Part shown: positions 1 through 51,038 of the stretch, piece by piece
Numbering within the stretch: the stretch's first letter is position 1
How the letters are laid out: each line of letters starts with the position of its first letter
NCBI GenBank assembly: GCA_035533075.1
Contig: DATLUO010000202.1
Location: forward strand, 1-51,038
Reading direction: 5' to 3'
Length of the DNA stretch: 51,038 nt
From: Pirellulales bacterium
Lineage (GTDB): Bacteria; Planctomycetota; Planctomycetia; Pirellulales; JAICIG01
Notes under the pieces: generated by a model
The model's input: only the letters and a program-made list of their open reading frames with translations
Database searches by the model: none
Told to the model about the DNA's origin: nothing
Program-made: the position numbers and the translations under genes

Positions 1-185
1 CCTGAACCCTGAACCCTGAACCCTGAACCCTGAACCCTGAACCCTGAACCCTGAACCCTGAACCCTGAACCCTGAACCCTGAACCCTGAACCCTGAACCC
101 TGAACCCTGAACCCTGAACCCTGAACCCCGAACCCTGAACCCTGAACCCTGAACCCCGAACCCCGAACCCTGAACCCCGAACCCT
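1..185. repeat. CCCTGAA heptamer tandem repeat
   Basis: A 7-bp unit (CCTGAAC in this phase) repeats about 26 times from the first base, with scattered T-to-C variants (CCCCGAA), mostly in the last third. The array runs off the left edge, so its full size is unknown. It ends about 120 bp before the first gene. No gene is seen in 186-304. Confidence 0.95.
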
Positions 186-304
186 ACTCCAACTCGTCTT
201 GCCAAGAAGCCGGCGTTTTGTTCAAGTTCACCCGCCCCAATGGCCGAACAGACGTTGTTTGGCCGCGGGCCAGGCCTGGCGAGAACTGACAAGGAGCTGA
301 AATC

Positions 305-967
305 ATGGGCGCACTCGATTTCGCGGCCTTCCGCGCCGCTGAGTTGGTCCGAAAACCGTTCGACTACCTGGTGCTGCCCGGCTTCGTCCGGCCCGAAGCG
401 CGCGCGGCGATCAACGCCAGCTACCCCAAGATCGAGCGTCCGGGCAGCTTTCCGCTGAGCGAGGTGACCTACGGCCCGGCGTTCGGCAACCTGGTCGCCG
501 AGCTCAACGGCGACGAGATGCGCGCGGCCTTCGAAGAGAAGTTCGGCATCGACCTTTCGGGCCGCCCGACGATGGTCACCGTGCGCGGCTGTGCCAGCGC
601 CAAAGACGGCCGCATCCACACCGACACGCCCTCGAAGATCATCACCGTGTTGGTCTACATGAACTCGAACTGGGAAGCGCCGGGCGGCCGGCTGCGGTTG
701 CTGCGGTCGGCCGACGATCTCGACGACGTGCTTGTCGAAGTTCCGCCCGACGAAGGCACGTTGCTCTGTTTCCGCCGGTCGAACAATTCGTTCCACGGGC
801 ACAAGCCGTTCGTCGGCCAGCGTCGCGTTTTGCAATTCAATTGGGTGACGGAGCAGCGGATTGTCGACCGCGAGCTCAAGCGGCACCGTTTTTCGGCCTG
901 GACCAAGCGCATCCTGTCGCTCGGCGGCCGCTCGGCGGAGGCGGCGGAGTATCGGACCGCCTCGTAG
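305..967 (+). CDS. 2-oxoglutarate/Fe(II)-dependent oxygenase (prolyl-4-hydroxylase-like fold)
   Basis: A 220-residue cytosolic protein with no signal peptide. It carries the iron triad of the cupin-like 2OG oxygenases: His105-x-Asp107 (HTD) and a distal His164 in FHGHK, followed by Arg173/174, which would bind the 2-oxoglutarate carboxylate. Spacing and length fit stand-alone bacterial 2OG-Fe(II) oxygenases. The substrate cannot be read from sequence. The gene lies 11 bp upstream of a heptosyltransferase in the same direction, so a role in modifying envelope sugars or lipids is possible, but this is inference. The ATG at 305 follows AAGGAGCTGAAATC, a clear ribosome binding site. Confidence 0.8.
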   Translation: MGALDFAAFRAAELVRKPFDYLVLPGFVRPEARAAINASYPKIERPGSFPLSEVTYGPAFGNLVAELNGDEMRAAFEEKFGIDLSGRPTMVTVRGCASAKDGRIHTDTPSKIITVLVYMNSNWEAPGGRLRLLRSADDLDDVLVEVPPDEGTLLCFRRSNNSFHGHKPFVGQRRVLQFNWVTEQRIVDRELKRHRFSAWTKRILSLGGRSAEAAEYRTAS

Positions 968-978
968 CCTGGAACGCC

Positions 979-2049
979 ATGAGCAGCGAACCCCTTCTCA
1001 CCCGCTCGTTCGATCGCATTCTGCTCATCAAGCCGTCCGCGGTGGGCGACATCGTCCACACGTTGCCGGTGCTGGTGCGGCTGCGCGAGCGTTATCCCGA
1101 TGCGCAGATCGATTGGCTGGTGACGCCCGAAAACGCCGATCTGGTGCGGCACCATCCCGACCTGTCGAACGTGGTGCTGTTCGACCGGCGGCGCTATGCG
1201 CGGTTCGGACGCGAATGGTTTGCCACCAAGGGAATGCTGGGCTTGCTCCGCACCCTGCGTCGTTCGCAATATGAGTTGGTGGTCGACCTGCACGGTCAAC
1301 TCCGGTCGGCATTGTTCACGGTGGCCAGCGGGGCGCCGTTTCGCGTCGGTTTCGAGCGGGCGCGCGAAGGGGCCTGGCTGGTCTACTCGCACCACATTCC
1401 GCTGCTCGATCGCCAGGCGCACGCGGTCGATCGATATTTGTGGCTGGGCGAAGTGTTGGGGTTCGAGCCGGGCGTGCCCGACTTCCGCATTTATCTGCCG
1501 GAGGCGGTCGAAGAGCGCGTCGACGATCTTTTGTCGCGACACGGCCTCGCCTCGCACCCGTTGGCCCTGCTGGTGCCGGGCACGGTGTGGCAAACCAAGC
1601 ATTGGCGCGTGGAAGGCTTTGCCGGCGTCGCGAGGCATTTGATCCAGCGCGATTTCAGAGTGATTCTGGCCGGCGCGCCGAAAGACCGCGCTCGCTGCCG
1701 GCAGGTGGCCGCGCTCGCGCCGGCGGTGTGCGACTTGTCGGGCCAAACGACCTTGGCCGAAATGATCTCGCTCGTACGCCGCTCGGAGTTGTGCGTCACC
1801 AACGATTCCGGCTCGATGCACCTGGCCGTGGCGCTGGGCCGGCCGGTGGTGAGCGTGTTCGGCCCCACGAGCGCCGCGCTGACCGGCCCCTACGGCCGCA
1901 CCGACGCCGTCGTGCAGGCCCACGTGCCGTGCTCGCCCTGCCTGTTGCGCAAACTGGCTCACTGCCACCATCATCACATCTGCATGGAGGAGGTGACGAC
2001 GGGCATGGTCGTACACCGCCTGGAGAGCCTGTTGGCCCGTGCCATCTGA
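979..2049 (+). CDS. Glycosyltransferase family 9 (LPS heptosyltransferase-like)
   Basis: About 356 residues with the GT9/WaaC-WaaF layout. The N-terminal Rossmann half opens with ILLIKPSAVGDIVHTLP, typical of ADP-heptose transferases. The C-terminal half has LLVPGTVWQTKHWRVEGF and the nucleotide-sugar site TNDSGSMHLAVALGRPVVSVFG. A Cys- and His-rich tail (PCSPC, then CHHHHIC) follows. The family adds heptose to the inner core of lipopolysaccharide at the cytoplasmic membrane. ATG 979 is chosen because the GT9 signature starts about 12 residues later, and an earlier in-frame start would overlap the oxygenase gene. The donor sugar is not certain. Confidence 0.87.
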   Translation: MSSEPLLTRSFDRILLIKPSAVGDIVHTLPVLVRLRERYPDAQIDWLVTPENADLVRHHPDLSNVVLFDRRRYARFGREWFATKGMLGLLRTLRRSQYELVVDLHGQLRSALFTVASGAPFRVGFERAREGAWLVYSHHIPLLDRQAHAVDRYLWLGEVLGFEPGVPDFRIYLPEAVEERVDDLLSRHGLASHPLALLVPGTVWQTKHWRVEGFAGVARHLIQRDFRVILAGAPKDRARCRQVAALAPAVCDLSGQTTLAEMISLVRRSELCVTNDSGSMHLAVALGRPVVSVFGPTSAALTGPYGRTDAVVQAHVPCSPCLLRKLAHCHHHHICMEEVTTGMVVHRLESLLARAI

Positions 2050-2154
2050 CTGAACCGAAGCGCAATGCACCTTCAGTCCGCCGCATCTTGATCGCATCGG
2101 GCAAGGCTGTCATATTGCGCGTCGGTTCACCACCACCCATCGAAAGCCGCACTC

Positions 2155-3567
2155 ATGCCGAGCAACTTGCTGCGCAATCTTCCATCCGTCAACGAACTGC
2201 TGGAAAGCCCTCCGTTGAAGGGGCTCGTCTCGCGCGTCAGCCACAACGTGGTCGTCGGCCGCGTGAGGTCGTTCCTCGATGATTTGCGGACGGAGATTCA
2301 GGCCACGGCCGCGGAGGTCAAGTTTCCCGACGTGAAGGAGCTGGCCCAGCGGATCGCCGAACGAATCCTGGAGTCCGACAAGCCGCAGCTTCGGCCCGCG
2401 ATCAACGCCACGGGCGTGCTGCTGCACACGGGCCTGGGCCGCGCGCCGCTGGCCGAGGAGGCGATTGCCGAGATGGTCGCCGTGGCACGCGATTACGCCA
2501 GCGTGGAACTCGACTTGGCCACCGGGCAGCGATCGCAACGCGTGTTGGCCGTCGAGGGATTGCTCACGGAACTCACCGGCGCCGAGGCCGCGCTGGTCGT
2601 CAACAACAACGCGGGCGCCACGATGCTCGCATTGGCGGCCCTGGCGGCGGGCCGAGAGGTGATCGTCTCGCGGGGGCAATTGATCGAGATCGGCGGCAGC
2701 TATCGCTTGCCCGAAGTGATGGCCACCAGCGGCGCCGTGCTGCGCGAAGTAGGCACCACCAACAAGACGCGGCTCGACGACTACGATCGGGCGATCGGCG
2801 AGGCGACGGCGGCCCTGATGCTCGTCCATCCCAGCAACTTTGTGGTCGCCGGCTTCAGCGAGAGCGTGTCGCTGGCCGAGTTGGCGAAGCTCGGCCGATC
2901 GAAGAGCTTGCCGGTGATTCACGACATCGGCTCCGGGGCCATGATCGACTTCGCCGAGTTCGGCTTCGCCGACGAGCCGGTGGCCGCGACAAGCATCAAG
3001 CAGGGGGCCGACGTGGTGCTGTTCAGCGGCGACAAACTGCTGGGCGGGCCGCAATGCGGCGTAATCGTCGGTCGGCGCGAGTTGATCGACAAGATTTCCC
3101 GACACCCGCTCACGCGCGCGCTGCGCGTCGACAAGCTGACCTTGGCGGCCCTGGCGGGCACCTTGCGGCTGTACCGCGATCTGGAGAAAGCGAAGCGGCG
3201 GCTTCCCTTGTTGCAGCTCTTGAGCACGTCGCTGGACAACCTGCGGACGCGGGCCGAGCGACTCGCGCCGCAGATGGCGACGAGTCACGCGATTGCCGCC
3301 GCCGATGCGATTGCCGACGTCACTTACCTGGGTGGCGGCGCGGTGCCGACGCAGCAGCTCGACACCTGGTGCGTCGCGCTGACGCCGGCCGAGATCAGCG
3401 TCGATCGGCTCGCTGCCCGTCTGCGCACCGGGCAGCCCTCCGTGGTCGGCCGCGTTCGTGACGAGCGGCTCTACCTTGATCTACGAACCGTTTTCCCGCG
3501 GCAGGATCTCGATCTGGTGGCCGCCGTGCGGGCGGTCGGTGAGAATCTGTCCGCCAAGGCAACCTAG
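2155..3567 (+). CDS. selA: L-seryl-tRNA(Sec) selenium transferase
   Basis: A 470-residue PLP enzyme that converts Ser-tRNA(Sec) to Sec-tRNA(Sec) using selenophosphate. The N-terminal domain (LPSVNELL) is followed by the family block INATGVLLHTGLGRAPL (about 83-99), VVNNNAGATML (148-158), HDIGSGAM (256-263) and FSGDKLLGGPQCG, in which Lys294 is the expected PLP lysine. Length is normal. No selB, selD or tRNA-Sec lies in the window, so the gene is an orphan here. It starts about 105 bp after the heptosyltransferase and is followed by a palindrome array instead of an obvious terminator. Confidence 0.95.
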   Translation: MPSNLLRNLPSVNELLESPPLKGLVSRVSHNVVVGRVRSFLDDLRTEIQATAAEVKFPDVKELAQRIAERILESDKPQLRPAINATGVLLHTGLGRAPLAEEAIAEMVAVARDYASVELDLATGQRSQRVLAVEGLLTELTGAEAALVVNNNAGATMLALAALAAGREVIVSRGQLIEIGGSYRLPEVMATSGAVLREVGTTNKTRLDDYDRAIGEATAALMLVHPSNFVVAGFSESVSLAELAKLGRSKSLPVIHDIGSGAMIDFAEFGFADEPVAATSIKQGADVVLFSGDKLLGGPQCGVIVGRRELIDKISRHPLTRALRVDKLTLAALAGTLRLYRDLEKAKRRLPLLQLLSTSLDNLRTRAERLAPQMATSHAIAAADAIADVTYLGGGAVPTQQLDTWCVALTPAEISVDRLAARLRTGQPSVVGRVRDERLYLDLRTVFPRQDLDLVAAVRAVGENLSAKAT

Positions 3568-3639
3568 CGTGGGAGAGGCATGTGCAAAACCGTCGATTTC
3601 GGCTGTGAAAAAGCAGCGGGAATTGGCGAGGAAACTGTC

Positions 3640-3975
3640 GCACTCGCCACATCCGGGCTTGGGCTGCGCGCGCGAAGCGACACGCGTGTCGCGTCCGCGC
3701 GGCGCCGACAAGCAACGGGCCGCGCGGATTGAGCGTCGAAACGCTCGCGCACGACCGGCCGCCGGGTGCGCGACAAAAGCGCCTCGCGCGGCGCCTTCGC
3801 AGGGCGCGCCGTCTCGAACGCCGGAATCAAAACGAGTCCCTCGTACCATGAGAAAAGCGCCGCGCGCGGCGCGTTTGTTCTGCGCCGTGTCGAAGGCCGG
3901 GACCAAATGAGTCCCTCGCGCAAAACAAAAGCGACACGCGCGTGTCGCTTTTGTTTTGCGCACCGTGTCCGCGTG
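3640..3975. repeat. Array of covarying GC palindromes
   Basis: The gap after selA has no convincing gene but contains a run of self-complementary units: a 16-nt palindrome at 3677-3692 (GCGACACGCGTGTCGC), GAGCGT-cgaa-ACGCTC at 3731-3746, a 16-nt palindrome at 3857-3872 (GCGCCGCGCGCGGCGC), and a perfect 44-nt palindrome at 3918-3961. The last two are embedded in a roughly 75-bp unit (CGAA-GCCGG, then GAGTCCCTCG, then AAAAGCG-core) repeated from about 3813 and 3888. The core sequence changes between copies while both arms change together. Confidence 0.85.
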
Positions 3976-4075
3976 ACAGGGCGCCCGCCTGCGAGTATCG
4001 CCATAAGATGTTAAACCGTAAAGGCTTACAGAGGAACGCACGCGGACTTCCTCGTCTCGGCACCGAGCGGGTGTC

Positions 4076-4525
4076 TCACGGTGACTGCGATCTGGCCTCC
4101 TCATCTGCCAGCAGTTTCAACTCGGCCGTCAGCGATTTGTTGTTGGCCTGCTTTAACTGTTTGGTCCGCTTCGTTATCTCATCAAGCGTGGCGCCCTCTT
4201 CCTGCATCTCGTTGAAGAGCTGTGCCATGTCTTTTTCCAGGCGGTATTTGTGCTTCAGAAATGCGTCAGTTGCCGCCTGTCGCCGCCGCTGCTGTCCGGC
4301 CAATCGTTGCGCCTGCCTCTCGACTTGCTTGGCCTTCGACCAGTTCGCGAGCCAATCAGCAGCGAGGGGGGCAAAGACGCAGCTAACACCAGCCAAAACG
4401 ATCAAAGCATGATGGCGGTAGTCGGGCAAACGGTAGGGGCAGGCGACCTTCGAGAGATCGACGAAGCGCCCCTCGACGAGGTTGCTGGAGGTACTCGACG
4501 CCCTCAACGTGCTGCTGACGGACAT
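4076..4525 (-). CDS. Small membrane-anchored coiled-coil protein, unknown function
   Basis: A 149-residue reading frame with no recognised family. It has one likely membrane segment (ALIVLAGVSCVFAPLAADWL, about 39-58), then a charged Lys/Gln/Arg/Glu-rich helical region to the C terminus that looks like a coiled coil (KAKQVERQAQRLAGQQRRRQ and onward). The composition is protein-like and unlike the GC-driven antisense frames nearby. The true start is unsure: a different minus frame at 4383-4643 is also protein-like, so a frameshift near the 5' end cannot be excluded. No neighbour points to a role. Confidence 0.5.
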   Translation of the reverse strand: MSVSSTLRASSTSSNLVEGRFVDLSKVACPYRLPDYRHHALIVLAGVSCVFAPLAADWLANWSKAKQVERQAQRLAGQQRRRQAATDAFLKHKYRLEKDMAQLFNEMQEEGATLDEITKRTKQLKQANNKSLTAELKLLADEEARSQSP

Positions 4526-4688
4526 TCAACCGAAGTCGCACCAACTCCAGAACATTGGACGTGACAAACGTGTCGCCTGCCGCGCAGGCCGAGGCCCGCG
4601 CGTAGAGCGGCCACGTCGCTCCCGATGGGCACGGTTTCTGCATTCCCAGTCAGCGGGGCATTGCGCCTTAGACAACGGGAGACGAACC

Positions 4689-5411
4689 ATGTTCAGCAAA
4701 CTTTCGCAAACCGGTTTCGCATTGGCCATCGTGGCGGGCATGCTGCCGATGGGGAAACGCGTGGTCCAAGCACAGACGTTTCGACAAGAAGCACGCATGC
4801 GAGCGCGTGCCGATCGGCAAATCGGACGAGCCGAAGCCCGGACCTTCGGCAACTTCGACCCAGGATATTACGCGTATCCTGGATACTCTTCGTATTACGT
4901 GCCCGGCGGCTACTACGCTTACGGCCCCGTCTACGGCGGACCAGGTTACTACGGCCCCGGTTACGCCGCCGACGGCTACGCCAGGCCGCCCTATCCGCGG
5001 CAGCGGGCGTACCTGGGCATTACCATGAGTGAGACGCCCGACGGCGTGGTGCGGATTTCGGGCGTGCGCAGCAACAGCCCGGCCGCCGAAGCCGGCCTGC
5101 GCGTGGGCGACGTGATCCTGGCGCTCAACGGCCGCGAAATTTACTCGGCTCAGGACGTTTCGCGGATGGTGGCCCGACATGTTCCGGGCGACGCGGTCGC
5201 GCTGGACATCGATCGCAATGGGCGGAACGATCGCGTCGAGGCGCTGCTGACGGGCCAGACCGGTCAGTTTGTGGCCGGGGCGCCGGTCGGTGGCGGCTTT
5301 GTGCCCGATTACGTCGAGCCGACGTTCGATCAGCCCGGTCGAATACCGCCCATGCAAGCTCGCCGCCCCGGCAACGCGGCGATCGATCCGAATCTCGACC
5401 GCGCGTATTGA
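4689..5411 (+). CDS. Secreted PDZ-domain protein
   Basis: A 240-residue exported protein. Residues 1-29 form a signal peptide ending near VVQAQ. A Tyr/Gly/Pro-rich low-complexity stretch follows (about 60-100, repeats such as YYAYGP and GGPGYYGPG). Then comes one PDZ domain of the HtrA/DegP type: RAYLGITMSETPDGVVRISGV, then SPAAEAGLRVGDVILALNGREI. No protease domain is present, so it is a stand-alone PDZ protein, probably binding C-terminal peptides in the periplasm. ATG 4689 has a GGGAG site 8 bp upstream. Planctomycetes have many such PDZ-only exported proteins; the partner is unknown. Confidence 0.8.
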   Translation: MFSKLSQTGFALAIVAGMLPMGKRVVQAQTFRQEARMRARADRQIGRAEARTFGNFDPGYYAYPGYSSYYVPGGYYAYGPVYGGPGYYGPGYAADGYARPPYPRQRAYLGITMSETPDGVVRISGVRSNSPAAEAGLRVGDVILALNGREIYSAQDVSRMVARHVPGDAVALDIDRNGRNDRVEALLTGQTGQFVAGAPVGGGFVPDYVEPTFDQPGRIPPMQARRPGNAAIDPNLDRAY

Positions 5412-5420
5412 TGAGTACGC

Positions 5421-5456
5421 CCTGCGCAGTTGAGCTTCATGGTTCGACTGCGCGGG
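5421..5456. terminator. Possible bidirectional terminator between convergent genes
   Basis: CCTGCGCAGTTGA and TCGACTGCGCGGG flank a short loop between the stop of the PDZ gene (5411) and the stop of hpnH (5461). There is no T tract, so intrinsic termination is uncertain. Confidence 0.35.
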
Positions 5457-5460
5457 CGCT

Positions 5461-6600
5461 TCACCTCGCCAGGACCGGCAATTCATAAACCGATGCAGGC
5501 TTCTTGCCGCCGGCCTCCGGGTGGGAGGTCGGCCTTTCCGGCCGACCGCGTTCGGCGGCGGCGGCCAACTCCAGTTCGCTTACGCGGCGCGGGCCGATCA
5601 CGGTCAGCCAAGCGGTCTTGAAAAAACCCCGCCAGGAGTGGAACGTCTCGCGCACGGCCGTCGGCTCGTGGCCGCAATGGACCATGCAGTCACGACACTT
5701 CGGGTTGCCGCTGGCGCGGCCATAGGCGGGCCAGTCGGTCGTGCGCATCAGCTCGTCGAAGGTCTCGGCATAGCCGTCGCCCAGCAGATAACACGGCTTC
5801 TGCCAGCCGAACAGATTGTAGGTGGGCGTACCCCAGGGCGTACACTCCAGCTCCATCGTGCCCTTGAGGAACTCCAGAAAAAGCGGCGACTGGTTGAATC
5901 GCCAATGCCGCTTGGGGTTTGCGAGCAGCCGTAAAAAGAGTCCCCGCGTCTGCTCGCGCCGCAAAAAGTGCTCTTGGTCGGGCGCCCGCTCGTAACTGTA
6001 GCCGGGCGAGAGCATCATCGCTTCCACGCCCAGTTCCATCGCCGTGTCGAAGAACTCGCGGAACCGCTGGGGGTCGGCGTCGTTGAACAGCGTGGTGTTC
6101 GTCGTCACGCGAAAGCCGGCGGCAATGGCCGCCTGGATGGCCCGCACGGCGACCTCATACACGCCGTCGCGGCAGACCGCCCGGTCGTGCTCGTCGCGCG
6201 GGCCGTCCATGTGTACGGAAAAGGAAAGGTATTTCGACGGCTTGAAGCGCGGCAGGCACTCCTGGAGCTTCAAGGCGTTGGTGCAAAGATAGACGTATTT
6301 TTTGCGGGCGACGAGCCCTTCGACGATCTCGGCGATCTGCGGGTGCAACAGCGGCTCGCCGCCGGGCACCGAGACCATCGGCGCCCCGCACTCGTCCACC
6401 GCCCGAAAGCACTGCTCCGGCGTTAGATTCCGGCGGAGGATTTCGGCGGGATATTGGATCTTGCCGCAGCCGGCGCATGCCAGGTTGCAGCGAAAGAGCG
6501 GCTCGAGCATCAGCACCAGCGGATAGCGCTTCACGCCGCGCAGCCGCTTGCCGAGCACGTAGGTCGCGACGGTCCACATTTGGGAAAGGGGAACGGACAT
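5461..6600 (-). CDS. hpnH: Hopanoid biosynthesis radical SAM protein HpnH (adenosylhopane synthase)
   Basis: About 379 residues. HpnH adds a 5'-deoxyadenosyl group to the hopene side chain, the first step from the C30 hopene to extended C35 hopanoids. The radical-SAM cluster motif C38-x3-C42-x2-C45 (CNLACAGC) follows the family lead MLEPLFR. Further family features are SVPGGEPLLHP, YLCTNALKL and the C-terminal Cys cluster CRDCMVHCGHEPTA. ATG 6600 (MSVPLSQMW) is chosen over an upstream ATG at 6651 because those extra 17 residues would be encoded by an AT-rich hairpin repeat. It is the last gene of the minus-strand hopanoid/glycosylation cluster, 67 bp after shc. Confidence 0.93.
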   Translation of the reverse strand: MSVPLSQMWTVATYVLGKRLRGVKRYPLVLMLEPLFRCNLACAGCGKIQYPAEILRRNLTPEQCFRAVDECGAPMVSVPGGEPLLHPQIAEIVEGLVARKKYVYLCTNALKLQECLPRFKPSKYLSFSVHMDGPRDEHDRAVCRDGVYEVAVRAIQAAIAAGFRVTTNTTLFNDADPQRFREFFDTAMELGVEAMMLSPGYSYERAPDQEHFLRREQTRGLFLRLLANPKRHWRFNQSPLFLEFLKGTMELECTPWGTPTYNLFGWQKPCYLLGDGYAETFDELMRTTDWPAYGRASGNPKCRDCMVHCGHEPTAVRETFHSWRGFFKTAWLTVIGPRRVSELELAAAAERGRPERPTSHPEAGGKKPASVYELPVLAR

Positions 6601-6611
6601 GCCAATTCTCC

Positions 6612-6663
6612 GATTTTGGATTTTGGATTTTGGATTCAATCGAAAATCCAAAATCGAAAATCC
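6612..6663. repeat. AT-rich hairpin repeat between shc and hpnH
   Basis: Three GATTTTG units face GAAAATCCAAAATCGAAAATCC across a 5-nt CAATC spacer, giving a strong hairpin in the 67-bp gap. In translation it gives the Lys/Asn/Gln-rich peptide (NPKSKIQNR) often seen as a false N-terminal extension of annotated proteins. Its base composition is sharply unlike its neighbours. Confidence 0.8.
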
Positions 6664-6667
6664 AGAA

Positions 6668-8686
6668 TCACCTCTGCCATCGTGCCAACGCCAACAACGG
6701 AAAGTAAACCCGATACAAGTGATAACGCAAATAGAACACCAAGGGAAATCCGGTGCCGGTGAAGGCGGTTTCGTCCCATGAGCCGTCGTCGCGCTGCTGC
6801 GAAACGAGATACCGCAGGCCGCGGAGCGTGGCTGGGTCGTCGCGGCGGCCGGCGGCCAACAGGCCCAACACGGCCCAGGCCGTTTGCGACGCCGTCGCCG
6901 GCCCCTGGCCGCGCAGCGCGGGATCGGCGTAGGTGTCGCACGATTCGCCCCAGCCGCCAGAGGGCTGTTGATGGGCCCGCAGCCATTCGGCCCCGGCGGT
7001 CATCAGCGGATCGTCGCTGGGCACGCCGATGGCCGCCAGCCCGGTGAGCACCTGCCAAGTGCCATAGATATAGTTGACGCCCCAGCGGCCGAACCAGCTT
7101 CCATCCGCCTCTTGCGAGGAGCGGAGGTAGGCCACTGCGCGGTCGATGGCCGGGTCGCCCACGCGACGCCCCAGCGTGCCGAGCGACTCCAGCACCCGTG
7201 CCGTCAAATCGGGAGTGCTGGGGTCGATCATGGCATTGTGGTCGGCGAAGGGCACATGGCAAAGAAACTCGGCGTCGTTGTCGCGGTCGAACGCCCCCCA
7301 GCCACCGTCGCGGTTCTGAAAGGCCAGCATCCAGCGCTCGGCCAGAGCGATCGCCTTCGTCGTCCGTTGAAGCAGATCGCCCGTCGGGCCATCGCCGCCG
7401 GCCGGCCGGTCGTCGTCGACCGAGGCCACGAACTGTTCGGCCAGCGCCATCGCCACCATGGCCGTGTCGTCGAGATCGGGATAAAAGTCGTTGGCGTGCT
7501 CGAAGCACCAGCCGCCCGGCTCGGCCCGCACTTTTTTCGACCAGTCGCCCGACCGCAGTATCTGCTTGTCGAGCAGCCAGGCGACCGCCCGATCGGAACC
7601 GTCTTGGGCCTGCCGCGCGCCGGCAAGCGCCCGAAGGGCCAAGGCCGTGTCCCAGACGGGTGACTTGCAAGGTTGCAGCCGCAAGGTGTCGTCTTCTTCG
7701 ATCATCAGGCCCCGCAACTGCTCGTGGCAATAACGCACCTGGGGCGAATCGTCGTCGTGGCCCAGGCATTTCAGGGCCACGATGCTCCAGATGATGGGCG
7801 GAAAGATCGCTCCCAGTCCGTCGCTGCCGGCAAAGCGTTCGGTCATCCATCGCGCCGCCGCGTCGATCGCCCGTCGCCGCAAAGGCAGCAGGCGATGGCG
7901 CTGGCACCATTTCCAGAGGCCGTCGGCGACGCGAAAAAAACGGTCCCAGCTCAGAGGCCCCGTGCCGCCTTTCAGACCGGGGCAGCGCAGCGGCGGCCAG
8001 CGGTGGGGCGGCTGCAAAAACAGCTCGCGGATGCCCAGCCGCGGAGCGAGCGACCGCACGGGCCGGAAAGCCGACATGATCGAGAGCGGCACCAGGATCG
8101 TGCGGCTCCAGGAGCTGATCGAATAAAGATTCACCGGAAACCACGTCGGCAACAGCAAGAACTCCGGCGGCACGGCCGGGCATTCTTCGTAGGAAATCTG
8201 GCCCAGCAATGCCAGATAGTAGCGAGTGAAGCTATTGACCGCGTCGGCCCCGCCGTGTGCCAGGATCGCCTGCCGGGCGCGCTGCATGTGCTCGGCGCTG
8301 GCCGGGTGCCCGGTGAGCTTCAAGGCGAAGTAGGCCTTGACGCTGGAGCTGACGTCGAGCTTGCCGCCGGGGTAGAGCGTCCAGCCGCCTTCGGGCCGCT
8401 GTTTCGACAGGATGTATCGGGCGGCCTTGTGGGCTTCGAGCGTGTCATTCCGGCCCAGCCAGGCCAACAACAGAATGTATTCGCTTTCCAGGATGGTGTC
8501 GCCTTCCAGCTCCCCGCACCAGTAGCCTTCGGCGTGCTGTGCCGAACGCAGCCAATCGGCGGCCCGCTCGGTTGACCGGCGGATTTCGCCAAACAAATCC
8601 TCCGCGCCGGGCACCCGCGCAGCCGATTTCGCTGTCGACGCGGTCCTGTCGAATGCGAACGCAGCAAGAGTGTGGCCCGGTTCCAT
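6668..8686 (-). CDS. shc: Squalene-hopene cyclase
   Basis: A 672-residue class II triterpene cyclase that converts squalene to hopene/hopanol at the membrane. The catalytic acid motif is Asp404-Leu-Asp-Asp407 (YPDLDDTAM), matching DXDD. QW repeats are visible: QRPEGGWTL (~96), QNRDGGWGAF, QEADGSWFGRWG, QQPSGGWGES and QQRDDGSWDE. PTWFPVNLYSISSWSR is the conserved membrane-inlet region. Length is typical (630-720). It sits directly upstream of hpnH. The start at 8686 lies about 130 bp after the GT4 stop; an alternative internal start would shorten the N terminus only. Confidence 0.95.
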   Translation of the reverse strand: MEPGHTLAAFAFDRTASTAKSAARVPGAEDLFGEIRRSTERAADWLRSAQHAEGYWCGELEGDTILESEYILLLAWLGRNDTLEAHKAARYILSKQRPEGGWTLYPGGKLDVSSSVKAYFALKLTGHPASAEHMQRARQAILAHGGADAVNSFTRYYLALLGQISYEECPAVPPEFLLLPTWFPVNLYSISSWSRTILVPLSIMSAFRPVRSLAPRLGIRELFLQPPHRWPPLRCPGLKGGTGPLSWDRFFRVADGLWKWCQRHRLLPLRRRAIDAAARWMTERFAGSDGLGAIFPPIIWSIVALKCLGHDDDSPQVRYCHEQLRGLMIEEDDTLRLQPCKSPVWDTALALRALAGARQAQDGSDRAVAWLLDKQILRSGDWSKKVRAEPGGWCFEHANDFYPDLDDTAMVAMALAEQFVASVDDDRPAGGDGPTGDLLQRTTKAIALAERWMLAFQNRDGGWGAFDRDNDAEFLCHVPFADHNAMIDPSTPDLTARVLESLGTLGRRVGDPAIDRAVAYLRSSQEADGSWFGRWGVNYIYGTWQVLTGLAAIGVPSDDPLMTAGAEWLRAHQQPSGGWGESCDTYADPALRGQGPATASQTAWAVLGLLAAGRRDDPATLRGLRYLVSQQRDDGSWDETAFTGTGFPLVFYLRYHLYRVYFPLLALARWQR

Positions 8687-8786
8687 GCCGACCTCAACGG
8701 GTATTTGCCGGCGGTCTTCCCTGACTCGCGACCGCCACGTTTGCGCAAAAGCTTATGGCATCGGCGCACGACCGGCAAGGGCAGTA

Positions 8787-8805
8787 GCAAGCTCGCTGGT
8801 TCCAC
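8787..8805. repeat. Short remnant of the GCAAGCTCGCTGG hairpin repeat
   Basis: GCAAGCTCGCTGGTTCCAC matches one arm of the repeat seen complete at 27046-27141, with one mismatch. It lies in the 130-bp gap between shc and the next gene. It is short and could be chance. Confidence 0.3.
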
Positions 8806-8815
8806 GTTGCCGCCG

Positions 8816-9913
8816 CTAGCCGAGAAGTTCGCGATACAACGCCCCATGTCGCTCCACCATCTTCTCGACGCTGAACTCGTTCAGCATGCGTTGGCGGCCC
8901 GCCGCTCCCAAACGAGCGGCCAGCTCCGCGTCTTCGAGCACTCGCTGAGTGTGGCGAGCGAAGGCGGCCCGGTCGCCGATCGGGACGAGATAGCCCGTTT
9001 CGCCGGCCACGACCAGGTCGCGATTGCCCGTTATGTCCGTCGCCACCACCGGCACGCCGGCGATCATGGCCTCCATAATCGCGTTGGGCAGCCCCTCGTA
9101 TTCGCTGCCGAGCCACAGCACGTCGAAGTGCGGCATGAGCCGCGGCACGTCGGAGCGGTGGCCGAGAAAACGGACCTTGTCTTCGATCCTCACCTGCCGC
9201 TGATACTGCTCCAACCGCGGACGGTGCGGTCCGTCGCCGACGATCAGCAAATACACGTCGTCGCGAATCACCTTCAGCAAGTCGGCGGCCCAAATCAGGT
9301 CTTTGATCCGCTTCTGCGGCCAGAGCCGGCCCACGGCGCCCACCAGCCGGGCATGGGCCGGCAAGCCAAGCTCGGCCAGCAACTCGCACCGCGTCACCTC
9401 GCTGGGCGGCGGAGCCTCGATGCCGTTGGGGATGACCACAAACTTCTCGCCCGCGATCCCGTGCCGCTGATAAAACTCGCGAATGCCGCTGCTGTTGACG
9501 ACGATGCGATCGGTCCGCCGTGCCAGCCAGCGATCGATGGCCAGCTCGTGCCATACTTTCCACGGATCGACGCACCGCTCGGAAGCGACAATGCGTCGAA
9601 CGCCGGTGGCCAGCGCGGCGGCGCGTCCATAGCTGTTGGCGGCGAACAGCCAGGTATGCACCAGGTCGGGCCGCAGGGAGGCCACCTGCCGCTTAAGCCG
9701 CCAGAACGCCGCGGGATCGACCTTCGACGATTTGCCGATGATCGTCAGCGGCACACCGGCCGCTTGCAAATCGTGCTCGTAAGGCCCGCTGCGCGTGAGC
9801 GCGCAGACGTGCGGATCGAACTCGCCGCGCGGCAGCCGCGTGGCGAGCAGCATGAGCTGCTTCTCGGCGCCCGATCGGTCGAGCGTGGGTATAATGTGCA
9901 GAATCCGTGGCAT
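8816..9913 (-). CDS. Family 4 glycosyltransferase
   Basis: A 365-residue GT-B enzyme. The N-terminal domain begins MPRILHIIPTLDRSGAEKQL, with the glycine-containing acceptor loop of GT4 enzymes. The C-terminal donor domain has VGRLWPQKRIKDLI, LLIVGDGPHRPRLE and the EX7E-type element EYEGLPNAIMEAMIAGVPVV. It probably transfers a sugar from a nucleotide donor to a lipid or polysaccharide acceptor on the cytoplasmic face. It starts 4 bp after the stop of a second GT4 gene and is followed by shc, so it may act on hopanoids or on an envelope glycan; this is inferred from position only. Confidence 0.88.
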   Translation of the reverse strand: MPRILHIIPTLDRSGAEKQLMLLATRLPRGEFDPHVCALTRSGPYEHDLQAAGVPLTIIGKSSKVDPAAFWRLKRQVASLRPDLVHTWLFAANSYGRAAALATGVRRIVASERCVDPWKVWHELAIDRWLARRTDRIVVNSSGIREFYQRHGIAGEKFVVIPNGIEAPPPSEVTRCELLAELGLPAHARLVGAVGRLWPQKRIKDLIWAADLLKVIRDDVYLLIVGDGPHRPRLEQYQRQVRIEDKVRFLGHRSDVPRLMPHFDVLWLGSEYEGLPNAIMEAMIAGVPVVATDITGNRDLVVAGETGYLVPIGDRAAFARHTQRVLEDAELAARLGAAGRQRMLNEFSVEKMVERHGALYRELLG

Positions 9914-9917
9914 AACG

Positions 9918-11087
9918 TTAATGATCGAGCAATCTTTGGAACAACTCCAGATGCCGGTCTACCAGCTTATCGAGCGAAAACCGCTGGCTCGCCTGTCGTC
10001 GGGCTTCCTGGGCCAACGCGTCGGCCAACTCGCGGTTCTCGATCAGCTCGACGATCGTCGCGGCCAACCGATCGCTGTCGCGCGGCGGCACCAGACGCCC
10101 GCTCACGTGATCTTCGACGATCGCCTGGTTCGCCGGGATGTCGCTGGCCACCACCGGCAGGCCGATGGCCATCGCTTCCAGCACCGCCAGCGACATCCCT
10201 TCTTCCAGCGAGGGCAAAACAAACACGTCGGCTGCCCGCAAGAATTCTTCGACGTCGTCGAACGGTCCGGCCAGATAGACGAATCCCCACAGGCCAAGAT
10301 TGCCGATCAGCTCGTTGAGCTGGGTGCGATAGGGACCGTCGCCCACCAGCCACAGCCGGGCTTCGGGCAACCGCTTGAGCACGCTGGGCCAGGCCCGCAC
10401 CACGTATTCGAGCCCCTTCATGGCGTGCAGTCGGCCGGTATAAACGACCAGCGGCGCCTGATTGCCGATGGCCAGCGAGGCGTCGGCCTCGGCCAGGTCG
10501 GCACGGGCCGCGGCGCGGTCCGCCTCGTCGCGCGGTTCGGGTATGGCCACGCCGTTGGGAATGTAATGGATGCGGCTCCGCGCGTAGCCGGCCACGATCA
10601 ACTCGTGCTCGATCGCCGGGCTGGGGGCCACGAAGGCCTGGGCTTTTTGGCAGCGCCGCTTGATGCTCAGCCCGAAGTTCGCCTCAAGCTGCCAATGACA
10701 ATCGCCCGTCAAGCCGGCCCCTTCGGCGCGCAGCACGATGGGGAAGCCGCCACGCTGGGCGGCGGCCACGGCGGCGTAAGCGTCGTGCTTGAGCATCGAG
10801 ACATACACCAGGTCGAACGACGAGCGGTGGCTGCGCAGCCAGCGGCCGACGGCCCGCATGTAGCACCACGTGCCCCAGACGCGCGTTTGCGGATTGGCGA
10901 GGCGGATGACACGGACCCCGTGGTGCTCGATCTCGGCGGGCCAATCCGGCTGCCAGCGCGCGGTGAGAATGGTGGTGGCGGCTCCCTTGGCGTGCAGGCC
11001 GCCGGCCAGCCGCGCGGCCATGATTTCGGCCCCGCCCACCAGTGGCCAGAAACGCCGTGTTACGAGCACCACGCGCGGCGGCGTCAC
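9918..11087 (-). CDS. Family 4 glycosyltransferase (GTG start)
   Basis: About 389 residues, GT-B fold. RVVLVTRRFWPLVGGAEIMA is the N-terminal acceptor-loop signature. VVYTGRLHAMKGLEYVVRAW, LWLVGDGPYRTQL and SLEEGMSLAVLEAMAIGLPVV are the donor-domain motifs. The proposed GTG start at 11087-11085 overlaps the TGA of hpt (GTGA), a usual sign of translational coupling. An earlier in-frame start would lie deep inside hpt. It is only about 25% alike by eye to the downstream GT4, so the two are not a recent duplication. Confidence 0.87.
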   Translation of the reverse strand: MTPPRVVLVTRRFWPLVGGAEIMAARLAGGLHAKGAATTILTARWQPDWPAEIEHHGVRVIRLANPQTRVWGTWCYMRAVGRWLRSHRSSFDLVYVSMLKHDAYAAVAAAQRGGFPIVLRAEGAGLTGDCHWQLEANFGLSIKRRCQKAQAFVAPSPAIEHELIVAGYARSRIHYIPNGVAIPEPRDEADRAAARADLAEADASLAIGNQAPLVVYTGRLHAMKGLEYVVRAWPSVLKRLPEARLWLVGDGPYRTQLNELIGNLGLWGFVYLAGPFDDVEEFLRAADVFVLPSLEEGMSLAVLEAMAIGLPVVASDIPANQAIVEDHVSGRLVPPRDSDRLAATIVELIENRELADALAQEARRQASQRFSLDKLVDRHLELFQRLLDH

Positions 11088-11650
11088 TGTGCCGGTCCTT
11101 GCTGGCCCGGTCCGTGCTGGGCCGGTCCTGGACCGAGCTCGTGGGCTTCCAGGGCCGCCACGTAGGGCAGGTTGCGGAACGCATCGTGATAATCGAGGCC
11201 GTAACCGACGACGAACTCGTTGGGAATCTCGAAACCGACGTAGTCGGGCCGCACGGCCACACTCTGCCGTCCCTGCTTGCGCAACAGCACGGCGCTTTCC
11301 AACGACCGCGGCGAGAGCTCGTCGAAGTCGATCAAGAGCTGCTCCAGCGTCTGGCCCGTGTCGAAGATGTCGTCGACGAGCAGGACGCGATGGCCGCGGA
11401 TTTCCGGCAGCAGGTCGGCGTTCACGGCCAGCGCGCCGGGGCTGGTGGTCTTGCCGCGATAGCTGCGGCACTGCACCACTCCCACGCGCAGCGGCATGCG
11501 GAGATGGCGAATGAGATCGGCCAGCAGAACGACGCTGCCGGTGAGCACGCCGATGATGGTCAGCGGCCCGTCGCCGTAGTGCGCGGTGATTTCGCCTGCC
11601 AGCCGCTCGACGCCGGCGCGAATCTGCTCTTCAGACAACAGGATTCTCAA
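11084..11650 (-). CDS. hpt: Hypoxanthine phosphoribosyltransferase (TTG start)
   Basis: A 188-residue purine salvage enzyme making IMP/GMP from hypoxanthine or guanine and PRPP. The PRPP loop is VLLVDDIFDTGQTL, and LLRKQGRQ plus PDYVGFEIPNEFVVGYGLDY are the base-binding and C-terminal family blocks. The start is TTG at 11650, overlapping the upstream gene's TGA by TTGA; the downstream gene overlaps by GTGA. The last 16 residues (GPGPAQHGPGQQGPAQ) are an unusual Gly-Pro-Gln tail beyond the normal C terminus. Its place in a glycosyltransferase/hopanoid string is probably operonic convenience. Confidence 0.92.
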   Translation of the reverse strand: MRILLSEEQIRAGVERLAGEITAHYGDGPLTIIGVLTGSVVLLADLIRHLRMPLRVGVVQCRSYRGKTTSPGALAVNADLLPEIRGHRVLLVDDIFDTGQTLEQLLIDFDELSPRSLESAVLLRKQGRQSVAVRPDYVGFEIPNEFVVGYGLDYHDAFRNLPYVAALEAHELGPGPAQHGPGQQGPAQ

Positions 11651-12354
11651 TGGGGTAGCGGTCGCCTTTGCCTCGCGGACGTGCGGCCGGTCTGCGCCAG
11701 GCGGGACGCCGCCGATTCTCTGGCCGAGGCCGCGGCTTCTTTGTCGATTTGCAACTTCAGTTCGCCCGTGGCCTGTTTGGCGGCAAGCTGGTAGAACATC
11801 GCGGCCACGCGTGGCTTGCCGGCCTGGGCGGCATCACGCGCCCGCTTGACGTTTTGCACTGCTTCGGCCTGCTGGCTGGCAAGCTCGGCCGCTCGCTGCC
11901 GTCGCGCCTCGGCGACGCTGGAGGGCGGAACCTGGCCGGCGGAACTTTGCCGGGCGATCGCCAGCCGCCGCTTGGCGAGATACGCTTCCGCGGCCGACCT
12001 TTGTGACTCCCGCCCCGCCGATGCACGCTCAAGGGTCGCATGATCGAGAGCATCGAGGTCTTGCACGGTCGCCCGTAGCGAGGTCCGGCTGCTGCTCAAG
12101 TTCCGGCCAAACGACCGGTTGCCCGGAAACAGTCCGGAGCCATAGGCCGTGGAACCCATGCTCGACCGGCCGACGCCTCCCAGTGAAACCGAACCGCGGT
12201 CGGGAGCCGAAACGGAGGTGTTGACGCCGAACGTCGAAATGGACGGAAGCTGCACGACGGCCGGGACCTGGGCCGCGGCCGGCCCCAGCGGTTCCGCGCA
12301 ATCGAACGCGATCGCCAGCAGCACAAGAACGGTCAGCCGTCGCAAAGTTGCCAT
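11647..12354 (-). CDS. Secreted protein of unknown function with helical C-terminal half
   Basis: A 235-residue protein. Residues 1-28 are a signal peptide (VLVLLAIAFDCAEPLGPAAAQ). A Ser/Gly/Asn-rich stretch follows (GSVSLGGVGRSSMGSTAYGS), then an Ala/Arg/Gln-rich helical region (EAYLAKRRLAIARQSSAG; QAGKPRVAAMFYQLAAKQAT). The last part resembles a tetratricopeptide-like helix pair seen in planctomycete exported proteins, but no family is assigned. ATG 12354 has GGGAG upstream and a perfect TATAAT about 55 bp away. The stop overlaps the TTG start of hpt by 4 bp, so this is the first gene of the cluster. Confidence 0.7.
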   Translation of the reverse strand: MATLRRLTVLVLLAIAFDCAEPLGPAAAQVPAVVQLPSISTFGVNTSVSAPDRGSVSLGGVGRSSMGSTAYGSGLFPGNRSFGRNLSSSRTSLRATVQDLDALDHATLERASAGRESQRSAAEAYLAKRRLAIARQSSAGQVPPSSVAEARRQRAAELASQQAEAVQNVKRARDAAQAGKPRVAAMFYQLAAKQATGELKLQIDKEAAASARESAASRLAQTGRTSARQRRPLPH

Positions 12355-12409
12355 GATGTCGGTGCTCCCTCGGTGCAGTCGGGCACGGAACCAATCCGTG
12401 CAGCACCCT

Positions 12410-12415
12410 ATTATA
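12410..12415 (-). promoter_or_regulatory. -10 element of the minus-strand cluster
   Basis: A perfect TATAAT on the minus strand lies 56-61 bp before the ATG at 12354. The -35 region (TGTTCG/GTTCGC) is weak. This is the best candidate promoter for the hpt-GT-GT-shc-hpnH string. Confidence 0.55.
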
Positions 12416-12421
12416 GGAATT

Positions 12422-12450
12422 TTGGCCGGGCGCGAACAGCACGCTAGAAT
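12422..12450 (+). promoter_or_regulatory. Promoter of the MFS gene, apparently leaderless
   Basis: TTGGCC (12422-12427), a 17-bp spacer, then TAGAAT (12445-12450). The ATG starts at 12457, so transcription would start at or within a base or two of the start codon. No Shine-Dalgarno sequence fits in the 6 bp between. Confidence 0.5.
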
Positions 12451-12456
12451 GGCCCG

Positions 12457-13746
12457 ATGAGTTTCGACGAAAGCATCGAAAGCGAGCCTGAGCCGGAAGC
12501 GCTGCTGACCGTGCCGCACGACCCATACACCGCGCTGCGGCTGCGGAACTTTCAGTATTACCTGGCGGGCAACTCTCTGGCCATCTTCGGCATGCAGATG
12601 CAGACGGTGGCCGTGCAGTGGGAAATCTACGAGCGCACGCGCTGGCCCTTGGCCCTGGGCCTGGTCGGGCTGGTGCAGTTCCTGCCGGTGGTCTGCCTGA
12701 CGTTGCCCGCCGGACACGAAGCCGACCGCTCGCACCGCAAGGCCATCGTCATGATCGCCATGCTGTCGATCGCAAGCTGCTCGCTTGGCCTGGCGTGGGT
12801 CTCGCGGACGCAGGGCGACATCGGCTGGATGTATCTGCTGTTGCTGCTGAGCGGAGTGGCCCGCGCGTTCTTGCAGCCGGCCAAAGCCTCGCTGCTGCCG
12901 CAGATTGTGCCGCGCGACGCATTCAGCAACGCGGTGACCTGGAACATGAGCGCTTTCCAGCTTGCCGCCATCCTGGGACCGGCCGCGGGCGGGCAGCTCA
13001 TCGGCTATTCCGGCCGGGCCTGGCCCGTCTATCTGATCGACGCCGCATCGACCGCGGTCTTTTTCGCGCTGCTGGCGGCGATGCACGTGCCGAAGCATGC
13101 CGCCACGGCGTCGGCGAGCACGAGCAAAGCGCTGTTGGCCGGCTTTCGCTTCGTGTGGCGGAACAAGATCGTGCTGGCGGCGATTACGCTCGACATGTTC
13201 GCCGTGTTGCTGGGCGGGGCGGTGGCCTTGTTGCCGATCTATGCCGAAGACATCTTGCAGGTCGGCGCGCAGGGGCTCGGCTGGCTGCGCACCGCTCCGG
13301 CCGTCGGAGCGCTGGTGTTCTCCTTTGTGTTGGCTCATCGCCCGCCGATCGAGCACGCGGGCAGGACGCTGCTGTGGGTGGTGGCGGGCTTCGGCGCGGC
13401 GACGGTCGTGTTTGGGGTCTCGCAGTCGTATCCGCTCTCGCTGGCGATGCTGTTTCTGACCGGGGCCTTCGACATCGTGAGCGTCGTCATTCGCCACACG
13501 CTGGTGCAGCTTCTCACGCCCGACGACATGCGGGGCCGCGTTTCGGCCATCAACAGCGTATTCATCGGCGCCTCGAACGAACTGGGCGCCTTCGAATCGG
13601 GGCTGGTGGCCCAACTCTTCACTCCGGCGATTTCCGTGGTGTCCGGCGGCATCGGCACGCTGGTGGTGGTGCTTCTCGTGGCCGCGGTTTGGCCGCAGCT
13701 CCGTCGCTACGGACGTTTGCAAAGCGAACCGCGGAGTAATTCGTGA
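12457..13746 (+). CDS. MFS transporter (EntS-like exporter group)
   Basis: A 429-residue inner-membrane protein with about 12 predicted membrane helices. A cytoplasmic N terminus leads into LRLRNFQYYLAGNSLAIFGMQM, typical of the EntS/enterobactin-exporter branch. The loop 2-3 motif is PAGHEADRSHRKAIV (usual G-x-L-A-D-R-x-G-R-R form weakened). A second-half family block is LLTPDDMRGRVSAINSVFIGASNELGA. The substrate is unknown; relatives export siderophores or drugs. It is transcribed divergently from the secreted-protein gene at 12354 and converges on a repeat block. Confidence 0.88.
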   Translation: MSFDESIESEPEPEALLTVPHDPYTALRLRNFQYYLAGNSLAIFGMQMQTVAVQWEIYERTRWPLALGLVGLVQFLPVVCLTLPAGHEADRSHRKAIVMIAMLSIASCSLGLAWVSRTQGDIGWMYLLLLLSGVARAFLQPAKASLLPQIVPRDAFSNAVTWNMSAFQLAAILGPAAGGQLIGYSGRAWPVYLIDAASTAVFFALLAAMHVPKHAATASASTSKALLAGFRFVWRNKIVLAAITLDMFAVLLGGAVALLPIYAEDILQVGAQGLGWLRTAPAVGALVFSFVLAHRPPIEHAGRTLLWVVAGFGAATVVFGVSQSYPLSLAMLFLTGAFDIVSVVIRHTLVQLLTPDDMRGRVSAINSVFIGASNELGAFESGLVAQLFTPAISVVSGGIGTLVVVLLVAAVWPQLRRYGRLQSEPRSNS

Positions 13747-13795
13747 AGAGTGGTTTGGCTGCCGAAAACCGTCAACAATCGCTTGGTTCCGGTAT

Positions 13796-13866
13796 ACACC
13801 AACCCGAAGCGCTAGCGAGGAGCACGAAAAACCGGGAAATCCTCGCTTGCGCTTCGGGTTAGTGTG
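13796..13866. repeat. Asn-Pro-Lys-Arg-Lys-Arg-Gly type hairpin repeat
   Basis: AACCCGAAGCGCTAGCGAGG and CCTCGCTTGCGCTTCGGGTT are near-perfect inverted arms around a 20-nt A-rich loop. Read in one frame it encodes NPKRKRG, a hallmark intergenic repeat of Pirellulales genomes. It lies 50 bp after the MFS stop and may serve as a transcription end. Confidence 0.85.
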
Positions 13867-13969
13867 AAATGGGAACGGGTTGGGCGAAGCTTTACCAATG
13901 CGCCTTCTTAACTCTTTGTGAGGCAATCGGTTAAGGCAATGACAGCGATCCATCCAAAGCTACTAATCT

Positions 13970-14225
13970 GTGCGCCCCGCGCCGCGCGCGGCGCGAGGCA
14001 GCCAAAACCGGTCAGCCCACATTGACGCCAAGCGACCGTAACATGGTTACCGAACCGCCCTCCCGGTGATGTCGAATTCGTCGGCACCGCGACGCGCGCT
14101 TCGCGTCCCCGCCCGGTTTTTGCCGCTATCCGCCGCGCGCGGCGCGTCCCCGCCGAGTTTGCCGGCAGGCGCCGCGCGCGGCGCGTCCCAAACAGAATCA
14201 ACCGGCACGCGCAGCGCGCTGCGCG
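13970..14225. repeat. Second array of GC palindromes
   Basis: 16-nt palindromes at 13979-13994 and 14169-14184 (both GCGCCGCGCGCGGCGC), a 14-nt core at 14131-14144, a variant GCGCAGCGCGCTGCGC at 14209-14224 and a looped GACGCG/CGCGTC pair at 14091-14107. Several are followed by GCGTCCC and a spacer containing TTT and CCGG. The core is identical to the one at 3857-3872, so the two arrays belong to one family. No gene is seen in 13867-14238. Confidence 0.85.
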
Positions 14226-14238
14226 GGGAATTTGAGCG

Positions 14239-16311
14239 TCAGCGGCTGAGGGCCGCGGGCACGTCAACGTCGAGCATCTTCACCAGAAAGGCGTAGCCGT
14301 CGGCCATCTCTTCGATGGCCTTCGAGGTGGGAATGCCGGCGCCGTGCCCGGCACTGGTCTCGATGCGGATCAAGATCGGGGCGTCGCCGGCTTGCGCGGC
14401 CTGCAAAGCGGCGGCAAACTTGAAGCTGTGCGCCGGCACCACGCGGTCGTCGTGGTCGGCGGTCGTGATCAGGGTCGGCGGATACTCCGTGCCCGGCTTG
14501 ATGTTGTGCAGCGGCGAATACGCCAGTAGCGCGGGGAACTCGTCGGCGTTGTCGGCCGAACCATATTCCGAGGCCCAGGCCCAACCGATCGTGAACTTGT
14601 GAAACCGCAGCATGTCCAACACGCCCACCGCCGGTATCGCGGCGCCGTACAGATCGGGCCGCTGCGTGAGACAGGCGCCCACCAGCAAGCCGCCGTTGCT
14701 GCGGCCGGCGATCGCCAGCTTGTCGCGCGAGGTGTAGCCTTCGTCAATCAGCCACTCGGCCGCGGCGATAAAGTCGTCGAACACGTTTTGCTTCTGCGAC
14801 TTCATGCCCGCTTCGTGCCACGCCCGGCCGTATTCGCCGCCGCCCCGCAAGGTGGGCATGGCGAACACGCCGCCCAACTCCAGCCACACCATCCGCCCCA
14901 CCGAGAAACCTGGCGTCAGCGAAATGTCGAACCCGCCGTAGCCATAGAGATAGGTCGGCCGCGGCCGGTCGGGCTTCAGTCCCTTGCGATGCACCAGAAA
15001 CATCGGCACGCGCGTGCCGTCTTTGCTGTTGTAAAACACCTGCCGGGTCTCGTAGTCGGACGCCTGGAAAGGCACCTCCGGCTCGCGGAACAGCTCGCTC
15101 TTTCCCGCGTCGATCTCGTAGCGATAGATGGCCGGGGGCGAGACGAAGCTGGTGAACGAATAAAACGTCTCGCGGTCCGCTTGCCGGCCGGTGAAGCCGC
15201 CCGCGCTGCCGATGCCGGGCAAAACCAATCCGCCCAGCGATTTGCCCGACAGATCGAACATGCGGACCTGGCTCTTCGCGTCTTGCAAATAGGCGGCGAA
15301 AAAGCGGTCGCCCACGACGTGGACTTCTTCCAGCGTATCTTCCGCTTCGGGCACGATCTCCCGCCAGCGATCGCGGGCCGGGTGTTCCAGGTCGATGGCC
15401 ACCACGCGGTTGCGCGGCGCGTCGAGATCGGTCCGCAGCCAGAACGTCGAACCATCGTTGCCGAGAACATCGAAGCGGGCCTCGAAGCCGGTCAGCAGCT
15501 CCACGACTTCGGCCTTCGCGTGGCTGAGATCGAGATAGAACAGGTTGTTCTTCCGCTCGGTTCCGTGCGTGACCACGATCACCAGCCAGCGGCCGTCGTC
15601 GGTTACCTGGCCGTGAAAGCCCCACTCCTTTTGGTCCTTCCGCTGATAGACGAGCTTGTCTTGCGACTGCGGCGTGCCGACGCGGTGATAGTAAAGCTTT
15701 TGAAAATAGTTTTGCCCGGTCAGCTCCTCGTCGGGCTTCGGCTCGTCGTAGCGGCTGTAATAGAAGCCCTGGCCGTCGTTGCTCCAGCTTGCCCCGGAGA
15801 ACTTGACCCACTTGAGATGGTCGTCGAGATCGTCGGCGGTTTCGACGTTTCGCACGCGCCACTCTTGCCAGTCGGAGCCGGCCGCGGCCAGGCCATAAGC
15901 CAGCAGTTTGCCGTCGTCGCTGATGGCCGTGCCGGAGAGCGCGATCGTGCCTTCCTTCGAAAGCGCGTTGGGGTCGAGCAGCGTGCGCGGCTCGGCATCG
16001 AGGGCCGGCGCCCAGTAGAGCACGCTCTGGTTTTGCAGGCCGTCGTTTCGGGTGTAAAAGTAGCGTCCGCCACGGGCTTCGGGCACGCCGTACTTTTCGT
16101 AGTTCCACAGCTCCGTCAGCCGGCGGCGGATGGCGTCGCGCTGGGGGATCTTTTCGAGCACCGAGAAGGTGAGCTTATTCTCGGCCTCGATCCAGGCCCG
16201 CGTCTCGGGACTGTCGGGATCTTCCAGCCAGCGATACGGGTCGGGCAGCTTGGCGCCGTGATAATCGTCGACCTGATCGCCTCGCCGGGCTGTGGGGTAT
16301 TTCAGAGGCAT
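14239..16311 (-). CDS. Prolyl oligopeptidase (peptidase family S9A)
   Basis: A 690-residue serine peptidase that cuts short peptides after proline. The N-terminal seven-bladed propeller begins YPTARRGDQVDDYHG and DPYRWLEDPDSPETRAWIEA, then the C-terminal hydrolase domain follows. The catalytic triad is Ser538 (GRSNGG), Asp near 621 (DHDDRVVPAHS) and His656 (SAGHGAG). There is no signal peptide, so it is probably cytosolic, unlike many planctomycete S9 peptidases. ATG 16311 is preferred because MPLKYP aligns with the family N terminus; an upstream TTG at 16377 would overlap the fic stop and add 22 unconserved residues. Confidence 0.93.
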   Translation of the reverse strand: MPLKYPTARRGDQVDDYHGAKLPDPYRWLEDPDSPETRAWIEAENKLTFSVLEKIPQRDAIRRRLTELWNYEKYGVPEARGGRYFYTRNDGLQNQSVLYWAPALDAEPRTLLDPNALSKEGTIALSGTAISDDGKLLAYGLAAAGSDWQEWRVRNVETADDLDDHLKWVKFSGASWSNDGQGFYYSRYDEPKPDEELTGQNYFQKLYYHRVGTPQSQDKLVYQRKDQKEWGFHGQVTDDGRWLVIVVTHGTERKNNLFYLDLSHAKAEVVELLTGFEARFDVLGNDGSTFWLRTDLDAPRNRVVAIDLEHPARDRWREIVPEAEDTLEEVHVVGDRFFAAYLQDAKSQVRMFDLSGKSLGGLVLPGIGSAGGFTGRQADRETFYSFTSFVSPPAIYRYEIDAGKSELFREPEVPFQASDYETRQVFYNSKDGTRVPMFLVHRKGLKPDRPRPTYLYGYGGFDISLTPGFSVGRMVWLELGGVFAMPTLRGGGEYGRAWHEAGMKSQKQNVFDDFIAAAEWLIDEGYTSRDKLAIAGRSNGGLLVGACLTQRPDLYGAAIPAVGVLDMLRFHKFTIGWAWASEYGSADNADEFPALLAYSPLHNIKPGTEYPPTLITTADHDDRVVPAHSFKFAAALQAAQAGDAPILIRIETSAGHGAGIPTSKAIEEMADGYAFLVKMLDVDVPAALSR

Positions 16312-16373
16312 CGTTCCGATCCGCTTGAGCAGGGATTCGTCCTTTACGAGTGTCGGGCGAGACCGATGCCGCG

Positions 16374-17540
16374 TCAAGGCAACGCATCGGTATCTTTCGT
16401 CAGAACGTCGAGGTAGGCGTGGTAGGCATACACTCGGTCCCGGCGGCGGCCCGTGGTCTCGCGCAAGATGTTGGCTCTACACAAGGTGGCGACGGCTTTG
16501 GCGGCGGTCGGTTTTGTCGTTTTGAGTAAAGACATGGCTCCCGACAGCGTCACGATCGGTCGGCCGGGCAACGCGTCCCACAGGCGGACGGCTGGGATGG
16601 TCGCATCGCGCATGCGGAGCAGACGCTGGCGGTCTTTGTTCAACAACGCAAATAAGCTTGTCGCCGTGGCGATGCCGTCGTCGGCCGCTTCACGCACACA
16701 TTCCAGGAAATAGGCCGTCCAGCCTTCCCAGTCACCAGCGGCACGCACGGCGGAAAGGCAACGATAATACTCCTCGCGATGCCGTTTGAAGGCCAAGCTC
16801 AAATAGAGCAACGGCGATTGCAACAGCCCCCAATGCTCCAGCAGCAAAACAATGAGCAGGCGGCCGATACGTCCGTTGCCGTCCAAAAATGGGTGAATGG
16901 TCTCGAACTGGACGTGCGCCAGACCGGCGCGCACCAACGGCGGCAAGGGATCGTCGGCATAGAGCCAACGCTCCAACTCCGATAATTCCTGCGGCAAAGC
17001 GTCGGGCGGCGGCGGCACGAACGAGGCGTTGCCCGGTCGCGTTCCGCCGATCCAGTTTTGCGACGTGCGTATCGCTCCCGGCTGTTTCTCGGCGCCTCGC
17101 GCCCCGCGCATCAGCCGGTTGTGCGCCGCGCACAGCAAACGAACGCTCAAGGGCAGGCCTTTGGGCCGAGCGATTTCGCGGCGCGCGAAGGCCAAGGCAT
17201 CCACGTAATTGCAAACCTCGCGAACATCGTCCAAACGATCCGCGTCATGCGTCGCCTCATAGGTCAGCACGTCTTTCAGCGTGGCCTGAGTCCCTTCGAT
17301 TTGCGACGAAATCACCGCCTCTTTGCGGACGAAGCCGTACAGAAACCAATTGGGGCTGGGAACCATGACGCCGGCCACCGCCAGGCGGCCGACGGCGGCC
17401 AGTGCGGCGTTGTGCAGGGCGAGCAGCCTTTCATCGAGCACGAGCGGAGGCTCGGCCGGCGGAAGGGGTCGAGGCTGGAACGACCGCACTTCTTCGCCCC
17501 CGACGTTCAAAACCCGAAAGCTGCCGGTGGTCCGCGTCAT
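16374..17540 (-). CDS. Fic family protein, class II, with winged-helix tail
   Basis: A 388-residue protein with the AMP-transferase motif His216-PFLDGNGR-Arg224. An N-terminal Fic_N domain carries the inhibitory helix SSQIEGT (78-84), whose Glu would block ATP gamma-phosphate, the class II arrangement. The C-terminal roughly 70 residues (TLSGAMSLLKTTKPTAAKAVATL) form a winged-helix DNA-binding domain. It would AMPylate or deAMPylate a target protein and probably represses its own gene through the two palindromes upstream of the ATG. No antitoxin gene is adjacent. The downstream S9 peptidase starts within about 60 bp. Confidence 0.92.
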   Translation of the reverse strand: MTRTTGSFRVLNVGGEEVRSFQPRPLPPAEPPLVLDERLLALHNAALAAVGRLAVAGVMVPSPNWFLYGFVRKEAVISSQIEGTQATLKDVLTYEATHDADRLDDVREVCNYVDALAFARREIARPKGLPLSVRLLCAAHNRLMRGARGAEKQPGAIRTSQNWIGGTRPGNASFVPPPPDALPQELSELERWLYADDPLPPLVRAGLAHVQFETIHPFLDGNGRIGRLLIVLLLEHWGLLQSPLLYLSLAFKRHREEYYRCLSAVRAAGDWEGWTAYFLECVREAADDGIATATSLFALLNKDRQRLLRMRDATIPAVRLWDALPGRPIVTLSGAMSLLKTTKPTAAKAVATLCRANILRETTGRRRDRVYAYHAYLDVLTKDTDALP

Positions 17541-17566
17541 CGAAATGCGATTGCCAGGTTGTTCGT

Positions 17567-17618
17567 TAGTAAAGGATTCTTTACTAGCGAGTTGTGTTAG
17601 TCAAGGATCCTTTACTAA
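17567..17618 (-). promoter_or_regulatory. Paired palindromic operators upstream of the Fic gene
   Basis: TAGTAAAG-GATT-CTTTACTA (17567-17586) and TTAGTCAAGGATCCTTTACTAA (17597-17618, one mismatch between arms) lie 27-78 bp before the ATG. Their centres are 31 bp apart, about three helical turns, so two dimers could bind the same face. The Fic protein's winged helix is the obvious candidate binder. Confidence 0.75.
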
Positions 17619-17865
17619 GCCGGGTATCGAGAGCGACGTGCTTTTCTCCACGGCGTTTCAGGCTACCATGAGGGTTGGCCCGAATTGCGGGACGGAACGC
17701 GTGGAGGAATTAGTCGCCCATCGAGTGCCGGGGAGTTGTTCTCTGAAATGACCGATCTTCCGAACCAACGTAAACGGGGGCGGCGGCAACTGGCCGCCTT
17801 TGCCGTGCCGCAGAAGTGCCGGAGGCCTTCTTCGAACACCTTTCCGTCGGGCGCCTTTACCCGAC

Positions 17866-17982
17866 ATGCCGCTGTTTCTCGATCCTGGCCATTACGTCGA
17901 CACGCCGTTGGAAATGACCTACGCCGCGGCGTTCGCCGGCATGCCGCAATTCTGGCGCGACGTGCTCGAAAAAAACGCTTAG
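17866..17982 (+). CDS. Possible 38-residue ORF next to rnpB
   Basis: MPLFLDPGHYVDTPLEMTYA and onward shows good third-position GC bias and a protein-like composition, ending in TAG at the edge of rnpB. No ribosome binding site and no recognised family. It could be chance or a relic of a longer gene. The rest of 17619-17865 shows nothing convincing. Confidence 0.25.
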   Translation: MPLFLDPGHYVDTPLEMTYAAAFAGMPQFWRDVLEKNA

Positions 17983-18386
17983 AGCGGACCTGTAAGCCGG
18001 GTTCTGTCTCCCCGTGCGGCAAGAACCGCGCGGGGCGATGGCCATTTCTCTAGGAGGCCGATTGCTCGGCCCCTCCAGCAACCTACCCGGAAGTCGATGG
18101 CGGGCCGGAACCAGCCCGCACGCCGGCGGCTTGCACCGCCGGCGTTGCTTCCTGTTTGGTCTTGCTCCGGGTGGGGTTTGCCTAGCCAGGCTGGTCGCCC
18201 AGCCTGCTGGTGAGCTCTTACCTCGCCGTTTCACCCTTGCCGCGCGGAAATCTCCACGAGGCGGTTTGCTTTCTGTTGCACTTTCCCTGGCCTTGCGGCC
18301 GGTGGGCGTTACCCACCGCCCTGTCCTGCGGAGCCCGGACTTTCCTCCCGCCGAGAATCTCGGCCGGCGGCCATCCGGTCCGCTCT
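17981..18386 (-). ncRNA. rnpB: RNase P RNA, bacterial class A
   Basis: A 406-nt minus-strand RNA. The P1 helix is perfect: the 5' end AGAGCGGACC pairs with the 3' end GGTCCGCTCT (17981-17990 against 18377-18386). The P4 5' strand GAGGAAAGTCCGGGC, the J-region GGTAACGCC, AGGGTGAAACGGCGAGGTAAG and the 3' strand ACAGAACCCGGCTTACAGG are all present. Class A rather than B is indicated by these blocks and the length. It processes tRNA 5' ends with RnpA, which is not in the window. Confidence 0.97.
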
Positions 18387-18398
18387 AAGCAGCACTGC

Positions 18399-18404
18399 AT
18401 TCTA
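18399..18404 (-). promoter_or_regulatory. -10 element of rnpB
   Basis: TAGAAT on the minus strand lies 12 bp before the P1 5' end at 18386. The -35 region is not distinct. Confidence 0.45.
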
Positions 18405-18523
18405 CGGCACACGGGCAAAAGAGAAATGCAGGCGCGCCAGGCGGGCCGGACGGATTCATGGGCAGACGCAATGCCTGCCGATCATGTTCCAGGAGGCGCG
18501 CTCTTCTTCTGAACCGCTCACTC

Positions 18524-18697
18524 ATGATTGCCGCCGACTCGACCGACCCGCTCGCCGAGCTTGAACGTCGCCAAGATGAAGCCTTGCAGCAGCTTGACGA
18601 TCTTGATCGCCGCGTAGAACAGGCCCTGCGCGAGTTTATCGCGCTGGCCAAAACGACGGCCGAGCGGTTCGGCCGCCCGCAAAAAACCGCCGCCTAG
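18524..18697 (+). CDS. Small helical protein, unknown function
   Basis: A 57-residue acidic/basic helix-rich protein: AELERRQDEALQQLDDLDRR with heptad-like hydrophobics, ending in a basic tail. It looks like a single coiled-coil hairpin. The in-frame ATG at 18458 would add a Cys/Arg-rich non-protein-like piece, so 18524 is preferred. No clear Shine-Dalgarno sequence. Similar small proteins occur widely in planctomycetes, but this one is not assigned. Confidence 0.55.
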   Translation: MIAADSTDPLAELERRQDEALQQLDDLDRRVEQALREFIALAKTTAERFGRPQKTAA

Positions 18698-18804
18698 TGC
18701 TCTGTCATGGGTCGATTAGGCCGTCCCCTCGTGCTTTGGGGGCCTTGAAATCCAAGCGCCCTGGGGGCTCCGGCCGGTGCCGCGACAGATAATTTTGTTC
18801 AGTA

Positions 18805-18832
18805 TTGCGGCGAACGAGCGATCTGCTAGGAT
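18805..18832 (+). promoter_or_regulatory. Promoter of the candidate structured RNA
   Basis: TTGCGG (18805-18810), a 16-bp spacer and TAGGAT (18827-18832), placing the start near 18839. Both boxes match the sigma-70 consensus at 4 of 6. Confidence 0.4.
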
Positions 18833-18838
18833 TCCGGT

Positions 18839-19159
18839 AGCGATGTGATTTGTATTGGCGGATCGCGCCGGACTCTCCGGCGCGGTTGCCCGGCTAGACA
18901 GATCCTCACAGCACGGGGAAAATGGCGTAACCGGGGCTCCGGTGTGCCCAATACGGACTAGCCGACCGAGTTGCATCGCGGTCACGACGAGTGTCTTGAG
19001 ACGACTCCTTTCGGACCTTCAACAACAGGGAGGCATAAATGCAAGATCCACCTGGTTTGTTGGCATGAGGAAACGGGCGAGCCCGCTGGTTTCCTCACGC
19101 GATATCTTCACTATTCCGGACACTCCTCCCCGCCGAGCCCGGCGAGAGGGGTTTTTTTT
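18839..19159 (+). ncRNA. Candidate structured RNA of about 320 nt
   Basis: A gene-free stretch with a promoter at one end and a terminator at the other. Visible pairings: a long-range helix GTATTGG (18852-18858) with CCAATAC (18948-18954) enclosing GCGCCGGA-ctc-TCCGGCGC (18865-18883) and ACCGG-ggct-CCGGT; then GAGT-GTC-ttga-GAC-ACTC near 18990; then GAGGAAAC/GTTTCCTC (19067-19074 with 19089-19096) around CGGGC/GCCCG. GGGAGG (19028-19033) precedes a 9-codon ORF (19039-19068) and can pair with CCTCCC in the terminator stem. It does not match tmRNA, SRP RNA or a riboswitch class that I recognise. Confidence 0.45.
19128..19159 (+). terminator. Rho-independent terminator
   Basis: CCCCGCCG, loop AGCC, CGGC, a GAGA bulge and GGGG, followed by eight T residues (19152-19159). 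The only upstream plus-strand candidate is the structured RNA at 18839. Confidence 0.65.
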
Positions 19160-19244
19160 GCGCCGCGACGAGAAGGCGTTAGGCTTTGGGCGTTAGTAAG
19201 ACCTATGGCATCGTGCTGGAAGTTATTCAGTCCTCGCCCGTGAA

Positions 19245-22200
19245 TCACGCCGCCCGACGGCCGGAGGGCGCGACGCGTGGCAGCGTTTGGCCCGGCTCCG
19301 TCGACCAGATGTTCTGGTGCTGCTCGTGCCGGTTGTCGCGAAAGACATCGTAGGCCGGCTCGATGCGTCCTTCCGTCAGAAGGCGGTGCTCGCGGGTGAC
19401 CTGCGCATCGAGCCGCGCCACGCGGCCGAGCGTGGCGGCCACCGCTTGCGGCACGATGTGCGGCAAACGATCGAGATCGCGATAGGCGTCCAGCAGAATG
19501 CCGATGCTCTCGCACAAGCGGCCGCTAGGCATGCCGGGATATGCTTCGTCGAGATACCGGGCCACGTGCCAGGCGTATTCGATGTCGCTGCTGACGTGCC
19601 GGCAATACGACTTGCGGTGCTGCAGGGCCGCGAACAGCAAATTCTCGGCCTCGCTGAAATCGGCGTTCTCCAGCGCGTAGCGAACGCCCGCGGCGGTTCG
19701 GTGCAGGTTCCAGGCCCGCAAGTCTTCGATCTCTGCTTGAGGGCTGCACGTCGTTTGGCCCGCCGGATAGTTCCAAAACACACCCAGCGTCTGGCCGATG
19801 GCCTTCGATTTGATGAACGGCAGCACACGATTCTTGAACTCGGTGTCGCCGGCCGCGCCGAAGCTGGCATCGTAGTAACCGAGCCGGTCGTGAATCGTGC
19901 GGCGGTACATTGCGCCCACATACGACAGGTAACAGGTTTCCAGGTAGACCAGCCGCTGTGCATAACCGCTGCGATCGTAGGTCATGAGGTCGCTCACCCA
20001 GTGGCCGCGCTCGTTGACGCGCATCACCAGGCTGTTGGACTGCACCCAATCGACCTGGCGGTTGGCGTCGAGCTCGTCGGCGAGCACTTGCAGGGCGTTG
20101 GGCAGCATCGCTTCGTCGACGCCCAAGAAGCTGAGATACTGCCCGTGCGACAGGCCGATGCCGCGGTTCCAGGCCGCTTGAATCGTCTCGCGGTGTCTCG
20201 ACCGCGCGTAAACGGCCGGCGTGCCCGTGCGGTCGGCCCACTGGCGGAAGACGCGATATTCGTCTTCGGGCGAGCCACTGTCGATGAGCACGACTTCCGC
20301 CTGACGTGTCCGCAGCAGCGTTTGCAGCGACAGCGTGTCAAGGAACAGCGGCAAGTTCGCGGCCGCTTTGTAGAGCGAGACGATGACCGTAGCCCGATAG
20401 GTGCGCGGCCCGCGCCGGTCGTCGATCAATTCATATTCCGCGCCGGCCGGGCGACGATGATCGCGGGCCGCGCGATCGAGCAGTTCGCGGCAGCGGTGTT
20501 GGCCGTCGGGCTGGCCGTCGTACATGGCGGCGGCCACTTCCGCTTCGCGGTGAAAGCCGTGTTCGCCAAGCGTTTGCATGACCGTGGGCAGATCGCCGTG
20601 CTGGTCTGTGCCGGTAAGCCGCATCGCGCGCAGGCGGTAGGTGGCGGCCACCAGGCCGTTGCCGCGCAGCGACTCGATGCGCGCCAACTCGCGCCACAGC
20701 CGCGCCCGGTCGATTCGCAAATCGACGACAAGCTGGCCGCACTGCCGCCACTTCTCTGAAAGCTCGGCAGTCGTGCGCTCCGGCATCCAAGCGACGGCAT
20801 GATAGCGGGCCGCGACGGCCCTGCCCCGCATCTCCAGCTCGCGCGCGGGCGGCGCGCGTCGTTGCGTCAGTCGCTTGCCCACGGCAGGCTTGCAAGCGGC
20901 GGCCAAACGGCGGGGATGAAGGCTGCGAACACCCGCGCGGAACTGCTGGCTGGTGTGCTTGCGTACCAGCCGGCGGACCGATTCCTTCAGGCCGGTTATG
21001 CCCGTTGGCGTGCGGCCGGCGTGCTCGATCATCCGCTGATACCAGCCGGACGCCTCGCGCCGCACGTCTTGGCTAAACGACGGCGGGCTGCCGTAAATCT
21101 CGGCCAGCGACGGACCGCGCGCCGAGGGCGACGCAACCGCCAGAGACTCCACGAGGCGCCCGCGGTAACGATCGTAATCGGCCAACACGCTTTCCAGCTG
21201 CGGCAGGCTTGCCAGCGGCCGGTCCATGTCGAGCTTGATATACGGGACGCCGGGGAAGTATTCGTCGAGAAAGCGGCACACGCCTGCGCCGTTGCCGATG
21301 GCCGTGGGGCAGCCGGAGAACAGCGACTCGACGGCCACGAGGTTGAAGGTGTCGTAACGCGAGGGGAGCACCGTGATGCTGCGGGCGGCAAACCGCTGAC
21401 GCAACTCGTCGGGCGTCGCCGCGGGACACAGCTCGATCGCCTTGTCGCCCGGCCGACGGCGCAAATAGTCGTTCAGATGCTGCTCGGAGCTGGTGCCAAA
21501 AAGGTCGTTGCTCGGCGGCCCGATGATCCGCGCGCGGGCGTAGAGCGCCGGCGGCAGCCACCAGCACAGTTCCGCAAACACATCGGGCCCTTTGCGCTTT
21601 TCCGTGCGGCCCACGAAGTTCAGATCGGGCGGGTCGGCTGATTCGGCGGAACGTACTGGCAGGTAGGGACCGAGAAACCGCAACGGGCAAAGATAGTGCG
21701 AGGCGAGCGCGAATCGTGCTCGCCACTCGTCGAGATAATCGGCACTCAAGCCATAGCGGATGTCGGCCGCCTGGTACTGCATCTCTTCTTGCCGGACGGC
21801 TTCCTGCGGCAATGCGCCGTCGCTGCCCCAGTTCATGCTGATCGTCGTCGAAATCACGCCGTGCATCGAAAGCGCGACGCGCTTCACATCGGCGCCGTGG
21901 TGTGCCAAGGCGGCGGGCAGGAAATAACCAAGCTGCTTGTAGTCGGGCAAATCGACGACGTCGAACGACCGGCCGCGCACCGAATAGGCGATGTTGCTCG
22001 CGAGCAGGAAGGCGGGCAGGCACCAGCGAGGCGGCACGAGGTCGCAGTAATCGGTCCATTGCCGCTCGACGTAATGCGGCTCGCAGCGGATGGCCCGCGC
22101 ATTCGCAGGGCGTGGCGAATCGACGGCCTCATTGACGATCGGATAAGAGAATTCGATTTGGGGATTTTTTTCGATGACGGCGCGATAGAACGTCTGCCCG

Positions 22201-22247
22201 CCGCCGACGGTGCGGAAAAGATCGAAATCCGCAATCAGAACGTGCAT
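19245..22247 (-). CDS. Two-domain glycosyltransferase (GT4 then GT2)
   Basis: A 1000-residue protein. Residues 1 to about 430 form a GT-B (GT4-like) enzyme: MHVLIADFDLFRTVGGGQTF, LNFVGRTEKRKGPDVFAEL and ITVLPSRYDTFNLVAVESLF, the last holding the donor-binding glutamates. A roughly 200-residue Arg-rich linker follows. The region from about 635 is a GT-A (GT2) domain: ATVIVSLYKAAANLPLFLDT, EVVLIDSGSPEDE, QAAWNRGIGLSHGQYLSFLG and an Asp in FLGVDE. A helical C-terminal tail closes it. It may add two sugars in sequence to a surface glycan. The start has GGAGG upstream. It is preceded on the same strand by a PQQ-propeller gene 184 bp away. Confidence 0.85.
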   Translation of the reverse strand: MHVLIADFDLFRTVGGGQTFYRAVIEKNPQIEFSYPIVNEAVDSPRPANARAIRCEPHYVERQWTDYCDLVPPRWCLPAFLLASNIAYSVRGRSFDVVDLPDYKQLGYFLPAALAHHGADVKRVALSMHGVISTTISMNWGSDGALPQEAVRQEEMQYQAADIRYGLSADYLDEWRARFALASHYLCPLRFLGPYLPVRSAESADPPDLNFVGRTEKRKGPDVFAELCWWLPPALYARARIIGPPSNDLFGTSSEQHLNDYLRRRPGDKAIELCPAATPDELRQRFAARSITVLPSRYDTFNLVAVESLFSGCPTAIGNGAGVCRFLDEYFPGVPYIKLDMDRPLASLPQLESVLADYDRYRGRLVESLAVASPSARGPSLAEIYGSPPSFSQDVRREASGWYQRMIEHAGRTPTGITGLKESVRRLVRKHTSQQFRAGVRSLHPRRLAAACKPAVGKRLTQRRAPPARELEMRGRAVAARYHAVAWMPERTTAELSEKWRQCGQLVVDLRIDRARLWRELARIESLRGNGLVAATYRLRAMRLTGTDQHGDLPTVMQTLGEHGFHREAEVAAAMYDGQPDGQHRCRELLDRAARDHRRPAGAEYELIDDRRGPRTYRATVIVSLYKAAANLPLFLDTLSLQTLLRTRQAEVVLIDSGSPEDEYRVFRQWADRTGTPAVYARSRHRETIQAAWNRGIGLSHGQYLSFLGVDEAMLPNALQVLADELDANRQVDWVQSNSLVMRVNERGHWVSDLMTYDRSGYAQRLVYLETCYLSYVGAMYRRTIHDRLGYYDASFGAAGDTEFKNRVLPFIKSKAIGQTLGVFWNYPAGQTTCSPQAEIEDLRAWNLHRTAAGVRYALENADFSEAENLLFAALQHRKSYCRHVSSDIEYAWHVARYLDEAYPGMPSGRLCESIGILLDAYRDLDRLPHIVPQAVAATLGRVARLDAQVTREHRLLTEGRIEPAYDVFRDNRHEQHQNIWSTEPGQTLPRVAPSGRRAA

Positions 22248-22431
22248 CTCGCCTCCGTGAAAAGCCCCTGCGCAGCAACGACATTCCGTGTCGCTCTGCT
22301 AGCTTCGACATCGGCGGCGGCCGGCGTACAATCGCGGTGCCCGCCGTGGCACGCCCGGAAAAAGACAAATTCACGGCATGACGCGCACCAGCCGACCTCG
22401 GCGACGATCGCAGGGAGTTGCGCCCAGTCAT

Positions 22432-23775
22432 TTATGGTTTGATCCGTGCGCCTGCAGTGACCGTGGTGAACCGCACGCGGTCCGCATCGGCACGCGCCGG
22501 CGCGGCATCTTTGACGTCGAACGCCCAAAGCATGTCTCGGTCGCGAATGTAAAGCCGGCCGTTCGCGACAACGGGGTATGCCCAGGCCTTGCCCATCGAC
22601 TTGGGAGTCTGGGGTTGGTTGGGCGGCGTGAACCGCCCCTTCTCGCGATACGATTCGGGAGAGGCTTCGACCAACGCGACCTCACCGTTCTCGCCGTGAA
22701 GATAGAGACGGCCGTCGGCATAACAGAGCGACGCCGCACCCAGGGCGCGCTCTTGCCACTTTATTTTGCCCGTGGCGAACTCGATGCAGACCATCGCCTG
22801 AGCGGTCGTGCCGTACAGATAATCTCCAAGCTTGACCACGCCGCCGATGGCGGTGGGCAGCTTCGGCGCAAAGTACAACTCTTCGGGCTCGAAGGCGTCG
22901 TCGCTCGTTTTCGTCAGTTTCACGGTCCCGCCGCCGGTGCCCGCCGATGCGACGTAGACCTCGCCGCCGGCCACAACCGGGGTGGGAATGTTGGCATTGA
23001 AGGGACTGATCGGCTTGGCGTATCGCCAAAGGAGCTTGCCATTCCGGGCGTCGACGCCGACGAGGCCTTTTTGCAAGAGTTGCACGTATTGCCTCACTCC
23101 GCCGGCTTCGAGCACGACGGCCGATGAATAGGCTGCCTCGTCGGCCTCTGACAACGCCGCCTTCCAGATCACCTTGCCGGTCGTTTTGTCGAGAGCCACC
23201 ATCGTCGCCTCGCTTCCGCCCGGCGTGCAGATCAGCCGTTCGCCGTCGATCAAGGGAGACTCCGCGTAGGCCCAGTTGCCCGGCTTGCCGGAGAACTCGT
23301 CGCGGATGTTCATCTGCCAGCGGACCTTGCCCGTCGCGGCTTCCAGGCAGGCCAGGTCGCCGTCGGAGCCAAGTGCGAAGAGCCACGCACCCTCGACGGT
23401 CGGCGTCGATCTCGCCGCGGGATAACTTGGTTTTTGGTCCGGCTTGCCGACTTTGCCCAGACGGGTCGCCCAGACGACTTTGCCGTCGTTGGCGTCGAGC
23501 GCTTTGACCGACTCGTCGTCGAGTCCCATGTTGGCGATCACATAGATTCGCCCGTGGCTGACGGAAGGCGTCGAATAGCCGTCGCCCAGGTCGTCGATTT
23601 GCCAGAGGAGCTTCGGGCCGTCTTGGGGCCACTCCTTGACGAGACCCCTCTCTTGCGAAACGCCGTCTCGATTTGGCCCTCGCCACTGCGGCCAATCGTC
23701 GGCACGGACCGCCACGCCACTGAGCGTCAGCAACGCCGCGGCCACAAGTCGCTTTGCTAAGATCGTGTTCGTCAT
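22432..23775 (-). CDS. Secreted PQQ-type beta-propeller protein
   Basis: A 447-residue exported protein. The signal peptide is about residues 1-25 (LVAAALLTLSGVAVRADD), followed by the planctomycete signature DWPQWRGPNRDGVSQERG. Repeated PQQ blades end in patterns such as DANDGKVVWATRL, EAATGKVRWQMNI, DKTTGKVIWKAAL and EFATGKIKWQERA. This is the BamB/quinoprotein-like eight-bladed propeller fold. No dehydrogenase active-site residues were recognised, so it may be a structural or binding protein, not an enzyme. Planctomycetes carry dozens of such genes. 22248-22431 before the next gene holds nothing obvious. Confidence 0.85.
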   Translation of the reverse strand: MTNTILAKRLVAAALLTLSGVAVRADDWPQWRGPNRDGVSQERGLVKEWPQDGPKLLWQIDDLGDGYSTPSVSHGRIYVIANMGLDDESVKALDANDGKVVWATRLGKVGKPDQKPSYPAARSTPTVEGAWLFALGSDGDLACLEAATGKVRWQMNIRDEFSGKPGNWAYAESPLIDGERLICTPGGSEATMVALDKTTGKVIWKAALSEADEAAYSSAVVLEAGGVRQYVQLLQKGLVGVDARNGKLLWRYAKPISPFNANIPTPVVAGGEVYVASAGTGGGTVKLTKTSDDAFEPEELYFAPKLPTAIGGVVKLGDYLYGTTAQAMVCIEFATGKIKWQERALGAASLCYADGRLYLHGENGEVALVEASPESYREKGRFTPPNQPQTPKSMGKAWAYPVVANGRLYIRDRDMLWAFDVKDAAPARADADRVRFTTVTAGARIKP

Positions 23776-23912
23776 GGTTTCTCGATGCTTCGCTGGCTGG
23801 ACCGTTCAAACAACGCCCGCAACTCCACATGAGAGCTTATTGCAACGCGGGCGGCAATGGTGCGGTTGATCGCTCTGCCGCGATATCGGCGCGATGCACC
23901 GGGCGGGCTCGC

Positions 23913-24145
23913 TATACTTCACGCGGCCAAGAATGAGACCTTTTGCCGCGAGGGAGAGGGTGGCTGGGGCAGAGCTTGGCCAGATAGCGGCTGGTGCCGT
24001 TCAAGAGCGTGGCGGCCAAGCGATGCCCCGGTGCGTCGAACCGGGGCACCGCCTGGCCGCCGAGATGAACTAAGTGTCAGCCTCAACTTGGCCAGGCTCT
24101 GCCCCAGCCACCGCCAACGTCTCATTCCCGGCCGCGCGAAGTATA
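23913..24145. mobile_element. 233-bp MITE-like inverted-repeat element
   Basis: 16-bp terminal inverted repeats, TATACTTCACGCGGCC and GGCCGCGCGAAGTATA, match at 15 of 16 positions. Inner arms also pair: AATGAGAC with GTCTCATT (23932-23939 with 24119-24126), and GGTGGCTGGGGCAGAGCTTGGCC with its near complement at 24089-24112. No ORF is contained. It ends 8 bp from the stop of the C25 peptidase gene and may also act as its terminator. A single-ended relic lies at 39523-39552. A clear target duplication was not found. Confidence 0.7.
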
Positions 24146-24152
24146 AAAGCGG

Positions 24153-25727
24153 CTACTCGATGTGAATGTCCGCGGCGCCCACGGCAAAGCCGCCGCGGCC
24201 CTGCACGAAGACGCGCACGTGACAATCGCCGCCGGCTTGTTCGGGCAGGTCGAGCCGGGCCCGGAACTTGCCGTTGGCCACCGTCGTGCGCACCGACACC
24301 AGACGATTGTCGTTGGCCGCCGCGTAGGTCCGCCGATATTCGTCGTCCGATTGCGGCGAGGCCGTGTAACTCTCTCGCAGCAACGGCCGGAAGGTCAGCC
24401 GGTCGCGGCGGACCGTCAACTCCACCGTCGCCGGGCCGTCGATCGCGCACGTACCCGAAATGGAAATCGCTTCGCCGGGCCGCGCCGACCGCGGCGCGAC
24501 GACCTGCAGCTCGCCGGGGTGCGTCAGTTTCAGCAGCGGATCGCCCAGCAGATTGAAAAGCTGGATGTGTTCCAGCCGTTCGTCGGCCAGATCGCTGCCG
24601 GCCGGGCTGAGCAGCGAGGCCAGCGCATCGAGCCGCTTGCTGCGCTCGTCGGTGCGGGGCGCCAACGCCATGTTCCGCTTGGCGTGCAGCAGTAGCTCCC
24701 CCAGGGTCGGCCGCCGGGAAACGAAGCATTCCTTGAGCAGCTCGATGCCGAGCACGCTCATGGCATAAGGCATGGTGACGCGCGAGCCGCCGATGACCGC
24801 CACGGGACCGCGCTCTCGGCGGAGCAGCTCCTCGGCCAGGCAGTCGCCACGCGCGTCGTAAGCGGCCGTGTAGCAGGCCAAAAACAAGGCGATCGCCGCG
24901 CCGCGGCCGGCCTGCAAACGGTCGAGGTCATCGGATTCCAGGATCGGATGCTCGCCGCCGGGCACCTGCACGCGGTCGAGCTCGCGGGGCTGGCCGTGAC
25001 CCATGTAGACCCAAAACAGGCAGCCTTCGTCGAGCCGGCGAAGGGCCGTTTCGCCGAACAGGGAAGGCGGCGGACAGTAGGGACTGCGCCAGCTTGCGTG
25101 CGTGAACGTGGTGCGGTAGGCGGCGGGAATGCCGTCGGTAATGAACGACTTGGCGGCGGTCTCGATCGCCGTATCGAGCAGAGTTCCGAAGCCGCCCAGA
25201 CCGGCCACCAGATTGATCTGCCGCCGCCACTGGTCGCCGGCCTGCGAGGCATCGGCCGCGATCTGGCCCTCGTAAGACAGAATCTTTCGCACCATGGCCG
25301 TGATCTGGCTCGGCGAACGGGCGCTCAACCGGCCGATGGCCACCTCGGGAACGTCGTCGTCGTCGAGATCGGCGTACCAATTGTCGGTCGCGATATCGGG
25401 TTCCGATCCCCAATGCACGTTGACTTTGGCGGGCACGTAATGCGTCGGGACGGAAAAAAACCTCGCATTCGACGGGGCCTTCGTCGGCAGATCGGCCTCG
25501 CCCACCAGCATGATGAACCGCAATTGCCCGTCTTTGGCGGCCTGGCGGATTTCTTGTCGAATCTGCTCGGCGCTGGCGACGCCATCGACCAAGGCGATGC
25601 GATGCCCTTGTGCTTTGCGGTAGTCGGTCCAGGGCCGAATCGCCGCACGCAGCACGGGCGGACAGACCACCACCGTGTCGACTTGCGCAGGGGCCAAAAG
25701 CGAAAGGAGCAACCACGAGAAAGGCAT
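24153..25727 (-). CDS. Gingipain-type cysteine peptidase (family C25-like)
   Basis: A 524-residue secreted protein. A short signal (MPFSWLLLSLLAPAQ) leads into the caspase-like fold: VVVCPPVLRAAI, LRFIMLVGEADLP and VPEVAIGRLSARS are family blocks. The probable catalytic dyad is His244 (YMGHGQPREL) and Cys285 (LFLACYTAAYD). An Ig-like beta domain forms the last roughly 110 residues. Gingipains cleave after Arg or Lys; the specificity here is not readable. No C-terminal secretion signal of the Porphyromonas type was recognised. It starts 37 bp after the mono-haem gene of the nitric-oxide cluster, so cotranscription is possible. Confidence 0.82.
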   Translation of the reverse strand: MPFSWLLLSLLAPAQVDTVVVCPPVLRAAIRPWTDYRKAQGHRIALVDGVASAEQIRQEIRQAAKDGQLRFIMLVGEADLPTKAPSNARFFSVPTHYVPAKVNVHWGSEPDIATDNWYADLDDDDVPEVAIGRLSARSPSQITAMVRKILSYEGQIAADASQAGDQWRRQINLVAGLGGFGTLLDTAIETAAKSFITDGIPAAYRTTFTHASWRSPYCPPPSLFGETALRRLDEGCLFWVYMGHGQPRELDRVQVPGGEHPILESDDLDRLQAGRGAAIALFLACYTAAYDARGDCLAEELLRRERGPVAVIGGSRVTMPYAMSVLGIELLKECFVSRRPTLGELLLHAKRNMALAPRTDERSKRLDALASLLSPAGSDLADERLEHIQLFNLLGDPLLKLTHPGELQVVAPRSARPGEAISISGTCAIDGPATVELTVRRDRLTFRPLLRESYTASPQSDDEYRRTYAAANDNRLVSVRTTVANGKFRARLDLPEQAGGDCHVRVFVQGRGGFAVGAADIHIE

Positions 25728-25764
25728 GCTGAACTTTACCGCTGTAGCGGTTCGCCGGGCAAGC

Positions 25765-27189
25765 TCAATAATCCACCCTACGATCGGCGAACCCCGGCAA
25801 GGTGTCCGTCAGGATTTGCTGGATCGCCTCGCGGTCGGCGGGCGTGAGACGCTCGAAGTCCGGATTGTGGTCTTGACCTGAGAGAATCGCGCTTAACCGC
25901 TCGAAAAGGTACTCTCGGGCCACGTCCGGCAAGGCGGCGAAGGCGTCAGAGTAGATTTCATAGCTGCACGGGTAGCGAAACAGCCGCCGGCTGAGATCGA
26001 ACTCGCGCAGCGACCGGCCGTGCCGATCGCGCGGGCCACGCTGGACGAACTCTTCAGCAAACCGCGAGGTCCCCTCGATCTCGCCCGTCAACGGGGCCTC
26101 GTCGATAAACAGCAGGTATCGGAGCAGCTTGTCGGCCGGGCTCTTGTAGCGGCTTTGGGTGCTTTCCGAAAGCGAACCAGCGGGGCGGCCGAGCGCCTTG
26201 TTGATGGCCTGTTCGTAGTGCAGGGCCATGCGGGCATGATAGTTGGTGGCCGTGATGAGATTGTGCATCTTCACCTGGTGCTCCAGCACCATCAGGGCCA
26301 CGATGTCGCTGTGTGGCGTCAGATACGGCGAGGCGTCGACCAGCCCCGACAGATCGGTGATGTTCGCTCCGGCCGCGGTTTCAAGCAGCTCCGGCCGCTG
26401 CCGATTCGTGACGATGACGTTGCCCATGTGCGTTTGCTGGCCGTGCCTGCCGGTGACGAACCAGCCGCCCCAACGCTCCTTGAGCGGGCTTTCATGGCTG
26501 GTGCTGAAGGTGCCGGCGTTGAAGACGGGCATGCCGATGGCATCGGGGAAAACCGACCGCACGAGGTGGCCCGGCACGTCCTGCGTCTTCGACGAAGCAT
26601 GGCATTGCAGGCAGTCGTGCGTCTGTCGCTGGAACGCCGGCTTTTCCACCGCTTGCTGACGGAGCGTGTAAAACACCGCGCCCTGCCGCGGATCGGTCGT
26701 CGAGACTTCGACCACTTCACCCTGCTGGCAAAAGCCGACGTAGGTGTCGTCGTTGAAATAGACCGCCCGCGGCGTGCGCCGCGAAATCTTGCTCCGCTGG
26801 AAGCTCGTTTTGGAAAAGACCAACACCTGCGACGACTGCGAAATACCCAACTCGCGCAATACGTCGGCCAGATAGCCGTGCTCATCGTCGTACTTCAAGG
26901 TCGCCTCACCCCGATCGAGCTTTGCCTGCAAGCGCGAGACCGGATCGTCGACGGGCGCCGTGAGGTAATGGATCGGCTCCGACTCGAAAGGCAGCTCGGC
27001 GCGGGCAGGGTCGCCGTGCAATGCCAGACAAATCGCTAACAGGATGTAGGGTGGAAAAAGCGAGCTTGCGAGCGCCGGCCCACCGTAATCGACGTCGCAA
27101 TCGGTGGGCCGGCGCTCGCAAGCTCGCTGGTCCCACCCTACGCCGGTCGTTTGGCGAAATTCATCGGAGCTGCGGCGATTGCGATTCAT
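25765..27189 (-). CDS. Exported mono-haem c-type protein, gene in the nitric-oxide reductase operon
   Basis: About 474 residues with one haem-binding CLQCH near residue 193, a hydrophobic export segment (LLAICLALHGDPARA, about 50-64) and a long helical C-terminal domain with scattered His residues. Family unknown to me. ATG 27189 is chosen because of GGAG 7 bp upstream and only 22 bp to the qNOR stop. Residues 16-49 are encoded by a hairpin repeat (27046-27141) of exactly 96 bp, so the element sits in frame between the N-terminal residues and the export segment. A start downstream of the repeat would need a non-ATG codon. Confidence 0.72.
   Translation of the reverse strand: MNRNRRSSDEFRQTTGVGWDQRACERRPTDCDVDYGGPALASSLFPPYILLAICLALHGDPARAELPFESEPIHYLTAPVDDPVSRLQAKLDRGEATLKYDDEHGYLADVLRELGISQSSQVLVFSKTSFQRSKISRRTPRAVYFNDDTYVGFCQQGEVVEVSTTDPRQGAVFYTLRQQAVEKPAFQRQTHDCLQCHASSKTQDVPGHLVRSVFPDAIGMPVFNAGTFSTSHESPLKERWGGWFVTGRHGQQTHMGNVIVTNRQRPELLETAAGANITDLSGLVDASPYLTPHSDIVALMVLEHQVKMHNLITATNYHARMALHYEQAINKALGRPAGSLSESTQSRYKSPADKLLRYLLFIDEAPLTGEIEGTSRFAEEFVQRGPRDRHGRSLREFDLSRRLFRYPCSYEIYSDAFAALPDVAREYLFERLSAILSGQDHNPDFERLTPADREAIQQILTDTLPGFADRRVDY
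27046..27141. repeat. 96-bp hairpin repeat inside the 5' end of a gene
   Basis: GTAGGGTGG opens the element and CCCACCCTAC closes it. The arms GCGAGCTTGCGAGCGCCGGC and GCCGGCGCTCGCAAGCTCGC are exact inverses around a short GTAATCGACGTCGCAATC centre. A half-size copy is at 48371-48413 and a relic at 8787. Its length is a multiple of three, and it is read through by the mono-haem gene. Confidence 0.85.
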
Positions 27190-27211
27190 TCTGTTTCTCC
27201 AAGACGGCATC

Positions 27212-29530
27212 TTACATCGTGGGCCGAGGCTGCGCGGGCACATGGCCGGCGGCAGAGGACGGCGAGACACGCTCACCGGCGGTCCCGCCCACCACCGACC
27301 AGCCCGTCTTCAGCCCCAACACGAACCATCCAAGCCCCACGATGCCGACGGCGAAAATCGTATCGCCGATGACGCGCAGCCAGCGCAGGCGGTCCATCAG
27401 GTCGGTCTGCAAAAACTCAGCGCTGCGGGCGTACCACATGCCGTGTGTCACGCTGGCCCAGGCCTGCATCATGCCCACTGGCAGCAGACTGATGAGCACC
27501 ATCAACGCCAGCCCGACGTTGATCGACCAAAAGCAAAAGCCCAACAGCCGCGTCTTCCAGACGTTCTGCGTCGCCAGCCCTTTCAGACAGAAGAGCATCA
27601 AGCCGATGCCGAGCATGCCGTACACGCCAAACAAGGCCGTATGGCCGTGGACCGGCGTGGTGTTCAGCCCTTGCATGTAATAGAGGGCGATCGGTGGGTT
27701 GATGAGAAAGCCGAACAGGCCCGCGCCAACCAGGTTCCAGAAAGCCACCGCGACGAAGAAGTAGATCGGCCATTTGTAGCCGGCCACCCAGGGGCGGGCA
27801 CGAGTGAGCGTCAGGTTCTCATAGCCCTCGAAGCCGATCAACACCAGCGGCACGACTTCCATGGCGCTGAACGTCGCGCCCAAGGCGAGAATGGCCGTCG
27901 GCGTGCCGGTGAAATAGAGGTGATGGAACGTGCCGATGATGCCTCCGGACAAAAAGATCGTCGTCGAGAAGAGCACCGCCGCGGTGGCGGTCGCCGCTCG
28001 CAGCAGTCCCATGCGCGTGAAGAGAAAGGCGATCACCACCGTCGCGAAGACTTCGAAAAAGCCTTCCACCCAGAGATGCACGACCCACCAACGCCAATAC
28101 TCGGCGATGGCCAGGTTCGTTTGGCGTCCCCACATCAGGCCCGCGCCATAAAAGCCGGCGATGGCCAGCGAAGAGATCAGAAACAGTCCCAGCAGGTGCC
28201 GGCCTTCGCCCGGTTGTTTGAAGGCCGGCCACATGGCGCGGGCCATCAGCCCCAGCCAGATGAACAAGCCCGCAAACAAGAAAAGCTGCCAGAAGCGACC
28301 CAGATCGACGTATTCATAACCTTGGTGCCCGAACCAGAAGTTCATCTCCAGGCCCAGCCGCTGTTGCACCGCCATCCATTGCCCGGCCATCGAGCCAAGC
28401 ACGATCACCAGCAGGCAGGCGAAGAGCACGTTGACGCCCAGCCGCTGGAACTTTGGCTCATAGCCCGAAACGGCCGGGGCCATGAACAGTCCCGTGGCGA
28501 GCCAGGCCGTGGCGATCCAGAAGATGCCGAGCTGCGTGTGCCAAGTGCGCGTCACGGCGTAAGGCAAGTACTTGGCCAAGGGGATGCCGTAGAAGCCCGA
28601 CCCTTCGACGCCGTAGTGGGCCGTCACCGCCCCCAGCCCGACTTGCAGCACCATCAAGGCGGCGCAGACCCAAAAGTATTTGAGCGTGGCCCGCATCGAG
28701 GGCGTCGGCGAAAGAGCCAGCAAGGGGTCGGTCTCGGGGAGCCCGTTCGAGTCGTCGGTGTGCCGGCGATTCTGCACCGCGAAATACCAGGCCAATGCGC
28801 CGATGCCGGCCAGCAAAAACACGAAGCTCAGCACCGACCAGACGACGATCGCGGCGGTCGGTGCGTTGCCGACCAGCGGCTCCGCCGGCCAGTTTTGCGT
28901 ATAAGTGACGTCGCTGCCGGGGCGGTCGGTCACGCAGGCCCACGACGCCCAGAAAAAGAAGGCATTGAGCAGCTTCTGTCGCTCGGGCGTCTTGATCGCG
29001 TTGGCGGGAATCGCGTAGGCGTCGCGTAACGCTGCCTGTTCCGGGGCGTCGCCAAACAGTCCGGTGTAATGCCTGCCGACGGCCTCGATCGCTTCTGCTC
29101 GCAACGGGGACACCACGAGGTCGCCCGACTGGGCGTCGTAGCGGTTGGTGCGCAGCTCTTTCTGCAGACGCGCCCGCAGCGCCGCTTGAGTTTCGGCGTC
29201 GAGGAGCTCGTAGCTGGTTTGATGTTCGTCTTGGGCCCAGCGGTCGAGAATCCAGGTCGCCTCGCGGTGCAGAAAGTCGGCCGACCAGTCGGGGGCGACG
29301 TAGGCGCCATGTCCCCAGATGGAGCCGACTTGTTGCCCGCCCAGCGACTGCCAGACATTTTGGCCGTCTTTGATTTCTTGGCCGGTGAAGAGCACGTTGC
29401 CCTCCGTCGTCACAACGCGTGCTGGCACGGGCGGGGCCTGACGGTAGATTTCGCCCCCGAAATAGCCCAACACAGCGAACGAGCCGGCCATAACCAGGCC
29501 GAGGCCCAGCCACAGTTTGCGATAGTGCAT
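27212..29530 (-). CDS. norZ: Quinol-dependent nitric oxide reductase (qNOR), copy 1
   Basis: A 772-residue inner-membrane enzyme reducing two NO to N2O with quinol electrons. It is a single-chain form: residues 1 to about 220 are the periplasmic NorC-like domain (GQEIKDGQNVWQSLGGQQVG, SIWGHGAYVAPDWSADFLH), followed by about 12 helices of NorB. Metal-site blocks are TRTWHTQLGIFW, WWVVHLWVEGFFEVFATV, GGIIGTFHHLYFTG and HGHTALFGVYGM. The ATG at 29530 has GGAG 7 bp upstream. It is 35 bp downstream of an NnrS-like gene. It serves NO detoxification or a partial denitrification step; no nitrite reductase is in the window. Confidence 0.95.
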   Translation of the reverse strand: MHYRKLWLGLGLVMAGSFAVLGYFGGEIYRQAPPVPARVVTTEGNVLFTGQEIKDGQNVWQSLGGQQVGSIWGHGAYVAPDWSADFLHREATWILDRWAQDEHQTSYELLDAETQAALRARLQKELRTNRYDAQSGDLVVSPLRAEAIEAVGRHYTGLFGDAPEQAALRDAYAIPANAIKTPERQKLLNAFFFWASWACVTDRPGSDVTYTQNWPAEPLVGNAPTAAIVVWSVLSFVFLLAGIGALAWYFAVQNRRHTDDSNGLPETDPLLALSPTPSMRATLKYFWVCAALMVLQVGLGAVTAHYGVEGSGFYGIPLAKYLPYAVTRTWHTQLGIFWIATAWLATGLFMAPAVSGYEPKFQRLGVNVLFACLLVIVLGSMAGQWMAVQQRLGLEMNFWFGHQGYEYVDLGRFWQLFLFAGLFIWLGLMARAMWPAFKQPGEGRHLLGLFLISSLAIAGFYGAGLMWGRQTNLAIAEYWRWWVVHLWVEGFFEVFATVVIAFLFTRMGLLRAATATAAVLFSTTIFLSGGIIGTFHHLYFTGTPTAILALGATFSAMEVVPLVLIGFEGYENLTLTRARPWVAGYKWPIYFFVAVAFWNLVGAGLFGFLINPPIALYYMQGLNTTPVHGHTALFGVYGMLGIGLMLFCLKGLATQNVWKTRLLGFCFWSINVGLALMVLISLLPVGMMQAWASVTHGMWYARSAEFLQTDLMDRLRWLRVIGDTIFAVGIVGLGWFVLGLKTGWSVVGGTAGERVSPSSAAGHVPAQPRPTM

Positions 29531-29565
29531 GGTTTGCTCCGGCAATGGAAATAAAGGAATCGGTC

Positions 29566-31455
29566 TTACTCTGCCTTGGCCGCGCCATCCGCGCATTCGT
29601 GGCAGCAAGAATCGTGTGTCGGGTGGCCGGTTTGGTCTGCGCCCTGCCGCGAGAGCCCGCCAAGTTGGCGGTTCAACGCCTCGACGAATTGCCGACAATC
29701 GACGTCCATCCGCCGGCACGCCTGCTCGATGGTCACGACCCGTGCGATCGAGTGGCGGAGGCGCGGATTGGAAAGCATCTTGAAGCCCTGCGCCACGAAC
29801 GTGTCGATCAAACCCGGATGGCGATCGAGCACCGCCGCCACCGTGGCTCCTGGCCCGATCGCACCGTCCGCGACGGCGGGGCTGGCGCTCTCATGTTCAT
29901 TGAATTTGTTTTTTGTGCGTCCCGACATGACCCGCCACAAATGGATGCCCCAGATGGCCAGCCCGCTCACTTCCAACAATCCGCTGACGCCGGCAAAGGC
30001 AAAGGCCCGCGGTGAAAAGTCGGTGAGCGTTTGCCCGACCACTCGCAACGCGCAGCCCGTGTTGATGAGCACGAACGGCAGCCACAAGCGCGAAAGGCCC
30101 GATGATGCGATGCCGTTGAGCGTCGGCACGACCTTGGCGGCCACGCCGACGATCATCAGGCTGATAAAGCCGACCGTGATGGCGTGGCGCGTGGCCCCGT
30201 AGTAAGCGTGCGAGAAACCCAGCCGCGCGGCGGCGCTGTCGGCGGCGAAGGTGGCCAGCAGACCGTGCTGATAGGCGGGCAACAGCGCCAGCATCGTCAA
30301 CGACACGAAGAGCCAGACGTAAGCCGCACGCAGGAACTTCAAGCTGCGGTCGGCCTCGTCGGAGTGCGAAAAAACATGCCAGCTTTTCACCAGCAAGGCC
30401 GAGGTGCCCAACAGCAGCAGCACCGAGCCATACCAGAGGGCTGCCCAGGCATGGCCGGCGGTCTTCATCAAGAGCAAGCCGGCGATTTCGCCGGCAATGG
30501 CGGCGTTGATCAGCGCCAGGCCAATCAAGCTCAGCCGCTCGTTGGCCTTCGGCAGTCCGTAAAAGTGGTGAAAGATCCGCTGGCTGACGCCAAAGATCAT
30601 CAACATGGCGAAGCCGTGAATCTGCACGTCGCGCAGCGGCGCTTGCCACGTCGAGACGAGCGAGACCAGTCGTTCTCCGCGGGCCGCGGCCGTGACGCTG
30701 AGATAAACGCTCTCATAGGGCGCCTGAACGACAAACCAAACGAGCGCCGAGACAATGTAGTAATCGTAAAACACAAGCGGCTTGCCGCTGCGCCGCCAGG
30801 TGGCCAGGATGATGCCGACGAACGCTACGATCGCCGTGACTTCGAGACACGAAGCGCCGACGGCGCTATACCAGGCCAGCGGATGATCCGCGGCCAATAC
30901 CTGACCAAGCGAGCGGCCGACCAGTCCCAACAGCATCATCCACAAGGTTGCCAGCGCCAGCCGCGGATGCGCCAGCGAGGCATGCTTGAATCGCGGGAAA
31001 GCCTGGTAGGCGAATCCCATGACGAACAGCCCGACCCAGCCGAAAATCTGCGCGTGCCCGTGGGCATTGACCTCTTGCACGCCGGCCGCGGTGAAAGAAC
31101 CGCCGATCGCGATCCGCGCCAGCAGGTACGCGCCCCAGGCCGCTCCCAGCGACAGCACCACCGCGATGCCGGCCTTGAAGAACGGGCGATAGATGTCGTC
31201 GCCCGGCTGCGATCGTTGCACGACGGGCAGCTCGATCGACCGCCGTGGTTCATGGCGAATTTCATCGAGCAGTCGGGCGATGGGCACCTCGTGGGCACGG
31301 GCAAAGAAACCGAGCGTCTCCACCGGTCCCTCGTTGCCGCCGCAACCGCGCAGCCCGTACCGGTCGAGCACGCTCCGTGCTTGCGGAAGCCGGGTGAGCA
31401 ACTCGGGGATCAGTGTGGAACTGTCTGGCCAGGAAGCTGTGGTCATGGCGGGCAT
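29566..31455 (-). CDS. NnrS-like membrane protein with DUF542/DUF1858-like domains at both ends
   Basis: 629 residues. The N terminus (LIPELLTRLPQARSVLDRYGLRGCGG, residues 16-41) resembles the DUF542 (ScdA_N) or DUF1858 fold. About 12 helices of the NnrS/haem-copper-like type follow, with conserved His in NAHGHAQIFGWVGLFVMGF, HGFAMLMIFGVSQRIFHHF and YGATRHAITVGFISLM. The C-terminal 100 residues (TVAAVLDRHPGLIDTFVAQG) hold a second domain of the same kind, then a Cys/His-rich tail (HDSCCHEC). NnrS proteins relieve nitrosative stress in other bacteria. First gene of a nnrS-like > norZ > mono-haem string, with a 14-nt palindrome 16 bp upstream. Confidence 0.82.
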   Translation of the reverse strand: MPAMTTASWPDSSTLIPELLTRLPQARSVLDRYGLRGCGGNEGPVETLGFFARAHEVPIARLLDEIRHEPRRSIELPVVQRSQPGDDIYRPFFKAGIAVVLSLGAAWGAYLLARIAIGGSFTAAGVQEVNAHGHAQIFGWVGLFVMGFAYQAFPRFKHASLAHPRLALATLWMMLLGLVGRSLGQVLAADHPLAWYSAVGASCLEVTAIVAFVGIILATWRRSGKPLVFYDYYIVSALVWFVVQAPYESVYLSVTAAARGERLVSLVSTWQAPLRDVQIHGFAMLMIFGVSQRIFHHFYGLPKANERLSLIGLALINAAIAGEIAGLLLMKTAGHAWAALWYGSVLLLLGTSALLVKSWHVFSHSDEADRSLKFLRAAYVWLFVSLTMLALLPAYQHGLLATFAADSAAARLGFSHAYYGATRHAITVGFISLMIVGVAAKVVPTLNGIASSGLSRLWLPFVLINTGCALRVVGQTLTDFSPRAFAFAGVSGLLEVSGLAIWGIHLWRVMSGRTKNKFNEHESASPAVADGAIGPGATVAAVLDRHPGLIDTFVAQGFKMLSNPRLRHSIARVVTIEQACRRMDVDCRQFVEALNRQLGGLSRQGADQTGHPTHDSCCHECADGAAKAE

Positions 31456-31470
31456 TAGTTGAAGATATAT

Positions 31471-31494
31471 GGATATGTATATCCTTTATATCCC
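31471..31494 (-). promoter_or_regulatory. Palindromic operator before the NnrS-like gene
   Basis: GGATATACATATCC on the minus strand (31471-31484) is a perfect 14-nt palindrome 16 bp before the ATG, with a further GGGATATA half-site at 31487-31494. Thirteen of its bases recur exactly at 40673-40685. Placement fits a repressor. 31495-31741 shows no convincing gene. Confidence 0.65.
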
Positions 31495-31741
31495 TTCGTG
31501 TAAAGCGGATTTGTCTTCGCCGAAACTTCCCTGCTATGCAGGTAGTGGAAAAGGCAATAAGCAACCCGCGTGCCGCGAACAAAAACGCCGGTGCGTCTTA
31601 GCGCCGTGCAGCCGGCTCGCACGGTTCACTGAACGAAACTCTCTGCGGGTGTGCGGTCACGACCATTGCATCGTGCGATTTGGCACATGTCCACGCGAAC
31701 CATCGAATGTCGTGCGGAAAAATAATCGGTGGTCCATGCTT

Positions 31742-32065
31742 TTAAGTTCTCTCCGCGACACGGACGGTTTCGCCGATCGGATCGCCCCGTTCAAGTCGGC
31801 ACAAGGCACTGCGGACCGACGGGAACTCAAAAAAGAGGCGAATCTCGCGGTCGGCGGCGCGGGCTTGAGCCACAGCCCCAGTCTCCCATCGTAGAACCGA
31901 TTCTTCCGACACACCGAGTTGCGCTGCAAATGCCTTCTCGTCGAGGCCAAGCTGGATTCGGCCGGCGCGAATCTGCTCGGGCTGCAAGAGGCCGATTGAT
32001 GACAGCATGCGCGACTCCGGAAAACCGTCAACCGTGCGGTCCATCTGCTCGACCGTTTGCTCCCC
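31742..32065 (-). pseudogene. MqsA-like helix-turn-helix antitoxin fragment
   Basis: The reading frame GEQTVEQMDRTVDGFPESRM, then LLQPEQIRAGRIQLGLDEKA and FAAQLGVSEESVLRWETGAV is the C-terminal XRE-type DNA-binding half of MqsA/YgiT-like antitoxins. The N-terminal zinc-finger half (two CxxC pairs) is absent: upstream of the GGEQ codons the sequence becomes a DUF29 gene in another frame. An ATG at 32044 could still start a 100-residue protein, so residual function is possible. No MqsR toxin is adjacent. Confidence 0.6.
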
Positions 32066-32247
32066 ACCAACCGACTGAACACCTCACGGCGGTCCCGCTG
32101 GGCCATGTCTGTCAGGTACTCCGCCAAGGTTGGCAGGTCCACCGAGTCGAGCTGCCCTTGCCGGATCAGATCGGCGGTTGTCTCCAGCCAGGATGTCTCG
32201 TCCAATTCGTATAAGCCGGCGGTCGCCGGCACGGTTGGCTGCACCAT
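32062..32247 (-). pseudogene. DUF29 protein, N-terminal fragment
   Basis: MVQPTVPATAGLYELDETSW, then LETTADLIRQGQLDSVDLPT and LAEYLTDMAQRDRREVFSRL match the start of DUF29 proteins, which normally run to about 140-150 residues. Homology stops at about residue 62, where the sequence joins the antitoxin fragment out of frame. This appears to be a deletion junction between two accessory genes. Confidence 0.65.
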
Positions 32248-32540
32248 TCGGATCGGTCCTACTCGTCGGCCACGCGGAACGCGCGACGCCATTTCATGAT
32301 GATACCAGCCCTCGCCTTGCATCGCAAAGTGTTCGGCAAGTTGGCAAAACGCATTCCGCGTACGACTCGGTGACTTGATCTGATGTCGAGATTCAAGCAA
32401 CGGCCGCTTGGCAGCCGATCATACCTATTGCAGCGCCGTTGGCGCGCCTTCGCTGCTGCCAGCGGTGTCTACGATACTCCGCCCGCAATCTCGCCAGGTT
32501 GCGGGTTTTTTTATGCGCCTGGCTGGCCGCGTTTTCCTCA

Positions 32541-32583
32541 TTGACAGCTTCCTGATTGCCACTCTACAAGGGATAAGTATCCC
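32541..32583 (+). promoter_or_regulatory. Promoter and operator of the ClC gene
   Basis: TTGACA (32541-32546), an 18-bp spacer and TACAAG (32565-32570), overlapped by the near-palindrome GGGATAAGTATCCC (32570-32583). The operator resembles the sites at 31471 and 40627 in its GGATA/TATCC arms. The ATG follows at 32610. 32248-32540 holds no other recognised gene. Confidence 0.6.
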
Positions 32584-32609
32584 CTGCTTCCTCAAAACGG
32601 TTGTTATGC

Positions 32610-34514
32610 ATGAGTAATGTCGAAACGGCGCGATCGGCGACCACCGACGGGCTGACCGTCTCGCCTGCCCTCGACATGGTTCTCGAGGCGGCCCAAGTAC
32701 CGGCGCAATACGCTATAGTCGATCACCGGGTGATCGCAATCTGCACGATTGCCCTGGGGCTGGGGGTGGCGGCCGGGTTCATTTCCCAACTTTTGATCGG
32801 TCTCATCAACTTCATCACCAACTTCGCTTTCTTTGGCCGCTTCAGTATCGAGACCGCGTCCCCGGCGGCGAACACGCTCGGGCTGTGGGTCATTCCGGTG
32901 CCCGTCATCGGAGCGCTGTTCGTCGGTTTCATGGCACGCTATGGTTCCAAGGCCATTCGGGGCCACGGCATTCCGGAAGCGATGGAGCAGGTGCTGGTCA
33001 ATCAAAGCCGCATTCCGGCGCGGCTGACGTTTCTTAAACCAGTCTCGGCCGCGATCTCAATTGGCACCGGCGGACCCTTCGGGGCCGAGGGACCGATTAT
33101 CGCCACGGGGGGCGCGCTCGGCTCGCTGCTTGGCCAGTTAGTGCAAACCACGCCCGGCGAGCGGAAAACACTCTTGTCGGCCGGCGCCGCGGCCGGCATG
33201 GCGGCCACGTTCGGAAGCCCCGTGTCGGCGGTCTTGTTGGCCATCGAGCTTTTGTTGTTCGAATTCCGTCCGCGTTCGATCATACCCGTCGCGTTGGCCA
33301 GTTCGGCGGCGGCGGGCATTCGCATGCTTTTCGAAGGGGTGCGGCCGGTCTTTGCCCTGGCCAATCTCGAACATCCCAGTCCGGCGGCGTTGGCAGTTTA
33401 CATCCTGCTCGGAGCCGTGATGGGCTTGGCGGCGGTTCTCGTGACACGGGCAGTGTATGGCGTGGAAGACGCCTTCGAGCGTCTGCCGGTCCACTGGATG
33501 TGGTGGCCGGCCTTCGGAGCGGTTGCCGTGGGCGTCATTGGTTATTTCGCGCCGCGAACTTTGGGCGTTGGTTACGAGAATATCAGCGACATTATTTCCG
33601 ATCGATTGCCGCTCAAGGCTGTCCTATTTCTCTGCGGGATGAAGTTCGTCTCCTGGGCCATCTCCTTGGGAAGCGGGACGTCGGGCGGGACGTTGGCGCC
33701 GATTTTCACGATCGGCGGCGGGCTTGGGACTGCGCTCGGCGCGGCCGCCGTGTGGATTGTGCCCGAAGCGGGTGTCGACGTGCGCATCGCGGCGTTGGTC
33801 GGCATGGCGGCCTTGTTCGCCGGGGCATCGCGGGCGCTGCTGGCCTCCGCCGTGTTTGCGTTTGAAACAACCCTACAACCGCTGGGTCTGCTGCCATTGC
33901 TGGCAGGATGCGCGGCATCGTACCTCGTTTCCTGCCTGCTGATGCGGAATTCGATCATGACCGAGAAGATTGCCCGCCGCGGCATTTCTTCGCCCACTGA
34001 ATATGTGGCCGATCCGCTCGAACAGGTGATGGTGCAACAGGTTTGTTCGGCGAACGTTGTATCACTTAACGCCGACGACACGCTTTCCGCCATTCGCCTG
34101 TGGCTGGCATCGGGCGGCGAAGGGGCGACGCACCAAGGGTTCCCGGTGATCGACGAGCTAGGCGTGCTGGTGGGGGTGGTGACGCGCCGCGACTTGGTCA
34201 AGCTGACCGATCCGGACGGAAAGCGGATTCGCGAGATCATTGCCCGCACGCCGAAATACGTCTACGACGATTGCACGGTGCGACAGGCCGCCGATCACAT
34301 GGTCAATCACGGTATCGGGCGCTTGCCCGTCGTATCGCGGGCGGCGCCGCATAAGGTATTGGGAATGATCACGCGCAGCGATGTGCTTTCGGTTTACCGA
34401 CGCCGCGTTGAAGAAGCTCGGGCGGAAGCACCGACCATCCGCTTGCGCGTGCCGAGTTTGCGCCCGCGTCGACCACGCACGGCGGTTGCCAGTGTCGGTA
34501 ACGACGAAAACTAA
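32610..34514 (+). CDS. ClC-type chloride channel/antiporter with CBS pair
   Basis: A 634-residue inner-membrane protein. Selectivity-filter blocks are GHGIPEAMEQ (for GSGIP), GGPFGAEGPIIATGGALGS with the gating Glu in GAEGP, and GSGTSGGTLAPIFTIGGGLG (for GxFxP). About 10-12 helices are followed by two CBS domains in the last 170 residues (SANVVSLNADDTLSAIRLWL; DDCTVRQAADHMVNHGIGRL; ITRSDVLSVY), which may bind adenine nucleotides. ATG 32610 is preferred over the in-frame TTG at 32601. Because the filter lacks the canonical Ser (GHGIP), anion preference may differ from chloride. The shared operator type places it with the nitric-oxide genes. Confidence 0.88.
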   Translation: MSNVETARSATTDGLTVSPALDMVLEAAQVPAQYAIVDHRVIAICTIALGLGVAAGFISQLLIGLINFITNFAFFGRFSIETASPAANTLGLWVIPVPVIGALFVGFMARYGSKAIRGHGIPEAMEQVLVNQSRIPARLTFLKPVSAAISIGTGGPFGAEGPIIATGGALGSLLGQLVQTTPGERKTLLSAGAAAGMAATFGSPVSAVLLAIELLLFEFRPRSIIPVALASSAAAGIRMLFEGVRPVFALANLEHPSPAALAVYILLGAVMGLAAVLVTRAVYGVEDAFERLPVHWMWWPAFGAVAVGVIGYFAPRTLGVGYENISDIISDRLPLKAVLFLCGMKFVSWAISLGSGTSGGTLAPIFTIGGGLGTALGAAAVWIVPEAGVDVRIAALVGMAALFAGASRALLASAVFAFETTLQPLGLLPLLAGCAASYLVSCLLMRNSIMTEKIARRGISSPTEYVADPLEQVMVQQVCSANVVSLNADDTLSAIRLWLASGGEGATHQGFPVIDELGVLVGVVTRRDLVKLTDPDGKRIREIIARTPKYVYDDCTVRQAADHMVNHGIGRLPVVSRAAPHKVLGMITRSDVLSVYRRRVEEARAEAPTIRLRVPSLRPRRPRTAVASVGNDEN

Positions 34515-34615
34515 TCCCGCGATCTACTGGAGTTGTCAAAGCGACATTCCGAAGCAGCGGAGTTTTGTCCGCTTGCGAGGCGCGTGTCGAAACGGAGCCG
34601 TCTCAGGAGGAACGT

Positions 34616-35382
34616 TCAAACGTTTTTGATCGGCTCTCTTGTTGCCATCAGGCTGGCGTTCATGTAGTCGCGGTTCAGCCGAGCGATGAAGTCGATGCCG
34701 ATCCCCTTCGGACAAACGGCCTCGCACTCGCCATGGTTGGTGCAGCTTCCTAAGTCGAGATCATACATGGCGTCGACCATCCGCAGCGCCCGCTGGCGCC
34801 GTTCGGGCTGCCCCTGCGGCAACAGCCCGAAATGCGAGATTTTGGCCGCCGTAAAGAGCATGGCCGAGGCGTTGGGGCAGGCCGCCACGCAGGCCCCGCA
34901 ACCGATGCAGGCCGCCGCGTCCATCGCCCGGTCGGCGGCTGCCTTCGAAACCAAGATCGAATTCGCCTCCGGCGCGCTGCCCGTGCGGGCGGAAATGAAC
35001 CCGCCCGACTCGATGATCCGATCGAGCGCGCCGCGATCGACGACCAGGTCTTGCACGATCGGCAAGGCCCGCGCGCGGAACGGCTCCACGACCAATGTTG
35101 CGCCGTCGGAAAAATGCCGCAGGAAAAGCTGGCAGACGGTGGTCAGACGCTGGGGGCCCTGAGCCACGCCATCGATCATAAAGCCGCAACTGCCGCAGAT
35201 GCCCTCGCGGCAATCGTGATCGAAGGCGATCGGCCGCTCGCCCCGCGCGATCAACCGTTCGTTGAGCACGTCGAGCACTTCCAGAAAAGACATGTCGGGG
35301 CTGACGTCGTCGACCGAGTAGCCCACCAGCGAGCCGGCTTCACTTGCCGAGGCTTGTCGCCAGATTTTCAGAGTCAGCTTCA

Positions 35383-35383
<1 letters not shown>
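34616..35383 (-). CDS. sdhB: Succinate dehydrogenase iron-sulfur subunit
   Basis: A 255-residue peripheral membrane subunit carrying three clusters: 2Fe-2S through Cys58, 63, 66 and about 84 (DCREGICGSCG, TTVCQ); 4Fe-4S through CIGCGACVAACP; and 3Fe-4S through CTNHGECEAVCPKGI. It passes electrons from SdhA flavin to the SdhC haem/quinone site. The ATG at 35383 shares one base with the sdhA stop (TAATG). A small gap, 34515-34615, separates it from the convergent ClC gene and holds nothing obvious. Confidence 0.96.
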
Positions 35384-37299
<1,916 letters not shown>

Positions 37300-37311
37300 T
37301 GGCGGAACTCC

Positions 37312-38016
37312 TCACTGCACGACGCCGGCCAGCACGGCCAGCGGAATCGAAATGTACCCGGCCGCGATCGCCACCGCGACGGCCGGCGCCAACCCTCGCC
37401 GCAGCCAGCGATAATGCGGACTGCTGAGTCCCAGCGAATGGAGCATGCTCCACGTGCCGTGATAGAGGTGCAAGCCCAGCAAGACCATGGCGGCCAGGTA
37501 GACGCCCGAAATCGCCGGCACTTGAAAGGCCAGCACGACGTTGCGGTAGACGTCGGTAGGGCTGTAGCCCGGCCCCGTGGCGAGGAACGTGAACATTGCC
37601 AAATGGTAAATCACGTAGAGCAAAACGAGCGGCCCGCTGATGACCATCGTTCGAGCCGCATAGTTCGTTTCGACGTCGCGTTTCACCGCATAGCGGACGG
37701 GCCTTGCCCGGCGATTGGTGACCACGATCTGCACCGAGGCGATCACGTGAACCACCAGCGCCGCGAGCAAACCGATTCTGGCCGGCCAAAGCACTTCGGG
37801 CATGCGCCGCAGCAACGCGGCGTAGTCGTTGAGCTTCTCCGCGCCGAGAAAGATTTGCAGGTTACCGGCGAGATGCGTGATGACGAAGATGAACAGCACC
37901 ATGCCCGAGACCGCCATCACCAGCTTCTTGCCCACCGTGGTGCGATAGAAAGCGGCCAGCCGATTCGGGGCGTGGCGGCGCAATGGCCGCTTTTTCACTT
38001 CAGTCGCCGGGCTCAT
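37312..38016 (-). CDS. sdhC: Succinate dehydrogenase cytochrome b subunit
   Basis: A 234-residue membrane anchor with five predicted helices and histidines placed for two b haems (ITHLAGNLQIF, VVHVIASVQIV, IYHLAMFTFL, GLHLYHGTWSM). This is the type B single-anchor (SdhC only) form, so no sdhD is expected. The ATG at 38016 directly follows the TAA of the small upstream gene (TAAATG), indicating tight coupling. Confidence 0.94.
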   Translation of the reverse strand: MSPATEVKKRPLRRHAPNRLAAFYRTTVGKKLVMAVSGMVLFIFVITHLAGNLQIFLGAEKLNDYAALLRRMPEVLWPARIGLLAALVVHVIASVQIVVTNRRARPVRYAVKRDVETNYAARTMVISGPLVLLYVIYHLAMFTFLATGPGYSPTDVYRNVVLAFQVPAISGVYLAAMVLLGLHLYHGTWSMLHSLGLSSPHYRWLRRGLAPAVAVAIAAGYISIPLAVLAGVVQ

Positions 38017-38256
38017 TTACAGCATGCTGGGCGTGGGATTGTGGTCGACCGCGGTGGGGTCGTCGTCGTTGAGCGGTTGCGGCGAGTGGCTCCATCCCTG
38101 GTAGCCCGCCAGCGAACTGCCCTGTTCGAATTTGCAAACGCCGCCCTGCTCGGACAACGTAGCCCAGCGCACGTAAGCCAGCAATTGCTGTTCGCCGTCA
38201 AACGTCGCCACGAGCTTACGCGGCACGTCGCGTTTCGATCCGTAAAGATAGTGCAT
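38017..38256 (-). CDS. Small conserved-looking protein heading the sdh operon
   Basis: 79 residues, no signal peptide or membrane helix: MHYLYGSKRDVPRKLVATFD, then GEQQLLAYVRWATL and an acidic Asp/Pro-rich tail. The ATG at 38256 has a strong GAGGAGG site, while an upstream start at 38295 has none. Its stop abuts sdhC, and a TACAAT -10-like box lies upstream. Family not recognised. Position suggests a regulator or assembly helper for succinate dehydrogenase, which is inference. Confidence 0.72.
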   Translation of the reverse strand: MHYLYGSKRDVPRKLVATFDGEQQLLAYVRWATLSEQGGVCKFEQGSSLAGYQGWSHSPQPLNDDDPTAVDHNPTPSML

Positions 38257-38382
38257 GTCTCGTCCTCCTCGACCGCGGGTGTCTTCCCGACACATTGCGC
38301 ATTGTATCAGGACGTAATAAGCCCGCGGTGGATGGCAATCGATTAAACGGGAAACTGCGAAAGGAAGCAGTTGTGAAAGCCG

Positions 38383-38745
38383 TCAACGGCGGGCGCGTGG
38401 TTTGTGCCCGGCCAGGAACTGCTTGAGGGCCAGCGCGCCACTATGCTCCTCGTCGTGGGCGGCGTAGACCAGCGTGACCTTCCCCTCGCGGTCCTTCCCT
38501 CGCAACTCGTGTACGGCGTCGCGATGGGAGCGCAATTCATCCCAATAGCGGCGGCGGAACTCCTCCCAGCGGTCGGGATCGTGTCCATACCACTTCCGCA
38601 ACTCGGTGCTGGGCGCCACGTCTTTGAGCCACAAGTCGATTGCTGCCCGCGATTTGCTCACACCGCGCGGCCAAAGCCGCTCGACCAGCACGCGGCAGCC
38701 GTCATCGGGCGAGGCCGGATCATAAGCTCGTTTGAGCTGGAACAT
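38383..38745 (-). CDS. DUF488 family protein
   Basis: 120 residues of the YeaO/DUF488 type: VLVERLWPRGVSKSRAAIDL, then WLKDVAPSTELRKWYGHDP and VTLVYAAHDEEHSGALALKQ. Relatives are cytosolic proteins of unknown biochemical role, often near stress genes. It is 4 bp downstream of a cupin gene, so the two are probably cotranscribed. Confidence 0.87.
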   Translation of the reverse strand: MFQLKRAYDPASPDDGCRVLVERLWPRGVSKSRAAIDLWLKDVAPSTELRKWYGHDPDRWEEFRRRYWDELRSHRDAVHELRGKDREGKVTLVYAAHDEEHSGALALKQFLAGHKPRARR

Positions 38746-38749
38746 GATG

Positions 38750-39076
38750 TCACCTCAACAGGATCGCGACCAACACCGACGCATCCTCGATGCCCCGCAG
38801 CGCGTGCGTGGCGCCGCCGGCGAGATAAAGCATCTGGCCTTGCGCCAGTTCGTGTTCGGTGCCTTCGACGTCGAAAGCCAGACGGCCTTCCAGACATTGG
38901 ACCGTGATTTCTCCCTCAACCCGGTGCGGCGGCAATTGTTTGCCGGCGGGAAGGACGATGCGGATCACCTCCAGCGTGTCGGTTTTCACCAACGTCTTGG
39001 TAAGGGTATCTTTCAAGGCGGCGCCCAACGGTCGCACGTCGATAACTTCCGCGGCAGCGGCGTGATGGATGGCCAT
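38750..39076 (-). CDS. Small cupin-domain protein
   Basis: A 108-residue single cupin barrel: LPAGKQLPPHRVEGEITVQC gives the first metal motif with one His and a Glu, and the second motif is LYLAGGATHALRGIEDASVL. The metal set is reduced compared with full cupins (one His in each motif), so catalysis is uncertain; it may bind a small ligand. Heads a two-gene unit with DUF488. Confidence 0.82.
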   Translation of the reverse strand: MAIHHAAAAEVIDVRPLGAALKDTLTKTLVKTDTLEVIRIVLPAGKQLPPHRVEGEITVQCLEGRLAFDVEGTEHELAQGQMLYLAGGATHALRGIEDASVLVAILLR

Positions 39077-39187
39077 GATGCAAAATTCCTTTCAAGCTGA
39101 CTTTTCCAGTATCCACGAGCAAGTCGTGGTGCGAATGCCTTGCGGAGCAAGAACGGTGCCGCGGAATGCCCGCTTTGCTGAAACGTA

Positions 39188-39406
39188 TCACGGATTCGGC
39201 AAGCCGATGCCGGCCCATGTTCGCGGCCCTCGCGTATCGTGCGGCACCGATACCCACACGGCGCCACCACAAGCCCCACAATAATGCAATTCCTTGTCGC
39301 TCGGACCGGCCAGAACTTCGGCGTAGGCGGGAGCACGAGACAAATCGCGGTGCCCGTGCATAAGACAATCCATGCGTTCGCGCAGGCGTGTACAGCGGTG
39401 TTTCAC
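39188..39406 (-). CDS. Small CxxC protein
   Basis: A 72-residue protein with CLMHGHRDLS near the start and a CGACGGAVWVSVPHD core; the paired Cys could bind zinc or be redox-active. A decayed copy of the C-terminal half lies at 49674-49769 (GACGGPVWISVPHDAR), which supports this as a real gene family. It is transcribed toward the cupin gene with a 111-bp gap. Confidence 0.55.
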   Translation of the reverse strand: MKHRCTRLRERMDCLMHGHRDLSRAPAYAEVLAGPSDKELHYCGACGGAVWVSVPHDTRGPRTWAGIGLPNP

Positions 39407-39522
39407 AACGAACCTCCAAAGCTATGCGACCAATTCCCTGACAGGCGACGAGTCAGTCATCGCGTAGGCGATGCAACCGCACCTCGCGTGCCAATCGCCG
39501 GAGGCCAGGACAGCCAAGCGGT

Positions 39523-39552
39523 TATACTTTACGTGGCCGAGAATGAGGCCTT
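39523..39552. repeat. Single-ended relic of the MITE-like element
   Basis: TATACTTTACGTGGCC then GAGAATGAGGCCTT matches the left end at 23913-23942 in about 26 of 30 positions. The opposite end was not found nearby. 39407-39798 otherwise has no recognised gene. Confidence 0.6.
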
Positions 39553-39798
39553 GGCGGTACGGCGCCGCAGCCGGCCGGGCGTGTCAAATTCGCCCACGCG
39601 CGCGTTTCGGCGCACCAGAGTCGTGACACATTCGCACATCGATTCGGTGTTAAGACCAGCAGTTGAGCACACGAAGAGGCGATGTCCACAGTGGAAAGAA
39701 TGAAATCGGAGGCGCGAAGCGGCTACGGAGCCGAAGGGCCTGCCGTTTGCAAGATTGAATTGCCTGAACGAAAGACCCTTGGCAGGAGTATAAACCAG

Positions 39799-40539
39799 AT
39801 GGCACCCCCTGATGTTCATAGCACGTTACGGGAATGGCTCGCCTTTCGGCCGGGCCTGGCCCGAGTTTTCACGAAATACGGAGTCGATCTTTGCCGCGAC
39901 GCCGAAACGTCGGTGACTGCGCTGTGCCGTGAAAGAAATCTCGATCCGCTGATCGTCAAGGCCCAACTCGATCGCTCGACCAGCGCGGCGCACCACGAGC
40001 TGGGCGCCGACTGGGCCACCGCGCCGCTGGCGGAATTATGCCAGCACCTGGAGGAGGTCCATCACGCCTTCTACCGGCGCGAGCTACCGCGTCTGGCCGC
40101 ATTGCTGGAAAAAGTCGCGACGGCCTACGCCGCGAGCCATCCCCATACGCAAGACCTCGCGTCGGCGTTCCGAACGTTCCGGAAGCTTCTCGAATCGCAC
40201 GTCGAACGCGAGGAGCGCGAGTTGTTTCCGGCGATTCGCGAATTGATGGAATCGAGGCCGCCCGCCGGGCCGCACGGTCTGGCCGGCCTGATAAACTCGC
40301 TTGAGCAAGATCACGACGCTCTCGACGCCGAGTTCTTGCGGATTCGCGAGTTGACGCACGGCTTCGTGGCCCCACCCGGCGTCTGTCAGACGTTTCAATC
40401 GCTGCTCGACGGCCTCTGGGACCTGGAAATGAACCTGCACCAGAACGTCTATGAGGAGAACCGCTTTCTGTTCCCGCGCGCCCTGCGGCATGAGGCGGCC
40501 CTGCGAACGGCCGAACATGCGAAAACGCCGGGCGGATGA
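39799..40539 (+). CDS. RIC/YtfE-type iron-sulfur repair protein (DUF542 + hemerythrin)
   Basis: About 246 residues. The N-terminal DUF542 (ScdA_N) domain is LREWLAFRPGLARVFTKYGV. A hemerythrin-like four-helix domain follows, with His/Glu ligands in LEEVHHAFYRRELPRL, LLESHVEREERELFPAIREL, LEQDHDALDAEFLRI and LHQNVYEENRFLFPRAL. RIC proteins repair nitrosylated iron-sulfur clusters. ATG 39799 has AGGAG 10 bp upstream and aligns with the family N terminus; an upstream ATG at 39682 adds 39 unconserved residues. In the last helix the usual His-x3-His is HQNVYEEN, so one ligand position differs. Confidence 0.87.
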   Translation: MAPPDVHSTLREWLAFRPGLARVFTKYGVDLCRDAETSVTALCRERNLDPLIVKAQLDRSTSAAHHELGADWATAPLAELCQHLEEVHHAFYRRELPRLAALLEKVATAYAASHPHTQDLASAFRTFRKLLESHVEREERELFPAIRELMESRPPAGPHGLAGLINSLEQDHDALDAEFLRIRELTHGFVAPPGVCQTFQSLLDGLWDLEMNLHQNVYEENRFLFPRALRHEAALRTAEHAKTPGG

Positions 40540-40552
40540 GAGCGGTCCGCCA

Positions 40553-40624
40553 TGCGAGGCCAATCTGCACCTCAACGTCCACGAAAAGGACGAGATCTTC
40601 TTTCCGAAGGCGATGTCGCAATAA
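40553..40624 (+). pseudogene. C-terminal hemerythrin (RIC-like) fragment
   Basis: The 23 codons CEANLHLNVHEKDEIFFPKA plus three, ending in TAA, match the last helix of RIC proteins (LHxHVHKEN-FPRA). It starts 13 bp after the full RIC gene's stop with no start codon of its own. It is a relic of a second RIC copy. Confidence 0.7.
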
Positions 40625-40685
40625 AAGGATATTGACATCCAGTTATCCTTTGCTACCCTGAATGACATTGTCGATATACATATCC
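40625..40685 (+). promoter_or_regulatory. Promoter with repeated GGATAT/ATCC operators
   Basis: TTGACA (40632-40637) and TACCCT (40654-40659, 16-bp spacer) form a promoter. GGATATTGACATCC (40627-40640) covers the -35 box, TTATCCTTT follows at 40643, and GATATACATATCC (40673-40685) lies downstream, sharing 13 nt with the site before the NnrS-like gene. It drives the frameshifted haem-protein gene and possibly the second qNOR. Confidence 0.65.
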
Positions 40686-40744
40686 ACTTTTGGCGGCGAA
40701 CGGCCGAGAAACCGACAAGCAATCCGATCGAAGGTGGTGGCGTC

Positions 40745-41457
40745 ATGCTGGTGAGATTGCTGACCGTCGTTTGCGTTGGGGGAATTCTTAGCGGCGTGTT
40801 CTGCGTCGCTTTGGCCCTGTGTGAGGACGCGACGGGCGATGCCAGTGGCACGCCCAGCGGCGACCCAACGCCCGCGCCGGCCGCGGACGATCATCGCGTG
40901 TCCGTCGCCGTGGCGCGGGAGCGTGCGGAATTGATGCACCGCATTTACGCGGCGACCTTGGACGTCATGCACGATCGCTCTATTTCCACAATAATCGTGC
41001 CGTGGTGCCGGCGCGGGCAATGGAAGACGTGTTCGCCGAGATGGAACGACAATCGAGGGTGGAAGCGAGGTGGATTTCGGTGAACACGCGTGCGATGAGT
41101 CTCGACCACGAGCCGCGCACGGAATTCGAGAAGGCCGCCGCCGAGAAACTTGGGTCGGGCCAAGACGAGTATGAGATCGTCGAGAACGGCTATTATCGCC
41201 GCGCCGGGGCCATCCCGCTCGGCGGCGGCTGCATCAGTTGCCACGCCGGCTTTTTCAAGACGCCCCCCAAGAGCCCGCGCTTCGCCGGCCTGATCATCAG
41301 CACTCCGCCCTCCGATGCCTGCAACACATTTCGGGCCATGCTCGACGGCCTGCGAGCACTCGAAGCCGAGACTCACCGACACGTCCACAAGGAGAATAGC
41401 ATTCTGTTCCCCAGAGCGATCGAGCTCGAGCGGCGTGTCGGCTCAAACGCGAATTGA
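40745..41457 (+). pseudogene. Tll0287-like (DUF3365) haem protein, frameshifted and fused to a RIC C terminus
   Basis: The first frame (40745-40980) gives a signal peptide (MLVRLLTVVCVGGILSGVFC) and RERAELMHRIYAATLDVMHD. An extra TC at 40979-40980 then shifts the frame. The domain continues as YFHNNRAVVPARAMEDVFAE, ARWISVNTRAMSLDHEPRTE and GGGCISCHAGFFKTPPKSPR (haem motif CISCH). After LIIS the expected ending is replaced in frame by TPPSDACNTFRAMLDGLRAL and THRHVHKENSILFPRAIELE, which is the C-terminal hemerythrin helix of a RIC protein. Two events are thus visible: a 2-bp insertion and a deletion fusion. Confidence 0.8.
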
Positions 41458-41745
41458 CACTCCGTATGCCCTGGAACCGGAGGCCAGGTGCGTCCGCAGT
41501 GCGTCTTGGCATTCAATCGCCCGCTTTGACGCACCGCGTCAACGAAGTGAGAAGCATCACCGAAAAGTTGGTCGCCGCCATCGAGCAGCGTGGTAGTAAA
41601 AGTGTATTGACCGGTCAGCACGTGTGCCAGCTTGACCGATCGCGTTTCATCTGCCATCTTCGTGTCAGGTTCACTGGCTGGCGACGTGATTTGTTCGGCT
41701 GATTGCCAGAGCACCGTGAAATCAACGTGCGTGAGATGTAGTGCA
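41458..41745. other. Gene-free stretch before the second qNOR
   Basis: About 290 bp with two overlapping short frames (plus 41454-41702, minus about 41455-41660), neither with a recognisable family or ribosome site. No GGATA-type operator was found here, so the second qNOR may depend on the promoter at 40625 or on an unseen one. Confidence 0.4.
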
Positions 41746-44052
41746 ATGACAAATGGTTCCCGTCGGCCAATGGTGATCTCGCCGCTGTGGCTGCAGGGGG
41801 TCATTCTCACTTTCGTGGCCGGTTTCGCCGTGCTGGGCTATCTGGCCTTGCGCGTCTATCAGGATCACGCCCCGGTTCCAGAGCGGGTGACTTCGCCAAC
41901 AGGGCAAATCATCATCACCGGCGAAGATATTCTTCAGGGCCAGCAGGCTTTCCTGACCTACGGGCTGATGGAGTACGGCTCGATTTACGGCCACGGCGCC
42001 TATCTTGGACCTGACTTCACCGCCGACTATTTGCATCGTCAGGCCCTCGAAATGCAAAGCTTTTACGGCGGCGGGGCCGAATCGCAGCAAAGGGTGCAAC
42101 GAGAACTCCAGGAAAACCGTTACGATCCCAAAACCGAAACGCTCGCCTGGACCGAAGGCCAAGCGCATGCTTTCGACTTCCTCCTCGAACATTACACGGA
42201 AGAAATACTGAACCGCCGCCGTAGCGGGGCGGGCATGGGGCCGGGCGCCATCCCGCACCCTGACGAGATACGCCGCATCGTCGCCTTTATCGCCTGGACC
42301 GCCTGGACCGCGTCCGCCCGGCGGCCCGACCAACCCTATTCCTACACCAACAACTGGCCGCCCGAACCGCTGGTCGGCAATCAGTTGACACAAGAAGCGG
42401 TGGTTTGGAGTACGCTGTCGATCATCGCTTTGTTGGGCGGAATCGGCCTGATGCTGACGATCTTCGGACGCAACTCGCACTTGTTGGGTTGGCACGCGCA
42501 GGAGGCGCAGCGCTTGCGTTTTTTGCCGCCCGGACAAGTGTCGCTGACGCCAGCGCAACGGTCTACCGCTTGGTATTTGCTGACGGTCGCCGCCCTCTTC
42601 TTCGTGCAGACCCTTCTCGGCGGTGCGACTGCCCATTACCACGCGGAGACGGGCAGCTTCTTCGGTGTGGACCTGCCGCGTTGGCTGCCCTATAACCTGA
42701 CGCGGACCTGGCATTTGCAACTGGCCATTTTTTTCGTGTCAACCGCCTATCTTGCAGCGGGTATTTTTCTGGCACCGCTGATTGCCGGCCGCGAGCCGCG
42801 CGGACAGCGGTTCTTGTCCTTCCTGCTGTTGGCGGCACTGGTTGTCGTGGTGGTCGGAAGCATGGTCGGCGAAGCGGCCAGCTACAAGGGTTGGCTGCCG
42901 CATGACATCAAGCCGCTCGTCGGCGCGCAAGGCTGGGAATATCTCGACCTCGGCAGGTTGTGGCAAGTCATGTTGGTGGCCGGCTTGGTTCTCTGGTGCG
43001 TCATTCTCTATCGCGGCCTGCGCGGCAAGTTAGTCGGCGAGAGTCGCGGCAACTTGCCCTATCTGTTCTTCTACAGCGCGTTGACCATTCCGTTGTTTTA
43101 TGCCGTTGGGCTTGTCAATCGGCCGCACACCAACTTTGCCATCGCCGATTTCTGGCGGTTCTGGGTGGTTCACCTCTGGGTGGAAGATTTTCTGGAACTG
43201 TTTACCACCATCATGGTCGCCTATGTCTTCGTCCTGCTGGGCGTGGTCTCGGAGCGAACAGCCACACGGGTCATTTACTTCGACGCCTTGCTGTACTCCG
43301 TGGGCGGCGTCGTCGGCACCATGCACCACCTTTACTTCAGCGGCACGCCCGCCGCACATATGGCGCTGGGGGCCTTCTTCTCCGCGGCGGAGGTGATTCC
43401 GCTGACCTTCCTGACCGTCGAAGCCTGGACCTTTCTGCAAATGGGAGCGCGGCAAGAGATCCTCGGAGGCGAGGCCGAGTTTCCACACCGCTGGGCCGTG
43501 CTATATCTGGCGGCGGTTGGCTTCTGGAACTTTCTGGGAGCGGGCGTATTCGGCTTCCTCATTAATCTTCCCATCGTCAGCTATTACGAGATCGGCACGC
43601 AGTTGACGGCCAATCACGGTCATGCCTCCATGATGGGGGTCTACGGCATGTTAGCGATTGCGCTGCTCGTCTTTTGCCTTCGCTACCTACTGCGACCGGA
43701 CGAGTGGAGCGACCGGTGGATCGGCTTCTCATTCTGGGCGCTCAATCTGGGCCTGGCCTGGATGGTGTTCGCCAACCTCTTCCCCATTGGCGTGCTGCAG
43801 CTTGGCGACGCGGTGGCGAACGGTTACTGGCATGCGCGTTCCATCGAGTTCTTTAACGATCATGCGATGATTGAGTGGTTGCGGCTGCCCGGCGACGTGC
43901 TTTTCATCGCTGGGGTCGTTCCGCTGGTGTGTCTGACGGGTCGCGCCGCGCTGCACTCCTGCTCGCGGCCGAGCGGTCCGTCGGCGATTTCGCACACGGC
44001 GGTCGTTAGCCCGCTATTCACAGAGGTTTCGCCTGGCCCGGCCGTTTCGTGA
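41746..44052 (+). CDS. norZ: Quinol-dependent nitric oxide reductase (qNOR), copy 2
   Basis: A 768-residue inner-membrane enzyme of the same architecture as copy 1: an N-terminal NorC-like domain (TGEDILQGQQAFLTYGLMEY, SIYGHGAYLGPDFTADYLH) and a NorB part with TRTWHLQLAIFF, FWVVHLWVEDFLELFTTIMV, GGVVGTMHHLYFSGTPAAHM and NHGHASMMGVYGM. It is clearly diverged from copy 1 (for example FLELF against FFEVF, and a long Tyr/Thr-rich insert ending SYTNNWPPEPLVGN), so it is not a recent tandem copy. ATG 41746 (MTNGSRRPMVIS) is chosen; 41770 (ATG GTG) is an alternative. It is followed by a membrane protein with overlapping start options. Confidence 0.94.
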   Translation: MTNGSRRPMVISPLWLQGVILTFVAGFAVLGYLALRVYQDHAPVPERVTSPTGQIIITGEDILQGQQAFLTYGLMEYGSIYGHGAYLGPDFTADYLHRQALEMQSFYGGGAESQQRVQRELQENRYDPKTETLAWTEGQAHAFDFLLEHYTEEILNRRRSGAGMGPGAIPHPDEIRRIVAFIAWTAWTASARRPDQPYSYTNNWPPEPLVGNQLTQEAVVWSTLSIIALLGGIGLMLTIFGRNSHLLGWHAQEAQRLRFLPPGQVSLTPAQRSTAWYLLTVAALFFVQTLLGGATAHYHAETGSFFGVDLPRWLPYNLTRTWHLQLAIFFVSTAYLAAGIFLAPLIAGREPRGQRFLSFLLLAALVVVVVGSMVGEAASYKGWLPHDIKPLVGAQGWEYLDLGRLWQVMLVAGLVLWCVILYRGLRGKLVGESRGNLPYLFFYSALTIPLFYAVGLVNRPHTNFAIADFWRFWVVHLWVEDFLELFTTIMVAYVFVLLGVVSERTATRVIYFDALLYSVGGVVGTMHHLYFSGTPAAHMALGAFFSAAEVIPLTFLTVEAWTFLQMGARQEILGGEAEFPHRWAVLYLAAVGFWNFLGAGVFGFLINLPIVSYYEIGTQLTANHGHASMMGVYGMLAIALLVFCLRYLLRPDEWSDRWIGFSFWALNLGLAWMVFANLFPIGVLQLGDAVANGYWHARSIEFFNDHAMIEWLRLPGDVLFIAGVVPLVCLTGRAALHSCSRPSGPSAISHTAVVSPLFTEVSPGPAVS

Positions 44053-44078
44053 CGGCCGATTCGCAAGAGAGGTGTGGC

Positions 44079-44657
44079 GTGAACGCGATTCCCATGCTTC
44101 TGAGTCTGCCGGTTGAATTGGAAGTTTGGCTGGTGCTCGGTTACGTGGCGGTGGTGCTCGCCGGCGCGCGGCTGTCTGAGGCCCTGGCGCGGATGCACTT
44201 CGAGCGTGCCCGGCGGCATGCCGAGGCTGGCTTTGAATATGACGCCGGCGCCGATCATTATCGCTGTCCGCAGGGAGAGCGTCTCACGTTGCACTTGGTC
44301 GAGCGCGAGAGCCGCCAGGCCCTGTACCGCGCTCCGGCGTCGCGTTGCAACGGCTGCCTTTTGAAAGCATCCTGCACGCCGCACGACGAGGGGCGGCATC
44401 TCTATCGTCCGCTTGCAGCCTGGGCGGAGACCGACGTCGGCCGCTTCCACCGGCGAGTATCCATGCTGATGATCGGCGTGGCAGTCATGTTCTCCCTGTT
44501 TGCGTTGGCGCGATGGCTCGGGCAGCCAGGTACCGGCCTGCTGTTGGCCGCACTGACGCTCAGCTTGGCCTCGGTGGCGAGCGATCTGCGCACGGCCTGG
44601 GCCTGCACCGACGATGCCATTGGTTCGCGCGGTGTCGAGAGCTCGCCGATAGAATGA
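44079..44657 (+). CDS. Membrane protein with transposase-type cysteine box
   Basis: About 192 residues: an N-terminal membrane helix (LEVWLVLGYVAVVLAGARL), a soluble middle with CPQGERLTLHLVERESRQAL and YRAPASRCNGCLLKASCTPH, and two C-terminal helices (MLMIGVAVMFSLFALARWL; GLLLAALTLSLASVASDL). The Cys pattern C-P-x-G, C-x2-C-x4-C matches the box found in IS1182/DDE transposases, but no catalytic DDE residues are present, and the helices show it is a membrane protein. GTG 44079 has GAGAGG upstream; a GTG at 44049 overlapping the qNOR stop is the other option. It may serve qNOR; function unknown. Confidence 0.65.
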   Translation: MNAIPMLLSLPVELEVWLVLGYVAVVLAGARLSEALARMHFERARRHAEAGFEYDAGADHYRCPQGERLTLHLVERESRQALYRAPASRCNGCLLKASCTPHDEGRHLYRPLAAWAETDVGRFHRRVSMLMIGVAVMFSLFALARWLGQPGTGLLLAALTLSLASVASDLRTAWACTDDAIGSRGVESSPIE

Positions 44658-44667
44658 TCTGCTGAGA

Positions 44668-44930
44668 TCGAGGCCAATTGGATCTCTGTGAACACTCGGG
44701 CTATGAGCTTAAGCCACAAGCCGAAAAGCGATTTCGAGAAGGCCGCTGCCAAAGAAACCGCCGACGGCAACGAAGAATATGAGCTTGTTGAAGACGGCTA
44801 TTACCGCCGCGCCGGCGCTATTCCGCTGACCTCGGGATGTGTGAATTGCCATGCCGGCTTTTTCAAAGCGCCACCGAAGTCGCCGCGTTTCGCCGGCCTG
44901 ATCATCAGCATGCCCGTCATCGAGGAGTGA
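44668..44930 (+). pseudogene. Tll0287-like (DUF3365) haem protein, N-terminally truncated copy
   Basis: From ANWISVNTRAMSLSHKPKSD through ETADGNEEYELVEDGYYRRA, the haem motif SGCVNCHAGFF and LIISMPVIEE to the TGA, this matches the second half of the copy at 40745. The first roughly 100 residues with the signal peptide are missing: the sequence upstream is the end of the membrane-protein gene. It has the proper family C terminus that the first copy lost. An ATG at 44703 could translate a short piece, but without export it would not get haem. Confidence 0.75.
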
Positions 44931-45067
44931 ACGTTTGCATCCTTTGTCACCAGCTTTAGAGATCGTGCTGCTTTCTGGTAAAATGCACAAGCCCTGGCCG
45001 CCGAACAAGCTTGCACAGTCCCGCCCCGGAGTTTTGTTCCGCGGACCGTGGCTCTCCGTCCCGGACG

Positions 45068-45232
45068 ACGGAGTTTAGCCGCGGGTGCCAACCCACGGTT
45101 CACGGGTCGCTCAATGGTCGTAAGCCGCGTAGCGGCGGCGGAGAATAGGGCCGACTACTCCGCCGCCGCTACGCGGCTTTCGCTCACACTGCGACATCTT
45201 CCCGTGGGTTGGCACCCACGGCTAAACTCCGT
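45068..45232. repeat. 165-bp nested hairpin repeat
   Basis: ACGGAGTTTAGCC at the left end is the inverse of GGCTAAACTCCGT at the right. Next inward, GGTGCCAACCCACGG pairs with CCGTGGGTTGGCACC, and the core AAGCCGCGTAGCGGCGGCGG (45122-45141) pairs with CCGCCGCCGCTACGCGGCTT. No ORF. 44931-45067 and 45233-45376 show no gene. Probably a non-autonomous dispersed element. Confidence 0.85.
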
Positions 45233-45376
45233 GGCCGCTCCGCGGCCGGGATCTGAGCACGGCCAGCGCGCTCGCGCACCAAGCCACTGCCGTTCCCGCA
45301 AAACCCGCGAAAGACGCGGTGCAAACAAGTCTACCTTTCGAGACGTTGGCGTTCAACCTCTTTCGACGATCGACAA

Positions 45377-48067
45377 TCAGGCCAGCAGCGGGTCGATCTT
45401 GTCGGGGTCGATGTCAAGCTCTCTGATCACTGAAGGCAACCGTTGTTTCTCGAACTGCCCGCGCGCGGCAAGCTGCGTCAATGCGGCCAGTGTAACGCAC
45501 TCGGCATCGACCTCGAAATGCCGGCGGAGCCGCTCGCGTGTGTCGCTACGGCCGAGGCCGTCGGTGCCCAACGCGAAAAGGCCGCGCGGCACCCAGGGCC
45601 CAATCTGCTCGGCCACCGCGCGGACAAAATCGGTGGCGGCGAGGTACGGTCCTTCGTGGCCGGCCAAGGTTTGCTCGAGGTAGGAAGTGCGCGGCGGTTC
45701 GTCGGGATGGAACAGGTTCCAATGCGCCGCTGCTTGCGCTTCGCGCCGCAGTTGGGTGTAACTGGTGACGCTCCACACGTGGCTCGACACCTGATAGCGA
45801 TCGGCCAGAAGCTGTTGCGCGCGCAGCACCTCGCGGAGAATCGCCCCCGATCCGAACAATTGGACCTTGGGGCGATCGTGTCCGGCCTCGAGCAAGGTCA
45901 GCGGGTAGATGCCCCGCACGATGCCTTCCTGCGCGCCGTCGGGCATGGCCGGCATTTGATAGTTCTCGTTGTGCAATGTGATGTAGTAGATCGCCGTTTC
46001 GTTTTCCTCGAACATCCGACGCATGCCGTCCATCACGATCACCGAAGTCTCGTAGGCATAGGCCGGATCGTACGGACGGATGGTCGGGTAGGCCATGGCC
46101 AGCAGGTGGCTGTGCCCGTCTTCGTGCTGCAGGCCTTCTCCCATCAGCGTGGTGCGGCCCGCAGTGGCGCCGACGAGAAACCCTTTGGCCCGCATATCGG
46201 CCGCCGCCCAAATCAAGTCGCCGACCCGCTGGAAGCCAAACATCGAGTAGAAGATGAAGAAAGGCATCATGTTGACGCCGTGCGTCGCGTAAGCGGTGCC
46301 CGCGGCGATGAAACTGCTCATCGCCCCGGCCTCGGTCAGTCCCTCTTCAAGGATCTGACCGTCGATGGCTTCGCGGTAGTAGAGGAACTGCTCGGAATCG
46401 ACCGGCTCGTACAACTGCCCGACGTGCGAGTAAATGCCGAACTGGCGGAAGAGGCCGTCCATTCCAAACGTGCGAGATTCGTCGGGGATGATCGGCACGA
46501 TATAGCGGCCGACTTCCTTGTGCTTCAAGAGATGCCCTAAATGCCGCGTGAAAGCCATGGTCGTCGAGACTTCGCGGTCGCCGCTGCTGGCGAGCGAGTC
46601 GGGGAATTCTTCGATCCGCGGCGTCTTGGTTGACACCGGCCTGGTGCTCCGCGTCGGCACATATCCGCCCAGTTCTTGTCGTCGCTGGCGGAGGTACTGC
46701 ATTTCGGGGCTGTCATCCGGCGGCCGGTAGAAGGGCGCCTTCGAGACCGCTTCGTCGGAGATGGGGATGCCGAACCGGCTACGGAACTCGCGATACTCCT
46801 GCTCGTTGAGCTGCTTCTGCTGGTGGGTGACGTTGCGGCCTTCGCCCGCTTCGCCCAACCCATATCCCTTGATCGTGTGGGCCAGAATCACCGTGGGCTG
46901 GCCGATGGTCTCGACGGCTGCCTTGTAAGCTGCGTAGACTTTGGCCGGGTCGTGCCCGCCGCGCAGCAGGCCGTGAAGCTCGTCGTCAGACAGGTGAGCG
47001 GCCAGCTCGAGCAGTTCGGGGTGCCTGCCGAAAAAGTGCTCTCGCATGTAGCTGCCCGGCGCCACGCTGTACTTCTGGAATTCGCCGTCGACGACTTCGC
47101 CCATGCGGCGCATGAGCAGGCCCGATTGGTCGCGGGCCAGCAAGGCGTCCCAGTCGCCGCCCCAGATCACTTTGATGACGTTCCAGCCCGCTCCGCGGAA
47201 AATGCCTTCCAATTCTTGAATGATCTTCCCGTTGCCGCGCACCGGGCCGTCGAGCCGCTGCAAGTTGCAATTCACGACAAAGATCAAATCGTCGAGCTGC
47301 TCGCGGGCCGCCAGTGTGATTTCACCGAGCGTTTCGGGTTCGTCGCACTCGCCGTCGCCCACGAAGGCCCACACTTTACGGCCGCTCGTGTCGAGAATGC
47401 CGCGGTCCGTCAGGTATCGGTTAAAGCGGGCCTGATAGATGGCCATGATCGGCCCCAAACCCATTGAAACGGTCGAAAACTCCCAAAAGTCGGGCATCAG
47501 CCAGGGATGCGGATAACTCGACAGGCCGCCCTCCGGCGCGAGCTCTTGACGAAAGTTCGTCATCTGCCGCTCCGTCAGCCGCCCCTCGAGGAACGCTCTG
47601 GCATAGACGCCGGGCGAGGCATGGCCCTGGAAATAAACGAGATCGCCGGAGTAACCGTCGCCCTTTCCGCGGAAGAAGTGGTTCAACCCGACCTCGAACA
47701 ACGTGGCGGTCGAGGCGTAGGTCGAGATGTGTCCGCCGATGCCGTGATGTTCGTGATTGGCCCGCGAGACCATGGCCATCGCATTCCAGCGGAGGATGCT
47801 CTCGATGCGGTGTTCGATCCAGCGGTTGCCCGGATAGGGCGGCTGCCGGTCAGGCGGAATCGTGTTGATGTAAGGCGTGTTGAGGGGGCCGTGCGTCGCC
47901 AGCCCCTTGCGGGCGAGCACCTGGTTGAGCATGGAAACGAGCCAACGCGCGCGCTCGGGACCTTCCGCGTCGAGAATATATCGCAACGATGCCAACCATT
48001 CGGCCGTTTCAGCCGGGTCGGCATCGCCGCTATCCGGAAGTATCGCGGTTTGTTCGAGCTGAGCCAT
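45377..48067 (-). CDS. aceE: Pyruvate dehydrogenase E1 component, homodimeric
   Basis: 896 residues. The enzyme decarboxylates pyruvate with thiamine diphosphate and passes acetyl to E2 lipoyl groups. The TPP motif is VGDGECDEPETLGEI to FVVNCN (GDG-x-N form). Family blocks include NTPYINTIPPDRQPPYPGN, HEHHGIGGHISTYASTATL, RKVWAFVGDGECDEPETLG, YMREHFFGRHPELLEL and TAGRTTLMGEGLQHEDGHSH. Length matches E. coli AceE. ATG 48067 is preferred to the upstream GTG at 48079. No aceF or lpd is in the window; the E2 gene must lie elsewhere. Confidence 0.96.
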   Translation of the reverse strand: MAQLEQTAILPDSGDADPAETAEWLASLRYILDAEGPERARWLVSMLNQVLARKGLATHGPLNTPYINTIPPDRQPPYPGNRWIEHRIESILRWNAMAMVSRANHEHHGIGGHISTYASTATLFEVGLNHFFRGKGDGYSGDLVYFQGHASPGVYARAFLEGRLTERQMTNFRQELAPEGGLSSYPHPWLMPDFWEFSTVSMGLGPIMAIYQARFNRYLTDRGILDTSGRKVWAFVGDGECDEPETLGEITLAAREQLDDLIFVVNCNLQRLDGPVRGNGKIIQELEGIFRGAGWNVIKVIWGGDWDALLARDQSGLLMRRMGEVVDGEFQKYSVAPGSYMREHFFGRHPELLELAAHLSDDELHGLLRGGHDPAKVYAAYKAAVETIGQPTVILAHTIKGYGLGEAGEGRNVTHQQKQLNEQEYREFRSRFGIPISDEAVSKAPFYRPPDDSPEMQYLRQRRQELGGYVPTRSTRPVSTKTPRIEEFPDSLASSGDREVSTTMAFTRHLGHLLKHKEVGRYIVPIIPDESRTFGMDGLFRQFGIYSHVGQLYEPVDSEQFLYYREAIDGQILEEGLTEAGAMSSFIAAGTAYATHGVNMMPFFIFYSMFGFQRVGDLIWAAADMRAKGFLVGATAGRTTLMGEGLQHEDGHSHLLAMAYPTIRPYDPAYAYETSVIVMDGMRRMFEENETAIYYITLHNENYQMPAMPDGAQEGIVRGIYPLTLLEAGHDRPKVQLFGSGAILREVLRAQQLLADRYQVSSHVWSVTSYTQLRREAQAAAHWNLFHPDEPPRTSYLEQTLAGHEGPYLAATDFVRAVAEQIGPWVPRGLFALGTDGLGRSDTRERLRRHFEVDAECVTLAALTQLAARGQFEKQRLPSVIRELDIDPDKIDPLLA

Positions 48068-48083
48068 GGTGACTGCCACCTGT

Positions 48084-48341
48084 CTACCTTGACCGGCCTT
48101 TTTTGCGCGGCGGAGACCGCTTGGCCGGAGAGCGAAGTTTCTTCAGTGCCGAGCCTTTATGCATGGCGACGTGATCGGTCTTGTCGCTCTTGATCAGGTA
48201 CTGCGGCTCGTCTTTCGACGCATGCCTGATATAGCCCTTGAACTCGGTCTCGGAAGTAATCTTCTTGAGGATCGTCCCTCGCACGCGGCCTGCTTCCGAA
48301 TTCCACGCGACGTGGTCGCCGACTTTGAAGTTGTGTGCCAT
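48084..48341 (-). CDS. DUF2945 (HVA1 TUDOR-like) small protein
   Basis: 85 residues: FKVGDHVAWNSEAGRVRGTI opens a small beta-barrel domain, followed by YIRHASKDEPQYLIKSDKTD and a very basic tail (RSPAKRSPPRKKGRSR) that could bind nucleic acid. ATG 48341 begins at the domain; a frame continuing upstream to 48440 would be translated from the hairpin repeat. It ends 16 bp before aceE and may be cotranscribed with it. Confidence 0.82.
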   Translation of the reverse strand: MAHNFKVGDHVAWNSEAGRVRGTILKKITSETEFKGYIRHASKDEPQYLIKSDKTDHVAMHKGSALKKLRSPAKRSPPRKKGRSR

Positions 48342-48370
48342 TGGTATCCGTCTCCTTCTTGTCGCGGGCT

Positions 48371-48413
48371 GTAGGGTGGGCCGGCGCTCGCAAGCTCGCT
48401 TGTCCCACCCTAC
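48371..48413. repeat. Half-size copy of the GTAGGGTGGG hairpin repeat
   Basis: GTAGGGTGGGCCGGCGCTCG, CAAGCTCGCTTG and TCCCACCCTAC correspond to one arm plus both ends of the element at 27046-27141. It lies 4 bp from the stop of the AlkA-like gene. Confidence 0.8.
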
Positions 48414-48417
48414 GCAC

Positions 48418-49368
48418 TCACGTGCTCGCTGACGCCGCAACGTCGGACGGCTCCGACAGGTGCCCGGCTTCGTCCAGCCCCTCCAGCAGCATGTGGAAAT
48501 AAGCTAATCCCGCGTAGGGCCGCCAGCGTCGCAATCGGCGCGCCACGGCGGGGTAATCGAGTTTCTGTCGTAGCCTGAGCATGCGCTGGAGTCGGTTGCG
48601 GGCACCGACGTCGTCGCCTGGAAAAACATGCGTTCGTCCGAGGCCCCGCAGCAGCGCGTATTCAGCGCTCCAGCGGCCGATGCCACGATGCGCTTGCAGT
48701 CGCTCGATCGCCGCATCGTCCTCTTCGTCAGCCAATGCTTCCAAGTCGGATTCGCCCGATGCGATCGATCGCGCCAATTCAATCATCGCCCGGCCTTTCT
48801 GGCGGCTGAAACCGAGCCGGCGGAAGTCGTCCGGGCGCCGGTCAACGAGATCCTCCGGACGCGGGAAGGCAAAAGTCGAACCACCGTCGATCGAAAGCGC
48901 GTAATGGGCGGCGACCTTGTTGAGAAGTTGGATGCCCAAGCTCAGCGTTACCTGTTGACAGGCGATGGCGTTCACCAGCGCCTCGAACAACGTGAGAAAC
49001 CGCGGCGGCTTCATGCCGCGAAACCTTGTCGCCAATCGATCGAGCCGGGGGTCGGATTTGGCAAAACGGTAAAACTCGGACAGGTCGGTCCGCAGGCCGA
49101 GCAATCGTTCGAGCGCGGCGGTCACGGCGGATTTCGTCGAGTCGTTTGCAGCGGCGCCGCTCACCTGCACCTCGATCCTGGGCCGTTGCGGAGGCCGAAC
49201 CTGCCGCACCGCCACAACCACCGCTTTATCCGCCAGCGTCAACACCCGCCGATACGTTTCGCCGTCCCACCGGTCGACGGCGTTTTCTTTTCTCCGCCGC
49301 AACGCCCAGACGGTGAAATCGAGCCGAAACGGCGGCACGGGCGTGAGGTCGAAGCGGTACGATTTCAC
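48418..49368 (-). CDS. DNA-3-methyladenine glycosylase II-like (AlkA, HhH-GPD)
   Basis: A 316-residue base-excision enzyme that would remove alkylated purines. The N-terminal AlkA-like domain is FDLTPVPPFRLDFTVWALRR. The catalytic domain has FEALVNAIACQQVTLSLGIQ, and the hairpin-helix-hairpin LQAHRGIGRWSAEYALLRGL is followed by FPGDDVGARN, where Asp is the expected catalytic residue. Length is close to E. coli AlkA plus about 30. It is transcribed divergently from nothing nearby; a small lipoprotein gene ends 40 bp upstream. Confidence 0.9.
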   Translation of the reverse strand: MKSYRFDLTPVPPFRLDFTVWALRRRKENAVDRWDGETYRRVLTLADKAVVVAVRQVRPPQRPRIEVQVSGAAANDSTKSAVTAALERLLGLRTDLSEFYRFAKSDPRLDRLATRFRGMKPPRFLTLFEALVNAIACQQVTLSLGIQLLNKVAAHYALSIDGGSTFAFPRPEDLVDRRPDDFRRLGFSRQKGRAMIELARSIASGESDLEALADEEDDAAIERLQAHRGIGRWSAEYALLRGLGRTHVFPGDDVGARNRLQRMLRLRQKLDYPAVARRLRRWRPYAGLAYFHMLLEGLDEAGHLSEPSDVAASAST

Positions 49369-49407
49369 TTACAATGCCGCCTTACAACATGCTGGGCGCA
49401 CCTGAAA

Positions 49408-49593
49408 TCAAGGCGCCGTGGGCGGGACATCGGCCGGCTCACTGCCGCCGGTTCCGGTGGCTCCGCTGCCAATGCCGCCTGTTGCGGTATTCGTGTGTGG
49501 CTGCTCTTCAATATATCCACCGTTACGGGGCGAATCGGAACAACCGCTTCCGCAGAGAGCAATAACGATGCAGGCCGTTGCAAAGCGCTTCAT
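49408..49593 (-). CDS. Small lipoprotein
   Basis: 61 residues: MKRFATACIVIALCGSGCSD has a type II signal peptide with the lipobox GSGC, then a Gly/Thr/Pro-rich disordered tail (NTATGGIGSGATGTGGSEPA). ATG 49593 is chosen because it begins the signal; an upstream ATG at 49611 adds six residues. Function unknown. Confidence 0.72.
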   Translation of the reverse strand: MKRFATACIVIALCGSGCSDSPRNGGYIEEQPHTNTATGGIGSGATGTGGSEPADVPPTAP

Positions 49594-49673
49594 GAGATCT
49601 CCTCTTGGCATGTCAGCGTTTTCAAAAGGATGGCTGGTGCGAACGTCCCTCGTTGCAACTGCGATGCCGTGCG

Positions 49674-49769
49674 CTAGTTCGTCTCGCGGATTCGGCGAGC
49701 CAGCGGCTGACCAGGTTCAGCCCGCGCGTCGTGCGGCACCGAAATCCAGACCGGGCCACCGCAAGCACC
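49674..49769 (-). pseudogene. Decayed copy of the small CxxC protein
   Basis: GACGGPVWISVPHDARAEPG in the minus frame matches the core of the protein at 39188-39406 (GACGGAVWVSVPHD), then runs to TAG. Upstream the frame meets a TGA three codons before the match, so the N-terminal half is lost. Flanking DNA to about 49900 also resembles the DNA around 39580-39640, indicating a duplicated segment. 49770-50024 has no other gene. Confidence 0.6.
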
Positions 49770-50024
49770 CAGAAGTCACGGCGATGATCGGCGGCAATCT
49801 CGTGCTCCTAACGGCGAGGGGGGGTGTGTCAGATCCGCCCAGCGCGCATTTGTCGCGCCGCACAACCGAGCGCACCGCGCATCTTGGCCACGCCTCTTTA
49901 CGCTTCGGACCCGGCTTTTCCACGCTCGAAAAGATGAAAATCGGGCCGAAAAGCAAATTAGATGGCCGGTGGGTCTATATTTTGCAAGACGGCGTATGCG
50001 AGCGGCAGAAAAAGACAGGCAATC

Positions 50025-50339
50025 ATGAACTCGTGGAACAACGGTAATCCGGAAGATCTCGAACGACGGGAAGGCTTATCAGCACAGCCAGATCTCGAGA
50101 TCATTGCCCGCCGGGCCTACCAAATCTGGCAAAGTCATGATTGTCCCGAAGGGACAGCCACTGACGATTGGCGGCAGGCCGAGGCCGAGATATGGCGGGC
50201 CGCTTCGTCCTGCAGCGGCAGGCGTGACCAGCCCCACCGTCCGCGGCCAGCGCTGTGGGATGCGATGATCGACGAGGCGTCAGAAGAATCGTTTCCGGCG
50301 AGCGATCCACCAGCCTCGACGTGTTGCACCATTACCTGA
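50025..50339 (+). CDS. DUF2934-containing small acidic protein
   Basis: 104 residues. LEIIARRAYQIWQSHDCPEG and WRQAEAEIW form the DUF2934 motif, and the C-terminal IDEASEESFPASDPPA is a short motif common in planctomycete and proteobacterial stress proteins. ATG 50025 has GACAGG upstream; an earlier ATG at 49962 adds unconserved residues. It lies 21 bp before the universal stress gene. Confidence 0.72.
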   Translation: MNSWNNGNPEDLERREGLSAQPDLEIIARRAYQIWQSHDCPEGTATDDWRQAEAEIWRAASSCSGRRDQPHRPRPALWDAMIDEASEESFPASDPPASTCCTIT

Positions 50340-50360
50340 CATCCACGCCGAAGGATTGCC

Positions 50361-51038
50361 ATGCCGACTCAAAAGAAGATTTTGTTCGCGACGGATTATT
50401 CGGAATCGACCGGTCACGTCTTGACCTATGCGGCGTCGCTGGCGCGCGACATGGGCGCCAAGCTCGTGGTAGCTCATGTCTCCCAGCTCGAGCAATACCC
50501 CGTTGGAGAGCTATTCGATGAAGAACCGCAAACTTCCGACGAGGAATTGGCAAAGTTGCGGGCCGTTGTACCGCCCGATCCTCGCATTGCATGCGAGCAC
50601 CGTTTGCTCCACGGTGAGCCGGCTGAAGAGATCGTCAAATTGGCAGATCAAGAGCGCGTCGATGCCATCATCGTCGGCACGCATTACCGCTCGCGCCTTG
50701 CCAGCTTGCTGGGCGGAAGCGTCGCGGAAACGCTGCTTCGTACGGCTCACTGCCCGGTCATTGCCTACCGCCCGCCTCGACTTTCACCAGCGATCGACAA
50801 CCGCGATGCAGTCGGCGATGCGACGGCGAGCAATGGCGGCCGGCCAGTTCCCCCCGATGGCGGACAGGGGGCCCAGGCGGTGACGGACGTCGATCTGCAA
50901 AGGACGGTGAAAGAATGGGCGACGCGATCTCAGCTTTACCATGTCTTCAACAAGCACGGCATCGACGTTTTATGGGACGGCCACAGACGGCTGGCCGACG
51001 TGTGCCGAGAGAAGGGGCTCAATCCACGGCATATCGCC
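50361..51038 (+). CDS. Universal stress protein fused to a DUF542-like domain (partial)
   Basis: Runs off the right edge; 226 codons are visible. Residues 1 to about 140 form a UspA domain: KKILFATDYSESTGHVLTYA at the start and the ATP-loop GTHYRSRLASLLGGSVAETL, with G-x2-G-x9-G-type spacing not fully clear. A Gly/Pro/Asp-rich linker follows. The last visible 50 residues (LQRTVKEWATRSQLYHVFNK, HGIDVLWDGHRRLADVCREK) match the DUF542 (ScdA_N) domain of the RIC protein at 39799. This fusion links stress sensing to the nitric-oxide/iron-sulfur repair set. Preceded by the DUF2934 gene. Confidence 0.82.
   Translation, partial: MPTQKKILFATDYSESTGHVLTYAASLARDMGAKLVVAHVSQLEQYPVGELFDEEPQTSDEELAKLRAVVPPDPRIACEHRLLHGEPAEEIVKLADQERVDAIIVGTHYRSRLASLLGGSVAETLLRTAHCPVIAYRPPRLSPAIDNRDAVGDATASNGGRPVPPDGGQGAQAVTDVDLQRTVKEWATRSQLYHVFNKHGIDVLWDGHRRLADVCREKGLNPRHIA

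Follow-up and report, generated by a model that had tools for sequence, protein, structure and literature searches.

The window under study (the whole stretch of 51,038 nt) carries on its plus strand a predicted transcript of about 320 nt (18839–19159), delineated by the positions of a promoter and a terminator and by the z-score of its fold. This unit lies between a small plus-strand ORF (18524–18697) and a convergent gene on the minus strand (19245–22247). The former encodes an acidic, coiled-coil-like product that matches no Pfam or NCBIfam family, and similar frames of 70–180 codons occur in most genomes of the order. The latter encodes a double glycosyltransferase (families 1 and 2) of 1000 residues, whose best relative comes from a Pirellulales MAG (52%), those ranking next being mostly alpha- and betaproteobacterial (35–47%), a patchy spread that suggests horizontal transfer. 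At the loci checked in relatives (L033 and L072), the RNA adjoins neither the small protein gene nor the glycosyltransferase gene, and there is therefore no synteny. The ORFs crossing the RNA gap match no Pfam or NCBIfam family; the long ones were rejected as coding sequences, having no support and weak tblastn matches that look like chance, so that the gap without a gene noted in the preliminary description stands. Note that a bacterial class A RNase P RNA (17977–18386, minus strand, 287 bits) is encoded 0.45 kb from the new RNA and is divergent to the small ORF. Repeats are found elsewhere in the window: an array of 26 CCTGAAC heptamers where the contig begins (1–185); clustered related palindromes (AACAAAAGCGMC...), with one perfect 22-nt inverted repeat and fold z-scores down to −5.4, at 3735–3971; and two adjacent heptamer arrays (GATTTTG / AATCGAAAATCCAA) that form an inverted pair, with fold z-scores of about −6 nearby, at 6612–6669.

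Predicted architecture of the transcript

The promoter (18799–18832; all features in this section lie on the plus strand) comprises a conserved block, TCAGTATTGCGGCGA, at 18799–18813 and an extended −10 element, TGCTAGGAT, at 18824–18832, in a TTGCGG-N16-TAGGAT layout with a TG before the −10 (18805–18832). At the other end, the intrinsic terminator (19122–19159) combines a hairpin of −18.8 kcal/mol with a T8 tract (19152–19159); this hairpin is the most stable of those preceding the 16 runs of at least six T residues in the window. Both elements had been proposed at the outset, and both have counterparts elsewhere: the promoter block is kept in a homologous locus, L103, as TCAGTATTGGCGCGA ... 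TGATAGGAT, and T7 terminators occupy the matching position in L103 and in a second homologue, L108.

The segment 18827–19162 folds with a z-score of −4.8, or −5.0 once the terminator is removed. When shuffled separately, the 5′ and 3′ domains, as well as the 5′ domain minus its strong hairpin, are each more stable than all 200 dinucleotide shuffles (z-scores of −3.4 to −3.9), and the upstream flank gives a z-score of +0.34; the multi-helix fold with strong local hairpins read earlier from the sequence is thereby borne out. Note that z-scores below −4 were also reached by about 5% of the other 300-nt stretches in the part of the window that was scanned, so that folding alone is no proof and would also suit a chance origin, the locus then being GC-rich intergenic DNA that folds and ends in the terminator of an upstream transcript.

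The 5′ structured domain (18840–18979) is predicted to be multi-branched and closed by helix P1 (18840–18852/18967–18979, pair probability 0.99). Inside P1 lie the P3 hairpin (18857–18890) and helix P4 (18891–18897/18958–18964, pair probability 0.99), which encloses hairpins P5 (18903–18919) and P6 (18924–18948). The closing helix had been assigned to the sequences GTATTGG (18852–18858) and CCAATAC (18948–18954). These are indeed complementary, but it is P1 that closes the domain: their pairing is absent from the minimum-energy fold (pair probability of about 1e-5), a nested alternative is 8.8 kcal/mol worse, and the pairing is not clearly kept in L103. Since it crosses the very stable P4, it is a candidate pseudoknot, or else an alternative fold.

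Downstream, a second predicted hairpin (18980–19017) ends in the conserved sequence TTTCGGACC(TTC) (19009–19020), identical in L103 at 12 of 12 positions. Then come a Shine–Dalgarno (SD) site, GGGAGG (19028–19033), and a nine-codon ORF encoding MQDPPGLLA (19039–19068), the pair spanning 19028–19068; a GGGAGG-led ORF of nine codons had been noted at the outset. A stop-codon hairpin (19063–19100), whose main stem starts at the stop codon, is predicted to form by pairing of UGAGGAAAC (19066–19074) with GUUUCCUCA (19090–19098), and an unstructured linker (19101–19121; unpaired probability of about 0.89 for 19101–19117) leads to the terminator. The linker is present in the window locus, L103 and L108; it is pyrimidine-rich in the homologues, and its sequence is poorly conserved.

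Homologous loci and the nine-codon ORF

L103 lies in G001, a genome from another genus of the same family and the only other same-family genome compared. It was retrieved as a weak match to R2, a model covering the 3′ half (21.4 bits, E 0.03 per genome), is colinear with the window locus and, in its own 3′ half, has a ribosome site followed by ATGCAAGAnCCACCTGG, then a stop-codon hairpin and a T7 terminator. We regard L103 as a confirmed homologue because features outside the R2 model also match: (i) the promoter block; (ii) the spacing from the end of the −10 to the ATG, 207 nt in both loci; (iii) the leader motif TAGACAnATCC; (iv) the shape of the 5′ domain; and (v) the terminator. The other promoter and leader identities are TCAGTATTG-nn-GCGA, TGnTAGGAT, ATACGnnCTA and TTTCGGACCTTC. 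Folded alone, the 5′ domain of L103 adopts the same shape as that of the window, [[][[][]]], in which the closing helix surrounds a single hairpin and a further helix that itself holds two hairpins; with closure, this shape arises in 3 of 1000 shuffles of L103. Comparison of P1 between the two loci, aligned on GCGA and with pairs assigned by hand from pair lists, displays three two-sided changes (U–A to C–G, G–C to A–U and A–U to U–A) and two one-sided ones.

L108 lies in G032, a genome from another family of the order, and was traced from a short blastn match covering the ORF. It keeps the 3′ half only: an SD site, GAGGAGGG, the reading frame ATG CAA GAT CCA CCG GGT CTG TTT TTG TGA, a stop-codon hairpin of ten pairs, the linker and a T7 terminator. 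The presence of the SD site, of exactly nine codons, of the stop hairpin and of the terminator confirms it as a homologue. A promoter-like TTGACG is found slightly more than 100 nt before the ORF; since the 200-nt folded leader is absent, the 5′ domain may be an addition specific to one lineage. Two homologues exist and P1 displays compensatory changes, as expected of a structured RNA, but with three sequences the covariation is thin.

The homologues are decisive where folding is not, and indicate that the RNA is more than chance: colinear L103 keeps the promoter, spacing, fold shape, ORF and terminator, and the pattern of SD site, ORF and T7 run is specific in 2.24 Mb (see below), which makes a chance origin extremely improbable.

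Other searches yielded no further copy. Whole-element blastn against 97 relatives and 396 genomes of the order returned short GC-rich matches only, one of which, L002, was discarded as lying inside an ORF. A model of the 5′ domain built from one sequence (R1) retrieved no homologue from 97 relatives and 392 genomes of the phylum; with this model, the true homologue L103 scores just 8.5 bits, so that the R1 negative for G001 is false and the other R1 negatives are weak. Two covariance-model matches without an ORF, L104 and L105, were taken as chance, and a weak model match, L062 (contig C267 of the same genome as the window), was rejected because it falls inside a Cas3-like ORF; from the latter, this genome seems to have a type I CRISPR system. 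Most members of the order gave no match, the searches being insensitive to so short an element. Plasmid and phage collections contained no match to the RNA, pattern-scan matches in viral contigs were judged to be chance, and a fourth copy was not found in the parts of G016 (about 1.7 Mb) and G085 (0.4 Mb) that were scanned.

The ORF encodes MQEPPGWLR in L103 and MQDPPGLFL in L108. Its start, stop and length of nine codons are identical in the three loci, and the SD sequence AGG(A/G)(A/G)GGC is kept in all of them. Over codons 1–6 of the three sequences, all differences affect third positions; one exchanges D and E and the others are synonymous. The three stop-codon hairpins, each with a stem that includes the stop codon, differ in stem sequence. 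In 2.24 Mb of related DNA, 70 ORFs of 7–12 codons have a strong SD site; a T7 run lies within the next 130 nt in just three of them, namely those of the window locus, L103 and L108. By sequence comparison, the nine-codon ORF is the conserved core and the most widely kept part of the RNA; it is no incidental feature, since the set of SD site, ORF, stop hairpin, linker and terminator is kept in all three loci and is specific in 2.2 Mb. Start, length, SD site and third-position changes provide good but not final evidence that the ORF is translated, and the recurrence of its peptide in two related genomes suggests that this translation is central to the role of the RNA.

These data bear on the idea of a trans-acting antisense RNA with an incidental ORF, the linker and loops of which would pair with target mRNAs. 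The transcript's own promoter and terminator and the long unpaired segment 19101–19117 would suit such a function; yet the best conserved part is the ORF, with codon-like substitutions, rather than the linker, whose sequence is poorly kept, and Hfq was not found in the genome. We therefore hold the antisense reading to be improbable.

Genomic context and relation to known RNAs

The gene next to the RNA is convergent both in the window and in L108, and no plus-strand gene follows in either, so that the RNA is not a cis leader at these loci; the cis leader, attenuator and riboswitch classes were rejected. Only in L103 is the downstream ORF, of 480+ codons, co-directional. There, at L103 1643–1740, this signal-peptide ORF starts with an ATG a few bases past the U-tract of the terminator, and its ribosome site would consequently fall in the terminator stem. 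One could nevertheless imagine a leader-peptide attenuator whose downstream gene has been lost or changed: the L103 terminator directly precedes an ORF, and an ORF followed by hairpins and a terminator is an attenuator layout. With a convergent gene next to the RNA in two loci and different neighbours in all three, we assign a low probability to this origin.

A switch between the SD site and the terminator stem had also been suggested. Pairing of GGGAGG (19028–19033) with CCTCCC in the terminator foot (19125–19130) is possible, and in all three loci the SD region matches the 3′ linker or the terminator foot over 5–6 nt; however, the pairing costs 8.8 kcal/mol in the window, and the switch has no cis target since the next gene (19245–22247) is on the opposite strand. 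Translational self-control may still operate, in view of the SD match in all three loci.

The monocistronic context in two of the three loci also fits a micropeptide gene, in which the nine-residue peptide would be the trans-acting product and the RNA no more than a short mRNA for it, equipped with a structured leader, a stop hairpin for stability and a terminator. This explanation, possible if doubtful, is nearly as good as the trans-acting RNA that we favour (see below): the peptide is kept (MQDPPGLLA, MQEPPGWLR, MQDPPGLFL) while the flanks and even the leader differ. It is weakened by the small size of the peptide, which lacks a targeting signal, and by the 200-nt folded leader common to two genera, which exceeds the needs of an mRNA; moreover, it leaves the stop-codon hairpin unexplained.

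The window locus, L103 and L108 reach no gathering threshold of Rfam 15 and give sub-threshold chance matches only, which agrees with the preliminary description of a new structured RNA of about 320 nt outside the recognised classes, as do the two homologues and some compensatory changes. The RNA is comparable in size to 6S RNA and tmRNA, which are abundant-type structured RNAs, tmRNA likewise having a short ORF. Neither identity was retained: no tmRNA or tRNA lies at the locus, the tmRNA of the genome being elsewhere (G000:C216, 176.7 bits), and the fold is multi-branched, not a rod with a central bubble, and does not match the 6S family RF00013. A search of the genome at E 10 yielded no 6S RNA, which PMC5673643 (citing Wehner 2014) reports absent in relatives. 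A full-text literature search with the peptide prefix found no paper.

In kind, the RNA resembles two groups of known regulators. Dual-function small RNAs such as SgrS/SgrT, Spot 42/SpfP and SR1/SR1P carry ORFs of 15–43 codons. Like them, the new RNA is short, has a small ORF and is independently terminated, its own promoter and terminator being predicted and conserved in L103; they differ by their longer ORFs, show no sequence or structure relation to it in Rfam and have a base-pairing target, whereas it has no known one. The second group comprises released attenuator RNAs such as rnTrpL, which is released from the trp attenuator upstream of its operon. The Sinorhizobium rnTrpL/peTrpL system (PMC7298713), the product of which can act in trans, is likewise a terminated small RNA with a very short ORF, downstream hairpins and a terminator; however, rnTrpL has Trp codons and an operon downstream, whereas the new RNA has PPG and, in two of three genomes, no downstream gene. 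All three ORFs contain PPG, a PPX stall motif; in general, ribosomes stall at this tripeptide and EF-P relieves them (PMC5021804). Known EF-P-dependent polyproline stall sequences (PMC5021804) share with the new RNA a PPG near the ORF start and an intrinsic terminator downstream, but they are situated within ordinary genes or reporters and not in a conserved free-standing nine-codon ORF. As judged from the libraries searched, the sequence, the ORF length, the PPG motif and the stop-codon hairpin are new.

A proposed translation-dependent model

Comparison of the loci establishes a predicted succession of promoter, folded 5′ domain, ribosome site, ORF, stop-codon hairpin, linker and terminator. 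We favour a trans-acting RNA governed by translation of the ORF because there is no cis gene and because of the PPG stall motif, the placement of the hairpin and the SD pairing. More specifically, the locus would be a stand-alone RNA gene of about 320 nt, the working part of which would be the translated ORF, MQ(D/E)PPG plus three further codons for mostly hydrophobic residues, with pausing dependent on EF-P and prolyl-tRNA setting the trans-acting RNA. This full proposition is plausible but tentative; that the RNA acts in trans through translation and PPG pausing is our best guess.

Ribosomes would load on the SD site and slow down or stall at Pro-Pro-Gly, a stalling that we infer for the nine-codon ORF. 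In all three RNAs, the stop-codon hairpin starts about nine nt after the Gly codon, which, given the size of the ribosome footprint, would place it near the mRNA entry of the paused ribosome and could strengthen the pause. The paused ribosome would cover the initiation site and hold the pairing between the SD site and the terminator foot open. In this way, how translation elongation proceeds (EF-P activity, prolyl-tRNA) would determine the fold, stability or activity of the terminated trans-acting RNA.

A further-reaching proposal, which we consider unlikely at this stage, is that this order has a new class of free-standing RNAs that sense translation, of which this RNA is one: arrest in the PPG ORF, with the hairpin on its stop codon, would report EF-P or prolyl-tRNA status and switch the activity of the structured trans-acting RNA. 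The conserved core spans only about 80 nt, which is why current libraries miss the family. Leader peptides aside, the ORF would rank among the shortest ones conserved in bacteria and, if the PPG arrest is real, EF-P-dependent stalling would be a dedicated regulatory device and not a hazard. Finally, little is known of regulatory RNAs in planctomycetes, and the predicted element would give this group a structured RNA driven by its own promoter.
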